DNA of 64,000 bases, from NCBI GenBank assembly GCA_034190085.1, contig JAXHTS010000083.1, positions 1 to 64,000 on the forward strand, read 5' to 3'. Made by a program: the position numbers and the translations under genes. Source of the stretch: Spirochaetota bacterium. Its GTDB lineage: Bacteria > Spirochaetota > UBA4802 > JAFGDQ01. The notes under the pieces were generated by a model, which worked only from the letters and a program-made list of their open reading frames with translations, was not told the origin of the DNA and searched no databases. Shown here piece by piece: positions 1 through 64,000 of the stretch; position 1 is the first letter of the stretch; each line of letters opens with the position of its first letter.

Positions 1-2
1 AT

Positions 3-1154
3 AGCGCTGAATATTACGCAAGAGATCCTAAACTCGGTCCAAGGGTTCTGGAAGTAACTGTGACGCCAGACGATATACCTCCGGATGGAGCTACAGAAGT
101 GCTTTTTACAGCCCGCATAACCGATCCTGACGATAATGTTACAAGTGTGGTAATAGACCTGTCAACCGTTGGCGGGGATCCTGGGCAGGCTATGTATGAT
201 GATGGAAGTCATGGAGATGTAACTCCAGGTGATAAGATATACAGCTATGAGACTTTACTTATTGATGAAACCGGACACTGGACCATAACTGTTACTGCAA
301 CTGATGAAGACAGCCAGACTGGTTCAGGAGATATTGAAGTAATGACAGTAAACTCAGGTTGGTCTGTGATTGATGATAATGAGGCTGACTTTGTGGGTTA
401 TTGGGCAGGTGGCGGAGAATCAACTGGTTATAACAACTCATATATTACATATCATGAATCAGGAGACGGCTCCAGCATTGCAAAATTTACACCAGCTATT
501 ATGCAGTCCGGCAATTATAATGTGTATGCCTGGTGGACCTCGCATAATAATCGTGGAAACGATGTTCCTTTTACTATCAAGCACAGCGGGGGTTCGGATA
601 CAATTAGTGTGAATCAGCGAGTGAATGGCTCCAAATTTATGCTTCTCGGTACATACTATTTTGTATCACAACCAGCTTATGAACCGATAATAGTAGACAA
701 CGAGGATGCTCTCGTTATTGGCGATTGGCCAACTTCATCCGGCAATACCTATGAATATGGCAAGGATATTCTCTACCATGAGTCAGGATTTGGACTCAAC
801 ACTGTAACCTTCACCCCAAACCTGCCAGAATCAGGTAATTATGATATTTATGCCTGGTGGACAACGCACAGCAACCGCGCCACTGATGTTCCCTATACAA
901 TAAACTACAGCGGAGGATCCGATGTCGTTGTCATGAATCAGGAGAGAGGCGGAGGAGCATGGATATATCTCGGCACATACTATTTTAATGCAGGCACTGG
1001 TGGTTCAGTTATGATTTCCGATGATGCGAATGAATATATCATAGCTGATGCTGTAAAGTGGCAGTTATCATCTCAAAAGCAGTGCGTTGAGATAAGCGAT
1101 GATGCTAACGGCTATATAATAACTGATGTTATTATGTGGGAACCACAAAATTAG
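3..1154 (+). CDS. Secreted/surface protein with two golvesin/CBD-like domains (5'-truncated by window edge)
   Basis: The frame is open to the left edge, so the true start lies outside the window; a GTG at 60 is only an internal codon. The visible part starts with an Ig-like beta domain (D/G-rich, with TDPDDN and VTATDEDSQTG). Two copies of a domain of about 100 residues follow, each with YAWWT-H-NR-DVP, a YSGGSD or HSGGSD motif and a closing LGTYYF. This resembles the golvesin C-terminal/Xly carbohydrate-binding-like domain, usually seen in extracellular or cell-wall-binding proteins. The last strand motif (SDDANEYIIADAVKW) is partly duplicated at the very C-terminus (ISDDANGYIITDVIMW). The enzymatic part, if any, is upstream and unseen. 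It ends 38 bp from a convergent gene. Confidence 0.75.
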   Translation, partial: SAEYYARDPKLGPRVLEVTVTPDDIPPDGATEVLFTARITDPDDNVTSVVIDLSTVGGDPGQAMYDDGSHGDVTPGDKIYSYETLLIDETGHWTITVTATDEDSQTGSGDIEVMTVNSGWSVIDDNEADFVGYWAGGGESTGYNNSYITYHESGDGSSIAKFTPAIMQSGNYNVYAWWTSHNNRGNDVPFTIKHSGGSDTISVNQRVNGSKFMLLGTYYFVSQPAYEPIIVDNEDALVIGDWPTSSGNTYEYGKDILYHESGFGLNTVTFTPNLPESGNYDIYAWWTTHSNRATDVPYTINYSGGSDVVVMNQERGGGAWIYLGTYYFNAGTGGSVMISDDANEYIIADAVKWQLSSQKQCVEISDDANGYIITDVIMWEPQN

Positions 1155-1191
1155 CTACAATACAGCTAAAGCTATATAGTATTACCATGCT

Positions 1192-2748
1192 CTATGTTGG
1201 GGGTGTCCCATGCATCTTTGCCCTCTTAGGTAATTGCTCATGCTTATCATTTGTAATCGTGAGAGCCTCTATAATCTTTTTCCTGGTGTCCTTTGGATTG
1301 ATTATTTCATCAATTACTTGAGATGTATATGTACTACCGAGATCAAAGACGTCCACCTTCTCTCTTGATCGATTAAGGTATCCCTCATAAGCATCATCCT
1401 CTATACCCTTTCCGTATACCCCCCTGTAATCGATTTCAGATGCCTCAACAGCAAAACGCGTAATAGGCCATGCATAGCACAAATCCACTCCCATGGCCTT
1501 TGTACCACCCATAATTAGGCTACCGGCATCAGAATAGGCCTCCCTTAAAATAATGCTGATTTTGGGTATGGTAGCATTAGAATATACATCCAAAATCTTG
1601 CCAAAGTGCCTTAAGAGTCCAATGGATTCCTGATCTTCACCCGGCACAAAGGGTGGCGTATCAACCAGATTTACGAGGGGGATATTATAGGCATTCAATA
1701 CCTGTAAGAAACGATAGTATTTATCGCATGAATTTATTTCCAGTATGCTGCCCGGCTCTATTGGATTGTTTGCCACAAGACCCACAACCTGGCCGCCCAT
1801 CCTACAAAAGCAGGTGATGATATTTTTTGCATATTCATCCTTAATTTCATAGTATTCACCATCATCCACCAACAATTTAATCACTTCATGCATGTTATAT
1901 TTTTCATCAAAATTATCCGGCACGATCTTGATAAGATCACTGACCTCGCGGTTTGGATCATCAGATGTTTCCTTGACCGGCGGTTTTTCCCTATAATTTG
2001 AAGGCAGATAGCTAAGCAAAGCACGTGTCTTTTCAATTGTCTCCCTATCATTGGCGCCCACCACATCACAGGTGCCGCTATGGACCATATGATAATCCGC
2101 ATTGCCCACTTCTTTATCAAATTGTTCTGATGTAGCCGCCTTGGCCTGTCTTGGACCAGCAAGCCAAAGATTGGCTGTCTCCCTGCTCATTAAAAGGAAT
2201 TCGCACAGGGTAGGAGCATAAGCCTGACCAGCTATACAGGGTCCCATCAATACATTTATCTGAGGTATCAACCCGGAATATCGTGATATTAGACAGAAGT
2301 ACCAGTCAATATGTGACATCATAACATCCTGATACCCTAGTCTTCCTCCTGATGAATCGAGCAGCCAAACCATTGGGATACCCCAGTTAGCTGCCATAAT
2401 TATTAATTCAGCGCACTTCTGAATATGCTGCACACCCAGAGATCCCCCGATTACAGTAAAATCACTGGCATAAACTGCCACCTTTCTGCCATCAACCAAA
2501 CCCGTGCCTATTATACCTCCATCGCATGGAGCATCAGCCTTTCTGCCGTCCATTCTGTGACCGGTAGTATTGACACAAGAGCCGATTTCCTTAAAGGTTC
2601 CTGGATCAAGCAAGCAGTCAATTCTCTCACGTGCCATTAATTTATTTCGACTGTGTTGTCTCTCCACATGTTTAATCCCACCACCAATTAGGTTATTCTC
2701 ATGAATTTCTTGTAATCTCTGAATCGCATTGTTCATTCTTTCGCCCAT
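1192..2748 (-). CDS. Acyl-CoA carboxylase/decarboxylase carboxyltransferase subunit (paralogue A)
   Basis: 518-residue protein of the biotin-dependent carboxyltransferase family (PccB/MmdA/GcdA type), which moves a carboxyl group between carboxybiotin and an acyl-CoA. It shows the family N-terminus (ARERIDCLLDPGTF), an N-half crotonase-fold loop DSSGGR (about 132-137) and C-half segments GEDQE and LREAYSDAGSLIMGG. Where the family normally has AYGGA, the C-half oxyanion loop reads AYSDAG (about 405-410). I place the start at the second ATG (2748), because the SD AGAGGTG lies 5 nt from it but only 2 nt from the ATG at 2751. It follows its paralogue at 2771-4321 with about 20 nt between, so the two are probably one transcript and one complex. 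No biotin carboxylase or biotin carrier gene is in the window, so the substrate is unknown. Confidence 0.88.
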   Translation of the reverse strand: MGERMNNAIQRLQEIHENNLIGGGIKHVERQHSRNKLMARERIDCLLDPGTFKEIGSCVNTTGHRMDGRKADAPCDGGIIGTGLVDGRKVAVYASDFTVIGGSLGVQHIQKCAELIIMAANWGIPMVWLLDSSGGRLGYQDVMMSHIDWYFCLISRYSGLIPQINVLMGPCIAGQAYAPTLCEFLLMSRETANLWLAGPRQAKAATSEQFDKEVGNADYHMVHSGTCDVVGANDRETIEKTRALLSYLPSNYREKPPVKETSDDPNREVSDLIKIVPDNFDEKYNMHEVIKLLVDDGEYYEIKDEYAKNIITCFCRMGGQVVGLVANNPIEPGSILEINSCDKYYRFLQVLNAYNIPLVNLVDTPPFVPGEDQESIGLLRHFGKILDVYSNATIPKISIILREAYSDAGSLIMGGTKAMGVDLCYAWPITRFAVEASEIDYRGVYGKGIEDDAYEGYLNRSREKVDVFDLGSTYTSQVIDEIINPKDTRKKIIEALTITNDKHEQLPKRAKMHGTPPT

Positions 2749-2770
2749 CATTTCACCTCTCTTGATATAA

Positions 2771-4321
2771 TTACGCAGGTTTAATAAAAGTCTTCTTTTT
2801 AGGCAATTCCTCCTGTTTGTTCATTGTAGCTTGAATTGCCTTTATAATCTTTGAACGAGTATCTCGAGGATCAATAGCATCATGTATCATATAATAGGAT
2901 GTCCAGAACTTTGAAAGAAACATAACATTCATATGCTCCCTTATAGCGCTCACATAGGCATTATAGAGTTCATCATAATTCCCCTGCTCTCTTGCCTTAT
3001 CAAGCTCCTTATGAAAAACAGCCTGGACTATCGCCTCAGGTCCTGTAGGTGCAAACTCTCCCGTAGGCCATCCGTATACAAAATCGGGATGCATTTGAGA
3101 ACAACCCATTACAATATTTGCGCCTCCATAGGCCCTTCTCAATACAATTGTAATTTTTTGATTTGTTAGATGCGAATAGGAATGTAAATTTTTAGCTCCA
3201 TGCCTGATTATTCCCAGTCTTTCCCATTTATCACCTGGAACATAAGCGGTTGAATCCACCATAGTAATGAGTGGTATATTAAAGGCATCCAAAAAATTTA
3301 TAAAACGATCATATTTATCTGAGGAGTCAATCTCAAAAACACCGCTCATCTCTTCAGGATTGTTTGCTGCAATACCAGCGACATGTCCCCCAAATCTGGC
3401 AAAGCCTATTACCATATGAGAGGCAAAATCTTCCTTCAATTCAAAGAATTCACCATTATCCACAATCTTCTCAATTATCTCATGAATATCATATGTGTAC
3501 TTCGGATCATCCGGCATAACATCAAGTAGTTCCTCATCCCGTCTCATGTGATCATCGCCAGTGTCCTTATAAGCCGGCTTTTCCCAGCAACTCTGTGGCA
3601 AATAATCGAGTAACTCCTTAGCTTTATCAATCGCATCTTCATCATCACTAGCTATCAGATCACATTGACCGCTCTTCTTCATATGAAAATCAGCCAATCC
3701 CGCCTCCTTAGACTCAATCTCTCCACCCAACCATAAAAATCCGGTCTTCTCGTTAATAATCAAGAAATCCGACAATGCAGGCAGGGAGGCTACTGTGCCT
3801 GTACAAGGGCCTAATAAAAGCATTATCCTTGGAACAACGCCGGAATAGAGACAATAATTTCTAATAAGCCGGCCCAACGCATTTAATCCGCTATCTCCAC
3901 CCTTAATGCTGAATCTTTCACCAGCAGAATCCATAATTCCTATTAGCGGCATCCTTCTCAATCCTGCAATCTGGATTAACTCAGCCAGCTTCCATGCTGC
4001 CTGATCGCTGATTGAGCCGGACATTATAGTAAAATCCATGGAAAACAGCATTATAGGACGACCATTGACCTTTCCCGAGCCTATAATTACCCCATCTGCC
4101 GGGCTTGGTCTATCCTTACCGTCATAGGGCGGCCGCATATCCCTCACTAAAGACCCAATCTCCTCAAAGGTTCCATCATCGAGGAGTCGATCAATCCTCT
4201 CCCTGGCAGTGAGTTTGCCTAGCGAGTGCTGTACATCTATGCGCTCCTGTCCGCCGCCCTTAATATTTTCCAAACGATTAACTTCAAGTTTCTCTAGATA
4301 CTTATCCATCCACTCACCCAT
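2771..4321 (-). CDS. Acyl-CoA carboxylase/decarboxylase carboxyltransferase subunit (paralogue B)
   Basis: 516-residue carboxyltransferase of the PccB/MmdA family, first gene of a tandem pair. It has ARERIDRLLDDGTF near residue 40, the N-half loop DSAGER (131-136) and a canonical C-half AYGGA loop (397-401), so both oxyanion-forming loops look intact, unlike its downstream partner. It ends with the usual DPRDTRSKII segment. Full length for the family (about 510-520). The upstream SD GGAGAT sits a few nt before the ATG. The tandem paralogues suggest a heteromeric carboxyltransferase, as known for some actinobacterial acyl-CoA carboxylases; substrate choice (propionyl-, methylmalonyl-, glutaconyl-CoA or another) cannot be read from the sequence. 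Confidence 0.9.
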   Translation of the reverse strand: MGEWMDKYLEKLEVNRLENIKGGGQERIDVQHSLGKLTARERIDRLLDDGTFEEIGSLVRDMRPPYDGKDRPSPADGVIIGSGKVNGRPIMLFSMDFTIMSGSISDQAAWKLAELIQIAGLRRMPLIGIMDSAGERFSIKGGDSGLNALGRLIRNYCLYSGVVPRIMLLLGPCTGTVASLPALSDFLIINEKTGFLWLGGEIESKEAGLADFHMKKSGQCDLIASDDEDAIDKAKELLDYLPQSCWEKPAYKDTGDDHMRRDEELLDVMPDDPKYTYDIHEIIEKIVDNGEFFELKEDFASHMVIGFARFGGHVAGIAANNPEEMSGVFEIDSSDKYDRFINFLDAFNIPLITMVDSTAYVPGDKWERLGIIRHGAKNLHSYSHLTNQKITIVLRRAYGGANIVMGCSQMHPDFVYGWPTGEFAPTGPEAIVQAVFHKELDKAREQGNYDELYNAYVSAIREHMNVMFLSKFWTSYYMIHDAIDPRDTRSKIIKAIQATMNKQEELPKKKTFIKPA

Positions 4322-4479
4322 GGTATATATCTCCTTTCTAATAAATTTTCAAAATAATTTCTCTCTTTCAATTAATATAATTACAACCTACACCATATAG
4401 AGTTAATGCCATATAAGTGAAATAATCCAGGTTGAAATATATCGAGCACAACAAAAATTATTTGAAATTATAGTACTGA

Positions 4480-5577
4480 TTAATTTGTTTGAACAAATCG
4501 AGGAATAGATGAGATGAGTTCCTCAGCCTCTCTTTCAATTCTATCCAGCAATTCTTTTATTGGTGGAATATCATCCACTCTACCTGCAGCCTCGCCTCCG
4601 AAAAAAAGCGCCTTCTCATCATCATCTCCTAATAGAGCTGACATGCCCTTTGATTCAAATTCAAAAATTTCAGGATCAAGTGTATCATCCGGCTCGCCAA
4701 TAAATAACTGAGGTGTATTTTTTATGGTAAGCTCAGTTAATTCAACCGAAGCATTATTCTTCAAGTATCTCAATGGGCCCACAAAACCCCTTGAGGCAAT
4801 TGTATCCATCTCACTACTCTTTAATACCCTATCTTTCCATATCTGAACAAAATCACTTTCCTCAGTAGCTATAAATCGAGTCCCCATTTGAACACCGCAA
4901 GCACCTAAGACAAGAGCCGCCACCAGGGTTGTGCCGTCACAAAATCCCCCAGCACCTATAACTGGAATATCCACAGCCCTGACTATTGCTGGCAGCAGCA
5001 CCATGCTATGAACTGGTTGCCAAGCAGTATGCCCACCAGCTTCATGCCCTGATGCGATTACAGCATCAACACCGGCTTTTTGGCATCTCTTGGCATGTCG
5101 CACAGAGGGCACCACATGAAACCATTTTAGTCCTGAGGGTTTTATTATATCAGCGCAGGGAATCGGGTCTCCTGCAGAGGTGATCACAACTTTTAATCTC
5201 TCTTTTAAACTTGGATTTTCATTTATCGATTCTATTGTTCCTTCAAGGACCTCTTTTGATCCTTCAAACATCTCCATTGAAACCATACAATTGATACCGA
5301 ATACCCCTTTTGAGTCCCTTGTCTGCTCCTCCACATTGTGAATTAGCTTCTTAATCATTTTACGGGGATTATCGATTTCTTCATTGACTTTATCTGAAGA
5401 ACCTTCTGCCCCAGGCATTCCAAATGATTCTGCAAGGATCCCGCTTGTGCTTATTATTCCAAGTATTCCAGCATTAGCTGCTGCAATTGACAATTTCTCA
5501 GTTTTCCATGGCCCCATACCAGCCTGTATAATAGGATATTTTATTCCAAGCATATCGCATAGTTCTGTTTTAATCAT
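4480..5577 (-). CDS. Nitronate monooxygenase-like FMN protein (2-nitropropane dioxygenase family)
   Basis: 365-residue TIM-barrel flavoprotein. The N-terminal KYPIIQAGMGPW, the GHEAGGH segment (177-183, holding the conserved active-site His) and the phosphate-binding GAGGFCDG and GTRFIATEES segments identify the nitronate monooxygenase/NPD family, which binds FMN without iron. Members oxidise nitronates or act as enoyl-reductase-like enzymes, so the reaction is uncertain. A strong SD, GGAGGT, lies 7 nt before the ATG. It sits upstream of the two carboxyltransferase genes on the same strand with a 158-bp gap, so it may belong to the same acyl-CoA-related unit. Confidence 0.88.
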   Translation of the reverse strand: MIKTELCDMLGIKYPIIQAGMGPWKTEKLSIAAANAGILGIISTSGILAESFGMPGAEGSSDKVNEEIDNPRKMIKKLIHNVEEQTRDSKGVFGINCMVSMEMFEGSKEVLEGTIESINENPSLKERLKVVITSAGDPIPCADIIKPSGLKWFHVVPSVRHAKRCQKAGVDAVIASGHEAGGHTAWQPVHSMVLLPAIVRAVDIPVIGAGGFCDGTTLVAALVLGACGVQMGTRFIATEESDFVQIWKDRVLKSSEMDTIASRGFVGPLRYLKNNASVELTELTIKNTPQLFIGEPDDTLDPEIFEFESKGMSALLGDDDEKALFFGGEAAGRVDDIPPIKELLDRIEREAEELISSIPRFVQTN

Positions 5578-6146
5578 TATCCATACCTCCTTCCTCTTAT
5601 CTTCATTTCTTAGAAATGAAAAATTTTATTTAAGAAACTGGGTTATAAAGCAATCCCTGATGAGTTCAGGAGATTGATTCACTTCATTCACTATGACAAA
5701 ACATATCAATATGATATTGACCATCCAATTAGTTATTTATTCAATATACTAATTATGAACATTGAAAAAATCTATACATATTACTCAATATGTTTTATTA
5801 TATTTTGATAGAGCGTAATATGTTTAAAACCCTATTGACTCAACCCTTTTGACCCAAAATAGCAATCCCTATTCTGATTGTAAAGACTTTTATATTTTAC
5901 ATACCAATATTGAATGTTACTTCACCATGGTTTATAATTACAATGCATCACCCGCGATTCAACGTAAAGAGCAGCCGATTTTTTTTATTCACTTGTAATG
6001 AGCAATAATTATTAAAAATTTTAAGGATGAAACTATATTATTGTGTTGTCAATATAAATCGATTCTGACTTTTAAGATAACAGGCATTCGAGGTTATCAC
6101 TATCTTAGAAAGAGGCCTTAACTCATTAATATAATTAGAAAGGAAA
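5578..6146. other. 569-bp divergent intergenic region
   Basis: AT-rich spacer between the nitronate-monooxygenase-like gene (minus) and the flavoenzyme at 6147 (plus). It must hold the promoters of both. I see no ORF with a ribosome site, no tRNA and no strong hairpin. Confidence 0.6.
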
Positions 6147-7325
6147 ATGCTGAATAGACGAATAGCAATTGTTGGAGCTGGTGTAGCAGGAACGCGTCTT
6201 GCATATCTTTTAGCTCGACATGGAATAAAGACTCAGCTCTTTGATCATAAGGCGCCATGGGAAAAGCCTTGTGGTGGTGGACTGACTGCTAAGGTATTTA
6301 ACGATTTCACTGATATCAATAGATGGGACTTGAATGGTCGAGCAAACTATAAAATGTCAGTAATTACCCCCTTTGGAAGACGAATAGTAATGACTATAGA
6401 CAATCCAATAGTTACTGTATCAAGAATGAGACTTGGAAATATCCTTCTTGATGAGGCTATAAGAGCAGGGGTCAAGTTTTTGCCATATCGTGTAAAAGCT
6501 ATTCAGCGAAGGGATGATAAAATCATACTTCATACAGCAGATAAGGAGTATGAGGCTGACTTTGTTGTCGGGGCTGACGGAATTCACAGCATTGTAAGGA
6601 AGACTTTTGCATCTCCCTTATCACGGGATGACTACTTCATGGCTTACGGAGCCCTTCTGCGGGAGGAAGTACAGATGCCCATTGTCATCAAGTTTTATAA
6701 GGGCTATAATGGCTATGCATGGATATTTCCTCGTTTCAGAGAAACATCTGTTGGGATAGTGCTTGGGAAAAATACAGACCGTGCAATAATGCTAACAGAA
6801 CTCCAAAGCTTTGTAAATAAGGAATGGTCATTGTCAGGTCTTACACCTCCATCTATTGATAAACCCTATGCAAGAGCTATTCCATCAATGAGAAGAGAGA
6901 CCTTCCTGCAAGCCATTCAATGCGGGGGAGACTGGGCGCTTCTTGGCGACGCCTCTGGAGCAGCTGACCCTCTCACAGGAGAGGGCCTCTACTATGCTTT
7001 TAGGACAGCAGAAATACTTACTAAAGCAATAGTCTCGAACGACATTGATTCATATAATTGGGAATGGAATAAAATGGCAGATATATCAATTGGAAAAGTG
7101 AGCAAGGTGGTTGACCTTTTTTATGATTCAAGAACCCTTCGAATTATGGGATTCATTATGGATTACAGTCAAACTGCAAGGGAATTGATAGGTGAAATTA
7201 TTAGCGGAATTCAAGGCTATGATACGTTAAGATCACGCATGAAGGATGAAGCCTTTCAATATGTTAAAGAAACTATATGGAATCTGTTAGCCTTTAAAAG
7301 AAGTAAACAAGTCAATGGGGGATAG
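6147..7325 (+). CDS. Geranylgeranyl reductase family FAD-dependent oxidoreductase
   Basis: 392-residue flavoprotein. An N-terminal Rossmann motif (VGAGVAG, about 9-15) is followed by PCGGGLT (41-47), the diagnostic motif of the geranylgeranyl reductase family. A second FAD contact, GDASGAADPLTGEGL, lies near residue 268, with GADGIHS between. The family reduces isoprenoid double bonds (archaeal lipids, menaquinone or chlorophyll side chains) or hydroxylates aromatics; here the substrate is unknown. The ATG is preceded by AAGGA at 4 nt. An ABC-2 exporter pair follows after 204 bp on the same strand. Confidence 0.85.
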   Translation: MLNRRIAIVGAGVAGTRLAYLLARHGIKTQLFDHKAPWEKPCGGGLTAKVFNDFTDINRWDLNGRANYKMSVITPFGRRIVMTIDNPIVTVSRMRLGNILLDEAIRAGVKFLPYRVKAIQRRDDKIILHTADKEYEADFVVGADGIHSIVRKTFASPLSRDDYFMAYGALLREEVQMPIVIKFYKGYNGYAWIFPRFRETSVGIVLGKNTDRAIMLTELQSFVNKEWSLSGLTPPSIDKPYARAIPSMRRETFLQAIQCGGDWALLGDASGAADPLTGEGLYYAFRTAEILTKAIVSNDIDSYNWEWNKMADISIGKVSKVVDLFYDSRTLRIMGFIMDYSQTARELIGEIISGIQGYDTLRSRMKDEAFQYVKETIWNLLAFKRSKQVNGG

Positions 7326-7529
7326 GTCTTATTGCATTGTTATTAATTGTATCAGAAAAAAATAGATTACTTTTGGGGATTACCGTACATCCCTCCTTTG
7401 CCCCAAGGTAAGATTATTTCAGAAGTATCATTGAGTTGTTTCACATCAATATAATTATCTTCGTTTTGTATTGACTTCCTGATGATGGTAAGCTAACATC
7501 GTCTAACAAAAATTCAGGACTCGCTATTC

Positions 7530-8414
7530 ATGTCAGTAATTTTAGAGGTTGTACAATTAAAAAAGTACTATCAAAATGTTAAAGCGGTTGACGACATCAG
7601 CTTTTCCATCGAACAGGGAATCTGTTTTGGGTTATTAGGACCAAATGGAGCGGGAAAGACCACTACAATTGAGATTATTGAGGGCATTATTTCACCCACA
7701 TCAGGAGAGGTGCTTTACAAAGGAAAACAAATTAACAGCCGTTTTCGTCAAGATGCAGGCATTCTGTTCCAGTCCACAGCGCTGATGGACTTCATAACAG
7801 GAAGGGAGGTGCTACAACTATTTTCAAGCTTTTACAAGCGGACTCAACCTATTGAGGAATTAGCAGACATGTGTCACCTGCATGATTTTCTTGATCGCTA
7901 TGCAACAAAATTATCAGGCGGTCAACGACAACGCCTCATGCTTTCGCTAGCCATGATAAATGACCCAGAAATTATATTTCTTGATGAACCAACCACAGGT
8001 TTAGATCCACAAGCTAGGCGCAATTTCTGGAAGTTAGTGGAATCAATAAAAGCCAAAGGGAAAACCATAGTCTTAACTACACACTATATGGAGGAGGCGG
8101 AAATATTGTGCGATAATCTTGCAATAATGGACGAGGGCAAAATTATCACACAGGGATCACCTCAACAACTTCTACGGGAAAACTTTGATAATATGTCAGT
8201 CCATTTGGATAGAAGCGATTTTAACATCGATCCCGGCTCTTGGCCGGAGCCTGTAACTTTCATTGAGAACAATGTTGAGATTCATACCAATGATATTGAC
8301 CAAACCATCCAGCGACTTCTGGATAATAATATTAATCTCAATAGTCTTCAGGTTAAATCCTATACCCTGGAGGATCTTTTTATCAAACTTACGGGACATC
8401 AACTTAAAACCTGA
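7530..8414 (+). CDS. ABC transporter ATP-binding protein (DrrA/NatA type)
   Basis: 294-residue ATPase with all motifs intact: Walker A GPNGAGKTTT (37-46), signature LSGGQ (128-132), Walker B IIFLDEPTTGLDP (148-160) and an H-loop in TTHYMEEAE. A C-terminal extension of about 80 residues follows, as in DrrA/CcmA-like exporters. The permease begins 7 nt after the stop, so the pair forms a two-gene ABC-2 exporter in the inner membrane. The substrate could be a lipid, a drug or Na+ and cannot be told. No strong SD is seen before the ATG. Confidence 0.92.
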   Translation: MSVILEVVQLKKYYQNVKAVDDISFSIEQGICFGLLGPNGAGKTTTIEIIEGIISPTSGEVLYKGKQINSRFRQDAGILFQSTALMDFITGREVLQLFSSFYKRTQPIEELADMCHLHDFLDRYATKLSGGQRQRLMLSLAMINDPEIIFLDEPTTGLDPQARRNFWKLVESIKAKGKTIVLTTHYMEEAEILCDNLAIMDEGKIITQGSPQQLLRENFDNMSVHLDRSDFNIDPGSWPEPVTFIENNVEIHTNDIDQTIQRLLDNNINLNSLQVKSYTLEDLFIKLTGHQLKT

Positions 8415-8421
8415 AAATGAA

Positions 8422-9432
8422 ATGAAAAAATTATTAGCTGTTTTAATTGCTCGAAATAAGGAATTTTATAGAGATAAATCATCTTTAGGTTGGTCTATCG
8501 CATTTCCAGCACTCATAATCTTAGGATTTGCATTTGTGTTTTCAGATGACAATGATTATGTCTATAAAGTTGGAGTATATAAAACAGAAAAAAATGAAAT
8601 AAAAGCCCAGGATTTCTTAAACATTGAATATATCCAATTTATAGAATTCACAAATCTGGAAAAGGCAATTGACAAGATACGCTACCATCAGATCGATCTT
8701 TTAATTGCATCCGGGACTCCGACCCGTTACTGGATCAACAAGGACTCTAAAAATGGTTACTTTCTAGAGCGTATCCTTATGTCATACTCCAATAATAACT
8801 TCATCAAGCAAAGCGTGTCAGGAAGAGAAGTGCGATACGTTGATTGGGTTATCCCTGGAGTATTGGGGATGAATATGATGTTCAATTGCCTCTTTGGTGT
8901 GGGATATGTAATTGTACAATACAGGAGCAAAGGGATATTGAAACGATTAAAGGCCACACCACTGCATGCATTCCAATTCCTTAGCGCTCATGTAGCCTCA
9001 CGCTTAATAATCACCCTATGCATCACATCGTTTATTTTTATTGCCTGTTATTTCACAATTGACTTCGTTATGCGAGGCTCCTTTTTGAATCTGATGATTG
9101 TAGCAATTATTGGCGCGATTTCTCTCATCTCCATTGGACTTTTAGCAGCCTGCCGTACAACTAGTCAGGAGCTATCCAATGGCATATTAAATCTCATCAG
9201 CATGCCTATGATGTTTTTATCTGGAGTATGGTTCTCACTTGAGGGCAGCCCGTCGGTTATAATAATAATTTCCAAATTTCTGCCACTAACTCATCTGATT
9301 AATGCTGCAAGAGAGATCATGATTGATGGGGCTACCTTAATGCAGGTCGCTGATCATATCCTCATACTTGCGACAATGAGCGCTATATTCTTGATTATTT
9401 CACCACTTCTATTCCGCTGGGATAAACCTTGA
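8422..9432 (+). CDS. ABC-2 type transporter permease
   Basis: 336-residue membrane protein starting MKKLLAVLIARNKEF. The frame is open further upstream (to 8263), but that stretch overlaps the ATPase gene; the ATG at 8422 gives the usual ABC-2 start. There is a TM helix at about 20-40, a periplasmic domain of about 100 residues, then five TM helices from about 150 and the C-terminal motif LTHLINAAREIM typical of ABC-2 permeases. It partners the ATPase 7 nt upstream. Confidence 0.9.
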   Translation: MKKLLAVLIARNKEFYRDKSSLGWSIAFPALIILGFAFVFSDDNDYVYKVGVYKTEKNEIKAQDFLNIEYIQFIEFTNLEKAIDKIRYHQIDLLIASGTPTRYWINKDSKNGYFLERILMSYSNNNFIKQSVSGREVRYVDWVIPGVLGMNMMFNCLFGVGYVIVQYRSKGILKRLKATPLHAFQFLSAHVASRLIITLCITSFIFIACYFTIDFVMRGSFLNLMIVAIIGAISLISIGLLAACRTTSQELSNGILNLISMPMMFLSGVWFSLEGSPSVIIIISKFLPLTHLINAAREIMIDGATLMQVADHILILATMSAIFLIISPLLFRWDKP

Positions 9433-9716
9433 TTTGAAAAGATAAGTATAACGAATATAAATAATACTATAAAAATGCTCATTTATAATAAAAATCCTTT
9501 GCTATTTTTATGTATACTTCTATGGTCGTCCCTATGGATTCAACTGGTCTTATTTTATTATCTCATCATTACGAAAATGGATTTGAAGTTACATTTACCC
9601 CTCTTTTCTGTGCAATTATTCAGACCTTAAATATCTGATTATAAACACATTTGGGAATGATCTTATGATGATTGAGATCGAAATACATAAATTATTGTAA
9701 GTGGAGGTATAGTTGA

Positions 9717-10988
9717 ATGGTTTCATCAATTGAAAAATTTTATGGCTGGAAGGCGTTGACTGGAGCAATGCTGGTCTACTTCTGTGGTTGTGCATGTTGT
9801 TTTTATTCAATAGGCGTTTTCATCCCATTATTATATGAGGAGTTAAACTCGAGCCTGGCTGTAGTAGCAGGAGTTATCACAATGTTCATGGTGCTTATGG
9901 GACTGGTTGGCCCCTTGATTGGCATCTCTATCGACAAATTCGGTGCAAGAAAAAACATAATTTACGGTAATCTTGTCTCTGCTTTAGGCTTAGCTGGAAT
10001 GTACTTCATCAACCAAGCCTGGCAACTATATCTACTATTTGGAGTTATCGTTGCCTTGGGTCAGGGATTTGGAATGTTTGTACCTGCCACAACCCTAGCC
10101 AATAACTGGTTCATTAAGAAAAGATCATTAGCTGTTGCTCTGATCGTCGCCTCAGGATCAATAGGTGGCTTTGTCGGCCCCTCTGTGACTAGAATTTTTA
10201 TTTCTAACCTAGGATGGAGGTTATCCTGGGTCTGCTTAAGTGGTATTTTAGTGGTTATATCTGTAATAATCGGAGGAATGCTTATAAGAAACAGGCCTGA
10301 GGATTTGGGTCAAGCACCTGATGGCAAGACTGATGAAGATGCACAGGAATCCGAGTCGACTGATGTGCCTTCAACAAGGGTATATCAGACTCCGGTTGAC
10401 TGGGAAACGGGAGACGCCCTGCGTACTCCGGTTATATGGATGTTAGTGGCAGCTTTTATTACTCATATGTTCGCGCTGAATACTATGATAGGCCATTTAG
10501 TATTCTACTTGGAAAAGGACTTAGGTTTTACTAAGGCATTAGCCGCCTTTGTATTTGGTCTAATTCCTGGGATGAGTATTGTTGGCAGGCTGAGTATGGG
10601 TTTTTTGGCCATGAGATATGAGTTGAGATATATTGTTTCCATCTGCCTAGGCTTGATGGTAGTCGGGATGAGTATTCTTATGACAAACACATCCCTAAGC
10701 ATGATCTATGTATTCGCTGTACTCTTTGGTATCAGCTATGGAGCAATTATCCCAGCCCTTCCCTCATTCATTGGAGCATATTATGGACGCGAAAATTTTG
10801 CCAAAATTTTAGGCTGGCTCTTGCCCATTACCACTATTTTCGGGGCATCCTCAGCTCCATTGGCAGGAATGGCTCGCGAGGCTTCAGGTAGTTATATACC
10901 TTGGTTCACATTTGTGGCTATCCTCCTTGCGGGAGGTGGAGTACTGGCCTTTATGGCTCGACCTCCTAAACCGAATAAAATAACCTAG
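9717..10988 (+). CDS. MFS transporter, OFA (oxalate/formate antiporter-like) family
   Basis: 423-residue 12-TM major facilitator. It begins KFYGWKALTGAMLVYF and has the loop 2-3 motif GISIDKFGARK, plus NRPEDLGQAPDG just before the central cytoplasmic loop. That last motif is typical of the OFA and monocarboxylate-like MFS branch. It probably exchanges or takes up a small carboxylate. A very good SD (GTGGAGGT) lies 8 nt before the ATG. It is convergent with cobT, 76 bp apart; no clear terminator is visible between them. Confidence 0.88.
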   Translation: MVSSIEKFYGWKALTGAMLVYFCGCACCFYSIGVFIPLLYEELNSSLAVVAGVITMFMVLMGLVGPLIGISIDKFGARKNIIYGNLVSALGLAGMYFINQAWQLYLLFGVIVALGQGFGMFVPATTLANNWFIKKRSLAVALIVASGSIGGFVGPSVTRIFISNLGWRLSWVCLSGILVVISVIIGGMLIRNRPEDLGQAPDGKTDEDAQESESTDVPSTRVYQTPVDWETGDALRTPVIWMLVAAFITHMFALNTMIGHLVFYLEKDLGFTKALAAFVFGLIPGMSIVGRLSMGFLAMRYELRYIVSICLGLMVVGMSILMTNTSLSMIYVFAVLFGISYGAIIPALPSFIGAYYGRENFAKILGWLLPITTIFGASSAPLAGMAREASGSYIPWFTFVAILLAGGGVLAFMARPPKPNKIT

Positions 10989-11064
10989 AATCTGCAAAGA
11001 TCGGGTATTAGAGGGTTCGTAATTTAAATACTATTTCTCATGTATTTATGAAAAAATAATTATG

Positions 11065-12126
11065 TCAATTCTTCTCTTTGGAAACACCTGCATCTTCAAA
11101 TGTTGTCATCTCATTAAGTATCTTTACCCCGGTTTCGATGAAGCTGATGGCAAGACATGCCCCCGTGCCCTCCCCCAATCTCATCTTGAGGTTGAACATA
11201 GGCTCAATGCCCATCCAATTTAAAGCAACGCTATGACCTATTTCAACAGAATTATGGCTGCCAAAAATATACTCCTTTGATATTGGCGAAATCGTTGTAG
11301 CAATAAGGGCTGCGCAAGTTGTAATGAAGCCGTCTAATACAACAGGTATATTATGTGCAACAGCCCCTAATATGATGCCAGCAAGCCCCCCGATCTCATA
11401 TCCTCCAACCTTTGATAAAACATCTATTGGATCCTTTGGATCAGGATTATTAATCTCAATCGACCTCTTTATTACATCTATTTTTATTTCCAAATGTTCA
11501 TCATCAATTCCAGTGCCCCTTCCAGTGACATCCACAACATCCGCCCCTGTGATGCAGCTACATATAGCGCTTGAGGAGGTTGTATTTGCAATCCCCATAT
11601 CCCCTATACCAATAATATCAACCTTATTCTTTTTCAACTCCGCTTCAATGAGATTAATACCACCCTCAATTGATTTGATAGCATCATCCCTTTTCATAGC
11701 CGGACCCTTTGTCATATTATCCGTGCCATATCCAATTTTCTTTACAACTAAACCTGGCTCCTCTCTTAAATCTGAAGCAACCCCCATATCAACAACTACA
11801 ACACGTGCTCCAATGTGTTTGGAAATCACATTTACACCGGCCCCGCCCTGTAAAAAATTATACACCATCTGTTCTGTTACCTCCTTGGGAAAGAGGCTAA
11901 CCCCTTCTTCAGCAACGCCATGATCTCCTGCAATAGTAAAAATTACCTTATTGGGGATTGTAGGGCTTAGTGTGCCGGTGATGCAGACGATTTTTTTGGC
12001 AAATTCTTCAAGCCGACCTAAACTGCCCTGGGGCTTTGTCAGGTTATCCAATTTGCTTTGCGCCTTATTCATTAAGTCATAATTTATTGGTTTTATACAT
12101 TTAACAACATCATCAAGAGCTTTCAA
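11065..12126 (-). CDS. cobT: Nicotinate-nucleotide--dimethylbenzimidazole phosphoribosyltransferase
   Basis: 353 residues, normal length for CobT, which activates the lower-ligand base of cobamides by transfer from nicotinate mononucleotide. Family landmarks are KPQGSLGRLEE near residue 35, AGDHGVAEEGVS, the GGAGVN loop, GIGDMGIANTT and the C-terminal GEGTGA segment. The start is TTG (12126-12124), supported by GGAGGA 5 nt upstream and by the 4-nt TTGA overlap with the cobU stop. Last gene of the cbiR-cobU-cobT unit controlled by the cobalamin riboswitch at 13546-13742. No cobS is visible. Confidence 0.95.
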   Translation of the reverse strand: MKALDDVVKCIKPINYDLMNKAQSKLDNLTKPQGSLGRLEEFAKKIVCITGTLSPTIPNKVIFTIAGDHGVAEEGVSLFPKEVTEQMVYNFLQGGAGVNVISKHIGARVVVVDMGVASDLREEPGLVVKKIGYGTDNMTKGPAMKRDDAIKSIEGGINLIEAELKKNKVDIIGIGDMGIANTTSSSAICSCITGADVVDVTGRGTGIDDEHLEIKIDVIKRSIEINNPDPKDPIDVLSKVGGYEIGGLAGIILGAVAHNIPVVLDGFITTCAALIATTISPISKEYIFGSHNSVEIGHSVALNWMGIEPMFNLKMRLGEGTGACLAISFIETGVKILNEMTTFEDAGVSKEKN

Positions 12127-12653
12127 TTTGTTCCTCCTTTGATCTGTAAAGGTATTGCTGATATCATAAAATAGGCTTCATCTGAGCCTGATGCTACGAT
12201 TTGATTGCAGAAACCGGCAATATCTCTAAAATCCCTGCTAAGTTTATTGTCCGGTACTAAACCCAAGCCAACCTCATTTGTAACAATTATAACAGTAGAT
12301 TTGCCCTTCTTTATTATCCTGACTATTTCTCTAACCTCACTTTTGATTTTCTCCTCCTCCTTCCCCTCCACTAACATAGCTGACACAAAGAGGGTTAGGC
12401 AATCCAGAATGATTACTATATCGGACTCGACCTCCTTCCTAAGCACAGAGGCTAATCCCTTATTGGCTTCAATAGTCCTCCATGAACTTGGTCTTTCCTG
12501 CTTATGTAACCTAACCCTTCTCTTCATCTCTTCGTCTTGTGGAATGCATGTAGCGAGAAAGAGCTTGTCCCTCTCTATGGATTTAGCAATTTCCAACGCA
12601 AAGGAACTTTTACCGCTTCTCGCGCCGCCAGTTATAAATATAAGCTTTGCCAT
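12123..12653 (-). CDS. cobU: Adenosylcobinamide kinase/adenosylcobinamide-phosphate guanylyltransferase
   Basis: 176-residue CobU/CobP. The P-loop GGARSGKS (9-16), the guanylyltransferase-site region with HKQERP (about 50-55), IILDCLTLF and the VTNEVGLGLVP segment are all typical. It phosphorylates adenosylcobinamide and then attaches GMP, giving adenosylcobinamide-GDP. It starts 12 nt after the cbiR-like gene and overlaps cobT by 4 nt, so the three are translationally close. Position behind a cobalamin riboswitch fits a cobinamide-salvage role. Confidence 0.95.
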   Translation of the reverse strand: MAKLIFITGGARSGKSSFALEIAKSIERDKLFLATCIPQDEEMKRRVRLHKQERPSSWRTIEANKGLASVLRKEVESDIVIILDCLTLFVSAMLVEGKEEEKIKSEVREIVRIIKKGKSTVIIVTNEVGLGLVPDNKLSRDFRDIAGFCNQIVASGSDEAYFMISAIPLQIKGGTN

Positions 12654-12665
12654 TTTATTCCTTCT

Positions 12666-13430
12666 TTATAACAGTTCTTCAATGATTGAAATGGATTCTT
12701 CAAAATTACTTTCTGAAAAAATCTCCAGGGTCAATATCCCATCATAATTATTACAATTTAATATATTCCAAATTTTTTTGAGCAACTTCCTATCCATATA
12801 CCTCAGGGATTGATGATCCCTGTCTCTATAAACACCATGCAGATGAATTACCTTAGTTTTATTTAAATATTTGTTTAAATGCTTCTCTACATCAGCCCCT
12901 GCTACTATCAAATGGCCAACATCTATGCATATAGAAAGATTATTATCAGCTATAATATCTTCTATGTACCAAAAGGGATAATTGATATTTTCAATTCCTA
13001 TCTCACTATTCTTGCATACTGTTTTATTGAGTATTGACTGTAATGAATCGCTTATTCTCTTCTGCCAAGCATCAATTCTAATCTCTTCTATATCCATTAA
13101 ATTAAGGTGTAAAACATAACAATGAGGTTGAAGATAATATAGGTGATTTATCAGTGTAACGACCTTATCAATTGAACTCTCCCTCAATAAATCCCTGTTG
13201 CTCCCTAAATGCAAATCAACAGGCAGATGAGGAGTATATGTAAGATCGCTATCCCTGCTAATCTGCAACAACTCCTTCATGTTCTCAACTGAGGGAATAT
13301 CAGCCTCATCATTTACCTCAAAGAAAAGCAGTTCAATATCATTTACCCTGTCTTTTAATCTATGCACATTAGGAATGATTTCATCAGGATAAATGTATGA
13401 AGTGGTTCCTATTCTAAAGGGTAATTCCAT
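12666..13430 (-). CDS. cbiR: Probable cobamide-remodelling hydrolase CbiR (AP-endonuclease-2/sugar-phosphate-isomerase-like TIM barrel)
   Basis: 254-residue TIM barrel of the xylose isomerase/AP endonuclease 2 superfamily. Candidate metal ligands line up as in that fold: H68 and H74, H108, E147 (GIEN), D170 and H173 (IDVGH), H196/H198 (HLHG) and E236 (LEIF). CbiR, described in Akkermansia, belongs to this superfamily and cleaves the lower-ligand nucleotide from cobamides so that they can be rebuilt. The name here rests on fold plus context: it is the first gene after a cobalamin riboswitch and is followed directly by cobU and cobT. The start lacks a strong SD and lies 14 nt downstream of the attenuator's U-tract. 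It could instead be an unrelated isomerase of the superfamily. Confidence 0.72.
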   Translation of the reverse strand: MELPFRIGTTSYIYPDEIIPNVHRLKDRVNDIELLFFEVNDEADIPSVENMKELLQISRDSDLTYTPHLPVDLHLGSNRDLLRESSIDKVVTLINHLYYLQPHCYVLHLNLMDIEEIRIDAWQKRISDSLQSILNKTVCKNSEIGIENINYPFWYIEDIIADNNLSICIDVGHLIVAGADVEKHLNKYLNKTKVIHLHGVYRDRDHQSLRYMDRKLLKKIWNILNCNNYDGILTLEIFSESNFEESISIIEELL

Positions 13431-13443
13431 ATTCTATTAATAT

Positions 13444-13482
13444 AAAAAAATCCTTAAAGTCCTTCATTGGACGATAAGGATT
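13444..13482 (-). terminator. Riboswitch-controlled intrinsic terminator (attenuator)
   Basis: On the minus strand, AATCCTTA (13482-13475) pairs perfectly with TAAGGATT (13456-13449). The stem encloses a second one, GTCC/GGAC (13472-13469 with 13462-13459), around the loop AATGAA, and a run of T follows (13450-13444). It lies 14 nt before the cbiR start. A competing partner TAAGGAT lies upstream at 13508-13502, so the 5' arm can be sequestered. Confidence 0.8.
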
Positions 13483-13508
13483 CTACTTCCGGGTAAACAT
13501 CATCCTTA
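13475..13508 (-). promoter_or_regulatory. Antiterminator helix of the cobalamin riboswitch
   Basis: TAAGGAT at 13508-13502 is complementary over 7 nt to ATCCTTA at 13481-13475, which is also the 5' arm of the terminator. The two helices are therefore mutually exclusive: antiterminator formed means readthrough, terminator formed means shut-off. The direction of the ligand effect (B12 favours termination) is inferred from the riboswitch class. Confidence 0.7.
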
Positions 13509-13545
13509 CCTCGAGAATGAAATGCTCTACAAACACTCACCTCTT

Positions 13546-13742
13546 CATAATAGGCAGGTCTTCTGGCTTCCGGATCACCCTACTCTCCACGCCTTCCCAC
13601 TCAACTTGTCTGCTCAAATCAAAGCAGGGTGATGAACAGTGGCTTCTTGTGGATTTGGTCCCCGGTTACAGCGGCGAGTCCGCTCCTGTGTCTAACAGGA
13701 TTCCCTTTTCATCCTGAATTCAAATTCAGGACACCTATTATA
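13546..13742 (-). promoter_or_regulatory. Cobalamin riboswitch aptamer
   Basis: Read on the minus strand. A 9-bp closing stem P1 is formed by TATAATAGG (13742-13734) and CCTATTATG (13554-13546, one G-U pair). The B12 box AAGCCAGAAGACCTGCC lies at about 13569-13553. The core elements GGGAATCCTGT, GCGGACTCGCCGCTGTAA, GCCACTG and GGGAAGGCG appear in the expected order. It precedes the cbiR-cobU-cobT operon and is followed by a terminator/antiterminator pair, so it should shut the operon off when cobalamin is plentiful. A frame running through it (13517-13717, plus strand) is not a gene. Confidence 0.95.
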
Positions 13743-13759
13743 AACTGAATCTTGTACAA

Positions 13760-13786
13760 ATTATAGTGAGACCATTTATAATTCAA
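13760..13786 (-). promoter_or_regulatory. Probable sigma-70 promoter of the cobamide operon
   Basis: On the minus strand a perfect -10 TATAAT (13765-13760) is preceded by TTGAAT (13786-13781) with a 15-nt spacer, or CTTGAA with 16 nt. Transcription would start about 10 nt before the riboswitch P1 stem. Confidence 0.5.
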
Positions 13787-14022
13787 GCTTTTTTCTATAT
13801 TTGAAAACCTTTTAACGACTAAATTTAAATTAAATCCATACATCTGTAAGGGTCTATGAATATGAGATCTCTATACTACATGAGATAGCAATGAACCTCC
13901 CTGCTGTTCTTAAAGAGGATGCATAAAACCCTTTGGAATAAGCAATATTTAAATCAAGAAAAATGGAAGATAATCTAATCAAAATCCGGCAAGAACCTCG
14001 TCAGTATAGATTAATTAAGAAA

Positions 14023-14058
14023 GGGGCTGTCTATAAATTCTAGCCTATAGACAGCCCC
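14023..14058 (-). terminator. Strong hairpin terminator downstream of the SBBP lipoprotein gene
   Basis: A perfect 13-bp inverted repeat, GGGGCTGTCTATA (14023-14035) and TATAGACAGCCCC (14046-14058), with a 10-nt loop. On the minus strand it is followed by TTTCTTAATT and lies 44 nt past the stop at 14103. It fits an intrinsic terminator, though the U-tract is interrupted. Confidence 0.65.
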
Positions 14059-14102
14059 ATTAACTATACTCCATAAGAGTCAATAATTTTACTTATAAAC
14101 AA

Positions 14103-16328
14103 TTAGTTCCTATCACCGAGTGAGTTATACCTAATTGTAAAGATATCCATGCCGCCCTCATTGGTCTGTCCACCGAGGTCACCTTCGGTATATCCTGTCA
14201 CATAGATATTACTATAAGCATCAGCCGCTACTCCAAGTCCCTCCTCTGCATTTGCTGTACCTAATAGTCTTGTCCATTCTCTATCGCCTGTAGAAATATA
14301 CTTCATAAGAAAAATATCTTTAATCCCTTGAAAGGATTCTCCATGAAGAGAATCACTTACATATCCGGTCAAATAAATATTTCCATCCAATTCAACAGCC
14401 ACCCCACAACCACTATCATCATTTCCATTTCCACTCAGCCTTGTCCATTCCTCATTAAACAATATATCACACTTAATAAGAAAAATATCAGAGTTTGAGC
14501 CACCAGAATGAGGTTCGCCATTAAGATCACCCTCAGTATACCCAGTCACATAGACATTATCATTTACATCAACTACTATTCCACTACCCTCATCATTATA
14601 CATTGTGCCAAACATCTGTTTACCTTGCTGAATACCTGCCTTATCATAATTGACTATACAAATATCTCTACCACCAATATTTTGTAAAGGTCCGCCACTA
14701 TCAAGATCACCTTCTGTATATCCTGTTATACATATATTATCACTTCCATTAACGGCTACTGCAATGCCTTCTTCATTTGCTGATGTGCCAAATTGTCTAA
14801 TCCAACCAAAAGATCCATCTTCAATAAACTTAGCGAGAAAAATATCTTTATTTCCATAAGAACCTCCATCCAAATCACCCAATGTGTACCCTGTCACATA
14901 AACCTCAATGTCTTCGATTTGAGGACGAACCGTCACTCCAAGTCCTTCTTCATTTGCTGATGTGCCAAATTGTCTAATCCATATTGTGTTGCCATTGCTA
15001 TCATACTTAACCAGAAAGATATCCGTACCCCCATAATAGCTTTCAGATCCTACCCCATCCAGGTCCTCACAGGTGTATCCTGTCACATAGATATTATCAT
15101 TGGCATCAACAGCTACTGCTTTCCCTTCATCATCATTTGATGTACCCAATTGCTCTATCCATTCTATTGAACCAAAAATATTATATTTTACAAGAATTAT
15201 ATCCCTTGATCCAAAAGAGCCATTCAAATCACCATCTGTATAACCTGTTACATATATACTGCCCTCAGAATCAACCGCTATCCCATTCCCAGAATCATTG
15301 CTTATTGTACCCAGCAATTTCGTCCCGAAATTACTTACAATTACCTCTGTATCATCATCTGTTTGATAATCACCTGAATTATCATAGGCTATTGCCATGA
15401 TGCTATAATAATCATTGCTATACCCTATTGTATTCCAGCCATATTCATATGGCGTTTCCTTATCCTCTCCAACCATTGTCCCATCTATATAAAATTCAAC
15501 CCTATCAATTCCGTCAGGATCAGAAGCATCAGCTATGATCGTTACCATACCGTTTAAAATATCATCGTCTATAGGATTAGTGATATTTATTGATGGGAGT
15601 GTTATAAGTCTTTTACCAGTAAATATTCCCCCCCTCTTAGAAGGATCTATTGGATCCCAAGAATTGATTGAGTTCCCTGTTGCATCTTGCACATTGCTGA
15701 CTGTGAGTAAATATTCCGTTTCCTCCTGGGAGGAAGTAGTTAAGTCTACTACATTATCGAAAACCAACTGCGCTTCTGAAATTGCTAAAGAGACATCGAG
15801 ATTATCACTTAGAGTAATTAAATAATTATCTGGATTCTCAGCGCTATTGGGATCCGCAATCGGATCCCCACCAACAACATCTTCGGAAAATGTAACCCTT
15901 ACAACTGTATTAGATGTTGACGCTACATTCTCAACTTCAGGCAAGGCATCGCCTATGAACTCCATAGAATTTGGCGGCACAATTGTTTTTCCTCTAATAC
16001 TCTGAACATTGTTTACTGTAAGCAAGTATTCTTCATCTATCTGAGAATCAACCTCTAATTCTACCACCGCTCCTGAAATCTGCGAAGCTCCAATTATATC
16101 TAAAAAAACATTTTCATCATTTACTAAAGTGATTGTATAATTATCAACATTTTCAACGCTTATATGGTTCATATCTTCTGAAAACGAAACCCTAACCCCA
16201 TCATTCGAGATTGATGTTGTTTCAGTTAAATAGGGTGAACTGCCATTACCCCATAAATTGTACTGATCGCATGCACTAAAATTTGTAACTAACAATAAAA
16301 CTAATATGCTGAATAAACTTCTCTTCAT
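14103..16328 (-). CDS. Lipoprotein with Ig-like domains and a seven-repeat SBBP beta-propeller
   Basis: 741-residue exported lipoprotein. The signal peptide ends in TNFSAC, giving an N-terminal lipidated Cys. Two SbsA/Big-type Ig-like domains (about 30-245) and a Big-type domain with DPDGIDRVEFYIDG (about 250-335) follow. The C-terminal half has seven copies of a roughly 55-residue SBBP repeat, with core YVTGYTEGDLDG and closing DIFLVKY, enough for one seven-bladed propeller. It probably sits on the cell surface; no enzyme motif is seen. The start is the ATG at 16328, 5 nt from AAGGAGGT; an in-frame GTG at 16331 is too close to that SD. It ends at the hairpin 14023-14058. Confidence 0.88.
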   Translation of the reverse strand: MKRSLFSILVLLLVTNFSACDQYNLWGNGSSPYLTETTSISNDGVRVSFSEDMNHISVENVDNYTITLVNDENVFLDIIGASQISGAVVELEVDSQIDEEYLLTVNNVQSIRGKTIVPPNSMEFIGDALPEVENVASTSNTVVRVTFSEDVVGGDPIADPNSAENPDNYLITLSDNLDVSLAISEAQLVFDNVVDLTTSSQEETEYLLTVSNVQDATGNSINSWDPIDPSKRGGIFTGKRLITLPSINITNPIDDDILNGMVTIIADASDPDGIDRVEFYIDGTMVGEDKETPYEYGWNTIGYSNDYYSIMAIAYDNSGDYQTDDDTEVIVSNFGTKLLGTISNDSGNGIAVDSEGSIYVTGYTDGDLNGSFGSRDIILVKYNIFGSIEWIEQLGTSNDDEGKAVAVDANDNIYVTGYTCEDLDGVGSESYYGGTDIFLVKYDSNGNTIWIRQFGTSANEEGLGVTVRPQIEDIEVYVTGYTLGDLDGGSYGNKDIFLAKFIEDGSFGWIRQFGTSANEEGIAVAVNGSDNICITGYTEGDLDSGGPLQNIGGRDICIVNYDKAGIQQGKQMFGTMYNDEGSGIVVDVNDNVYVTGYTEGDLNGEPHSGGSNSDIFLIKCDILFNEEWTRLSGNGNDDSGCGVAVELDGNIYLTGYVSDSLHGESFQGIKDIFLMKYISTGDREWTRLLGTANAEEGLGVAADAYSNIYVTGYTEGDLGGQTNEGGMDIFTIRYNSLGDRN

Positions 16329-16538
16329 CACATACCTCCTTGTAATAAACTATTATTATTAAAGAAAGTATTTATCATTTATATTCTCACTTTTGAAATG
16401 TTAATAATGAATCACTATTAAAATCTTTATAAGATAATAAAAAAAATCAGCAAAGTCAACAAAGATAATATTTTTTTCAAAAAAAATAGGGTAATTTTTT
16501 AAAAAAATTGAAAAATATGGGATATCTCTCAATTTTTC

Positions 16539-16570
16539 GAGTAGGGGTGAACAAACCTTCACCCCTACTC
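16539..16570. repeat. Inverted repeat with GTAGGGGTGAA arms
   Basis: GAGTAGGGGTGAA (16539-16551) and TTCACCCCTACTC (16558-16570) are perfect complements around CAAACC. The arm core GTAGGGGYGAA is shared with the 40-bp palindrome at 19770-19809. Confidence 0.8.
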
Positions 16571-16839
16571 CAATCTGAATTCCAGAATCCTTCTACGAAT
16601 AAAGAACTGACTTTCTTCTCATGTACACTAATCACATATATTGATTATATTATTAGTGTACTTCTATTATTTATTATATCATACATAGTATTTATCTCAA
16701 GCTAAATTAACATATTACCTAAATTATAACTTTATAATAAATTCAGAACATTACTCAATTAAAGAATGTAAAGGATAGTAGACGGAGGATAAAGGTAAAA
16801 AATATATAACAGAAGTAACGACTCAGCTAATGTCATCCC

Positions 16840-16874
16840 CCTGTATTCACAGGGGCAAGCTCTGCGAATACAGG
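16840..16874. repeat. Inverted repeat CCTGTATTC / GAATACAGG
   Basis: Perfect 9-bp arms at 16840-16848 and 16866-16874 with a 17-nt loop, in a stretch that begins TGTCATCCCC and continues into a CCGGCATTCCG-type sequence. It looks like a dispersed intergenic element rather than a gene. Confidence 0.55.
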
Positions 16875-17136
16875 AATTTTATATGTTTACAAAAACCTAC
16901 TAATAATTGCTTTAGATTCCGGCATTCCGCTACGCTACAGCCAGAATAACATATTTTAGACACACCCAACTCATCTCCTGTATACATTTTTAATTAAATA
17001 GTGTATATTGGGAAAAATACATGAGTAGTTATTAACAAAAAATCTTTTTGTATTGTTTATCTCAGTATCTCTTTAATCCACAAATTTGCATTTTTTCAAA
17101 ATAAAGAGGGTTAATGTCATGAAAGGATGGGGTTGT

Positions 17137-18216
17137 TTACTCACTGCTGTCATCATACACATTCAACAGTTTGTATATCTCCCATAGCGAGTAAAAGAGT
17201 ACGAGTAAAATAGGTCCAATTATTAAACCAGGCAGATTAAATGCCTGAATACTCCCGAGTAGCAAAAAGAAGAATAACAAAGGGTGAAAATTCAGCGTAG
17301 TACCGAAAAACTTTGGTTTAAAAAGATTCTCCAGTGTAATATACCAGAATAGACACCATGTTCCCATTAATATAGCATATAGGTACTCACCTATTACTAA
17401 AAGATAGACGCAAGCAGGTATCCAAACAAAAGCAGTGCTCACAATTGGAATCAAAGAAAACACTGCAGCAATGCTTCCCGCTAAAAGGGACATCCCAATT
17501 CCAAATAGATAAAAGGCTAATCCTACTGCCAGTCCCTGTAGAAACATTACCAACATATTTCCAGCAATAAGAATCTTGATTACCTGCTTTAATCTCTCAA
17601 TAATGTCTTTTTCAATATCTTCAGGAAAGGGTAATATACTATATAATGATTCTTCAAGTCTGTAACCATCCTTGAATAAAAAAAATAGAATAAGAAGCAT
17701 AAAAAAAATGTTAATTGATAACCTTATTGAAAAGGTTAAAACAGTTGTTATATTAGAAAATATTTGTAGAGAGGATTTCTGTAAAAAGTTTATCACTTCT
17801 TGTAATATTCTGCTCTCTTCAATATTAAAAAAAGAAAAAATGGTTTTAGTGATATCGCTTTTTTTTATAAAATCATTAATGAAGGCAATATTAATTTTTT
17901 GATGAAGGAACAGATAAAATTCATAAAACTGATCAGCCAATGAAAGCATGATGAAAAAGAGAGGTATAAGAACAATCATAAAGAGGAAAATGGTTACGAG
18001 CAGGGAGCCTATGAGTCTATTTTTTATATATTTTGTTACCCAATCATAAACTGGTCTTAAGGCGATATAAAATATGCATGCAAAGATAAACGGCCAAAAG
18101 AATACACGATAAATATATATTAATGAAAATGTTACGATGAAGAATATAATAAGGAAGAGTATTGTTAATTTCTTATTCTGTTTTAAAGTAGTAAAAGAAT
18201 CCCTTTTTTCTATCAT
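17137..18216 (-). CDS. AI-2E family transporter (PerM-like membrane protein)
   Basis: 359-residue polytopic membrane protein. The pattern of hydrophobic segments, with an N-terminal FWPFIFACIFYIALRP, a central amphipathic stretch, then LAGSIAAVFSLIPIVSTAFVW and PGLIIGPILLVLFYSLW near the end, is that of the AI-2E/UPF0118 family. Members export AI-2 or act as Na+/H+ antiporters, so the cargo is uncertain. The start has no evident SD. Base composition is very AT-rich. It stands alone between two intergenic regions. Confidence 0.85.
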   Translation of the reverse strand: MIEKRDSFTTLKQNKKLTILFLIIFFIVTFSLIYIYRVFFWPFIFACIFYIALRPVYDWVTKYIKNRLIGSLLVTIFLFMIVLIPLFFIMLSLADQFYEFYLFLHQKINIAFINDFIKKSDITKTIFSFFNIEESRILQEVINFLQKSSLQIFSNITTVLTFSIRLSINIFFMLLILFFLFKDGYRLEESLYSILPFPEDIEKDIIERLKQVIKILIAGNMLVMFLQGLAVGLAFYLFGIGMSLLAGSIAAVFSLIPIVSTAFVWIPACVYLLVIGEYLYAILMGTWCLFWYITLENLFKPKFFGTTLNFHPLLFFFLLLGSIQAFNLPGLIIGPILLVLFYSLWEIYKLLNVYDDSSE

Positions 18217-18283
18217 ATTTTAGTATTTGTACATAAATATCATATAAATCAACAATTTCGATTAATCATTACACCAGTTCTCC

Positions 18284-18445
18284 CTATTTAGTCAAGTAAT
18301 TTGATAATTCCGTAGCGATTTTCCTAATTGCATGATCCAAATAAACCTCATCAGAGATTTTTTTCCTGTACTCCTGGATTTTTGAGGAGTTTGCAATCTT
18401 TTCACGTTTTACCTCACGCTCCTCCATGTTCATGAGATTTTTCAT
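18284..18445 (-). CDS. Small 53-residue protein, weakly FlgM-like
   Basis: A short reading frame, MKNLMNMEEREVKREKIANS at the N-terminus and ending ELSNYLTK. It is supported by a well-placed SD (AAGAGGT, 6 nt before the ATG) and by a charged, helix-forming composition. The C-terminal pattern R-K-K-I-x-D-E-V-Y-L-D-x-A-I-x-K-I-A-x-E-L resembles the sigma-binding tail of the anti-sigma factor FlgM, but the usual N-terminal half is missing. The resemblance is by eye only. It lies 67 bp upstream of the AI-2E permease gene on the same strand. Confidence 0.6.
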   Translation of the reverse strand: MKNLMNMEEREVKREKIANSSKIQEYRKKISDEVYLDHAIRKIATELSNYLTK

Positions 18446-18762
18446 AAGCTTACCTCTTCCAAAGTCTGGTGTTCATCCTTGAACAGACTCTTTAACCTAA
18501 TAAATCAATCGGAAGAATTGATAATGTACCTTAATATTCTTTTCTAAAATAGGTACAGTTACAACCCAAACTACTTAAATAAAAATTAATGATTGAAATA
18601 TTTTTTTTATAATTCATAATCTCAAAGTATTGTATAACTCTCAGAGTATTATTGAATATTATAGTTCTAATGAGTAACACTTGGTTACTTATACATCGAT
18701 GTTTTAGGAAATTATATGAATAATAATTTCTACTCCACCATCCAGATTAATGGGTTCAGCAA
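18446..18762. other. 317-bp divergent intergenic region
   Basis: Between the small ORF (minus) and the amidohydrolase (plus). Very AT-rich. The SD of the small ORF is at its left edge; no other element can be supported. Confidence 0.55.
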
Positions 18763-19542
18763 ATGACAATATTTGATGGACACACTCATCTAGGATTGGG
18801 GTTTGAGCCTGATAATCTAATTGTATCCATGGAAAAATATAACATTACTCTTGCCTTAGTATCAATTATCAGTGATGACCTTGATACTAAGGCTAATAAT
18901 GAGATGGTTCAACTAGCAAAGAAACATAAGCAATTAAGGGGATTGGCTTGGTGTAATCCTATAAATAAAAAAAACAGCGCCCAAGAAATTGAACATTTTT
19001 TCAGAGATGGAAAACTGATAGGCATGAAATTTCATCCCTCATTAAATATGTACAGCGTAACCGATCCTAGCGTAGAGCCATACATGGAGCTTTGTGTTCA
19101 ATATGATATCCCCGCCCAGTTCCACACTCAACCAGATGAGTACTGCAATCCTAACCTTATGCTAAAATTGGCACTGAGACATCCTCAGGTAAAAATCATC
19201 ATGGTGCATATGAATCTTGGGAATAAGGGGAGTGATAATGATGTTGCCATTGATGCAGCGAAAAATGCCTCAAATCTATTATTAGATACCACCTGGGTCC
19301 CATCTGAAAAGGTGATCAAGGCTGTAAAGGGGATAGGAAAGGATAGAATAATATTCGGCACTGATGCGCCTGTAGGCAATTATTATAGATTCGGAGATTA
19401 TGAGCATTATGATCATTATTTCCTCTTCAATGCTATCCCTTTCCAAGAACCCCCATTTATATCCTATCTACAGAAGAGGTTGAGCCCGGATGAATATGAT
19501 CATGTTATGTATCTGAATGCCAAGAGGATTTATCATCTTTGA
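18763..19542 (+). CDS. Amidohydrolase-family metal-dependent hydrolase (TIM barrel)
   Basis: 259 residues. It starts MTIFDGHTHLG, giving the HxH metal motif at residues 7-9. GMKFHPS, the AQFHTQP strand, MVHMNLG and IIFGTDAPVG (catalytic Asp) follow in the order of the amidohydrolase-2 (PF04909) family. Members act as hydrolases or decarboxylases on small cyclic or carboxylated substrates; the substrate is not evident. It is a single-gene unit with no strong SD, and it converges on the 1475-residue lipoprotein gene across a palindrome. Confidence 0.85.
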   Translation: MTIFDGHTHLGLGFEPDNLIVSMEKYNITLALVSIISDDLDTKANNEMVQLAKKHKQLRGLAWCNPINKKNSAQEIEHFFRDGKLIGMKFHPSLNMYSVTDPSVEPYMELCVQYDIPAQFHTQPDEYCNPNLMLKLALRHPQVKIIMVHMNLGNKGSDNDVAIDAAKNASNLLLDTTWVPSEKVIKAVKGIGKDRIIFGTDAPVGNYYRFGDYEHYDHYFLFNAIPFQEPPFISYLQKRLSPDEYDHVMYLNAKRIYHL

Positions 19543-19877
19543 CTTTTATCATTGAACATAGTCTTCAATTTTATTAAATTTACACATGCTTAGTAAAATT
19601 AGAGTGTATCATAAAATCTAAAATTATACCTAACATTTTGTACCTGCTTAATTACTAATCATTCAATAAAATTAATTGCACCAGATTTTGCTTTAGTTAA
19701 TATTTATTAGCATTGATGAAAATATATGATAATATCAAGATATGCTATATTGCGGCAATGGATTCGAGGATATTAGTAGGGGCGAACGGCCGTTCGCCCC
19801 TACTAATATAATACCCGTAATTTTAAGGAATTTTCTGCATCCACTTCCCTTCAAAAGATGCTATCATTGTATAAAAT
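19543..19877. other. 335-bp convergent intergenic region
   Basis: Between two convergent genes. Its only notable content is the 40-bp palindrome at 19770-19809, which may serve as a two-way terminator. Confidence 0.55.
19770..19809. repeat. Perfect 40-bp palindrome with GTAGGGGCGAACGG core
   Basis: The left arm 19770-19789 ends in GTAGGGGCGAACGG and the right arm 19790-19809 is its exact complement, with no loop. It is far more GC-rich than its surroundings. Related arms occur at 16539-16570. Similar GTAGGGGCG palindromes are, to my recollection, dispersed in many bacterial genomes. Confidence 0.9.
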
Positions 19878-22800
19878 CTAATTGTTTTTTATATCATAAT
19901 AGATATCAGCTCTATTATTTCTATAATCAAGCCACAGGAATAGGCCTCCAAAGGGAGTTCCTCCATCATTATAGAAAACGGATTTTATAAATAGCTCGTC
20001 ATCATCAAAGGCAGTGGAAATTGCGATGAGACAACCATCCAGGTCGACATTTACAGCATGAGCATCCGCATCCCAAAGTCTGGTTCCCGCGCCATCAACA
20101 GCCTGGGCGCAGATTATATAGCCATTTTCAGGATAATACCGATCATCAATCCAACTCACAAGGGCACCATCAGAGCCATCCCCGGTTATTGAGATGTTCG
20201 ACTTATAGCTGTCATTATTATGCACGTAGGTGCTAAATCCATTTATAGTAACTTGAGCCCCACCATTCCCATCAATATCGTAATGTCGGATATAAACATT
20301 TCCGGCATCATCAGCATAGGCAACTATTGGCCCATTTGCAGAATCGGTAGCCATTACAGGATCCGCCCCTGAACTTGCCGCAGATCCGGTGAAATTATCT
20401 ATCCAATATTGTGTAAGATCGATATTCCTGCTGGTAATATAAATATCAGTGCCATTTTCATAAAGCACGAATACCCGGTTGTTGTTGTCAGATTTTATGT
20501 CAAGAAGATTGCCTGAACCGAGGTTAATACCACGGCTTGGCGTGCCGCCTCCATTAACAAAACCGCCAATCCCATTAATACGCTTGCCGTAAATATTTCC
20601 ATCAGTTGAGTCCTCATAGATAACAAAAGCCATGCCCTGACCAGCGCTTACTACTTTTACATTTTGCAGTGTATCAGCATGTGTACAAATGCTAAAAGTG
20701 CCCTGATATATCGAACCATCCCTCAAACGCGCCAATGCTCCGTATATGTTACCAGCGCCAGCGCCTGTTCCCTCCCAGGCGAACAGAACACGGGGTTGAA
20801 TTACCACGTATCTCTGACCGATTGCTGTCATAATATTCGAACTCAATGTAAGCTGCTGCCCTGCAATGACTGTCACATAGGCTTCATTACCAGTGCTATT
20901 ATTATGCACTATGTCGCCGATCTCTACATTGCTGAAGTTTGAGTTAGTATCAGTAAATGGATTTCCGGAGGTTGTAACCGTGCCCGCTTCTGAGAGCCGT
21001 TCATCACTGCTGAATACAATATACTCATCCCCCACCGTATCAAAGGTGTTTTTGTTCAATGTAAGCTGTGTCGCTGAATCCACACTTACAACTACAGCGT
21101 ATATCTGATCTGATATGTTATAAACAAGATCACCCTTTTCAACCCCAGCGGCAGTAAAATCTGCCTCCCCGCCGCCATCAACGAGGATATTCTGACTGGC
21201 TACATTATTTACATCGCCTGTTTCAAGAATATCTCCATTGATTACATTAGGATTAAGGTTAAGTATCTGATAAGCCTCGCCATTGCTCATTATATCAGTA
21301 TCTAAATTCAATGCCCTCTGCTGCACAGGGAAAGGGCCAGTCCCAGTGTCCACCCTGGCGATGTTCGGATCGCCAGGATTATTATAGTCATCTGTATTTA
21401 TTACAAGATCATTATTCAGTACCCCATCACCTGTAAAATCTCGCGCAGCGTTGTTATCAAATAACGGGATACTCGGTCGCGCTTCTGCAGTGCCCGAGAC
21501 TATAGCGTCATAAAGCGTAATCCCAGTGCCATCAGCAACTGCCAAATTAGCATCCATTTCAATCTGATAAAAGCTGTCAAAATGATTTGCATTGGGGTAA
21601 TGATCATCACAATATTCTCCATTATAGATCTCATATGCCTGTCCTGAAGCAGTGACAGCATAATCGACCAGCTCCAACTCAGCGCTAGATATCAATGAAT
21701 TAACCATTGTATAGGTTGATGCGTTAATATATGCAATATCCCCAACCCTCACACCTGGAGCCGGCAAAGTAAAATCATCAGCAGAATCTATCAATCTATC
21801 TGAAGTTGCAGGATTCGTCCATGTGCCGGAAATATCCTGAGTCACATCACTAGGCGCAAAGATTTCATAATTATCACCGATAATGAACACCTGATCAGAT
21901 ACCTCAATAAAACCACCCCCAGCCCATACCTGCACATCTGTTATTATCGCATAATCACTCCCTGTTGTTGTATTTTGGATAATATCACCTGCAACCACCC
22001 CCTGAGTAGCCCATCCACCTAAAAGTCCATCATTAGCAGTATCATTGATTTGATCTCCTGCTATTCCAGTGACACTCCCTGTTAATCTTGAGGCCCCCTT
22101 TCTATCAATATCGTAATTTTGATTACTGTTTACTGAAAATATATGTTTATCAAGATTTAGCTCATCATTATCAATCTTAGTAACAACTGCACATTCACCT
22201 GTATCAGTATTCCTGATTATATCATTAGTCAAAACAGCAGCAAAAGCCCCTGCATCAATTACAATATCTGTAGAGGTGCCAGTCGTTGTACCGGATTCTA
22301 TTGTACTCTTTGTAATAGCTATGGCACTTACGCCGGTATTGCTGATTATTCTGTAATTTGTGCCGTCAAACAGAATATCACCCAAACCAAGCCATCCGGG
22401 CTGAGCATAACCATGCGTTGTATAGACATATTGATTGTTTGCGCTACCCTCATAGTCATTAACGAGCGCCCCAGAATCAGTAATCAATATCCGATGATCC
22501 CTTGCTGTGTCCGTATCATTGTTTGTGTCTCCATCCGCTATGGCATAGCTATCAGTTGCATTGACTGCATCCGTCGTATTCTGCTGAATTATATGACGGA
22601 AAGACCCTGCACCCCCAATGTTTGCTATATCAGTGTTATCATGATTTGCGCTGTCCACTACAATGTCAGTAGCTGTATTTATCCCCAAAGAGGTAAAATC
22701 AACATCATAATCATATATATAATTGGCATTATCAGCAAAGACAAGTGCGGTGCCTGATGTCCTGTTGGTAATAAATCCGCCGTCAACATTGTTGTTGCCC

Positions 22801-24305
22801 TGATATCCCCAAACAATCGCAGCTCCGGGATTTGTGCCTGTGCCTATGTTTAATCCGTTATCCCCCTCTGCGTTGCCCCAGGCATAGCCAAGGAAGGCTC
22901 TGTTATTGCCTCCGTCATTATACACTACCTTTGCATAAATATTATTTGCGCCATCCTCCATAGTAACAATAGCATATCCTCGTCCCTCTGGAAAGGCCCT
23001 GAGATTTGTTCTGCTGTTTGTGTCAATAAGATCGCCATTTGCAGTCCATGGAGCAGTGGGCGTTGTATCATTAACAAAATAGTAGCCATAGATATTAGCG
23101 CCATTGATCCAGAATAGATAAGAAGACCCATCCAGGATGCCATCGCTATTATTATTCTGGATCACTGCAATATCCGATTTGTCACCCGCACTTGTGCTTG
23201 CTCCTGTATCGCTCGATCCATCGCCTTCAGTAACAAACGTCAATATCTGCCCTGTGACCGGATCGGTCGTTTCATATTCCGTGTCAGCAGTGACATTAAA
23301 ATAATATATCGTAGACTGAGTTAGAGGGCCAGGCAGCGATACTGAATGCGTGGTCTTCATTGTCGCACCACCAGCCTCTGTCACAGCGCCAGCGCTATAA
23401 TCTGTATCAGTACCATAAGCAACACTGCACTGATTAGCAGCTACAGGATAATTTGTATTGAATTTGATGACCGCGGAACTGGTATCAACATCAGTTACCC
23501 ATACGGATGTAATAGCCGGTAATCCTGATCCTGTATCAGGATCGCTTTCAGTGGTGAAACTCCATGTATCATCTCCATCCTCAACAAGAGAATTGCCCGA
23601 AGTATCCTGGATGCCAGAGGTAAGGTCTACTGTGTACATAGTGTTGTAGCTCAGGGGTGTTGAAAGATTAATCCTGAATGTTTTCGCTGATATTGATGTA
23701 TCTACACCGGATGCAACATTGGGCGCAATAGTACAAGTTGTTAAATTTATAGTGCTGGTTGTTATATCCTCTGTTAAGGTTACCTCTACATACCCAAGAT
23801 TTACATTCACCCCGGTTGCCCCATCTGCGGGATATCTGGAGCCTGCAATAACCCTCGGCCTGTAGCTATTAGAAGTATCTAAACCCGTTGTAAATGAATA
23901 GGAATAATCCTGATCAAGAGTATATCCATCACTTGCTCTCATTCCAGAGTTTATAGTAACAGTATATGAGTTGTTAAAGGATAGCGTTCCCACATCTATA
24001 GTTACAACTCTATTATCCCCGGAATAAGCGAAGCCCACTGGCGTAATCCCTGAAATATTGCCAGCAATAGAGGAGGTATCCACTGCCTTGGAAAAGACTA
24101 AAACAATATCCACATCTACCGGAATTTCTATATCTCCATTGTCAGGATATGTCCCCTGCATCTTAAGATTCAGGGTGCCGGAGAACTCAGGATTTTCTAC
24201 AAATGCGGGGCTTGGATCAACCACCGAAGCCTCATCGGAGCAGCTAACAATAAATGCAATAATGAGTATTAAGATCATTACACCCAAACGGCATATTAGA
24301 TTCAT
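19878..24305 (-). CDS. Giant surface lipoprotein with Ig-like, fibronectin-like and ~60-residue internal repeat modules
   Basis: 1475 residues. The signal peptide ends in FIVSC, marking a lipoprotein. Two SbsA-type Ig-like domains (about 45-145 and 155-260, each closing in YSFTTG or WSFTTES) precede a fibronectin-III-like domain (about 265-365). The middle (about 680-1190) carries at least six degenerate copies of a module built on GDIVxNxxTGxxAxVTxV, then xLxLxxxIF and GxxYxI. The C-terminal part looks like propeller-type repeats. No catalytic motif is seen; adhesion or a surface layer is a guess. The SD GAGGTG lies 5 nt before the ATG. It is divergent from the 888-residue surface protein. 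Confidence 0.85.
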   Translation of the reverse strand: MNLICRLGVMILILIIAFIVSCSDEASVVDPSPAFVENPEFSGTLNLKMQGTYPDNGDIEIPVDVDIVLVFSKAVDTSSIAGNISGITPVGFAYSGDNRVVTIDVGTLSFNNSYTVTINSGMRASDGYTLDQDYSYSFTTGLDTSNSYRPRVIAGSRYPADGATGVNVNLGYVEVTLTEDITTSTINLTTCTIAPNVASGVDTSISAKTFRINLSTPLSYNTMYTVDLTSGIQDTSGNSLVEDGDDTWSFTTESDPDTGSGLPAITSVWVTDVDTSSAVIKFNTNYPVAANQCSVAYGTDTDYSAGAVTEAGGATMKTTHSVSLPGPLTQSTIYYFNVTADTEYETTDPVTGQILTFVTEGDGSSDTGASTSAGDKSDIAVIQNNNSDGILDGSSYLFWINGANIYGYYFVNDTTPTAPWTANGDLIDTNSRTNLRAFPEGRGYAIVTMEDGANNIYAKVVYNDGGNNRAFLGYAWGNAEGDNGLNIGTGTNPGAAIVWGYQGNNNVDGGFITNRTSGTALVFADNANYIYDYDVDFTSLGINTATDIVVDSANHDNTDIANIGGAGSFRHIIQQNTTDAVNATDSYAIADGDTNNDTDTARDHRILITDSGALVNDYEGSANNQYVYTTHGYAQPGWLGLGDILFDGTNYRIISNTGVSAIAITKSTIESGTTTGTSTDIVIDAGAFAAVLTNDIIRNTDTGECAVVTKIDNDELNLDKHIFSVNSNQNYDIDRKGASRLTGSVTGIAGDQINDTANDGLLGGWATQGVVAGDIIQNTTTGSDYAIITDVQVWAGGGFIEVSDQVFIIGDNYEIFAPSDVTQDISGTWTNPATSDRLIDSADDFTLPAPGVRVGDIAYINASTYTMVNSLISSAELELVDYAVTASGQAYEIYNGEYCDDHYPNANHFDSFYQIEMDANLAVADGTGITLYDAIVSGTAEARPSIPLFDNNAARDFTGDGVLNNDLVINTDDYNNPGDPNIARVDTGTGPFPVQQRALNLDTDIMSNGEAYQILNLNPNVINGDILETGDVNNVASQNILVDGGGEADFTAAGVEKGDLVYNISDQIYAVVVSVDSATQLTLNKNTFDTVGDEYIVFSSDERLSEAGTVTTSGNPFTDTNSNFSNVEIGDIVHNNSTGNEAYVTVIAGQQLTLSSNIMTAIGQRYVVIQPRVLFAWEGTGAGAGNIYGALARLRDGSIYQGTFSICTHADTLQNVKVVSAGQGMAFVIYEDSTDGNIYGKRINGIGGFVNGGGTPSRGINLGSGNLLDIKSDNNNRVFVLYENGTDIYITSRNIDLTQYWIDNFTGSAASSGADPVMATDSANGPIVAYADDAGNVYIRHYDIDGNGGAQVTINGFSTYVHNNDSYKSNISITGDGSDGALVSWIDDRYYPENGYIICAQAVDGAGTRLWDADAHAVNVDLDGCLIAISTAFDDDELFIKSVFYNDGGTPFGGLFLWLDYRNNRADIYYDIKNN

Positions 24306-24428
24306 ATTATCACCTCAATGCGCCAAATACTAAAGATGCTACGAATTACTGTAAATTCTCAGAATTGGCAGGTGTTCTGCTATTCATTGAGAACCCACGA
24401 ATTCTATAATCATTATTTCATTTATTGA

Positions 24429-24458
24429 TTTACAAATAAACTTTCTCTTCTATATAAT
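24429..24458 (+). promoter_or_regulatory. Possible sigma-70 promoter for the 888-residue surface protein
   Basis: TTTACA (24429-24434) and TATAAT (24453-24458) are separated by 18 nt and lie about 75 nt before the ATG at 24533, in the 227-bp divergent spacer. Confidence 0.4.
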
Positions 24459-24532
24459 GATAAAATCATTCATCACTATTATACAATACATCATATTAAT
24501 TTACTAATCAGCCACATATTTATCAATAAAAA

Positions 24533-27199
24533 ATGACAAAAAATATACATACTGACCAATATTTTCAAAAAATAAGCTCGAACCTGCCATTTTCAGAGGA
24601 GAGTGGACAAAGAACCCCATTTTTCAGTAGTGTAAAAAATATACAGAACATTTTTTTTCAACTGCTGTGGTATTTCAAAGGCTTAAGTGAATCTAATCAT
24701 CTGAAATTATTTTATAAAGAGAGTATATTAAGGCTATGCAGGATAATTCTATTTACATCAGTAATGATTATTTTCATAGAGGGGAAAGGCGCCGGAACGG
24801 TAACATCAGTCACACTTACTCCTGACACCCCCACCACCCTTTCCAACACCCTGGGATATTATCTTGCCGGTATCACATACAGTTTTGATGTGCATGTAAT
24901 TGATCCTGATATCGCAGGATGGGGCGAAATGACAGATGTTAGGATAACAATTCCCAATTTGACAGATATCGTTGTGGCAATAAATCCCTCAGGAACAGGA
25001 GCCCAGACTATAAACACAAACACCGGGCCTGTTGATGCAAGCGCAACGATTGGGGGAAGTGACACATACAACGATTTCACTGTCACCTTTAGCATTACCA
25101 TAAGATGGGATACCGCTGAATCAGCATGGGCCGCCTTAAGAAATACCGTCGCATCCGCCACCAGCACAAATCCCATCCTAAACACCGACACTGATACTGT
25201 AAACGTCTCTTACGGGGTCTGTTCAAGCATCAAAATTCTGAACTTTGTTCAGGATGGAGATGCCGCTGATGGGATGATCAATCCCTATAACAGTGACAGT
25301 GGTTTTAGTGTTTCTGGTGATGTGGTATACAATGTCCCAGGCGCTTCTGTTTCTGATCGTATAAATGATGTCAACTTGGGAGAATGTACTTCGACTGATC
25401 TTCTGCTTGATGGCGGAGCAACTGTATTTTCGAATGTAGGCGATGCTGATGAGCCGGACTTCACTATTGATTCAGTCGATGCTACCCTTGTTACTCTTGG
25501 AAATCATACATGGAGGGTGAGATCAACAATGACGACGGCCGGAGGGCCTGAGGATTCAATAAACAGCCTGGCAATCTCAACTGACAGAGTCCTTGTTACA
25601 GGACTCTCGGTATCTCAGGGTGACGGAAGGGATGTGGGCAATTATCACTGGCGCAGCCTTCTGGTCCCAGGAACAGTCTTCACGGTTACTGCCAGGATGC
25701 AGAACAGCGGGGGGGGGATGGTAGGCAATACCACTTTTACCGTTGATTATAATGATGGAACTGAATTCGACATCACCATCCCCAACGGCAGCACAAACGC
25801 AAGCGTAATAATCCCTTCCGCCTCCATACCCCCTGAGGGCTCAGGGAATACAAACAGCTACACCTACTATGTTTCGCACATCACGAACAACAGCCATGGA
25901 GAACAGGGCGATGGCACCTTTGGAGCAAATCTTTCACAGATCATTGATTCCTCTTATCCAGCAGCCCCTTACTCTTATTATGACCCACAATACATATGGT
26001 GGGAGAATGGGGATCCTCCCCCAAATCAGCCGACCAGCGCGCTAACAAGGCAGAGGGAGGTGACATCAGCCACATCCATCTCGGTCTATTGGGATCCGAT
26101 CGACACATCAACCGGTTCAGCGGATGGAGATTTTTACGAATATCGAATCTATTTCAGAGAAGCGAACACTGGCGATCCATACCTCCAGTGGGATGGCGAT
26201 GATGATGATACACTTAGAGATTCCTCTGACACAATTACAAATAATCCTTGGCCTGCCCCGACCTCCGACTCCAATCTAAATTTCGACTCCAATGGATGGA
26301 AATATACCTCCATACCCAATCTAAAAATATATACTCAATATGAATACTATATAACAGCGGTTGACCTCTTTGGCAATGAGACGCCAGCCCCTTCCGCACC
26401 CTATGCGACAAGAACTCAACCCTTCTCAATTGAGATAGGATTATCGGATGGAATAACATCATACACCAACGATAGCTTTACTGACCTGACCCCCACCCTG
26501 CGGCCCTTAAGGGAGACGAACATCAAGGTAGAGATCAACATAGTGACATCCGAGGAACTGCCCGATACTGTCAAGGTATGGTTTGCCTCCGGGGACATAA
26601 ACACATCCCCTGATATAATATCGTCTACCAATACTGTAAATCAAGGCGCCTTTTCTCAGAATACACTCTTCTCCTCAACAGCGCAAAAAATCGGCTCCAA
26701 CCAATGGGTTGCATATCTTCCCACAACAGCTCCCATAATCAGATATGGAAACTCTATAAGATTTATTGTTGAAGCGACAAGTGACAGTATATCAGCATTT
26801 TCCGATTCTGAAATTGAACCCTATCCAAACCAGAATCCGAACGATGATGAATGGACATTCTACATCGGCTTTCAGCCAACATTTAGGCCCTGGCCTGCAC
26901 GAATTCTGAATAATGTAATCACCAACAGAACCCCATTGGCATATCCGGCCTATTTCCTATCCAATGACGCCTTTGTCACCATAACGGTTTACGATATAAA
27001 GGGAAGGCCGGTTGCGACCCTCTTGGACAACGCATACAGGCTTGGAGGCCAGAATATCAAGGAACAGGGCTGGCGTGGGACAAACAAGAATCATAGAAAG
27101 CTTGGAGTTGGACTATACTATATTCATTTCAAGGCCAAGCGAGCCTCTGATGGAAGAGTTATACTTAATAAGATGAAGAAGGTGGTAATTGCAAAATGA
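24533..27199 (+). CDS. Secreted protein with fibronectin-III and C-terminal FlgD-like Ig domain
   Basis: 888 residues. The hydrophobic export segment (IILFTSVMIIFIEG) only begins near residue 71, so either the N-terminal leader is unusually long or the real start is internal; no SD precedes the ATG at 24533. Beta-rich Ig-like regions follow, then a fibronectin-III-like domain (about 495-625) and a C-terminal FlgD-like Ig module with ITVYDIKGRPVATLLD and GLYYIHFKAK, a form often found at the end of large secreted proteins. Its stop overlaps the rpe start by 4 nt (ATGA), so the two are translationally coupled, an odd pairing. Confidence 0.8.
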   Translation: MTKNIHTDQYFQKISSNLPFSEESGQRTPFFSSVKNIQNIFFQLLWYFKGLSESNHLKLFYKESILRLCRIILFTSVMIIFIEGKGAGTVTSVTLTPDTPTTLSNTLGYYLAGITYSFDVHVIDPDIAGWGEMTDVRITIPNLTDIVVAINPSGTGAQTINTNTGPVDASATIGGSDTYNDFTVTFSITIRWDTAESAWAALRNTVASATSTNPILNTDTDTVNVSYGVCSSIKILNFVQDGDAADGMINPYNSDSGFSVSGDVVYNVPGASVSDRINDVNLGECTSTDLLLDGGATVFSNVGDADEPDFTIDSVDATLVTLGNHTWRVRSTMTTAGGPEDSINSLAISTDRVLVTGLSVSQGDGRDVGNYHWRSLLVPGTVFTVTARMQNSGGGMVGNTTFTVDYNDGTEFDITIPNGSTNASVIIPSASIPPEGSGNTNSYTYYVSHITNNSHGEQGDGTFGANLSQIIDSSYPAAPYSYYDPQYIWWENGDPPPNQPTSALTRQREVTSATSISVYWDPIDTSTGSADGDFYEYRIYFREANTGDPYLQWDGDDDDTLRDSSDTITNNPWPAPTSDSNLNFDSNGWKYTSIPNLKIYTQYEYYITAVDLFGNETPAPSAPYATRTQPFSIEIGLSDGITSYTNDSFTDLTPTLRPLRETNIKVEINIVTSEELPDTVKVWFASGDINTSPDIISSTNTVNQGAFSQNTLFSSTAQKIGSNQWVAYLPTTAPIIRYGNSIRFIVEATSDSISAFSDSEIEPYPNQNPNDDEWTFYIGFQPTFRPWPARILNNVITNRTPLAYPAYFLSNDAFVTITVYDIKGRPVATLLDNAYRLGGQNIKEQGWRGTNKNHRKLGVGLYYIHFKAKRASDGRVILNKMKKVVIAK

Positions 27200-27864
27200 A
27201 CCATAAAAAAATTTCTCCCTCAATTCTCTCAGCCGATTTCAGTAAATTAGGAGAGGAGGTAAAGGCTGTGGAATCAGCCGGCGCTGACTATATCCATATC
27301 GATGTTATGGATGGACAATTTGTGCCCAACATTACAATTGGGCCATTGGTTGTAAAGGCCGTAAAGGGGATGACCCGATTGCCTCTGGATGTCCATCTGA
27401 TGATTGTGGAGCCGGACCGTTATATTGATGACTTCATTTCAGCTGGAAGCGACATCATCACAGTTCATGTTGAAGCCGATGTTCATCTGCATCGAACCAT
27501 AAGCTACCTAAAGGATAAAGGCATGAGGGCGGGGGTGGCGCTGAATCCCTCTACCCCAATATCAGCTATCGATTGCATATTGGAATATGTGGATATGGTT
27601 GTGATTATGAGCGTTAACCCAGGTTTTGGCGGTCAAAAATTTATTGAAAACTCGCTAAAAAAAATAGATATGCTGCACAGACTTATGAAGAATATGGATG
27701 CGAATATTGAGATAGAGGTGGATGGAGGGATCAACATAGACAATATTGAGAAGATTTCTTCAGCAGGCGCCAATGTCTTTGTATCCGGATCAGGAATATA
27801 TGGAACCGATGATTATAAAAGAACCATTGATATCATGCGGGAACGAATTCAGCCGGAGGGTTAG
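27196..27864 (+). CDS. rpe: Ribulose-phosphate 3-epimerase
   Basis: 222 residues, normal for Rpe, which interconverts ribulose 5-phosphate and xylulose 5-phosphate in the pentose phosphate pathway. It shows SPSILSADFSKLGEE, the metal and catalytic motifs HIDVMDG and DVHLMIVEP, MSVNPGFGGQKF and the phosphate-binding EVDGGI and VSGSGIY segments. The ATG lies in an ATGA overlap with the preceding surface-protein gene. The minisatellite at 27981-28212 begins about 115 bp downstream. Confidence 0.95.
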   Translation: MNHKKISPSILSADFSKLGEEVKAVESAGADYIHIDVMDGQFVPNITIGPLVVKAVKGMTRLPLDVHLMIVEPDRYIDDFISAGSDIITVHVEADVHLHRTISYLKDKGMRAGVALNPSTPISAIDCILEYVDMVVIMSVNPGFGGQKFIENSLKKIDMLHRLMKNMDANIEIEVDGGINIDNIEKISSAGANVFVSGSGIYGTDDYKRTIDIMRERIQPEG

Positions 27865-28272
27865 CATATGATATGATCAGCTCATTGATCGCTTTCTCAC
27901 CGTATGCCCCGCAAAGAAAGATTAAGGCCCCAGGGAGAGTCACTCATTTTTGGGAAGTGTTTCATAACTTTGCGGAAGGCTCCCCTAACTTGGGGGAAGC
28001 TCTCCCCAGCTTGGGGGAAGCTCTCCCCAGCTTGGGGGAAGCTCTCCCCAACTTAGGGGAAAGACTCCCCAACTTGGGGGAAAGACTCCCCAGCTTGGGG
28101 GAAGGTCTCCCCAACTTGGGGAAAGCTCTCCCCAACTTGGGGGAAGGTCTCCCCAACTTGGGGGAAAGACTCCCCAAATTAGGGAAAAGACTCCCCTAAC
28201 TGGGTAAAAGCTGTCTTATTATGTTCAACTATTAATTCTTCATGAGGGATTAATGAATATGGGAGGAGCAAG
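27865..28272. other. 408-bp region between rpe and the radical SAM gene
   Basis: Dominated by the 21-bp tandem repeat at 27981-28212. A frame at 27873-28199 (plus) and one at 27962-28177 (minus) both run through the repeat. I do not annotate them as genes, because either follows from the repeat period being a multiple of three. Confidence 0.6.
27981..28212. repeat. 21-bp palindromic minisatellite (about 11 units)
   Basis: Units begin at 27981, 28003, 28024, 28045, 28066, 28087, 28108, 28129, 28150, 28171 and 28192, i.e. a 22-bp first step and then nine exact 21-bp steps. Each unit contains the odd palindrome TCCCCAACTTGGGGA or a close variant. A short variable spacer (AGCTC, AAGAC or AGGTC) separates the palindromes. 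Plus-strand translation gives a seven-residue repeat LPNLGE(A/R/G); the minus strand is open as well. Confidence 0.95.
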
Positions 28273-29385
28273 ATGGAAAGGGATGAGAATAGACAAAACT
28301 TTATCGATATTACAAGGGAAAAATACTATAAAGCAGCATCAGAAGCCAAACCGCTCTTCTGCTGGTTTAGCCTCACTGATATATGCAATCTAGATTGCAA
28401 ATACTGCTTCATTGAAGCAAAATATCATCCTCCAGATTCACCTGAGCCGATGCATCATAAACTCAGCACTAAGGAGGTATGTAATATTATTGATAATATT
28501 GCTGAAGCCGGGACTGAGATTGTGATGTTTGCAGGAGGAGAGCCAACCCTGAGAGAGGATCTGATTGAGATAGTCAGCTATACCTCAAGACGTCTGAGTG
28601 TGGCCATGAATACTAATGGTTATCTGTCAGATGAACGCCTATGCTGGAGCCTGGCCAGGGCCGGGCTGTCTCAGGTAAAGGTTAGCGTGGATGGCCTTCA
28701 GGAGAATCACGACTGGAACAGGGGCCAAGGCTCGTTCCAGAAGACAATGAAGGCATTGACGAACTATAGGATTGCCGGAATTCCCAAGGTGATGCTGATC
28801 ATGACACTCTCCAGCAACAATTATGATGAATTGGAAAGCATGGTGCGGCTTTCTATGGAAATGGGAGTGGATTTTACAATGGTTGAATTTTTGCCCATTG
28901 GCAAGGCATCCGAGAAGCATGAATGGGCGCTGACCAGGGATCAGATAGAAAAGGCTCAGAAATACCTGTCTGAAGCACAGAAGATGTATGGATGGCAGAG
29001 GATCGCTTTTGAAAACCGCTATATTGTTGGTGATGACGAGGTGTGCAAGGGAATATGTATGGATCCCAATATGGGCTGCGGCTTTTATGACTTCTGCGTG
29101 GGGTGTATCAGCGGACTATACAGCTACTGCATAACAGATTCCGGAAAGATTGTGGCAGGTGACATTATGGATATCGTGGCAGGCGATTTAATGAAGGAAA
29201 GCCTTAAGGACATCTGGGAAGGCGCTGAGATATTCAAAATTTTAAGAAACAGAGAGAATCTCAAGGGTAAGTGCGGGAGGTGTCAGTATAAGTACATTTG
29301 CGGAGGATGCAGGAGAAGAGCCTATACATATACCGGCGATATAATGGCCTCAGATCCCGGATGCTGGCGAAATAGCAGTGATTGA
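28273..29385 (+). CDS. Radical SAM protein with SPASM-type C-terminal cysteine domain
   Basis: 370 residues. The radical SAM cluster motif is CNLDCKYC (Cys38, 42, 45), followed by the GGEPTLRED SAM-binding strand. The C-terminal third is cysteine-rich (CKGICMDPNMGCG, CVGC, CGRCQYKYICGGC and a final DPGCW), as in SPASM/twitch proteins that carry extra Fe-S clusters. Such enzymes mature peptides or build cofactors (PqqE-, MftC- and AhbD-like); which one cannot be told. GGGAGGAG lies 4 nt before the ATG. It stands alone, directly downstream of the minisatellite. Confidence 0.88.
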   Translation: MERDENRQNFIDITREKYYKAASEAKPLFCWFSLTDICNLDCKYCFIEAKYHPPDSPEPMHHKLSTKEVCNIIDNIAEAGTEIVMFAGGEPTLREDLIEIVSYTSRRLSVAMNTNGYLSDERLCWSLARAGLSQVKVSVDGLQENHDWNRGQGSFQKTMKALTNYRIAGIPKVMLIMTLSSNNYDELESMVRLSMEMGVDFTMVEFLPIGKASEKHEWALTRDQIEKAQKYLSEAQKMYGWQRIAFENRYIVGDDEVCKGICMDPNMGCGFYDFCVGCISGLYSYCITDSGKIVAGDIMDIVAGDLMKESLKDIWEGAEIFKILRNRENLKGKCGRCQYKYICGGCRRRAYTYTGDIMASDPGCWRNSSD

Positions 29386-29446
29386 TAAAAATAAAAAGCA
29401 TAAATGAATACCTATGAAAATCCCCTATCTATCAAGTCAATAGCAA

Positions 29447-31465
29447 TTACTCGATATTGCTCGCTGTCAATGGGGATAATGCCTTTCGAACCATTTTGTA
29501 ATCGCCACGCGCATTCCATAGGGTAAATCCGCAACAACCACTCTCAAAAACGCCGCGAATTTGATTATTTATGTAACCCTTGCCCCATGTGGGAGATGAC
29601 ATCCGGAAGGCCTGTATATATGGACGCAGGAGGGCGCTTTCTGCCACAAGTTTTTTAGCCCTCTTTCCGCTATGAAAAACGATTCGATAAGGACGTAGTT
29701 CCCTTGGCCCCTTCATATAGAATTTTTTGCCAAAATGAGATGGATAGACCATTGGACAGATGACATCCACAATCTTAGCAAACTCCTCAATATCCTGCCC
29801 GATCCAGTTTCCAAAGTGATACCATGCATTGTAGCCATATACATCCACTGAGATCGGAATAGCGATCTTCTCCCGCGCCTTCCTCAAGAAATGGATCATA
29901 ACCTCTGACTTATATACATCCTTCTCATCGTTATATCTGTAATCGCAACGACTGATGGGGCCGTCGGATGGAAATCTTATATAATCAAACTGTATTTCAT
30001 CAAAACCCAGATGTTCTATCTCCGCCGCAATATCGATGTTGTATTGTTTCACAAAATCCGAGTGCGGATCAACCCAGAATTCACGCGAATTACCCTTCCA
30101 GGGCTTTTTCATTTTTTTATCCCATATGGCATATTTATTATTATAGGCCCTGTATAGACATCTGTCCTTAAATACTACGATCCGGGCTATTGAATATATC
30201 CCATTCCCCTTTAATATCTCCAGATATTTAGCAATATCAGGAAATCCTTTCACAGCCCCAATCTCCTTGGCATATCTGTTTTCAGACGGCGAAAAGATAT
30301 AACCCAGGTCATCCTTCATATCAATTACTATCGAATTCAGATTGCAGGCCTTCATAGTCTCCAATAAACCGTTAAAATTTTTCTTTGTTGACCAAATGCT
30401 GGAATATATACCCCTCTTCCCTGAAGCCCTTGAGGATAATTCATTATTCTTTTGATATCTAAAATCATTGATATGATAATAAATTGAGGGAGATTCTCCG
30501 GTTCTATCTACTATAAAGAGAGATAGGGGGCTAAGGTTTTCTGGAATTCGACTTCGCAGTGTATTAAAACTGACTATTGACCACCGTCTGCTCGCCAAGT
30601 CCATTCTGTATACCCCAATACTGGTGGAGACAAAGAGATATTTTCTAAAGGGAATAACTCCATATATATCGACCATATCCTTTTTTTCTATGGGCATATT
30701 TAAATTGCTCCACGACTTGCCCTTATCTGATGATATGTAAATACCGCCGGAAAAACTTAAACCCGCATAGAGTGTATTTTGGTCGCTGTTGTCAAATGCA
30801 ATCACAGATATTTCCTCAGAAAAGCATAGCTTCCCTGCATAGGGCTCCCTTGGAAGGCCTGAGGAAGAACTTACAAAACGCGTATTCCTCTTCTTATACA
30901 ATCCATTAAAGGATGTGCCGGTATAGAATTCAGATGTATTATCTCTCACAGCAAGAGCGGTGATATAATTTCTCTTTTTTAATCCATTCATAGATACAAT
31001 ACCCCAGCCCTTCCCGCCATCAATTGTTTTAAAGATCGTATGCTTCGTTGCCAGAACCATAACATCAGGATTATCATCATCTATGTCAATTGCTGATATC
31101 TTTCTATATTCAGTATTATTTGACAGACCATATCTCGCAAGAAAATCAGGGGTATTCAGGTCCTTCCACCTGTATTCCTGATTTTCGAATCTGAAGATGC
31201 CGGAATTCCCAGTTATCAGATATAGATTTTTATTCTTGTCAATTAACATCTTTTCAGGAATAAAATCCATTGGCAATCCCATGTTAAAATTTTGCCAACT
31301 GTGACCCTCATCTCCTGAGATCAGTAGCCCCCTCTCCGCTGACAATAGGATAACCTGCATGTCAGATGAATACAGCATGGGCACATGGAACATAATTAAA
31401 ATTGGCAACAGAAATAAGATTAAATAGACTAAAAGATTAATTCGATTTTGCCTTGAACTTTTCAT
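29447..31465 (-). CDS. DUF4015 glycosidase-like protein with N-terminal BNR/sortilin-type propeller
   Basis: About 672 residues. An N-terminal hydrophobic export or anchor segment (LLVYLILFLLPILIMF) is followed by a beta-propeller with Asp-box-like repeats (SGDEGHSW, TIDGGKGW, SSDKGKSW). The C-terminal half, from about residue 350, is a DUF4015 (PF13200) TIM-barrel domain with KRGIYSSIWS, VIDMKDDLG and DEIQFDYIRFP. The family is annotated as putative glycosyl hydrolase. The ATG at 31465 is preferred to the TTG at 31468. It overlaps the end of the XPB helicase gene by about 30 nt, so it is co-transcribed with it. A paralogue of the catalytic part is at 40617-42074. Confidence 0.82.
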   Translation of the reverse strand: MKSSRQNRINLLVYLILFLLPILIMFHVPMLYSSDMQVILLSAERGLLISGDEGHSWQNFNMGLPMDFIPEKMLIDKNKNLYLITGNSGIFRFENQEYRWKDLNTPDFLARYGLSNNTEYRKISAIDIDDDNPDVMVLATKHTIFKTIDGGKGWGIVSMNGLKKRNYITALAVRDNTSEFYTGTSFNGLYKKRNTRFVSSSSGLPREPYAGKLCFSEEISVIAFDNSDQNTLYAGLSFSGGIYISSDKGKSWSNLNMPIEKKDMVDIYGVIPFRKYLFVSTSIGVYRMDLASRRWSIVSFNTLRSRIPENLSPLSLFIVDRTGESPSIYYHINDFRYQKNNELSSRASGKRGIYSSIWSTKKNFNGLLETMKACNLNSIVIDMKDDLGYIFSPSENRYAKEIGAVKGFPDIAKYLEILKGNGIYSIARIVVFKDRCLYRAYNNKYAIWDKKMKKPWKGNSREFWVDPHSDFVKQYNIDIAAEIEHLGFDEIQFDYIRFPSDGPISRCDYRYNDEKDVYKSEVMIHFLRKAREKIAIPISVDVYGYNAWYHFGNWIGQDIEEFAKIVDVICPMVYPSHFGKKFYMKGPRELRPYRIVFHSGKRAKKLVAESALLRPYIQAFRMSSPTWGKGYINNQIRGVFESGCCGFTLWNARGDYKMVRKALSPLTASNIE

Positions 31466-33131
31466 CAACCATTTCCCTATTTAGAATAATATAAGAATAC
31501 CCCTGCTCAGTGAGGAATAGCTGTCTCTTAAGAGAGAAGGTCTCCTCTACGGAATTTGCTGTAACGATAGTATAGAAGTAGGCGCTGTTGTCGTCCTTCT
31601 TGAGACGCAGGATCCTCCCCAATCTCTGAGCCTCTTCCTGACGGGATCCGAAGGTGCCGGAAACCTGAATTGCCACACTTGCATCCGGAAGGTCAACTGC
31701 AAAATTTGCCACCTTTGATACAATGAGTCTCTTTAGCTCGCCCCTTCTAAAAGCAGAGTATAAGGTCTCCCTCTCTGGCACAGGGATCTTCCCGGTAATT
31801 ATCGGAAACCTGAATCTTTTTGCTAACTCATTTAATTGTGATATGTACTGCCCTATTATCAGAATTTGCGCATCTTTGTGGTAATCTATAATCTTTTGAA
31901 CTATCCTTAATTTTTCCGGATTTTCCGAAGCTATTCTGAACTTATCTCTCTCAGGAGCAACTGAATAATTATACCTCTGTGATTCGGGAAGATCTATCTT
32001 TATCTCTGTGCAAAGGGCCTCTGCAATCCAGTTTGCCTTTTCCAATACCTTCCAGGGCATATCATACTTTTTGGGACCGATCAAGCTGAATACATCTGAT
32101 TCCATCCCATCTTCTCTAATAAGAGTCGCTGTAAGCCCCAACCTTCTCTTTGATTGTATTTCAGAGGTCATTCTGAATATTGGAGCCGGAAGCAGATGTA
32201 CCTCATCATAAATGATAAGCCCCCAATTCTTTGATCTGAATAGATCAAAATGCAGAAAATCATCCTTTTTGTTTTTTCTATATGTCAGTATATGATAAGT
32301 CGCAATCGTTATAGGCCTTATCTCCTTCTTCTCACCGGAGAATTCACCAATCGCATCAACTGATAGACTCGTCTTCCCCAACAGCTCTTCCTTCCATTGT
32401 CTTAATGCTACTGTATTTGCCACCAATATAAGGGATTGGGTCTGCATAAGAGAGATCACTCCAATTCCTACTATGGTTTTTCCCGCTCCGCAAGGAAGAA
32501 CAACAACACCGCTGCCGCCATCAGGCCCGCCTCCTCTATGAAATGCATTTATTGCATTCTGCTGATAATCCCGTATAATAAATGGGATATTCCCTGACAT
32601 AAATTTTCTAAGCTCTAATATACATAAATCACCATCTTCATAGCCAGCTAAATCTTCAACAGGATACCCAATCTTAATCAGAGCCTGTTTCACATGACCT
32701 CGAAGGTTATGCTTCACCTTAACACTGTAATCATCAATTACCTTATCAACATATTGCTCAATCCCTTTTGTATGAATAATCTCCTTAATGATAAGGGGAT
32801 CAGCGGCCCTTAAAACCAGAGTGTCCTCTACCTTTTCAAGTTTCAAAAGACCATATCTTCTCAACTGTTCTTTTATTGTGAGCAAAACACTCTGAGGGAC
32901 TGGATAACGCGAGTAACATTTTAACTTTTTAATAATCTCTTCAAATATGAGTCCTGATGATGCGGCATTCCAGAGGGATAGTGGGGTGATTCTGTATGTA
33001 TGCATATGCTCAGGGCTCTTCTCCAACTCTGCAAAGGGGGAAATCGCATCCCTGGCATTCTCAAAATCGGGATTATCAACCTCAAGCAGTAATGTATTAT
33101 CGCTTTGTACTATTAAGGGTTTTTGTTGCAT
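31437..33131 (-). CDS. XPB/ERCC3-type DNA helicase
   Basis: 564-residue superfamily 2 helicase. The N-terminal quarter matches the XPB/Ssl2 N-terminal domain (LSLWNAASSGL). The helicase core follows: PCGAGKT (motif I), YDEVH (motif II), GLTATL (motif III), then QVSGTFGSRQEEAQRLGRILR (motifs V and VI). Bacterial XPB homologues occur in spirochaetes, actinobacteria and others, and are thought to help nucleotide excision repair or transcription. Length is normal for the bacterial form. The next gene (DUF4015) overlaps its 3' end; whether the link is functional is unknown. SD is weak. Confidence 0.92.
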   Translation of the reverse strand: MQQKPLIVQSDNTLLLEVDNPDFENARDAISPFAELEKSPEHMHTYRITPLSLWNAASSGLIFEEIIKKLKCYSRYPVPQSVLLTIKEQLRRYGLLKLEKVEDTLVLRAADPLIIKEIIHTKGIEQYVDKVIDDYSVKVKHNLRGHVKQALIKIGYPVEDLAGYEDGDLCILELRKFMSGNIPFIIRDYQQNAINAFHRGGGPDGGSGVVVLPCGAGKTIVGIGVISLMQTQSLILVANTVALRQWKEELLGKTSLSVDAIGEFSGEKKEIRPITIATYHILTYRKNKKDDFLHFDLFRSKNWGLIIYDEVHLLPAPIFRMTSEIQSKRRLGLTATLIREDGMESDVFSLIGPKKYDMPWKVLEKANWIAEALCTEIKIDLPESQRYNYSVAPERDKFRIASENPEKLRIVQKIIDYHKDAQILIIGQYISQLNELAKRFRFPIITGKIPVPERETLYSAFRRGELKRLIVSKVANFAVDLPDASVAIQVSGTFGSRQEEAQRLGRILRLKKDDNSAYFYTIVTANSVEETFSLKRQLFLTEQGYSYIILNREMVDEKFKAKSN

Positions 33132-33593
33132 ATTAATTATTGATCTATTATCTTCCTGATGCTCAAGGTTTAATTTTAGGGATAATATTTATGTCCAGTT
33201 ATGTCAGGATTTTTTTGAGATATGCTACTCAGTAAAACCTGATCTATAACAATTGATTAGGATTGAATAATAATTTAATATTTCGATACACCGCCATAAG
33301 ACAACAAGCTATTCATTATGACTCATTTCTATATTTTGAAAACATATTTTTGTCAAACTATTATTTATAGTAAGGTCATTTATGAAAGCTGAGGGGTACT
33401 TGAGGAAGACTATCAACTCATTCTGAACAAAATGGCAAGAACCTTTTGACTATATTCTATATTTGCTGCATCAATTTAATCTTAGGATTGATTCCTATAC
33501 ATTAACAGGTAGTATTATTTTCTCTATATTGATTACCCTCCCCTAAACCCTCCTTCTGATCGTCAGGCTTGTCTTCTATAATAATAATGCAGT
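33132..33593. other. 462-bp intergenic region left of the IS3 remnant
   Basis: AT-rich DNA between the XPB gene start and the left inverted repeat of the decayed IS3 element. No gene or strong structure is supported; it should contain the XPB promoter. Confidence 0.5.
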
Positions 33594-33656
33594 TGCTCCC
33601 CTTTTCAGGACACTTAGTTAAGCATATTACCGATAATAAGTTTCAAGGAGTATGTA

Positions 33657-33929
33657 ATGATTTCAAGAAGAAACTACGACAGATAATTTAAAATTGACGC
33701 AGTTGAATTACTAAAGAGAAGCGGGAAGACTGCAGTAGAAATATCACAAGAATTAGGTATAAAGAGTGATTTATTATCAAGATGGAAAAGGGAATTTGAT
33801 GAAGAGAACAAATTACCACTTTCAGGTCAGGGTAATCCTATAGATGAGGAGTTAACCCGATTAAGGAAAGAGAATGCAAATCTTACGATGGAGCGTGAAA
33901 TACTAAAAAAAGCCTCGGCCATTTTCTAA
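33657..33929 (+). pseudogene. IS3-family transposase orfA (nonsense-mutated)
   Basis: It starts MISRRNYDR and is then cut by TAA at 33684-33686, where related proteins have Gln (CAA). The rest of the frame stays open and gives the HTH (KTAVEISQELGI...LLSRW) and the leucine-zipper-like tail (LRKENANL...EILKKAS) typical of orfA. AAGGAG precedes the ATG. Confidence 0.9.
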
Positions 33930-33940
33930 ACACCCGGGAA

Positions 33941-34811
33941 ATGAAATATCAATACAAGAAAAATAATAGCAATATTTTTCCAGTTAAGAAAATGGCCGAA
34001 GTATTACAAGTCTCTCGAAGCAGCTATTATGGCTGGTTAAAATCAAAATATAGCAATCATGAGCTTTGGGATATAAAATTATTGAAAGAGATTAGAAGTA
34101 TATTTAAATCAAATCGTTGTAAATATGGGAGTCCGAGAATATATAGAAATCTGAAAGGCACAAAATATTCCTGATCAAGGGGACGAATAGTGAGAATTAT
34201 GCGGAAGAACAATATAGTAGCCCGAAAGAAATGTAAATATAAGATTACCAAGTATTCGTCCCATAATTATTCAGTATCTCCGAATCTTATTAATCGTAAT
34301 TTCACAGTTGATGCAGCTAATGTTTGTTGGGTAAGCGATATAAGTTATATATCTACAAGTGAAGGCTGGCTCTATCTCTGTATAATTCTTGATTTGTTTT
34401 ATAGAATGATTGTAGGCCGGTCAATGGCATCTCATATTAGAGCTGATCTTGCTATAGATGCACTGACTATAGCTGTTACTCATAGGAAACCGAATCCTTG
34501 ATTGATTTTTCATTCAAATAGAGAAATTCAGTATGCATCTGAATCATTTAGAGAAAAATCGAAAACATATAAAATGGTTCAGAGCATGAGTAGAAAGGGA
34601 GATTGCTGGGATAATGCATGTGCTGAAAGTTTCTTCTCAACATTAAAGATGGAGGAAGTCTATAAAAGAAATTATAAGACCAGAAAAGAGGCACAAGAAT
34701 TTATTTTTGAATATATTGAGTTCTTTTTATAATAGACAGATGATCCATTCTTATTTTGACCATATGAGTCCTGCAAAGTATGAAGAATTGCAGCTTAAAA
34801 ATATAGCTTAG
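33941..34811 (+). pseudogene. IS3-family transposase orfB (two stops, frameshift, catalytic Asp changed)
   Basis: The frame shows the IS3 N-terminal helix-turn-helix region (SRSSYYGWLKSK) and rve integrase core. Two TGA codons interrupt it, at 34172-34174 and 34499-34501; both could derive from GGA. Near 34727 an extra T in a T-run shifts the frame, so that the expected tail (YNRQ...MSPAKYEE) is read in another frame up to the TAG at 34811. The first catalytic Asp (WVSDIS) and the Glu (CAESFFSTLK) remain, but the second Asp motif HSDRG has become HSNRE. Confidence 0.9.
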
Positions 34812-34835
34812 CAATGTGTCCAGAAAAACGGGGCA

Positions 34836-36155
34836 AACCCAGTTTCTTTTAAAACTAAAATTTGATTTGGCAACTTTTTAAAATATTTTGTTGTATCATT
34901 CCATACAATGCGTCGCAAAATATTCTGAAGATCCCTACTTGATGTATCAGCCTTATTTCTTATTACTTTTTCACATATCATGTTTATTGCGATGTGGGTC
35001 AGTAGGGCATAGGCAAAACAAACAAGATGCAGGTGTGTAACTACAGCCTTATATGAACGATTTTGATAACACCTGAACCCCAAAAGCTGTTTAGCATCTT
35101 TAAAAAATATTTCTATATTCCAGCGTGCATCATATGATTTGATTATATCCGATGCTTTCAATTCCGGATGATCAGTCACTCAACAGAGTATAGTTTTCTC
35201 AAATTTTTTTTGGAATAAATTATGTGAACAGTTCCCAATCTGCTCAGCTCAAGCCAACCTGTATCAACATATTTAAAAAACCGCGACTCTGTTTTCTTTG
35301 GGAATCTTCATTATTAATTTTTTTCTTGTCTTGTAACAATATGAACCATAAAAACCTGATCTCAACTTTTTTCCTCTCTTTTGGTATTCCTGTTGGATTT
35401 TAAGACTGATACGAAAGGAAAATCTTTCTTACGGCATGCTTTTACTACAGTGGGACTCAGTTAGAAAATATCAAAAAAAACTATAACCGGAATTCCTTCT
35501 GGCAGTGTAAATGATTGAATTAAGTCAGCCGCAGGTTCTGTTAATTTTTAAATGCAATGCTGAGTTCTTCACAGTCTTTATCTTTTACTTATAATCTGAT
35601 ATCAAATGGAATAGTAATATCTCTGACTCGTAATGTAGCTTTGACATACTGATGACTCCATGTTGATTTCTTGATTAGCGGACCGTAGACCCAGTCAAGG
35701 GTATCCATCTTTTTACCTCGTTTCCATTTTTTCGAGTCATCAAGTGTTAAATATATCGTGTCCTTTTTAGTGAGTTTGAGGGATCTGAGTAAATCATATG
35801 CTTTATGCGCTAACACTGCCTTCGGATTCCATCGTGCAACATTCACACAATTACTAAACCGCGTTAGGTGGCTGAAATTACTATTGTCAAGATAATTACA
35901 AAGTGATGTAATATTTTTATTATCCTGGGATATTGCAATGAGAAGCAATAATATCCGAAAATACTTGAAATGATCAAAACAAAATTCAGTTTTCAAAGAG
36001 CGAAAAAAAATCTCCAGACTGGAATGGAAACGGACGATTTTGACCATAACCATAAAGGTAATAACTCCTATGAAATTTTGGTTGGATACTTTTTTCATCG
36101 GTAGTTTTACCTCTATTTGTCTTTTCCCTCCATCAGCCAAGTTGAGTAATAACAA
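34836..36155 (-). pseudogene. Decayed DDE (IS4/IS701-like) transposase
   Basis: Two open pieces belong to one old transposase. The N-terminal piece (36155-35589) has the first catalytic region YLTLDDSKKWKRGKK and ends at IPFDIRL. The C-terminal piece (35179 down to about 34836) has the YDARWNIEIFFKDAKQLLGF motif with the catalytic Glu. The 400 bp between, translated on the same strand, still shows KKDFPF and other transposase-like words, but with many stops and frameshifts. The last residues (GFAPFFWTHC) are read from the neighbouring IS3 inverted repeat, so the native C-terminus is lost. Confidence 0.8.
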
Positions 36156-36494
36156 ACTAATAAATAAACAGGTAACTGCTATATAAGTGATTGGTAAAGA
36201 AAGTTGCTCACATAGTCACCCCTTCAAATGCATTAGTCTTTATAGAATAGAATCAAGATGAGACTTCTGCTTTCATAGAACCTGGACAATGGCATCTGTC
36301 AAACAGTATCTAAATACAATAAGATAATATCGTTTATGAGCTTCTATAAATTCATTTTTCATTATAATAGCTGTTTTTATCAGAAGAAGTCACAAGTAAT
36401 AATTGAAATGACATGTAAATTGAAAGGAACTGCTTATCTAAAGATAAAGATACACCAGCTTGATTTAATTGCCATGCCGATAAAGCTCATTAAT
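36156..36494. other. 339-bp region between the transposase remnant and the START-domain gene
   Basis: AT-rich, with no supported gene. It may contain the 5' end of the decayed element, but I cannot find a matching inverted repeat on the other side. Confidence 0.45.
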
Positions 36495-37187
36495 TTAATT
36501 GAATTCTTGTTGCTCATAAGCGCTTGTCTTTTGTGCGGAGAATCTATCCTTTGCCATTTTAATATACTTTTCCTTTCTAACCATTCTTTGCATTCCTTTC
36601 ATCATATCAATTAAAGAATTTTTGAAAAACAAGTTTATGATTGTAGCAGGCAGATGCCCCCTAATATTTACCTTTGATTGATAAGAAAAGAATGTCCTGT
36701 TTGGATCAACCCTTTTATAATCCCAATGCCCCAATAGTTCCATTCTCACATATTTTTTTTTAAAGGTTACCTTACTCTCATTTGTGGGATTAAAATAATG
36801 AATATATGTTCCATTATCAAAATCAATCGCACTTTTAACTTCAAACACAGCAAGCCTGTCTGAAACAGGCCATGGTAAATTTGTGATGGTATAAAAAACA
36901 AGATTATAATCATCATCCTTATGGTCGTATCCAGAATCTTTACATTTAGGCATCCAATAAATATAGGCAGGTATATCAATTAGAACCTCTGCCACAACCT
37001 CAACAGGTGCATCAATATATGCAATAGCTAAACATTCCTTGATATTGCTTCCATCAACATCCTTGGTATACACATTAATCCCATCCTTACTTTTTGCTAA
37101 TTCCCAATCGTTACCTGCGAGTGATATTGAATAAAATATTATAAGAAAAGAGGTAATCCCCCAAAAAAAGTTAAATCCATCTTTCAT
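36495..37187 (-). CDS. Exported START/SRPBCC-domain lipid-binding-like protein
   Basis: 230 residues. An N-terminal hydrophobic signal segment (FLIIFYSISLAG) is followed by a START-like domain: WELAKSKDGINVYTKDV, then IDAPVEVVAEVLIDI, YTITNLPWPVSDRLAVF and GHWDYKRVDP, in the order seen in StAR/START proteins. These fold into a hydrophobic pocket that binds lipids or sterols. The protein is probably periplasmic. GAGGA lies a few nt before the ATG. It is followed only by IS debris, so it seems a single-gene unit. Ligand unknown. Confidence 0.82.
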   Translation of the reverse strand: MKDGFNFFWGITSFLIIFYSISLAGNDWELAKSKDGINVYTKDVDGSNIKECLAIAYIDAPVEVVAEVLIDIPAYIYWMPKCKDSGYDHKDDDYNLVFYTITNLPWPVSDRLAVFEVKSAIDFDNGTYIHYFNPTNESKVTFKKKYVRMELLGHWDYKRVDPNRTFFSYQSKVNIRGHLPATIINLFFKNSLIDMMKGMQRMVRKEKYIKMAKDRFSAQKTSAYEQQEFN

Positions 37188-37728
37188 TGGTTCCTCACTA
37201 TATTCCCCTTAGTATATATTTATTACAATTATTCTGATAAACAACAATAGAAATAAACAATAGAAGACTTCAAATAAGTCAACCATAATATTCCCACTGG
37301 AATAAACGCGTGAATTGATAAGCCGAAGTGAAGGGGTGCGGGAGTAAGGTTAGTTATTCAATTTTGTGATTCCCTTTATCCTAAAACTGATGAAACCATG
37401 CTGAAATACCAGAAGATTCCCGCACTTCGACCGAATTGACAAAAGATATAATTTACTAATTCGAAATATTTATTCATTACCTATTCCATACATAAAATAG
37501 ACTTGATGTATTTCATTACTCATACAATTAGTATTTTATATCATAGGCTGAATGAATTGACTTTAATAGTTAATTATACCGAAAATATTCTATAATCAGC
37601 ACTAAAAACAAGGCTCTTAACTCCTTGTGGAGGATTTTAACAAATAATCTCACCATACTATTGCTTTGGGGATGGATATTTATACGGAAGAAAATTAAAT
37701 GGGTAGGTTACACTATTTTGTACATGTC

Positions 37729-37760
37729 ATTCCGGTTGATACGAAGTGGAATACCGGAAT
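37729..37760. repeat. Inverted repeat ATTCCGGT / ACCGGAAT
   Basis: Perfect 8-bp arms at 37729-37736 and 37753-37760, preceded by TGTC and followed by CTC. The TGTCATTCCGG start resembles the sequence around 16830-16930, so both may be copies of one dispersed element. Confidence 0.6.
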
Positions 37761-37883
37761 CTCTATATTGAAAGAAATATATTCATTAGAGACTCCCCCC
37801 TCCCTAGGAATAACATAGATTAGAACATTTCATTTTAAATTAACTACTACTATTTATGCTTATTAATAAAATCGATATTTTTA

Positions 37884-37913
37884 TTGACACAAAAATATAT
37901 TAGATCATTATAT
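37884..37913 (+). promoter_or_regulatory. Possible promoter of the B12-binding radical SAM gene
   Basis: A consensus -35 TTGACA (37884-37889) is followed after 18 nt by TTATAT (37908-37913), about 80 nt before the ATG at 37994. The -10 is imperfect. Confidence 0.4.
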
Positions 37914-37993
37914 CCAAAATTTATAATAAATATATAGATGCATAATTTACCTCGCCACATCTATTTTTGATAATAATATAAAGGAGAACTTAA

Positions 37994-39562
37994 ATGAAAG
38001 TGCTTCTAGTAAATCCGGAATACCCTTTTGAAGAATCACCAACACCACCCTTTGGTTTGATGTCACTAGCGGCATATCTCCTTGAGAAAGGAGTGGAAGT
38101 CAGGATTGAGGACTATATTGTTACTCCATGCAACAGAGAACAAATCCAGGGTGTAATTGATGAATATAAACCAGAAGTTGTTGGAGCAACCGGCGTCACC
38201 ATGAACATCAATACCTCCCTAAAAGTCCTGAAGATATATAAGGAATTAGATCCTAATATTGTAACATTGATAGGTGGCCCTCACGTTACCTTTGACGCAG
38301 ATAATATACTTAATAATCATAGCTTTTTAGATTATATTGTCAGGGGTGAAGGCGAGTTAACCACAATTGAACTTCTTGATAGCCTTGGTTCAAGCTCTTC
38401 ATTAAAAAATAAGGTAAAAGGGATAAGCTATTGTGATAATGAATCGATTATTCATAACGAACCCAGAAGCTTTATTGATGATATCAACATTTTACCATTT
38501 CCAGCCCGTCATCTTGCTCCATTAAGCAAATATCGAGCCTTAGGTTTTCCAATAAATATGACAACCTCTAGAGGTTGCCCCTATGAATGCATCTTCTGTG
38601 TTGGCAGAAAGATGATGGGCAAGAAGATGAGGATGTTTGATGTTGACAGAGTTGTAGATGAATTTGAGATATTGGCTTCTATGGGATTTAAGCAAATAAA
38701 CCTTGTTGATGATCTCTTTACCTCAAAAAAAAGTAGATGCATGGATATCTGTAATGGCATCATTAAGAGAGGCATATCTCATAAATGGACCGCATTTTCT
38801 CGAGTTAATACAATTACTGAGGAACTCTTAGAAAAGATGAAGGAAGCAGGGTGCACTATGCTCTGTTTTGGGATAGAGAGTGGAGACCAGAATATTTTAA
38901 ATACAATCAAGAAAAAAACCACTATTGATCAAATTCAGAATGCAATTGATCTATGTGAAAAGGTCGGGATAGGCCCAATGAGTTCATATATTTTAGGCCT
39001 TCCTGGAGAAAGTCGAGAAACTGCAAAAAAATCTCATGATTTCGCCAGAAATTTAAATCTTAATCATGGCTTCCATATACTCTCCCCATTCCCTGGGACT
39101 GAAGTCAGAGACAAACATGATGAGTACGAGATGACAATAATGACAGATGACTGGGACAAATATGACGCGAATCAGGCTATTGCAGCAACCAAATACTTGA
39201 CTTGTGAAGAGATCAACCAATTAGGACAAGAAATGAATTCATTTGCAGAGGAGCGAGTTTCGGAAATATTTGATAAAAGTAAAAACAAAAAGCCAATGAC
39301 CGAGATTGAGATACAATTTATTAATGGTGTAATAACATTCTCATTTGCTCATGATTTAATTAAGATGAGACTCGTTGAATCATATCCCGGTTGTAAAAAC
39401 GGCAATGATATGAATACAATAATTGATGATTTCATTCATTACATTGAAAAGCATACAAAATTCACCAAGGAAGATATTCGGGATAGGCTTATTAATCTAT
39501 TTTCGAATAATTGCCTAAAGATTGATGGTATAAAAGGGGAGACAGAGATTAGGTGGGTGTAA
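37994..39562 (+). CDS. B12-binding-domain radical SAM protein (BchE-like class B)
   Basis: 522 residues. The N-terminal 130 residues form a Rossmann-like B12-binding domain (MKVLLVNPEYP, PPFGLMSLAAYL, VVGATGVT, IGGPHVTF, IVRGEGE). The radical SAM core has CPYECIFC (Cys195, 199, 202) and GIESGDQNIL. A helical C-terminal domain of about 120 residues follows. Class B enzymes use cobalamin to methylate or rearrange unactivated carbons (HpnP, BchE and fosfomycin-type enzymes). AAGGAG lies 7 nt before the ATG. It is a likely consumer of the cobalamin salvaged by the 11-13.7 kb operon; substrate unknown. Confidence 0.88.
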   Translation: MKVLLVNPEYPFEESPTPPFGLMSLAAYLLEKGVEVRIEDYIVTPCNREQIQGVIDEYKPEVVGATGVTMNINTSLKVLKIYKELDPNIVTLIGGPHVTFDADNILNNHSFLDYIVRGEGELTTIELLDSLGSSSSLKNKVKGISYCDNESIIHNEPRSFIDDINILPFPARHLAPLSKYRALGFPINMTTSRGCPYECIFCVGRKMMGKKMRMFDVDRVVDEFEILASMGFKQINLVDDLFTSKKSRCMDICNGIIKRGISHKWTAFSRVNTITEELLEKMKEAGCTMLCFGIESGDQNILNTIKKKTTIDQIQNAIDLCEKVGIGPMSSYILGLPGESRETAKKSHDFARNLNLNHGFHILSPFPGTEVRDKHDEYEMTIMTDDWDKYDANQAIAATKYLTCEEINQLGQEMNSFAEERVSEIFDKSKNKKPMTEIEIQFINGVITFSFAHDLIKMRLVESYPGCKNGNDMNTIIDDFIHYIEKHTKFTKEDIRDRLINLFSNNCLKIDGIKGETEIRWV

Positions 39563-39717
39563 GAGAATAATCAATGCAGCACTATTACAACCCTCTATGT
39601 TGATTCTATCAAGGAGTGTAAATTAGTAGAAAATGACCCATTTTACTCTTTAAAAAAAGAGAATACCAAACCCCAGTTAATAAATAATATTAAATTATAT
39701 CAATAAAAAATCTTTTA

Positions 39718-40527
39718 CTACTTTTTTACTCTTATCATCAATACCACACCGAAATGCCTTAAAAAGGGAAATCTTTGATTTGCTAAATATTCTAGTCTAT
39801 CGGAAAACCTTTTTAATGCCCTGTGAAATCTCTTTGGAATAATTATATATTGCCATGTCCATTTTGTATGGAAGTTCCATGGAAGTCGGAACTCATGAGC
39901 AGTTATCTCAAATTCTTTAAATAATCCCCTGCATATTTTTTCAATCTCTCCTATTCTATAAAACCTCATCCTTATCGGGTCCTTGACCCTGAAGAGATGA
40001 ATACTGATGAATTGGAGAAGGCCAAAGAGCAAGTTTTCAGGCGCAAATCTACCAGGAACTCGAATATTGGCAACACCTCCGGATTTGAGAATCCTCTCAA
40101 CCTCTTTAAGGACCTCTAAACCATTTTCTTTTGAAAGATGTTGTAACACCAAGAGTGAATAAATCATATCAAAACTATTATTGCGAAAGGGCAAAGTGGT
40201 GCCATCTCCCCTGATTAATATGGGGGAATGGCCATTGTTACTCAGGTGTCTCGCTGAAAGTTCAAGCATATTCTGAGAAATATCCAATCCAATGCAATCA
40301 ATACCAGCATCCATAACCGGCTTCAACACCCTCCCCCAACCACACCCCAAATCCAACACTATATCTCCCTTATTTATTGGAAATGGGGGTGGCGCATCCA
40401 AAAGATCTCCATAGAAATCTCTTAACAGCACTTCAACACCCAGAGTAATAAAATGAGCATCCCTCAATGCCCCCTCCTCCCAGACCTTTATATATTCTCT
40501 CATAAAATCCTTTTCTCTTACTATCAA
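39718..40527 (-). CDS. Class I SAM-dependent methyltransferase
   Basis: 269 residues. Motif I VLDLGCGWGRVL and the acidic loop IGLDISQNML, then IRGDGTTLPF and SFDMIYSLLVLQHL, identify a Rossmann-fold methyltransferase of the Methyltransf_11 type. A C-terminal extension of about 90 residues is specific and unrecognised. The listed start is TTG with AGAGGA 7 nt upstream; the in-frame ATG at 40503, with AAAGGA before it, is an equal alternative. It is 90 bp upstream-adjacent to the second DUF4015 gene's stop. Methyl acceptor unknown. Confidence 0.83.
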   Translation of the reverse strand: MIVREKDFMREYIKVWEEGALRDAHFITLGVEVLLRDFYGDLLDAPPPFPINKGDIVLDLGCGWGRVLKPVMDAGIDCIGLDISQNMLELSARHLSNNGHSPILIRGDGTTLPFRNNSFDMIYSLLVLQHLSKENGLEVLKEVERILKSGGVANIRVPGRFAPENLLFGLLQFISIHLFRVKDPIRMRFYRIGEIEKICRGLFKEFEITAHEFRLPWNFHTKWTWQYIIIPKRFHRALKRFSDRLEYLANQRFPFLRHFGVVLMIRVKK

Positions 40528-40616
40528 ATCACTATCCTCTTTTGTAACATTGATAAAGATTCATCTGCTTGAAAGATTTCAGGATGAACCTCAAAATCAT
40601 TTAATTGCTCAGATAT

Positions 40617-42074
40617 TCAGCGATCCAGCTTGCTGTATGCCATATGAGATAAGGCTTGATATACGGTATCATAATTATTTCTTGAATTCCAGAACATATA
40701 CCCTACAGCTCCAGCATCCCTACATGCCAATATTTCCTCTAATATATAATACTTATTGTATAAAGTGGTTCTCCATTTGAATGCCTGCAACCAAGGACGA
40801 ACAGCCTTCCCACCTGATAAAGCAGTTACCTTCCTGCATCCATTATAAATGAAATAGTATGGGTGGTCTCCAGGTTTTTCAAATCCTTCAAAATGATCCT
40901 CAAAATGGGAGGGATAAAGCATAGGAGATAAAATATCGCAATACTGTGAGAGAATTTCAACCTTCTGTCCAGTATTTCGAATGTCCACCTTCTTCCCCCA
41001 AGCTACAACTCCAAAGATATCAATTGATAAAAGTGTATTTCTAGGCGAGATTTCATTATAAGCCCTTTTAAGGAAATGAGCGATGGTTTCCTCATTAGAC
41101 ATTCTGCCAAAGTGGTATTTAAAGTCAGCATCCCTGATGTTGCCCACAGTCGGAAATCTGATATAATCAAATTGTATCTCATCAACTCCCTTATCTGCAA
41201 GCTCTATTGCTAAGGCGATGTTATAATCTTGAACCATTTTATTTGATGGGTCACACCACAATTCCTTTGATCCGTAGTTCCAAATTCCGCCTGTACTCCT
41301 TGACCTAATAGCAAAATTTGGATTCCTTCTGCAAATCAAATGATCCCTAAAAACTGAAATCCTTACAATAATATATATATTATTCTCCCTTAAAATCCTG
41401 ATCAGCTTATCAATATCATCAATACTTCTCTTATCGTGTGTTCTATATTGTTGGACATCTGACACCCTACTATAATAATTTACAACACCAACTACATCCT
41501 TAGCATCAAATACAATAGCATTTATCCCTACCTCCTTGAGTCTCTTAATAGTCTGTACTATATTTTCGCTGCCAATTGAATAACCTGTAAAATACAGTCC
41601 TCTGACATATTTTATTTCCGGTTTCTTTCTCTTCTTATAGTCAAGCAGAAATGTAGGCAGAGAGGAAGGTATATAGAGTACAGTATCCCTTTGAATAGTA
41701 TTCCTGCCAATACTATTATATTCTTTGATCGCCATCTTCAGTTGATATATTTTGTAAAAGTGTGTGTAGGCTATAGCCTTTTCTGCAATCTCCCTAATCC
41801 TTATCCTCTTCATCGCCTTGTAGAATAACATATGTCCTGAATGGATGAAACCCTCTGGAAGATTAGCAAATGTCTTCTTATATCTTTTGCAATAGGCCGG
41901 ATCTATTATCTTATAATTTGGCTCTTTGGGAATGACCGATTCATACACATTTACCAGAAAGTTCGTTATGGAATCATAATAAAAACCTATCCCAATAAAA
42001 TATATATTTAATAATACTATAACCGGGATTAGGATGATGATTGATAATAGTATATTTTTTTTTCTAATTGACAT
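40617..42074 (-). CDS. DUF4015 glycosidase-like protein (membrane-anchored)
   Basis: 485 residues. An N-terminal TM anchor (IIILIPVIVLLNIYFIGIGF) is followed by a linker region and a DUF4015 TIM-barrel domain with VRGLYFTGYSIGS, AIVFDAKDVVG, DEIQFDYIRFPTVG and SPMLYPSHF. The same landmarks occur in the C-terminal half of the 29447-31465 protein, so the two are paralogues, with the propeller missing here. Likely a periplasmic or surface polysaccharide-acting enzyme; reaction unproven. No SD is seen. An 8-bp inverted repeat (42087-42106) lies just upstream. Confidence 0.83.
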   Translation of the reverse strand: MSIRKKNILLSIIILIPVIVLLNIYFIGIGFYYDSITNFLVNVYESVIPKEPNYKIIDPAYCKRYKKTFANLPEGFIHSGHMLFYKAMKRIRIREIAEKAIAYTHFYKIYQLKMAIKEYNSIGRNTIQRDTVLYIPSSLPTFLLDYKKRKKPEIKYVRGLYFTGYSIGSENIVQTIKRLKEVGINAIVFDAKDVVGVVNYYSRVSDVQQYRTHDKRSIDDIDKLIRILRENNIYIIVRISVFRDHLICRRNPNFAIRSRSTGGIWNYGSKELWCDPSNKMVQDYNIALAIELADKGVDEIQFDYIRFPTVGNIRDADFKYHFGRMSNEETIAHFLKRAYNEISPRNTLLSIDIFGVVAWGKKVDIRNTGQKVEILSQYCDILSPMLYPSHFEDHFEGFEKPGDHPYYFIYNGCRKVTALSGGKAVRPWLQAFKWRTTLYNKYYILEEILACRDAGAVGYMFWNSRNNYDTVYQALSHMAYSKLDR

Positions 42075-42490
42075 TTGAATAAAAAGTACACTATAGTAAT
42101 AGTGTATAGGTATTAAACAAAATTAACTCAACAAATAATATTTCATTTATAACGAATTTATAGAGTGGGAGGCTTATCCAAACACTCATCTTCTAATAGA
42201 CTATTCGTATATGCTATGTCCTGTTAATCACAGTTTCCTTTTTGATCAGAGAACCAAATTAAGTTAAGATTGTCCCAATTGGCAATTTATTAGTGAAAAA
42301 ATCAACCAAAAAATATCTGTATACTCAACTTGTAGGGAATGACTATAGCTATCCCCTCCGACCTTTAGTCGCGGGAGATATTTAATGCATTTTAATTCAC
42401 CCCAATCTTCACTAAAATCCTATTCCGATGTGAAGAGGAAAGCCTAGGGAGGGATCATTTTTTAGTTCTTTACTGTAACAAGTCTGATAT
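42075..42490. other. 416-bp divergent intergenic region
   Basis: Between the DUF4015 gene (minus) and the mlaE-like gene (plus). Contains the hairpin 42087-42106 and otherwise AT-rich DNA with no supported gene. Confidence 0.5.
42087..42106. promoter_or_regulatory. Perfect inverted repeat TACACTAT-AGTA-ATAGTGTA near a gene start
   Basis: Twenty nt, 13 nt upstream of the DUF4015 start codon. The size and symmetry would suit an operator, but the position (between promoter and start) and the AT-rich setting leave this unproven. Confidence 0.35.
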
Positions 42491-43264
42491 ATGTCAGTCA
42501 TTATAAAAAAAATAATATCTCTATATCAAGGGCAAAAAAAATTTTGTTCCTTTCTAATCTCAATATTAATATCCTTCAAGTCAATTAAACACCTTCGATT
42601 TCGGTCTATTTATTCTATTGCCATTGATCAGACAAAATACACTGGAATAGACGCATTGCCGATCATAGTATCCATCGCACTGCTTATTGGAGGGACGGTT
42701 ATAATCCAGGCAACAAAAAATTTTCCGAAATTCGGGATTGAAGAATTTATCGGCAATCTTCTTGTAATTATTATTGCACGGGAAGTTGGACCACTTACAA
42801 CCGCTATCATTGTGATCAGCAGGTCCGGCTCAGCCATCGCTGCAGAGATAGCAACCCAAAAACAGGACAAGGCGATATTATCCCTAGAGTTAATGGGAAT
42901 TGATACAAAACTCTATATTGTTTTTCCCAGAATCATTGCATCTATTTTAGCGTTCTTTTCACTCATTATTATCTTTGACATAGTAGCCTTTTTCGGCGGA
43001 TATCTAATCTCTCTCACCTCTGTATTTATTCCCTTAAGCTCTTTCATCGAGACATTACTCAGCTCATTCAGTTTTGAGGATTTGACAATAACAATAACGA
43101 AGAGTATAATTTATGGTATACTTATTCCTATCATATGCTGTTATTATGGATTTATGCCAAGGTCCAATTTCGAGATCCCAATCGTTGTTAGAAAAGCGGT
43201 TGTGAGAACGCTGGTTATTATTGTTATTATAAATGCTTTTATATCTGCATTGTTCTATTATTAG
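42491..43264 (+). CDS. mlaE: MlaE-family ABC transporter permease
   Basis: 257 residues with five or six TM segments. The diagnostic MlaE stretch REVGPLTTAIIVISRSGSAI is present near residue 97-116, together with the amphipathic N-terminal helix and the C-terminal VVRTLVIIVIINAFISALFY. MlaE forms the inner-membrane core of the MCE lipid transporter, which moves phospholipids between the inner and outer membrane. First gene of a three-gene unit (permease, ATPase-like, MCE protein). The ATG follows GATAT with only a weak SD. Confidence 0.9.
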   Translation: MSVIIKKIISLYQGQKKFCSFLISILISFKSIKHLRFRSIYSIAIDQTKYTGIDALPIIVSIALLIGGTVIIQATKNFPKFGIEEFIGNLLVIIIAREVGPLTTAIIVISRSGSAIAAEIATQKQDKAILSLELMGIDTKLYIVFPRIIASILAFFSLIIIFDIVAFFGGYLISLTSVFIPLSSFIETLLSSFSFEDLTITITKSIIYGILIPIICCYYGFMPRSNFEIPIVVRKAVVRTLVIIVIINAFISALFYY

Positions 43265-43398
43265 ATATATTACATATAAAATAATTTTTCTCTTACATTC
43301 TTCACTGAAACAGTGATTAATGGATGATGACTAATAGTCATTGGATAAATTTAGTATACATATCATTATTGTATCATTAGTATACAAATAGGCTAATA

Positions 43399-44160
43399 AT
43401 GGAAGAGGTTGACATACTGAAAATCGAAGGAGTATCATATGAATCGGATAGAAGGGGATCTTTATATGATATTTCCTTTTCAATAAAAAGGGGTGAATTT
43501 GTAGTAATTTTTGGGCCTGAGGATTCAGGTATTGAACTCATCTGCCCACTTATAGCTGGGATTGTTGAAAAATTTGAAGGAGATATATATTACGAGGACA
43601 AGTCGATTAAAACTTTTGATTATATAGAGAAACATATATATAAAAAAAAATTAGGCTATCTTCAAAGGGGATATGGATTGATAAACAATATGTCAATGGA
43701 GGCCAATATCTCCCTGCCACTAAAATATCATTCTCAATTGTCAAATTTGGAGATAAATGACATAGTCGAAAAATATATCAAAGAGATGAATCTCGATCAT
43801 TGCAGAGGTTTAAGGCCTATTGATCTCTCAAATTCAGAAGCCCTGAAGATAGCCTATGCAAGATCAATAGCATTAGATCCTGATCTTCTCCTGATTGAGC
43901 ATCCTTTTGAAGGACAATGCCTTATAAACTCACAGACATTTATTAACAGCTTGAAAAGATACTCCACCTGCTTGAAAAAATCTGTAATCTTTATTACATA
44001 TGAACCGCAATACTTTATAGACCTTTCACATACCTTTATAATGTTCTATGATGGTAGAATAGTGTTTGCTGGGTCAAAAAATGAGTTTAGAATAGCTGAA
44101 AACCGATACTTGTCGCAATATCTCCAAGCATCATGTGAAGGGCCCATGAATATTTTATAG
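43399..44160 (+). CDS. MlaF-like ABC ATPase homologue with degenerate catalytic motifs (pseudo-ATPase)
   Basis: 253 residues. Overall shape and position match MlaF, but nearly every ATPase motif is altered. Walker A is GPEDSGIE (39-46) with Lys replaced by Ile45 and Ser/Thr by Glu46. The signature is LSNSE (143-147) in place of LSGGQ. Walker B and the catalytic Glu read LLLIEHP (163-169), i.e. Glu167-His168 for Asp-Glu. The switch His is Tyr201 (FITYEP). The Q-loop Gln89 remains. The frame is intact with no stops, so it is probably expressed and under selection as a structural subunit. It sits between mlaE and the MCE gene. Confidence 0.85.
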   Translation: MEEVDILKIEGVSYESDRRGSLYDISFSIKRGEFVVIFGPEDSGIELICPLIAGIVEKFEGDIYYEDKSIKTFDYIEKHIYKKKLGYLQRGYGLINNMSMEANISLPLKYHSQLSNLEINDIVEKYIKEMNLDHCRGLRPIDLSNSEALKIAYARSIALDPDLLLIEHPFEGQCLINSQTFINSLKRYSTCLKKSVIFITYEPQYFIDLSHTFIMFYDGRIVFAGSKNEFRIAENRYLSQYLQASCEGPMNIL

Positions 44161-44274
44161 ATATCTATAATATTCACAGACTATAATATATAAATTGAAT
44201 ATACTAATGTCTATTCAACATAAAGTGTATAAGTATATTTTAGATTATTACTGGAAATCAAGGGAATCTCAGAG

Positions 44275-44958
44275 ATGAAACTTGAAAAAAATGAATCTAG
44301 GGTTGGTATCTTTATACTCCTTCCAATCATCATACTTCTTCTTTTTATTATGCTAAAACTTGGATATTCACTGGCAAGCGATACTATCGATGTCTATTTG
44401 AAGATAGATAACATTACCTCCATTAAAGAGGGTACTCAAGTAAAGATAAAGGGATACACTATCGGCAGGGTTGTTGATATTAAACCGGTATATAAACCTT
44501 CATTACACTTCCTGGCCCTAATGAGGATTAAGGACAATATTGAATTATTTGAAGATTGCTCTGCTATCATTCAGAACCAAAATATCATCGGTGAGCCTGT
44601 TATTGAGATAAGAAATCCAGAAAGAAAGGGTAATCCCTTAAAGGACGGCTCTGTAGTTGAAGGGATTGAATATGTTAATTTAGAAGTTATATTGCATGAT
44701 GTACATGTATTGCTGACAACGCTATCAGAAACAGCTGATGTAATAAAAGGCATATCTATTGAAAGCAGGGGTAATCTGAGATCGCTAATCAGCAATCTAT
44801 CAACCAGTGTATCCACCATAAACCAGATCCTTCTAATCTCACAGAAGGATATTATCTCGATCCTCTCCTCCTTTAGAGCAACAGCTAAAACAATGAATGA
44901 GATATCAGAAGAGTTGAAAAAACATCCAGTTAAATTTCTTTTCAAGGGGAAGAAATAA
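44275..44958 (+). CDS. mlaD: MCE/MlaD-family substrate-binding protein
   Basis: 227 residues. One N-terminal TM helix (IFILLPIIILLLFIMLKLGY) anchors it, and an MCE domain follows (DVYLKIDNITSIKEGTQVKI, KGYTIGRVVDIKP). A C-terminal helical part of about 90 residues would form the central pore of the hexamer. MlaD binds phospholipid on the periplasmic face of MlaE. Third gene of the mla unit, 114 bp after the ATPase-like gene. AGAG precedes the ATG; no MlaC or MlaA homologue is in the window. Confidence 0.88.
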   Translation: MKLEKNESRVGIFILLPIIILLLFIMLKLGYSLASDTIDVYLKIDNITSIKEGTQVKIKGYTIGRVVDIKPVYKPSLHFLALMRIKDNIELFEDCSAIIQNQNIIGEPVIEIRNPERKGNPLKDGSVVEGIEYVNLEVILHDVHVLLTTLSETADVIKGISIESRGNLRSLISNLSTSVSTINQILLISQKDIISILSSFRATAKTMNEISEELKKHPVKFLFKGKK

Positions 44959-45246
44959 TTGCAGCACTCACCCTAATCAACTTCTAATTATAATCATATA
45001 ACTCTTTCTGGCTCTAAGACAGTGCCAATCCTCAATTATTCCTATTAGTGAGGTGATAGACTTTATATAAACGGCTGATTTTCATATCCTATTTATTAGG
45101 GACATAGGGCAAATGAAATAATTTATCAATAAAGGCTTTATCTTTATAATAATTAATTGAAAATATGCCACTGATATCAATATTTCTGAATTGACATTTC
45201 TGTTTTATCCTCATTGCATTTAAAATATGGGATAGGATTATAGGAG

Positions 45247-46122
45247 ATGCCATTCTTTTCTGTAATAATACCAACATACAACAGATACGAATCTCTGAAA
45301 AAAGCGATCGATTTCCTGTTAATACACCAGACCTTCCGGGATTTCGAATTAATTGTTGTGGATGATGGATCAACTGATGAGACACATCAAATTGAAGATG
45401 AATACAGAGATCAACTTGTTTATATTAAACAGAAAAATTATGGTGTCAGCAAGGCCAGAAATGTAGGCATAGCCAATTCAAACTCTCCATATATATCATT
45501 TCATGATTCTGATGACCTATGGTATCCCAGAAAATTAGAAAATCAATATATGTATATTCTCAACAATCCAGATTTTTTAATAAATCAGACTGATGAAATA
45601 TGGATAAGGGATGGGGTGAGAGTAAATCCCATGAAAAAGCACAGGAAGAGGGAGGGAGATATATTTCTTGACTCATTGGAGTTATGCCTTATCAGTCCCT
45701 CATGTGTGGCAATGACGAGAGAGCTATTTGAGCGATATGGCTTATTTGATGAGAATCTTCCAGTTTGCGAAGATTACGATCTCTGGCTTAGAATAACGCT
45801 GAAGGAGAGGGTAGGATTAATAGATAAAAAACTCGTAATTAAATACGGAGGGCATGAGTCGCAGCTTTCAAAAAAATATTGGGGGATGGACAGATTCAGG
45901 GTATATTCTATTATCAAACTCTTAATCCATCACGGAAATGAGATTAATCCTGAGTATCAGGACAGAGCAATAGAGGTTGCAAAAAAGAAATGTGCAATCC
46001 TCCTGCAGGGAGCCCTGAGGAGACAAAATGATGTATTTGCAGATACAATTAAAAAAATTATTGAGTGTATTGACAACTATAACTATAACAGAATAAGCCT
46101 TGAGAACCTCTTAAAAATATAA
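45247..46122 (+). CDS. Family 2 glycosyltransferase
   Basis: 291 residues. The N-terminal FSVIIPTYNRYESL, the nucleotide-binding VVDDGSTDET, the NYGVSKARNVGI strand and the metal-binding HDSDDLW, then CEDYDLWLR, define a GT2 A-fold enzyme. It transfers a sugar from a nucleotide donor, probably for a surface glycan; donor and acceptor are not deducible. Its last 65 nt overlap, tail to tail, the end of the convergent gene at 46058-47146. Confidence 0.88.
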   Translation: MPFFSVIIPTYNRYESLKKAIDFLLIHQTFRDFELIVVDDGSTDETHQIEDEYRDQLVYIKQKNYGVSKARNVGIANSNSPYISFHDSDDLWYPRKLENQYMYILNNPDFLINQTDEIWIRDGVRVNPMKKHRKREGDIFLDSLELCLISPSCVAMTRELFERYGLFDENLPVCEDYDLWLRITLKERVGLIDKKLVIKYGGHESQLSKKYWGMDRFRVYSIIKLLIHHGNEINPEYQDRAIEVAKKKCAILLQGALRRQNDVFADTIKKIIECIDNYNYNRISLENLLKI

Positions 46123-47146
46123 TCGAATCATCAACACAGGCTTCCACAAATGACTCACCTGCATACACCTGCGAAAATAACAGGATGCCATCACTACGAA
46201 ATATCAATAATTGAGCCACCCCATCTTCACCTGTATAACCTGTCACGCATATGCCATTAGAGCAATCAATGTTTGACATGCCATCCCTCTTATTCGGGAT
46301 GTTAATAGTATTCAAGATTATACCATCCGCCCCAAGTAATAATATTCTGTTATAATCAATTACTGTGACTCCCCCCTCATCCGATATATTGATCCCTGTC
46401 TTCGTGAGATGAACATGTTGTAAGGAGATTGTATATATCTCATTTTTTATTATATTAACTAATCTTATAAAATCTCCTTTATTATTCCCATAATGAATTA
46501 CAAGTAGATTGCCATAGCTGTTCACAGCCATACCCTTAACTATCGAATTGCCGGGCACAACCTCCTCATTTATTATAAATCCTTCTGAATTGATAAGATA
46601 GTAGCTTCCGTCCAGAAATCCTATACATGCAAAGTCGGTATATTTTGAAAAGGCTATTATTGTACAGACCCTACCAGTAATTCTTCGAACACCCATCTCT
46701 TTTCCATTATAATCTACAATTCTAATACGGCTATGATCACCATTCATTAAAAGAATAAATTTTCCATTATAGGATACGTAGGGATATTCTCGAGAAGCGA
46801 TCTTCCAGAACCTTTCGCAATGAGTATTTAAAAACTCAATTCTATTTCCCACCTTCTCATATTGTACAAAGTATTCACCATCCCCACTAACAGATATAAG
46901 CCTGCCGTTATTATTATGCCTTGTTATCAACTCACCTGTTCCGGATAGGACAAAAAATTCTTTATTGGTTTTAATTGGAGGTATTTTGTTATTGATGAAT
47001 TTAGGGGAATTAGATCTCTGGATATTTTCTATTGCATCAATCCTGCCATGCCATTGGGGATAAATCTCTATGCCCACTTTCAGTTGCCATAATGGGAGAA
47101 GGCATAATATGAAACCAATGAAAAATCCCACTAAGAGATATTTCAT
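46058..47146 (-). CDS. Membrane-anchored propeller-like protein of unknown function
   Basis: 362 residues. One N-terminal TM or signal segment (FFIGFILCLLPLW) precedes a beta-rich body with repeated short blade-like motifs (LSGTGELITRHN, VSGDGEYFVQYE, FLDGSYYLINSEGF, GADGIILNTINI, FRSDGILLFSQV), suggesting a WD40- or PQQ-like propeller in the periplasm. I do not recognise a family. It begins 3 nt after the sigma-factor stop and so is probably co-transcribed with it. Its 3' end overlaps the convergent glycosyltransferase gene by 65 bp. Confidence 0.75.
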   Translation of the reverse strand: MKYLLVGFFIGFILCLLPLWQLKVGIEIYPQWHGRIDAIENIQRSNSPKFINNKIPPIKTNKEFFVLSGTGELITRHNNNGRLISVSGDGEYFVQYEKVGNRIEFLNTHCERFWKIASREYPYVSYNGKFILLMNGDHSRIRIVDYNGKEMGVRRITGRVCTIIAFSKYTDFACIGFLDGSYYLINSEGFIINEEVVPGNSIVKGMAVNSYGNLLVIHYGNNKGDFIRLVNIIKNEIYTISLQHVHLTKTGINISDEGGVTVIDYNRILLLGADGIILNTINIPNKRDGMSNIDCSNGICVTGYTGEDGVAQLLIFRSDGILLFSQVYAGESFVEACVDDSIIFLRGSQGLFCYSYSCQYTQ

Positions 47147-47149
47147 CCC

Positions 47150-48157
47150 TTATTCTCTAAGAAAACTTTTTAATTTCTGACTTCTGGATGGATGTCTCAA
47201 TTGTCTGATCGCCTTTTTCTCAATCTGCCTGATTCTCTCTTTGGTGAGATGAAATTTGTCTCCAATCTCCTGAAGAGACATGGGGGTATAACCATCGAGC
47301 CCGAATCTCATTTTTAATATTTCTTTTTCTGAGGAGGATAGGGTATTTAGCACTGACTCTAAGGCTTCCTTTAAAGACTCGTCAAATACCTTTTTGTCAG
47401 GTGATTCGATTCTTGAGTCCTCGATCATACCCACATAGGTTGTATCCTCTGAATCTCCATAAGTTGAGTCAAGTGAAATGAAATCCTGAGTAATACTCCT
47501 CAGGCGATTCACCTCTTCATCATCCAGGTTTAGTCCTTCAGCTATCTCAGAGGGATTGGGTTCCCTTCCAAGATGATTCTCTAACTTTCTTCTAACCTTC
47601 TCAATCCTCTGTATATCTGCAGTTCTATTTAGGGGGAGTCTAATTAGTGAGGTCTTCTGAGATATTGCAAGTAAAATTGCCTGTCGAATCCACCATATTG
47701 CATAGGAAATAAAATGAAAGCCCTTATCTGGATCAAATTTATCGGCAGCTCTAATAAGCCCCATATTACCCTCATTGATTAGATCGAGTAGAGATATACC
47801 GCTTGTTTGATACTTCTTTGCTATTGTCACAACAAATCTTAAGTTCGCCTTTATCAAACACTCTTTAGATTTTTCATTACCATCAATACTCTCTCTGGCA
47901 AGCCTTTCTTCCTGGTCTCTTGGAAGAAGGGGGATTTTATTAATTTGTTCCAGATACCAGGAAATTGAAGAATCCTTATAATCATCGATCTTTTTCTTCT
48001 TAGATCTTTTTTTAGTAGTCTTCGAAATCATTTCTTTGTCTTTAACTTCTTCATCAGATTCGCATTCTTTTATCTGATCCTTGATGATTTCTTCATCTAC
48101 CTTAGGATCCTCTTTTCCCTTCCTTTTATCAAATTGCTTCTCAGATTCTTTTGCCAT
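47150..48157 (-). CDS. Sigma-70 family RNA polymerase sigma factor (group 2-like)
   Basis: 335 residues. After about 60 Lys/Glu-rich residues it has region 1.2 (SISWYLEQINKIPLL), region 2 with ANLRFVVTIAKKY and the -10 recognition helix FISYAIWWIRQAI, region 3 (GREPNPSEIAEGL) and region 4 (LTKERIRQIEKKAIRQLRHP). It lacks the large RpoD non-conserved region, so I favour an RpoS-like alternative factor; a reduced primary sigma cannot be excluded. AGGA lies 7 nt or so before the ATG. The propeller-like gene follows at once, and tRNA-Trp lies upstream. Confidence 0.9.
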   Translation of the reverse strand: MAKESEKQFDKRKGKEDPKVDEEIIKDQIKECESDEEVKDKEMISKTTKKRSKKKKIDDYKDSSISWYLEQINKIPLLPRDQEERLARESIDGNEKSKECLIKANLRFVVTIAKKYQTSGISLLDLINEGNMGLIRAADKFDPDKGFHFISYAIWWIRQAILLAISQKTSLIRLPLNRTADIQRIEKVRRKLENHLGREPNPSEIAEGLNLDDEEVNRLRSITQDFISLDSTYGDSEDTTYVGMIEDSRIESPDKKVFDESLKEALESVLNTLSSSEKEILKMRFGLDGYTPMSLQEIGDKFHLTKERIRQIEKKAIRQLRHPSRSQKLKSFLRE

Positions 48158-48397
48158 AATAGGTCCTAAATTGTATTGGCAAAGCTGATATTCTCCATAT
48201 TATTTCAAATAACAGAATCAATTACCTTAAACTTTAATTATATTCACAATATTGTTTCAATATACACCATTTATTTGAAATTCAAGGGCACAAGGTTACT
48301 ACAATTTTATTTTCCGTGCCAAATTAAGCAAAATATATAATTTATTCCTTAATTAAAATCAATTAAACCACTATATATCTACAATTAAGCTAATATT

Positions 48398-48470
48398 CAG
48401 GTCCTGCAGGACTCGAACCCGCAATCCCCGGTTTTGGAGACCGGTGCCTTACCAGTTAGGCTAAGGACCT
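48398..48470 (-). tRNA. tRNA-Trp (CCA anticodon)
   Basis: Minus strand, 73 nt. Acceptor stem AGGTCCT/AGGACCT with discriminator G, D arm GCCT...AGGC, anticodon stem CCGGT/ACCGG with loop CTCCAAA (anticodon CCA), and T stem GCGGG/CCTGC with loop TTCGAGT. All stems pair fully. The 3' CCA is not encoded. Confidence 0.97.
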
Positions 48471-48515
48471 TTGTTCCACTTAAGGACATCCAATCATCAT
48501 ATATGTCAAGTACTT

Positions 48516-50003
48516 TTAATAATATTCGCTCATCGCAACATCCTCAAATAAATATTTTTGATTATCCTGAGATTGCACAAATTCTACTGGATAATCTCCA
48601 TCAAAACATGCGGTACAAAATTGCATTTCAGGTTTATCTACAGCGCTTAACATTGACTTAATTGAAAGGTATTCTATTGATTCCACCCTTAGATATTTTC
48701 TTATTTCCTCTATGGTGTGTGATGAAGCAATAAGTTCACTATGAGTTGGAATATCTATTCCATAGAAGCATGGGAATTTTGTGGGCGGCGCAGATATCCT
48801 GATATGAATCTCTTTGGCGCCAGCCCTTCTAAACATCTTGATGATCTTTCTCATCGTTGTGCCCCTCATTATTGAATCATCAACCACTACTATCCTTTTA
48901 TTCATAACAGCAGACCGAATAACATTATACTTTATTTTAGCGCCAAAATCCCTGATTCTTTGAGAAGGTTCAATAAATGTTCTACCAATATAATGACTTC
49001 TTATCATTCCAATCTCATAGGGAATACCTGATTCCCGAGAATAGCCCAGCGCTGCTGAGATAGAAGAGTCCGGAATAGGGACAATGATATCAGCCTCTAT
49101 CGGTGATTGCTTTGCAAGCATTCTTCCCATGGCTATTCTCATCTCATGTACAGAATTACCAAAGATAATGCTATCAGGCCTAGAGAAATATATATACTCG
49201 AAGATGCAGAGTGATTGCTTCTCCTCCTGAAATGGAAAATATGATCTTATTCCATATTTTGATATTTCAAGCAACTCTCCAGGCTTTATCTCTCTCAAAT
49301 ATTCAGCATCAATTATATCAAAAGCACAGGTCTCAGATGCTAATACATAGGATTCCTTAAGTCTTCCCAATACAAGAGGACGGAATCCATAGGGATCTCT
49401 AACTGCATAGATATTACTCTTATTCATAATAAGAAGGGAATAAGCTCCCCGAAGCCTTCTTAGAGAGTAAATCAATGCTTCCAAAAAATCACTTATCCCA
49501 GATCTTGCCATAAGATGAACGATAACCTCAGTATCAATTGATGTCTGGAATATAGCGCCATCCCTCTCCAGATCGAAACGAAGCTCCCCAGCATTTACAA
49601 TATTCCCATTATGAGATAATACAATTGGTCCAAGAATTGAATCAGTCCTAAAGGGTTGCGCATTTCTCAAAAAGGGTGATCCAGTTGTGGAATATCTATT
49701 ATGTCCAATAGCCATATATCCCTGGAGTTTATTGATATGCTCCTCTTCAAATACCTCGATAACCTTCCCCATTCCAGCATACCTATATATATGATCCCCA
49801 TCACATGATGCTATACCAGCCGATTCCTGCCCCCGGTGCTGAAGTGAATACAATCCCAGATAGGCGAGATTAGATGACTTCTGGTGTCCATAGACGCCAA
49901 AGACTCCACATTCATCATAGGGTCTCGGGCTAATAGATAGCCTGTTATATTTTCGTAATTTCAGTATATTTCTATTCATCATATCCAAATCTTTTCTATT
50001 CAA
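48516..50003 (-). CDS. purF: Amidophosphoribosyltransferase
   Basis: 495 residues, first enzyme of de novo purine synthesis (PRPP plus glutamine to phosphoribosylamine). The nucleophile is the Cys in DECGVFGVYG, about residue 32, so a propeptide would be removed as in the Bacillus enzyme. Also present are SLQHRGQESAGI, the PRPP loop VVDDSIMRGTT and cysteines FPCFYG and FCTACFDG, which match the 4Fe-4S ligands of the Bacillus type. The listed start is TTG; ATGs 8 and 9 codons later are alternatives. priA lies upstream, 60 bp away, on the same strand. Confidence 0.95.
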   Translation of the reverse strand: MNRKDLDMMNRNILKLRKYNRLSISPRPYDECGVFGVYGHQKSSNLAYLGLYSLQHRGQESAGIASCDGDHIYRYAGMGKVIEVFEEEHINKLQGYMAIGHNRYSTTGSPFLRNAQPFRTDSILGPIVLSHNGNIVNAGELRFDLERDGAIFQTSIDTEVIVHLMARSGISDFLEALIYSLRRLRGAYSLLIMNKSNIYAVRDPYGFRPLVLGRLKESYVLASETCAFDIIDAEYLREIKPGELLEISKYGIRSYFPFQEEKQSLCIFEYIYFSRPDSIIFGNSVHEMRIAMGRMLAKQSPIEADIIVPIPDSSISAALGYSRESGIPYEIGMIRSHYIGRTFIEPSQRIRDFGAKIKYNVIRSAVMNKRIVVVDDSIMRGTTMRKIIKMFRRAGAKEIHIRISAPPTKFPCFYGIDIPTHSELIASSHTIEEIRKYLRVESIEYLSIKSMLSAVDKPEMQFCTACFDGDYPVEFVQSQDNQKYLFEDVAMSEYY

Positions 50004-50063
50004 CCTTTTACAATATTAGTTATTACACCATCGCTTTCGAACACTCCTCTTTGAAAACCTAAA

Positions 50064-52025
50064 TCATAACATATCATATGGATCAATGTCAATCTCCAGA
50101 TAAACATCCCTACTAATAATACAATCCCTTGTCGATATTACAATTCTCTTTAATTCATTTATGTCTTTCGATTTTAAAATCAGGTGATATCTATAATTAT
50201 TGGCAATCTTTGACAGTGGAGCCTGCGATGGGCCAAGAAGAATAACAGCCTTATTGCCCTCACTGATTTGTTGTTTAATAACATCCCTTAACCTGTTAAT
50301 GGAGTCCATAACCCTATTTTCCTTCCTCCCTCTCACAAGAAGCCTTACAATCCTTGAAAAGGGGGGATAATCCAACATCCTTCTCAAAGATAACTCATGT
50401 TTATAAAAACTCATGTAATCATGATTCTTCAGGAAGCTGAATATATAATGAGTATCATCTAAAGTCTGAACAATCACGTTTCCAGGGGTTTGCCCCCTGC
50501 CACATCTCCCAGCTATCTGTATTAGAAGAGAAAAAATCCTCTCCGCAGCCCTAAAATCAGGCAGATTAAGTCCAATATCCGCCATTACAACCCCTACAAG
50601 CGATACATTCTGAAAGTCAAATCCCTTTGCGATCATTTGTGTTCCGAGAAGGATGTCAATCTCCCCCTTCTCCATCTGATCAATAAGTTTAAATCCAAAA
50701 TTTTTTTTCCTCGAGGTATCTTGATCTAACCTGAATATCCTTGCATTGCTGAAAGTCTCCCTGATGGCATTCTCAACCCTCTGAGTGCCTGCGCCAAGCT
50801 TGATCATACTTCCTGAATCACATTCCAGACATTTCTCCGGCAACCTTCGTCTGTAACCACAATAGTGGCAGAGCATATAACCATTATTGTGATAATTCAG
50901 GCTTATGCTGCACTGTGGGCATTCAAGAATAGATCCACAGGATTCACACAAAACTATAGGTGAGAATCCCCTTTTATTAAGGAAATATAGAACTTGATTC
51001 CCTTCTTCAATTGCCCTCTTACTATACAGTTTCAATATTGAGGATAACATATCACCTTCCCTCGGTGGATCGATCCTGACTATCTCAATCTTAGGCAGTG
51101 TGGCTGCACCATACCTTCCATTAAGACTGTGCAGCCTAAAAATACCCCTCTCTGCTGAATAGAGCGATTCAATTGAGGGAGTGGCTGATCCCATCACAAG
51201 GAGAGAATTCTCATTCCTGCTCCTGTAAAATGCAATCCTCCTCACATTATAGCGTGGGGTACTATGTTCTTTGTATGAAGGATCATGTTCCTCATCTATT
51301 ATAATAAGTCCGAGGTCAGGACACTGCAAAAATACAGCCGATCTTGTTCCAATGGCAATCTTTGCTTCTCCACTGTAAAACCTCTTCCAGTTATACAACC
51401 TCTGATTAGGAGTCTGATGACTATGGTATATTATTAAATCATTGCCAAACACATCATACAACCTCTTATAGACCTGAGATGATATGGATATCTCCGGCAC
51501 AAGATATATTACTGATCGATTTTGTCCTCTAATATACTTAGCTATCTCAATAAAAACTTCAGTCTTTCCGCTACCAGTGATCCCATAAATCAGATGACAG
51601 AGTTTATTTTTACCCTGTGAATTGATAATATTATCGTATATCGTCCTCTGCTCATCTGTGAGAAGAATATCCTTCCCCTCTTGGTATTCCAAGGGATTCT
51701 TATATCTATTTGAGGGCCTCTCCCCTGAAGGCAAAGCCATAGAAATAACCTCACCTACAGTACATAAGTAATTTGAGGCAATATATTGCGAAAGATCAAT
51801 TAATCTAACATCAAATATTGGTTCATCATCAATAACGCTGATAATATCTTTAAGCTTATGATATTCTGTTCCATTGGATCGGACATTCGCGACAAAGGCT
51901 GTAGTAATCCTATTATTAAAATTAACCTTTACCCGAACTCCTGAAGGTACATCCAATTCGTCTGGTAAATTATAGGTATAAACCCCATCTACCGGATACC
52001 CCACATAGACATCAGCAGATCTCAT
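50064..52025 (-). CDS. priA: Primosomal protein N' (replication restart helicase PriA)
   Basis: 653 residues, somewhat shorter than the 732 of E. coli. The N-terminal 3'-end-binding domain (VYVGYPVDGVYTYNLP) is followed by helicase motifs GITGSGKTE and IIIDEEHD, a zinc-binding insert with eight cysteines in CxxC pairs (CESCG, CPQC, CHYCG, CLEC), then GTQMIAKGFDF and QIAGRCGRG. It reloads the replisome at stalled forks. No strong SD; it lies upstream of purF. Confidence 0.95.
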   Translation of the reverse strand: MRSADVYVGYPVDGVYTYNLPDELDVPSGVRVKVNFNNRITTAFVANVRSNGTEYHKLKDIISVIDDEPIFDVRLIDLSQYIASNYLCTVGEVISMALPSGERPSNRYKNPLEYQEGKDILLTDEQRTIYDNIINSQGKNKLCHLIYGITGSGKTEVFIEIAKYIRGQNRSVIYLVPEISISSQVYKRLYDVFGNDLIIYHSHQTPNQRLYNWKRFYSGEAKIAIGTRSAVFLQCPDLGLIIIDEEHDPSYKEHSTPRYNVRRIAFYRSRNENSLLVMGSATPSIESLYSAERGIFRLHSLNGRYGAATLPKIEIVRIDPPREGDMLSSILKLYSKRAIEEGNQVLYFLNKRGFSPIVLCESCGSILECPQCSISLNYHNNGYMLCHYCGYRRRLPEKCLECDSGSMIKLGAGTQRVENAIRETFSNARIFRLDQDTSRKKNFGFKLIDQMEKGEIDILLGTQMIAKGFDFQNVSLVGVVMADIGLNLPDFRAAERIFSLLIQIAGRCGRGQTPGNVIVQTLDDTHYIFSFLKNHDYMSFYKHELSLRRMLDYPPFSRIVRLLVRGRKENRVMDSINRLRDVIKQQISEGNKAVILLGPSQAPLSKIANNYRYHLILKSKDINELKRIVISTRDCIISRDVYLEIDIDPYDML

Positions 52026-52235
52026 ATTTTACATCGTTATATAATAAGAATTAATTAGCATAATTACAATTCATATAAAAGGCAATTTCTTTTGGGAAGG
52101 GTCATGAAAAAATCCTTTTAAAATTCAAGTGTTTTAATAATTGATAAAGGCTTCTGAAATATGCCCTTGGCAGGCAGTGAATAAATATAAAAAAATTGTA
52201 ATTGTTTTTGCTCCTTAGGTGCTCAATTATAATGA

Positions 52236-52925
52236 CTATACCTTTATCTCAGTGCATCTGTTGGTTATAGATGAGTCTCTTTGAAGTTTTGCTCGAACCT
52301 GTTTGAGTATCTCCCAAGAGTTCCTCTTCAATTCTGTATGCCTTAACAGAATCATTGGATGTTCGATACCCTTCCAAAATATTCTACTATTCTCTTTTAT
52401 AATATCCATTAGAGGAACATATTCCCCCATTACAATTATAATTTGTGGATCAAAGTAAAGAATTTCCCTTTTCAATATCCTATCACAATTCCTAAACATA
52501 AGACTTGGTGTACAAAAGGAATCGCTGCTCTCACATTTAATTATTGATGTTATATAACAACTATTAATATCTACATCTATTGCCTTTAGCATCTTTCTTA
52601 GTAATTCCTTTGATTCTACTACCAATGATTTTCTCTCAATGCTACTTACCAATCTTGGTGGATTCTCAATGATCATAATCCCATTTTCTCCGCTTCCATA
52701 AGGCGGCATTCTATTTATGATATTATTACATTTAGTGCATTTAAGAATTATGTCTCTTAATGAGAGGTTCTCCAAGTCATCATTATTCTGAATTTCCAAA
52801 CCGGTTTTATCCTCAATCCATTTTTTAATAAAGGATAACTCATCAGGGCATCTATGTAGTATTAATTTTCTTTCCTTATTTAAGCGCTTTATGTAGGTGG
52901 ATAAGCTTCTATATTCTTCAAACAT
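52236..52925 (-). CDS. Diverged uracil-DNA glycosylase superfamily protein (family 4-like)
   Basis: 229 residues. The four Fe-S cysteines of family 4 UDGs appear in register (C63, C66, C131, C147), together with YITSIIKC, the DPQIIIVMGEY strand and a C-terminal EHPMILLRH resembling motif 2. The catalytic motif A, normally GEAPG, is altered to IENPP (86-90). It may be a diverged glycosylase or a non-catalytic uracil or DNA binder. It starts 6 nt after the ntrX-like gene on the same strand. Confidence 0.7.
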   Translation of the reverse strand: MFEEYRSLSTYIKRLNKERKLILHRCPDELSFIKKWIEDKTGLEIQNNDDLENLSLRDIILKCTKCNNIINRMPPYGSGENGIMIIENPPRLVSSIERKSLVVESKELLRKMLKAIDVDINSCYITSIIKCESSDSFCTPSLMFRNCDRILKREILYFDPQIIIVMGEYVPLMDIIKENSRIFWKGIEHPMILLRHTELKRNSWEILKQVRAKLQRDSSITNRCTEIKV

Positions 52926-52931
52926 TGATTG

Positions 52932-54287
52932 TTAAAATTCATCCATATTTATTATAAATTGTTTTATCTTTCGATGCAGGTTTGTCCTTTCAATTCCAAG
53001 CTTTCTAGCAGTCAGGGTAATATTCTTATCATTCTTTTTTAACTCCCGTATAATAAACTCCTTTTCGAATTCTTCCCTCGCCTCCTTCAAAGATGATATC
53101 TCCCTCGAGAAGGTATCCTCATAATCATAGGAATCAACATATTTCTTAATATCCCCTTCAGCAATATTATCCTTTTGAATCATTATACATAAGCGTTCAA
53201 TAACATTCTTCAACTCTCGGATATTGCCCGGCCATGAATGTTTTTGTAAAAATCTCACCCCTTTATCTGAAATCTCCTTTGTTCTAAGACCATGCTCACA
53301 TGAAAATTTATCAATAAAATATTTTAGAAGCAGGGGTACATCCTCACCCCTCTCTGTAAGGGTGGGGACATGGATTGGGATTACATTAAGACGATAGTAA
53401 AGGTCTTCACGAAATCTTCCATTCTCAATAGCCTTCTTAATATCTATATTCGTGGCGGATATCACCCTTACATCAACGGTTATAGTTTCAGACCCCCCAA
53501 CCCTTTCAAATTGCTGCTCCTGCAATACTCTCAAAACCTTTGCTTGAGCCCCTGCGCTCATATCACATATCTCATCCAGAAATAGCGTCCCGCCATCAGC
53601 CAAATCGAACTTCCCCAACCTCTTATTGATTGCTCCTGTAAATGAACCCTTCTCATGACCAAAGAGTTCACTCTCAATTAATTCATTAGGTATTGCAGCG
53701 CAATTCACTTTAATAAATGGCTTATCCGATCGCTTAGAATTTTTATATAGCGCCCTTGCCACAAGCTCCTTTCCTGTGCCGCTTTCACCAGTGATGAAAA
53801 CCCTTGCATTGGTTTTAGCTGCAGTCTCAATTATACTCTTAACCTCTAATATTCCCCTGGACTCTCCGATCATCTCATCTTCCTGATGCGCCTCTTTTCT
53901 CAGCCTTATATTCTCCCTCCTAAGTCTAACCTGTTCAAGAGCATTATTAAGAGAGGTCAAAACCCTCTCCATGGATGGAGGTTTTTCAAGAAAATCGAAG
54001 GCCCCCATCTTTGTAGCCTTAACTGCAATGTCAATAGAGCCATGACCGGAAATCATAATTACTGCTGCGTTTGTATCCCCTTGTTTTATTCTCTGAAGTA
54101 CATCAACACCATCAATATCCGGTAGCCATACATCCAAAAAGACTAGATCAACGCTATTTTTCCTAAGGAAATCAAGGGCATCATAACCGCTAGCACTAGA
54201 ATACACAGTATGCCCTTCATCCTGAAGTATAGCGCTTAATGTCTTAATAATATTTATTTCATCATCAACTAATAATATCCTTGCCAC
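52932..54287 (-). CDS. ntrX: Sigma-54-dependent response regulator, NtrX-like
   Basis: 451 residues. Receiver domain (ILLVDDE, phosphorylatable Asp in VFLDVWLPD), AAA+ domain with GESGTGKE Walker A, the sigma-54-contacting loop GSFTGA (canonical GAFTGA, Ala to Ser), DEICDM and the NGRFREDLYYRLNV box, then a Fis-type HTH (LTARKLGIERTNLHRKI). The start is GTG with GAGGAAG upstream, and it overlaps the kinase gene by 23 bp. Its partner sigma factor RpoN is encoded about 4 kb away in the same cluster. Confidence 0.9.
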   Translation of the reverse strand: MARILLVDDEINIIKTLSAILQDEGHTVYSSASGYDALDFLRKNSVDLVFLDVWLPDIDGVDVLQRIKQGDTNAAVIMISGHGSIDIAVKATKMGAFDFLEKPPSMERVLTSLNNALEQVRLRRENIRLRKEAHQEDEMIGESRGILEVKSIIETAAKTNARVFITGESGTGKELVARALYKNSKRSDKPFIKVNCAAIPNELIESELFGHEKGSFTGAINKRLGKFDLADGGTLFLDEICDMSAGAQAKVLRVLQEQQFERVGGSETITVDVRVISATNIDIKKAIENGRFREDLYYRLNVIPIHVPTLTERGEDVPLLLKYFIDKFSCEHGLRTKEISDKGVRFLQKHSWPGNIRELKNVIERLCIMIQKDNIAEGDIKKYVDSYDYEDTFSREISSLKEAREEFEKEFIIRELKKNDKNITLTARKLGIERTNLHRKIKQFIINMDEF

Positions 54288-56079
54288 TATTCACTTCCTC
54301 TTCTTTTAATACGGGCAAATCAATAATAAACTCAGTTCCTTCACCAAATATGGAATTGAAATATATCCTACCATAATGCTCTAAAACGATCTTCTCAACA
54401 ATTGTTAAACCCAGCCCTGTTCCACTTTCCTTGGTTGAAAAGGTTGGCTCAAAAATATTTTTAAAATCCTCCTCCCTAATACCAATACCTTCATCTTTAA
54501 TACTAATCCTTACAATTGAATCATTTCCATTATTCACTAATTCGGACTTAACATAAATATTTCCACTCTCCTTTACGGCGTCAACAGAATTCTGTAAAAC
54601 ATTAGTCAATGCCTGTCTTATCATAACCTTATCAAGATACATACCAGGAATTGAGTCATCGAAATCTGTTTTAAAGGTAATGCCTTCGTGAGCTCGAAAA
54701 AAATTGACGCTATTTTCCAATATTGGATTAAGGTTTTGAAACTCAGGATTCATCTCCGGAAGTCTAGCAAATCGGGAAAATTCATTCAATAACCTGGTTA
54801 GTACATTTACCTCTTCAGTTATTGTCTCAGTTCCCGTAATAATGATATTATCAATGTCCGGATGCTTATCCTTGAATCTTCTCTGCATTCTCTCAGCTGA
54901 TAGCCTTATTGGCGTTAAAGGATTTTTTATCTCATGTACTAATCTTTTAGCCACTTCCTTCCAAGCCTGTAGTTTCTGAGTCTGATACATCACCTCTTTA
55001 CTCTCATCAAGCTGCTTGACCATCTTATTAAATGAATCGAATAGTAGAGCGAGTTCATCATCAGAGTCTCTCTTTAAACGAATGCTAAAATCACCCGATG
55101 CAACACTGCCAGCAGCTCCGGCCAGTTCCAAGACCGGACGGGTGATATTCTTTGAGAGAATAAAGCTGATAATAATTGTTACAATTATTATTAATAATGA
55201 TAGAATAAGAAGGAATATCCTGATCCTGGTTTGAAGATAGGTCTTAGAAAACTCCTTCCTATTATATTTATGTAAAGCATCCTCATATACAGAAACCCTG
55301 TTTAATATCTTCTCCGGTATCATCTTATACAGGGCAATAATATAATTTCCAGAATTCAATCCTCCCAATAATATAGATATTCCATCAATTGATATTTTAT
55401 AAACATCATACTTTTGTTTAGGAATAATAGCGCTAAAAAACCTCTTTATGCCATTCTTATATGTATCATTATAGCCGCTTCTATCAACCTCATAAATATC
55501 ATTATTGGAAACATCCTTCTTAATCACTCTATATACAATAGAATTATATCCCTTGACCCTAAAAATATTATCTATATCCCTCCGCCCTTTTGGGGAATTC
55601 ACATTAAAATGACCTGTCATTATCGAATAATCCAGAAATATTAAATCACTATAAAGATTGTCATAGCGCTCATTTATGGAATCATCAAACATGTTAATTG
55701 CGTCTTCAAGGGCATTAATCGTCTTTTCAGTAATCAACTCAGATATCTGATTATCAATGATATAATTTGTGATAAATATTATTGGCAGCGACGTAAAGCA
55801 TGCAAAGAAAACAAATGCAAGGGCAATCTTTAACCTGATACTTGAACCAATATATGATGAGGATGAATAGAGTTTCCTCCTGAAGGACATAACTATAAAG
55901 TAAATCGCAGCCAGAATCGGGGTAATCATCATCAAATAAAGAAAAAATGCTCGGCCAATCCTTTCCTCTGTATCAGTCCGTGGAAATAATCCCAAAATTA
56001 GCAGAGCTGAGAATAAAAATATCCCAATAAGAAAAACAATATCCTGCAATCTGGACTTACTAATTATCCTAATATTCAT
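54265..56079 (-). CDS. ntrY: Sensor histidine kinase, NtrY-like
   Basis: 604 residues. At least three TM segments in the N-terminal half enclose a periplasmic domain of about 180 residues, then a HAMP linker (NITRPVLELAGAAGSVASGD), the phosphoacceptor box HEIKNPLTPIRL and the ATPase boxes NVLQNSVDAV, DEGIGI and GTGLGLTIV. It has the architecture of NtrY, which senses nitrogen or redox state in other bacteria; the signal here is unknown. Translationally coupled (23-bp overlap) to the response-regulator gene. Confidence 0.88.
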   Translation of the reverse strand: MNIRIISKSRLQDIVFLIGIFLFSALLILGLFPRTDTEERIGRAFFLYLMMITPILAAIYFIVMSFRRKLYSSSSYIGSSIRLKIALAFVFFACFTSLPIIFITNYIIDNQISELITEKTINALEDAINMFDDSINERYDNLYSDLIFLDYSIMTGHFNVNSPKGRRDIDNIFRVKGYNSIVYRVIKKDVSNNDIYEVDRSGYNDTYKNGIKRFFSAIIPKQKYDVYKISIDGISILLGGLNSGNYIIALYKMIPEKILNRVSVYEDALHKYNRKEFSKTYLQTRIRIFLLILSLLIIIVTIIISFILSKNITRPVLELAGAAGSVASGDFSIRLKRDSDDELALLFDSFNKMVKQLDESKEVMYQTQKLQAWKEVAKRLVHEIKNPLTPIRLSAERMQRRFKDKHPDIDNIIITGTETITEEVNVLTRLLNEFSRFARLPEMNPEFQNLNPILENSVNFFRAHEGITFKTDFDDSIPGMYLDKVMIRQALTNVLQNSVDAVKESGNIYVKSELVNNGNDSIVRISIKDEGIGIREEDFKNIFEPTFSTKESGTGLGLTIVEKIVLEHYGRIYFNSIFGEGTEFIIDLPVLKEEEVNSGKDIIS

Positions 56080-56243
56080 AATGTTTTGAGATGGAAGAAG
56101 TCTACAACCAATTTTAATGTCAATCGGTAGTATTATATCTTATATAATGAAGGTTTTGGCACAATAGATATTATCACTAGGCTATTATAGAGCCAGAGTT
56201 AACGAATATATTTCAGTAATTATTCGTATCCTCTTAATTCACT

Positions 56244-56510
56244 TTAATCATTATTAAAGTTATCTTCAATTAGAGCAACGAGTTTGGACACAACCTCAGC
56301 TTCCCCCTCTCCATTGGCTCTTACAATAAGTTTTGATCCCGATGTTATGGCTAATCCCAAAACTGATAGTATCGACTTACAATTAGCCTCAATCCCATCT
56401 TTAATCAGGAAAACCTCACAGGGGTACTTCATCGCTTCCTCTACAAGTAACATAGCTGGTCTAGCATGAACACCTGCATCACTCTTTACAATGGCTATTT
56501 TTTCAATCAT
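56244..56510 (-). CDS. ptsH: Phosphocarrier protein HPr
   Basis: 88 residues. His15 in GVHARPA and Ser46 in CKSILSVLGL are at the standard positions, so both the PEP-dependent and the HprK-dependent phosphorylation sites exist. No enzyme I or EII gene is in the window. It begins 10 nt after hprK, matching the hprK-ptsH regulatory pair; the role is probably regulatory rather than sugar uptake. Confidence 0.93.
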   Translation of the reverse strand: MIEKIAIVKSDAGVHARPAMLLVEEAMKYPCEVFLIKDGIEANCKSILSVLGLAITSGSKLIVRANGEGEAEVVSKLVALIEDNFNND

Positions 56511-56520
56511 TAAATCCCAA

Positions 56521-57462
56521 CTATTTCATAGAAATCATATTTTTGATCTTTTCATCAAGTTCTTTTGCAGAAAAGGTACCCATTCTCTTTAATCGCTGAT
56601 TTAAAGCCGCAGTCTCAATGATTATTGGTATATTTCTGCCTGGTCTTACGGGCACTATTATGTAGGGTAGTTCTATTTTCAAAATAGTGTACTTCTGTTC
56701 TTCTATCCCTAACCTATCATATTCCCTTGATGAGTCCCACTCCTCAAGTAAAATCACTAACTCTATCCTCTTCCTATTACGGATAGACCTGATCCCATAT
56801 ATCTCCTTAAGATTGATTATTCCCAATCCCCGGATTTCAATATGGTGAGTAATAACATCTGATGCGCTGCCAATGAGAAAGGATTCATCAGTCCTTTGGA
56901 TCTCAACGAGATCATCTGCAACAAGACGGTGTCCCCTCTCAATCAATTCAAGCGCGCTCTCACTCTTGCCTACTCCGCTCTTTCCAAGCAATAGGACTCC
57001 GATCCCAAAGACATCAACTAAAGTGCCGTGAATGGTAGTGGATGGTGAAAAGGTATCCTCTAGTACATGTGTTAGCAGACTGACAAATCTTGTTGTAGGG
57101 TGTTCAGTTATAAATGTTGGCACCCTTTTTTTGTTAGCCCAATCCTCAAATAATTTATCAGGTTTCTCACAATGAGTATAAACACAGCATAGGATATCAT
57201 AAGAGAAAAATTTTTCATATATCTCTCTCTTTCGGTCTACGGTAAATTGTCTCATAAAAGCTGTCTCCCCAAGGCCGAAGATCTGTATCCTCTCGTATGC
57301 AAAAAAATCAAAGAAACCAGCAAGACTGAGACCTGGTCTATTAATCTCACCAACAGTAATTTCTTTATGAAGGCCATCCTCTCCGGCAATCAGCTTTAGT
57401 TGCAGGTCGATTACCCCGCCTTCCTCCATAAGATCTTTTATATAAATTCTTTTCTTCTTCAT
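56521..57462 (-). CDS. hprK: HPr kinase/phosphorylase
   Basis: 313 residues, normal length. The N-terminal regulatory domain is followed by the Walker A GKSGVGKS (160-167), the VADDLVEI segment and the HprK signature EIRGLGIIN. It phosphorylates and dephosphorylates Ser46 of HPr according to metabolic state. It precedes ptsH and follows hpf on the same strand, in the rpoN-hpf-hprK-ptsH order seen in spirochaetes and proteobacteria. Confidence 0.94.
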   Translation of the reverse strand: MKKKRIYIKDLMEEGGVIDLQLKLIAGEDGLHKEITVGEINRPGLSLAGFFDFFAYERIQIFGLGETAFMRQFTVDRKREIYEKFFSYDILCCVYTHCEKPDKLFEDWANKKRVPTFITEHPTTRFVSLLTHVLEDTFSPSTTIHGTLVDVFGIGVLLLGKSGVGKSESALELIERGHRLVADDLVEIQRTDESFLIGSASDVITHHIEIRGLGIINLKEIYGIRSIRNRKRIELVILLEEWDSSREYDRLGIEEQKYTILKIELPYIIVPVRPGRNIPIIIETAALNQRLKRMGTFSAKELDEKIKNMISMK

Positions 57463-57596
57463 GTTTGATGAATAACCAATTTTTAAGTGTATTGTGCGAA
57501 TCCCAAATAGAAATCAAATAACATTATAGTAATTCCAATACCTTCATCTTCAGACAAAAACTCCCGATGGAACATCAATCATAGAGATACATTACC

Positions 57597-57920
57597 CTAT
57601 TCCTCGATCTTCCACTCACCTGGTGGAATTGATTTATGCTCAAAATGCTTCTCTTTATACTTCACAATCTGTTTTTCAATTTTACGAACCAGTTGATCGA
57701 CAGAGGAGTACATATCATTTGCCTTCTCAATAGAATGGAAACTAACTCCATTACCGCTTATTATTGCCTCAACAATATGATCAACCTTTTCAATATACAT
57801 AATAACACGAGCATCCCTAAGTGTTGGTAAAAATTTTACAACCTTGTTTATCTTTCTTTCAACATACTCCCTCAGACTCGGGGTTATTTCCATATGCCTT
57901 CCAGTAATATCAATTCTCAT
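57597..57920 (-). CDS. hpf: Ribosome hibernation promoting factor (short form)
   Basis: 107 residues. It starts MRIDITGRHMEITPSLREYV and has KVVKFLPTL and the DMYSSVDQLVRKIEKQI helix of the Hpf/YfiA family. There is no C-terminal dimerisation domain, so it is the short form, which with RMF-like factors gives inactive 100S ribosomes in stationary phase; no rmf is seen. It overlaps rpoN by 4 nt (ATGA) and has GAGAGG upstream. Confidence 0.92.
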   Translation of the reverse strand: MRIDITGRHMEITPSLREYVERKINKVVKFLPTLRDARVIMYIEKVDHIVEAIISGNGVSFHSIEKANDMYSSVDQLVRKIEKQIVKYKEKHFEHKSIPPGEWKIEE

Positions 57921-59371
57921 TCCGACCTCTCTCTTTTTATCATATTAAATCTCTTACGCCTACTTGAAGGAGGAATATTCATTATTCCTCTATACTTTGC
58001 GATTGTTCTTCTTGCAATTTTTATTCCATGTTCCTTCAGCTTGATAAGAATCTCCTCATCTGTGACAGGATTAGATTCATCCTCATTATTTATTATATGA
58101 CCTATAAGATTCATAACCTTATCAGATGATTGATCCTCCTCATTATAAGACCCTATCCTGGAAACAAAAAAGCGCTTCAGTTCAAAGACACCCCAACTGG
58201 TTTGAATATATTTTCCGCTTATTACTCTACTAATAGTAGATTTATGCAATCTAACATCATCAGCAATAATAGAAATTGTTAGCGGATTGAGGTGACCAAT
58301 CCCCTTGGATAAAAATTCTCTCTGACGCTCCATAATTGCAGTTACAACCCTCATTATGGTATCCCTTCTGTTTGAGATATTCTGTATCAAACCCCTTGCT
58401 GATTGCATCTTATCCTTTAGATACTCCTTAGCACTCTTATCAATGCTTTTTTTCCGTAAAAGATTGCTATAATAGGAATTAATACGTATTAATGGAATCC
58501 AATCATCATTCATATTCACATGAATTTCATCATCAACATACTTGACCTCTACATCAGGGACAATATATTTAATCCTATTAGTTGAATATTGTGCACCTGG
58601 AAAGGGATTAAGTAATTGTATAAGTTTGCTCTTGATAATTACATCATTGATTGTGATATCTAATGCCTTAGAGATCTTCTCATAATCCAACATCTCGAGT
58701 TCGCGAAAGTAATCCCTTAAAATCCTATGCAGCATCTCATCATCAGGGTAAAGCAATTCAGCCTGTATTATTAAGCTTTCCTGAACGTTTCGGGTTCCAC
58801 ATCCAACCGGATCAAAATTGTGTATAACTGAAAGAGCATTCAAGACATCTTCATTGGTCCTTTTATTATCTCTAATTATGGCCTCAATATCAATAGATAA
58901 AAATCCATTATCATCTATTGATGTTATGATATTCTCCAGCAAGGCCAGTTCTATCCTATCCTTTGTAGTTAGTCTTGCCTGTGAGAGGAGGTGTTGTTGA
59001 AGTGTTACCTCCTGGGTTATGACATTTTCGATGAAACTCTGTTTTTTATTATCATCATTTGAATAATTTGAATATCCGCTATCACTATAATTCTCAAAAT
59101 TCAACCTCTGTTCCTCCTGTCTCTGAAGCAGGCTCTCACCGCCACTCAACTCCTCTTCAACCCTCGATTTAATATCTCCATCCCTCTCCTTCATCAAAGA
59201 AGGCTCTGCAGCATTATCCTCTTCCAGGACAGGATTTTCAAGTAATTCCTTAGATATTCTCTCAGCCAGTTCAAGGGAAGTAAGCTGCAGCAATTCAATT
59301 GACTGAATCAGGGATTGATTCAGTGCCAACCGCTGAGTCTGTATTATTCCCATTTTCATTGAATTGGCCAT
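57917..59371 (-). CDS. rpoN: RNA polymerase sigma-54 factor
   Basis: 484 residues from the preferred ATG at 59371, which has GGAAG 5 nt upstream; a TTG at 59383 would add four residues. Region I (QTQRLALNQSLIQSIELLQL), the acidic linker, the core-binding domain, the DNA-binding HTH (VRLHKSTISRVISGKYIQ) and the RpoN box ARRTIAKYR are all present. It works only with AAA+ activators such as the NtrX-like protein encoded here. It follows lptB closely and overlaps hpf. Confidence 0.95.
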   Translation of the reverse strand: MANSMKMGIIQTQRLALNQSLIQSIELLQLTSLELAERISKELLENPVLEEDNAAEPSLMKERDGDIKSRVEEELSGGESLLQRQEEQRLNFENYSDSGYSNYSNDDNKKQSFIENVITQEVTLQQHLLSQARLTTKDRIELALLENIITSIDDNGFLSIDIEAIIRDNKRTNEDVLNALSVIHNFDPVGCGTRNVQESLIIQAELLYPDDEMLHRILRDYFRELEMLDYEKISKALDITINDVIIKSKLIQLLNPFPGAQYSTNRIKYIVPDVEVKYVDDEIHVNMNDDWIPLIRINSYYSNLLRKKSIDKSAKEYLKDKMQSARGLIQNISNRRDTIMRVVTAIMERQREFLSKGIGHLNPLTISIIADDVRLHKSTISRVISGKYIQTSWGVFELKRFFVSRIGSYNEEDQSSDKVMNLIGHIINNEDESNPVTDEEILIKLKEHGIKIARRTIAKYRGIMNIPPSSRRKRFNMIKRERSE

Positions 59372-59385
59372 TTTTTCTTCCAAAT

Positions 59386-60132
59386 CTAAAGTGAAAACTT
59401 CTCACCTAAATATATTTCTCTAGCCTTTTGGCTACTCGTTAGCTCATCTGCCCTACCGCTGATCAAAATCTTTCCCTCGAACATTATGTATGACCTATCA
59501 GTGATACTCAAGGTTTCCCTTACATTATGATCCGTTATTAAAATTCCAATATCTCTTTCCTTTAATGAATAAATTATCTCCTGTATATCTGAAACAGCAA
59601 TCGGATCTATCCCTGCAAAGGGCTCATCCAACAGCAAAAAGTCAGGACTTGTAATTAGTGTCCGCGCGATCTCTGTTCGTCTTCGCTCACCCCCTGAAAG
59701 TGTATAAGCCTTCTGATCCCGCACATGCTCAATAGACAAATCCCTGAGGAGCATCTCCCTCCTCCCCTCAATTTCACTCTTCTCCAAGTCCTGCATCTGA
59801 AGAATGATATCAAGGTTTTCAGCCACAGTCAATTTCCTAAAAACGGATGATTCTTGGGGCAAATATCCAATTCCATGCTGAGCCCTTATGTACATTGGCA
59901 GTTTTGTAATATCCCTATCGTTTAGATAGATATTTCCACCATCTGGTTTCACTAATCCAACCACCATATAGAATGTTGTGGTCTTCCCAGCCCCATTGGG
60001 ACCTAATAGTCCAACAATTTCTCCCTTTGAAATCTGAAATGAGATATTGTTTACAACAATCCTTTGACGATACTTCTTGAGTAATGAATCTAGCCTAAGG
60101 ATTTTCCCATTATCATTATCAATATTTTTCAT
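59386..60132 (-). CDS. lptB: LPS export ABC transporter ATP-binding protein
   Basis: 248 residues. Walker A GPNGAGKTTT, Q-loop with GIGYLPQESSVFRKLT, signature LSGGE and Walker B FLLLDEPFAGIDP are intact, and the sequence is LptB-like throughout. It powers extraction of LPS from the inner membrane with LptFG (not in the window). It starts directly after the lptA stop (TAA-ATG) and is followed by rpoN, the conserved lptB-rpoN order. Confidence 0.95.
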   Translation of the reverse strand: MKNIDNDNGKILRLDSLLKKYRQRIVVNNISFQISKGEIVGLLGPNGAGKTTTFYMVVGLVKPDGGNIYLNDRDITKLPMYIRAQHGIGYLPQESSVFRKLTVAENLDIILQMQDLEKSEIEGRREMLLRDLSIEHVRDQKAYTLSGGERRRTEIARTLITSPDFLLLDEPFAGIDPIAVSDIQEIIYSLKERDIGILITDHNVRETLSITDRSYIMFEGKILISGRADELTSSQKAREIYLGEKFSL

Positions 60133-61413
60133 TTACATTCCACGAGCTCTGGATATGTTCCCCTTCAAATCCCCGATAAGCCTTGTATCACGACTCTTTG
60201 TGTTATAAATAATTGTGTCAGCGAATACGACAGACTCCCCCTTCTCCACTCGAGAATTACCGGTTATATACATAGAGCGCTCTTCTCTCGTAAACCTGGC
60301 CATATCACCCCTGATTATCTCTGAATCATGATAAATACTAACATCCCCATTTACCAATAACTCATCCAGATCCTGAAAGAATTCCATATAATGTCCATAT
60401 ATCTTAGTGTTTCGCTTCTGAGCCTCATCATCCACTATCACCATATGGGCATTATCCCAAACCGAAGAATATCCATCCCTCTGATAGTACCTGAATCTGT
60501 TACCATAAACCAATACATTCTCAGCCCTATAATCGATTGCGACCCTCACCCCTTCAATCATGCTCCCGTCTTCACCAACTATCTCAATCTCATCCCCCCT
60601 AAAAATTGTATCCTCCTTCTCAATAACCCCATTCCCGATAATTTTTGTCAACTTCTCTCCATCCTCCAAATGCTCAATCCGGTCACCACTGGCAATTAGC
60701 TTCACCCTCCTCTTCTCACCATTCTCAGGATCTCTCTCCTCGGAAAATGTTATTACATGGGCATTTCTATTCAATATAAAGAGCTTCTTCTTGGTATGAT
60801 AGATAATCTCATCAGCTCGGTATTGCTCCTCACCCCTCCGCATAATTGGCTTCTCTAAAAAAGTCAATACCCCTTGCGACCTCTCAAGAACAGCCCTTTG
60901 AGAATTAATATGGATATCACGATTTTTTAGATTAACACTGCCAAAGGCATGAGCTACATTTTCGTCAATATCATATTCCACTCTATTCGCCTTGAGGTGG
61001 ACCTTTGAGTTATCATCCTCCCTTCTGGTAATAATGGATGGATTTCCGGTAATTTCTACTCTATCCTCAAACTTATAATATACAGCCCTCTTAGACCTAA
61101 TTATGGAGCCCTTTCTCTTCTCTGTTATAAGAACCTTTCCAATAGCCTCGACAATCTCTCCTTCGCTCCCTCGAATAATTATCTTATTTGCCCTCAATAC
61201 ATTATCTTTATATTTTATTCTCGGGTTGCCCGTCAACTCTGTTATAAAAACCTTTTTCCCATCCTCCTCACCAACTAATTTGCTTTTAACATTATCACCA
61301 GTTGCTATTACCGAGTTGCTCCCCCTTCCCCAAATGGAGGAAATTTCAGGAAAAAGACCTAGCAGAGAAAGGATAACTAGGATACATCCCCAACTCCTAA
61401 ATGCACGCTTCAT
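60133..61413 (-). CDS. lptA: LptA/OstA-family periplasmic LPS transport protein
   Basis: 426 residues, about twice the length of E. coli LptA. A signal peptide (CILVILSLLGLFPEISSIWG) is followed by serial beta-jellyroll repeats (VFITELTGNPRIKY, GSIIRSKRAVYY, HLKANRVEYD, LLVNGDVSIYHDSEI) of the OstA type, which build the bridge that carries LPS across the periplasm. The extra length would allow a longer bridge, or the protein could combine LptA- and LptD-N-like parts. It overlaps lptC by 4 nt and abuts lptB. Confidence 0.88.
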   Translation of the reverse strand: MKRAFRSWGCILVILSLLGLFPEISSIWGRGSNSVIATGDNVKSKLVGEEDGKKVFITELTGNPRIKYKDNVLRANKIIIRGSEGEIVEAIGKVLITEKRKGSIIRSKRAVYYKFEDRVEITGNPSIITRREDDNSKVHLKANRVEYDIDENVAHAFGSVNLKNRDIHINSQRAVLERSQGVLTFLEKPIMRRGEEQYRADEIIYHTKKKLFILNRNAHVITFSEERDPENGEKRRVKLIASGDRIEHLEDGEKLTKIIGNGVIEKEDTIFRGDEIEIVGEDGSMIEGVRVAIDYRAENVLVYGNRFRYYQRDGYSSVWDNAHMVIVDDEAQKRNTKIYGHYMEFFQDLDELLVNGDVSIYHDSEIIRGDMARFTREERSMYITGNSRVEKGESVVFADTIIYNTKSRDTRLIGDLKGNISRARGM

Positions 61414-62084
61414 TTCTTTCCCCCTTCTTTCCTCTTTTGACCTGCATTCTTGGTGATTGCAATTACTTTTCTCTTTATCTCATAGTTCTCGAGATCGTAA
61501 TCAGCCCTAAGCCCTATGCCTTCAACCACATCTCCATTCTTTCTGAAAATTCTAACATGTTCCTCTGTATCAAGAAGCTTGCTCTGATTATTCCATCTAA
61601 CCTTGGGGGTTAATAGTCTGTTGCCAGAGGAGGAGAGAATATCCACTTCTCCAATGAGTTCAATATCGTGAGAATCTGTATGAATGATAGCCCTCCTAGC
61701 ATTCACAACAGCAGTCTTTACATTGTCCTCATAATAATCCATAACAACTTGTTCCGCGATTGATCGCTTTTCATTAAAATAATAGGAAGACTCTTCAGCA
61801 TCTATCTCCCAGGCAATACTACCCTCCATATAGTTAAAGGTGGTAAAATTCTTAACCCTCATATCCGGTCGGAAACTCGCTGGGTCCAGAGGCATACTCC
61901 TCCTGCAATGATGATTTATTATAATAATAAACACCAAAATATAAAAACGAAAATTCCTTGATTCCCATAGACCGGATAAGAATTTCATAATCATCATAAA
62001 CCAAGGCACTACACCTTTTGGGGAAGTGTTCATAACTTTCATCTTAGTTAATAAACTCCATACTAAATTAAACAGCCGTCTCAA
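61410..62084 (-). CDS. lptC: LPS export protein LptC
   Basis: Up to 224 residues. A TM segment (FYILVFIIIINHH) is followed by an LptC-like domain with AWEIDAEESSYYFNEKRSIAEQ and IELIGEVDILSSSGNRLLTP. The listed TTG start gives a long 45-residue head before the TM helix; internal ATGs (at about residue 30) would give a normal N-terminus, so the start is open. It joins LptB2FG to LptA. The 3' end overlaps lptA by 4 nt and kdsA lies just upstream. Confidence 0.85.
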   Translation of the reverse strand: MRRLFNLVWSLLTKMKVMNTSPKGVVPWFMMIMKFLSGLWESRNFRFYILVFIIIINHHCRRSMPLDPASFRPDMRVKNFTTFNYMEGSIAWEIDAEESSYYFNEKRSIAEQVVMDYYEDNVKTAVVNARRAIIHTDSHDIELIGEVDILSSSGNRLLTPKVRWNNQSKLLDTEEHVRIFRKNGDVVEGIGLRADYDLENYEIKRKVIAITKNAGQKRKEGGKK

Positions 62085-62104
62085 ATCTCACAAACCTTTT
62101 TAGA

Positions 62105-62911
62105 TCAGCCCTTTACTATATCATCAATATCAATTAGAACCCTAAGCAGATTCTCCAGTTTATCAAGATAATATTGGTTCGATGCATCGCAGAGGGCATC
62201 ATCCGGAGAGGTATGAACCTCCATAAAAAGGCCATCGATCCCTGCTGCCACGGCGCTTCGTGCCAATATTGGCACATACTCCCGCTCCCCGCCAGAAACT
62301 CTGCCGCCTCCAGGTAATTGAGTAGAATGCGTAGCATCAAAGATCACAGGCGATCCAAGGGATCGGACAATCTCAAAGGACCGCATGTCCACCACAAGAT
62401 TGTTATAACCAAAAGTGTATCCCCTTTCAGTCACAGCATAACTATTGCAGCCCGAATGCCTTAATTTATCTATTATATTTGAGACATCGCCAGGAGCGAT
62501 AAACTGACCCTTCTTCACATTCACAGGTCTTCCGCTCTTGCCAGCCTTAAGGATTAAATCCGTCTGTCTGCATAGAAAAGCCGGTATCTGCAATAGATCA
62601 ATTACACCGCTTACTGATGATATCTCCTCCACAGTATGGACATCAGCAGTTATCTGTATTCCAAGTCGCTCCTTCACCTCCTCAAGGACCCTAAGGCCCT
62701 CTTCCAATCCAGGTCCTCGATAGGAGTCAATTGAACTCCTATTCGCCTTATCAAAGGAGGACTTAAATATGAAAAACAGGCCTAATCTCTCTGCTATACC
62801 CTTTAACTCCTCAGCCAACCTCAAGGTCCTATCCATTGTCTCTATCACACATGGACCAGCTATAAAAAAGAAACGCTGTTTACCAGTAATGTCATAACCA
62901 CAAATATCCAT
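62105..62911 (-). CDS. kdsA: 3-deoxy-8-phosphooctulonate synthase (metal-dependent type)
   Basis: 268 residues. It condenses arabinose 5-phosphate and PEP to KDO-8-phosphate for LPS core synthesis. Landmarks are IAGPCVIE, FKSSFDKANRSS, GIQITADVH, LQIPAFLCRQTDL, TERGYTFGYNNLVVDMR and FDATHS. Cys21 in GPCVIE is the metal ligand of the metallo-KdsA class (E. coli has Asn there). AGAGGA lies 5 nt before the ATG. In many genomes pyrG precedes kdsA directly; here an Abi-alpha gene and an attC-like site lie between. Confidence 0.96.
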   Translation of the reverse strand: MDICGYDITGKQRFFFIAGPCVIETMDRTLRLAEELKGIAERLGLFFIFKSSFDKANRSSIDSYRGPGLEEGLRVLEEVKERLGIQITADVHTVEEISSVSGVIDLLQIPAFLCRQTDLILKAGKSGRPVNVKKGQFIAPGDVSNIIDKLRHSGCNSYAVTERGYTFGYNNLVVDMRSFEIVRSLGSPVIFDATHSTQLPGGGRVSGGEREYVPILARSAVAAGIDGLFMEVHTSPDDALCDASNQYYLDKLENLLRVLIDIDDIVKG

Positions 62912-62943
62912 TAAATTCCTCTTCCGCTGCTGAGATCTTCAGA

Positions 62944-63037
62944 ATATACCGCTTAAGCTAACCTGCACGCCACCGAAGTAAATCCCACGAAGTGGCCAAA
63001 GGAACCTCTTCGTGTCAGGTTGAGCGCATGGTTATGC
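62944..63037 (-). repeat. attC-like recombination site (integron cassette end)
   Basis: Read on the minus strand, 94 nt. R''-like GCATAAC (63037-63031), 5-nt spacer CATGC, L'' GCTCAACC (63025-63018), an imperfect hairpin arm TGACACGAAG, the loop region, the return arm CGTGCA, L' GGTTAGC (62963-62957), a 6-nt spacer, and an R'-like GGTATAT (62950-62944). L'' and L' pair with a single extra C in L'', the extrahelical base typical of attC. R' departs from GTTRRRY (GGT for GTT). It begins 13 nt after the Abi-alpha stop, as expected for a gene cassette. Confidence 0.65.
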
Positions 63038-63050
63038 GATTTTTTGTTAT

Positions 63051-63773
63051 TTATTGGCTAACAGCAGATAAAAATGTGTTCCCTGCATTAGTTCTATAAA
63101 AAAGTGTAACTTTATCTTCTTTTCTATATTGCCCCTCTTGGGTGCCTAAAATGTCAGCAAATTTAAACTCAAGAAGTAGAACACAGGAGTAATCCCACTT
63201 ATTTAGTATCTCTTCTCCTGAATTTCTTACCCAGTATTTAAAAGAGTCATCTGAATTGGTGATGTAGCGACCACCATTTTCTCCTATTTTTTCTATCGGT
63301 AACAGCGACAGGAGCAACTTAGCCTCTGATGGACTAAAGTGTGGTAATATTTCTACAAAATGAGGATGAAAGTTAATATTTGTCAATTGGTCGGCCAATA
63401 GGTTTGTCCACATTTCATGTAAGGTAGGATCCGTTTCTTTCGATGCCTCCTCGATTGATTTTATAAAACTTTTTTCATGTATAGGTTTGATAATTTTAGT
63501 ACCACTTGTTTTGCATTTGGATTCAGCCTTACCAATAGCGCTTTGGATTGAGTTAGTGGCAAGCGCCTTCTCTACTTCAACCATGTTGTCAAACTTTTGG
63601 CGAATATAACGTCCAAACCCACTCGTAGTCTCTGTAATTGGAGCTGTCAGTTTCTTGAAGATTTCAATGACTGACGAAGCACTGTGGATGTATACTTCTG
63701 GAGGTATTGCTTTCGCTACTTTGCCAACCCCAGCAAGATCCAAACCATCACTATTTTTATCATCAGTACTCAT
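63051..63773 (-). CDS. Abi-alpha (DUF4393) family abortive-infection-like protein
   Basis: 240 residues. The pattern of the Abi_alpha/DUF4393 family is seen: an N-terminal helix with AKAIPPEVYIHSASSVIEIFKKL, a middle region with SFIKSIEEASKETDPTLHEMWTNLLADQL, and HFVEILPHFSPSEAKLLLSL. No TM helix is evident. Members sit among phage-defence genes and are thought to act in abortive infection; the mechanism is unknown. No SD precedes the ATG. It is a lone gene between pyrG and kdsA and is followed by an attC-like site, so it looks like an acquired cassette. Confidence 0.78.
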   Translation of the reverse strand: MSTDDKNSDGLDLAGVGKVAKAIPPEVYIHSASSVIEIFKKLTAPITETTSGFGRYIRQKFDNMVEVEKALATNSIQSAIGKAESKCKTSGTKIIKPIHEKSFIKSIEEASKETDPTLHEMWTNLLADQLTNINFHPHFVEILPHFSPSEAKLLLSLLPIEKIGENGGRYITNSDDSFKYWVRNSGEEILNKWDYSCVLLLEFKFADILGTQEGQYRKEDKVTLFYRTNAGNTFLSAVSQ

Positions 63774-63859
63774 TTTTTATTTACGCATAATATTATATTA
63801 TATAGACAAGAATAATAACCATAGGTAATATATAAGCCTTAACAATTATTCATAGAATT

Positions 63860-64000
63860 CTACTCTTTGTGTAGTTCTATAGAAACCCTGATAAAATCAC
63901 GAAACAAAGGGTGTGGTTTTGTGGGTTTTGATTTAAATTCAGGATGGAATTGGGTTCCCAAAAACCAGGGATGCTCTCTTAACTCAACGGTCTCTATCAG
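63860..64000 (-). CDS. pyrG: CTP synthase, C-terminal end (cut by the window edge)
   Basis: Only the last 46 codons are visible. They read [15 protein letters not shown], holding the catalytic His-Pro-Glu of the glutamine amidotransferase domain, then PHPLFRDFI and the stop TAG at 63862-63860. CTP synthase aminates UTP with glutamine nitrogen. The pyrG-kdsA neighbourhood is a known arrangement. Confidence 0.93.

Follow-up and report, generated by a model that had tools for sequence, protein, structure and literature searches.

How did an Abi_alpha gene (family formerly DUF4393) and an attC-like element come to lie between pyrG and kdsA in a spirochaete? In the window, i.e. the whole 64,000-nucleotide stretch analysed, the order on the minus strand is pyrG, the Abi_alpha ORF, the attC-like element, kdsA and then lptC-, lptA-, lptB- and rpoN-like genes (Table 1). 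The last four were named by position and sequence look, Pfam having been run on the Abi_alpha ORF and kdsA only. A previous sequence-only reading had proposed a solitary integron-type cassette at this place. Our analysis indicates, with a probability of about 0.83, that the locus is a single integron gene cassette, composed of Abi_alpha and its attC, which entered ordinary chromosomal DNA between pyrG and kdsA. The proposal is supported by the cassette ends, by the fold of the rejoined site and by homologous cassettes in integron arrays.

Table 1. Features of the pyrG-kdsA region (window coordinates)
Feature	Position	Strand	Remarks
kdsA	62105..62911	-	Pfam DAHP_synth_1; downstream neighbour, 38 nt past the cassette
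Right junction, G/GTATAT	62944..62950	-	Terminal G of the cassette, then presumed target DNA; R' would be GTTRRRY
attC-like element, 94 nt	62944..63037	-	R'' begins 13 nt past the Abi_alpha stop
Whole integrated cassette, 841 bp	62950..63790	-	TTATGCG (63790-63784) to ...TTAAGCG (last base 62950)
L' box CAGGTTAGC	62957..62965	-	Layout, fold, L-arm search
L'' box GCT[C]AACCTG	63016..63025	-	Bulged C = extrahelical G on the bottom strand; spirochaete attC L boxes
R'' box CGCATAAC	63031..63038	-	Rejoined fold; identical R'' in Vibrio cassette
Abi_alpha ORF, 240 aa	63051..63773	-	Pfam PF14337; PADLOC; homologues 52-65% identical
Cassette 5' end, TTATGCG	63784..63790	-	Post-crossover half of own R' box, complementary to R''
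pyrG 3' end	63860..64000	-	Upstream neighbour, 69 nt ahead of the cassette

The assignment of the ORF to the Abi-alpha family and its lack of a Shine-Dalgarno sequence (ATAAAAAATG) were both borne out: it scored 47.4 bits with the Pfam profile, above the curated cut-off of 29. Weaker matches were obtained with PADLOC PDC-S47 (6e-7) and phrog_2232, and the predicted structure of the protein was too poor for use (mean pLDDT of 50). The AbiAlpha/DUF4393 protein of Enterococcus faecalis was shown by experiment to be an abortive-infection protein, which makes cells lyse prematurely, with loss of phage progeny (PMC6356687). The link to that protein is the family profile, matched over ~70 residues only, and not close identity. 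By family membership, the product of the cassette gene probably acts in abortive infection.

The element located behind the gene reads R'' GCATAAC, CATGC (5 nt), L'' GCT[C]AACCTG, a central region, L' CAGGTTAGC, TTAAGC (6 nt) and GGTATAT. Its distance to the ORF, length, order of boxes, 5- and 6-nt spacers and one-base bulge in the L pair are all as previously described. That layout had been called the hallmark of attC sites; by itself it is not rare, and what stands out is the sequence of the L arms. The bare layout (AAC, a spacer, a 3-1-6 bulged arm and its exact partner) gave 11 matches in the window, versus ~5 per 64 kb in shuffled sequence. In contrast, the L-arm pair CAACCTGAC...GCAGGTTA, with 30-60 nt between the arms, has a single occurrence in the window and none in 100 shuffles. 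Real spirochaete attCs carry such L arms, e.g. ACCTAACACCCGCTTCAACCTGACATTGC...GCAGGTTAAGCGAATGTTAGAC. The R'' box GCATAAC departs from the RYYYAAC consensus at the third base, and the same heptamer is found in true spirochaete and Vibrio attCs. For R' (consensus GTTRRRY), the integrated form has GGTATAT, while rejoining the cassette ends yields GTTATGC.

Scoring with an attC covariance model had been suggested as a check, and the scores did not reach significance. We built two models from 19 spirochaete attCs, the second of them without R'. With the first, the site obtained 9.7 bits (E of 0.17 in 1 kb), and with the second 13.6 bits (E of 0.42 in 64 kb), the second-best score in the window. 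Genuine Vibrio attCs reach only 15-17 bits on the model without R', and hence the covariance test is weak for sites outside its seed. A small palindrome at 17712-17753 of the window (minus strand) scored 14.0 bits on this half-attC model and so ranks just ahead of the cassette site; it has the look of a chance hairpin. A search of Rfam gave no match, and BLAST with the element found no second copy.

The ends of the cassette are more telling. In an integron cassette, opening of the circle takes place inside R', at G^TT, and R'' therefore pairs with the cassette's own 5' start. Here, the heptamer TTATGCG, 17 nt ahead of the Abi_alpha ATG, is the exact complement (7/7 bases) of R'' CGCATAA, which delimits the cassette to the 841 bp given in Table 1. 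As a control, we examined 31 cassettes in five spirochaete arrays. Their own starts agree with their own R'' boxes at 3.87 of the 4 variable bases (26/31 being perfect), whereas the R' and R'' boxes of one integrated site agree at only 2.84/4. The complementary start had gone unnoticed in the sequence-only reading, and thus the observation is confirmed on stronger grounds than those originally given. That reading had also supposed that R' has lost its GTT. This part is not upheld: R' has not been mutated away, since its second half sits intact at the opposite end of the cassette and the sequence after the terminal G is host DNA.

With the ends rejoined, the R stem comprises 8 bp in the centroid fold of the bottom strand (z of -2.9), and 3+6 bp form an L stem interrupted by one extrahelical G. 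The spacers, 6 and 5 nt long, are unpaired, and the tip is variable. The L-box stem and bulge are thus present in the rejoined site; the R stem is absent in the fold of the integrated form. The base preceding the left crossover is an A, where a G is expected.

We then looked at homologues of the Abi_alpha protein. Among 393 Spirochaetota genomes, it was found in only two, the cassette-bearing genome and that of Alkalispirochaeta alkalica DSM 8900. In the latter, the homologue (52-53% identical) is located directly between attCs of 86 and 90 bits. The Vibrio atypicus homologue (53%) follows a Vibrio-type attC; it starts with GTTATGCGTAAAA and has CGCATAAC behind it, and the ends of this cassette (GTTATGCGTAAA and CGCATAAC) are those of the spirochaete cassette. 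In a Chromatiales metagenome-assembled genome (MAG), the homologue (65%; L121, 2227) has a cassette-like start, GTTATGCG, and adjoins an apaH-like gene; neither an R'' box nor CGCATAAC was found anywhere in that locus. The homologue of a Flavobacteriaceae MAG (L125, ~2958-3900) is flanked by complementary ends, TTGTGCATA before the ORF and TATGCACAAC after it, with a long, strong attC-like hairpin (z of -4.2 with the ends rejoined). It is possibly a second solitary cassette; there too an A precedes the crossover, which makes two observations only. The Shewanella homologue lies between holC-like and valS-like genes in a locus with no visible attC. A search for true integron integrases (IntI) was positive for the Vibrio, Chromatiales and Alkalispirochaeta genomes and negative for those of Shewanella and the Flavobacteriaceae MAG. 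Our searches of plasmids, phages and viral contigs yielded no homologue. We tentatively suggest that one family of defence cassettes might repeatedly leave integrons and settle in unrelated bacterial chromosomes as expressible single genes. If true, cassettes escaping to housekeeping operons would be a normal way in which permanent immunity genes are seeded by integrons.

Comparison with related genomes agrees with the view that a tight pyrG-kdsA-lpt cluster is interrupted here. The pyrG-kdsA gap is 952 nt in the cassette-bearing genome. In most relatives with the pair, the two genes overlap or are separated by tens of nt (~20-45 nt in many spirochaetes; an ATGA overlap in spirochaete genome G003). 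The gap is larger in a few other spirochaetes. The 665-nt gap of L141 holds an ordinary ORF, CBS-domain-like by eye, and we did not retain it as a comparable cassette. Within the locus read, the two nearest relatives do not have pyrG ahead of kdsA. The kdsA of the nearest relative is 71% identical, and the junctions of the relatives are too diverged for a base-level comparison with an empty site. The Abi_alpha gene is missing from this position in all relatives examined. The insertion left 69 nt of intergenic DNA on the pyrG side and 38 nt on the kdsA side, and the operon direction is kept. The end of contig C83 (L018 14963-15345) contains a short tandem repeat, open in several frames on both strands and GQSSPYL-like.

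A search of the genome for intI and similar attCs qualified the statement that the cassette lacks a local integrase. There is none beside the cassette, but the genome encodes a true IntI elsewhere, the nearest one being on contig C54. It scored 409.9 bits (cut-off of 265), harbours the R, HxxRH and Y residues and the IntI-specific insert, and looks intact. Its gene is located 710 nt from the end of the contig, and hence the assembly may have missed an array. The ~250 nt between intI and the neighbouring gene downstream contain no attC. As to an array belonging to the genome's own integron, our models and patterns, which scored part of the candidates, detected no second attC among those scored. 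At the C54 end, intI is accompanied by the beginning of a gene for an MntA-like nucleotidyltransferase (L010 206-410), which at 27.3 bits stays under the family cut-off and may belong to a toxin-antitoxin cassette. Across the 393 Spirochaetota genomes, high-scoring integron integrases (E <= 1e-70) are present in 54 genomes from 31 genera, with 52/54 over the family cut-off. This is far more than the single spirochaete genus with an integron integrase named in a 2013 paper (PMC3607928).

The cassette thus delimited consists of one short ORF followed by an attC, with no other mobility gene inside, and its junctions lie at the cassette crossover and are flanked on either side by non-att DNA, as in attG-type integration. 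We propose that the folded attC bottom strand of a circular cassette recombined with a non-att chromosomal site through the action of an integron integrase, plausibly the genome's own IntI or that of an earlier host. The circle would have been opened at G^TTATGCG, which would place the TTATGCG half on the pyrG side and the part running from R''-L'' to L', the spacer and G on the kdsA side. The host DNA GTATAT would then take the place of the remaining R'. The altered R' is what one would expect from a non-att insertion, since the cassette has kept its own R' half intact at the opposite end. As the Abi_alpha gene is in the operon direction, it could be transcribed with pyrG-kdsA-lpt instead of from the integron Pc promoter.

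Other origins were considered. An integron or attC cluster may once have occupied the pyrG-kdsA junction, with all cassettes but one deleted since. A lone attC can indeed come from cluster decay, and the A before the crossover could trace a deletion at the left end. However, the pyrG side has no R' G, attI or second attC, the contig has no integrase near the site, and the short flanking intergenic segments, like the lack of another attC among the candidates scored, also argue against a former array; we regard it as unlikely. Delivery by illegitimate or homologous recombination or by another mobile element, with the cassette ends kept by coincidence, would accommodate the unexpected A, as well as the related genes in the two genomes in which IntI was not found. 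Yet such mechanisms would not respect the crossover base of the cassette end, on which the left junction lies exactly, and the right junction also fits; we regard a route other than an integron integrase as quite improbable.

The palindrome might also be a chance inverted repeat, or a terminator, beside an ordinary horizontally acquired gene. This would be in keeping with the frequency of bare layouts in shuffled sequence and with the non-significant covariance scores. Nevertheless, a chance origin of the element is excluded by its L arms, which are those of real spirochaete attCs and did not arise in the shuffles, by the position of R'' 13 nt after the stop codon, by the complementary 7-mer at the cassette start and by the homologous true cassettes with the same ends. 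As to a terminator, the long stem is not followed by a T run on the strand of the gene; the sole terminator-like match, with a stem of 5 bp, lies on the plus strand, and we rejected that interpretation. Altogether, this last explanation is very improbable.

The locus thus looks like a natural capture of a cassette by ordinary chromosomal DNA rather than an integron array, because both the recombination site and the exact cassette ends are readable. Natural insertions with both ends readable are useful, as they show what is kept. The placement of a likely phage-defence gene in a housekeeping operon would solve the silence of cassettes far from the integron promoter. Moreover, the Abi_alpha family, known from prophages, is now tied to integrons of several phyla.

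Insertion of cassettes outside integrons has reportedly been demonstrated in the laboratory, and Loot et al. (2024) are said to have described the attG route, by which cassettes are inserted into the genome at non-att sites. Integration of the attG type is cited in PMC12901181 and PMC11023631. The locus described here shares with it the joining of a cassette to non-att chromosomal DNA at its own attC crossover. It differs in appearing to be a natural, spirochaete case, probably with a different IntI, and in the A as the pre-crossover base. It also resembles a SALIN, i.e. a single cassette with one attC and no integrase gene nearby (definition in PMC12690207; see also PMC9024848), as both have one cassette and one attC away from any integrase gene. 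In contrast with SALINs, the spirochaete cassette has readable insertion ends inside a housekeeping operon, with IntI on another contig.

It is established that integron cassettes of Vibrio can have anti-phage activity (reviewed in PMC12409362), and phage-defence cassettes of chromosomal and mobile integrons were described by Darracq 2025 and Kieffer 2025, according to that review. The spirochaete locus has in common with these a small defence-type gene as a single cassette, whereas it lies outside any array, belongs to the Abi_alpha family and has a predicted defence role. The chromosomal integrons of Treponema (PMC3607928) share with it the phylum and the attC L boxes; unlike this solitary cassette, they are many-cassette arrays beside intI. 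With AbiAlpha of E. faecalis V583 prophage 6 (PMC6356687), the likeness is that of Pfam family and single-gene organization, the former being a prophage gene of a Gram-positive bacterium and the spirochaete one a cassette gene. Thus, the locus is of a known kind, a solitary attC cassette (SALIN) inserted in the attG manner, and what is new are its readable ends, its host group, its location in an operon and the Abi_alpha family as a cassette.
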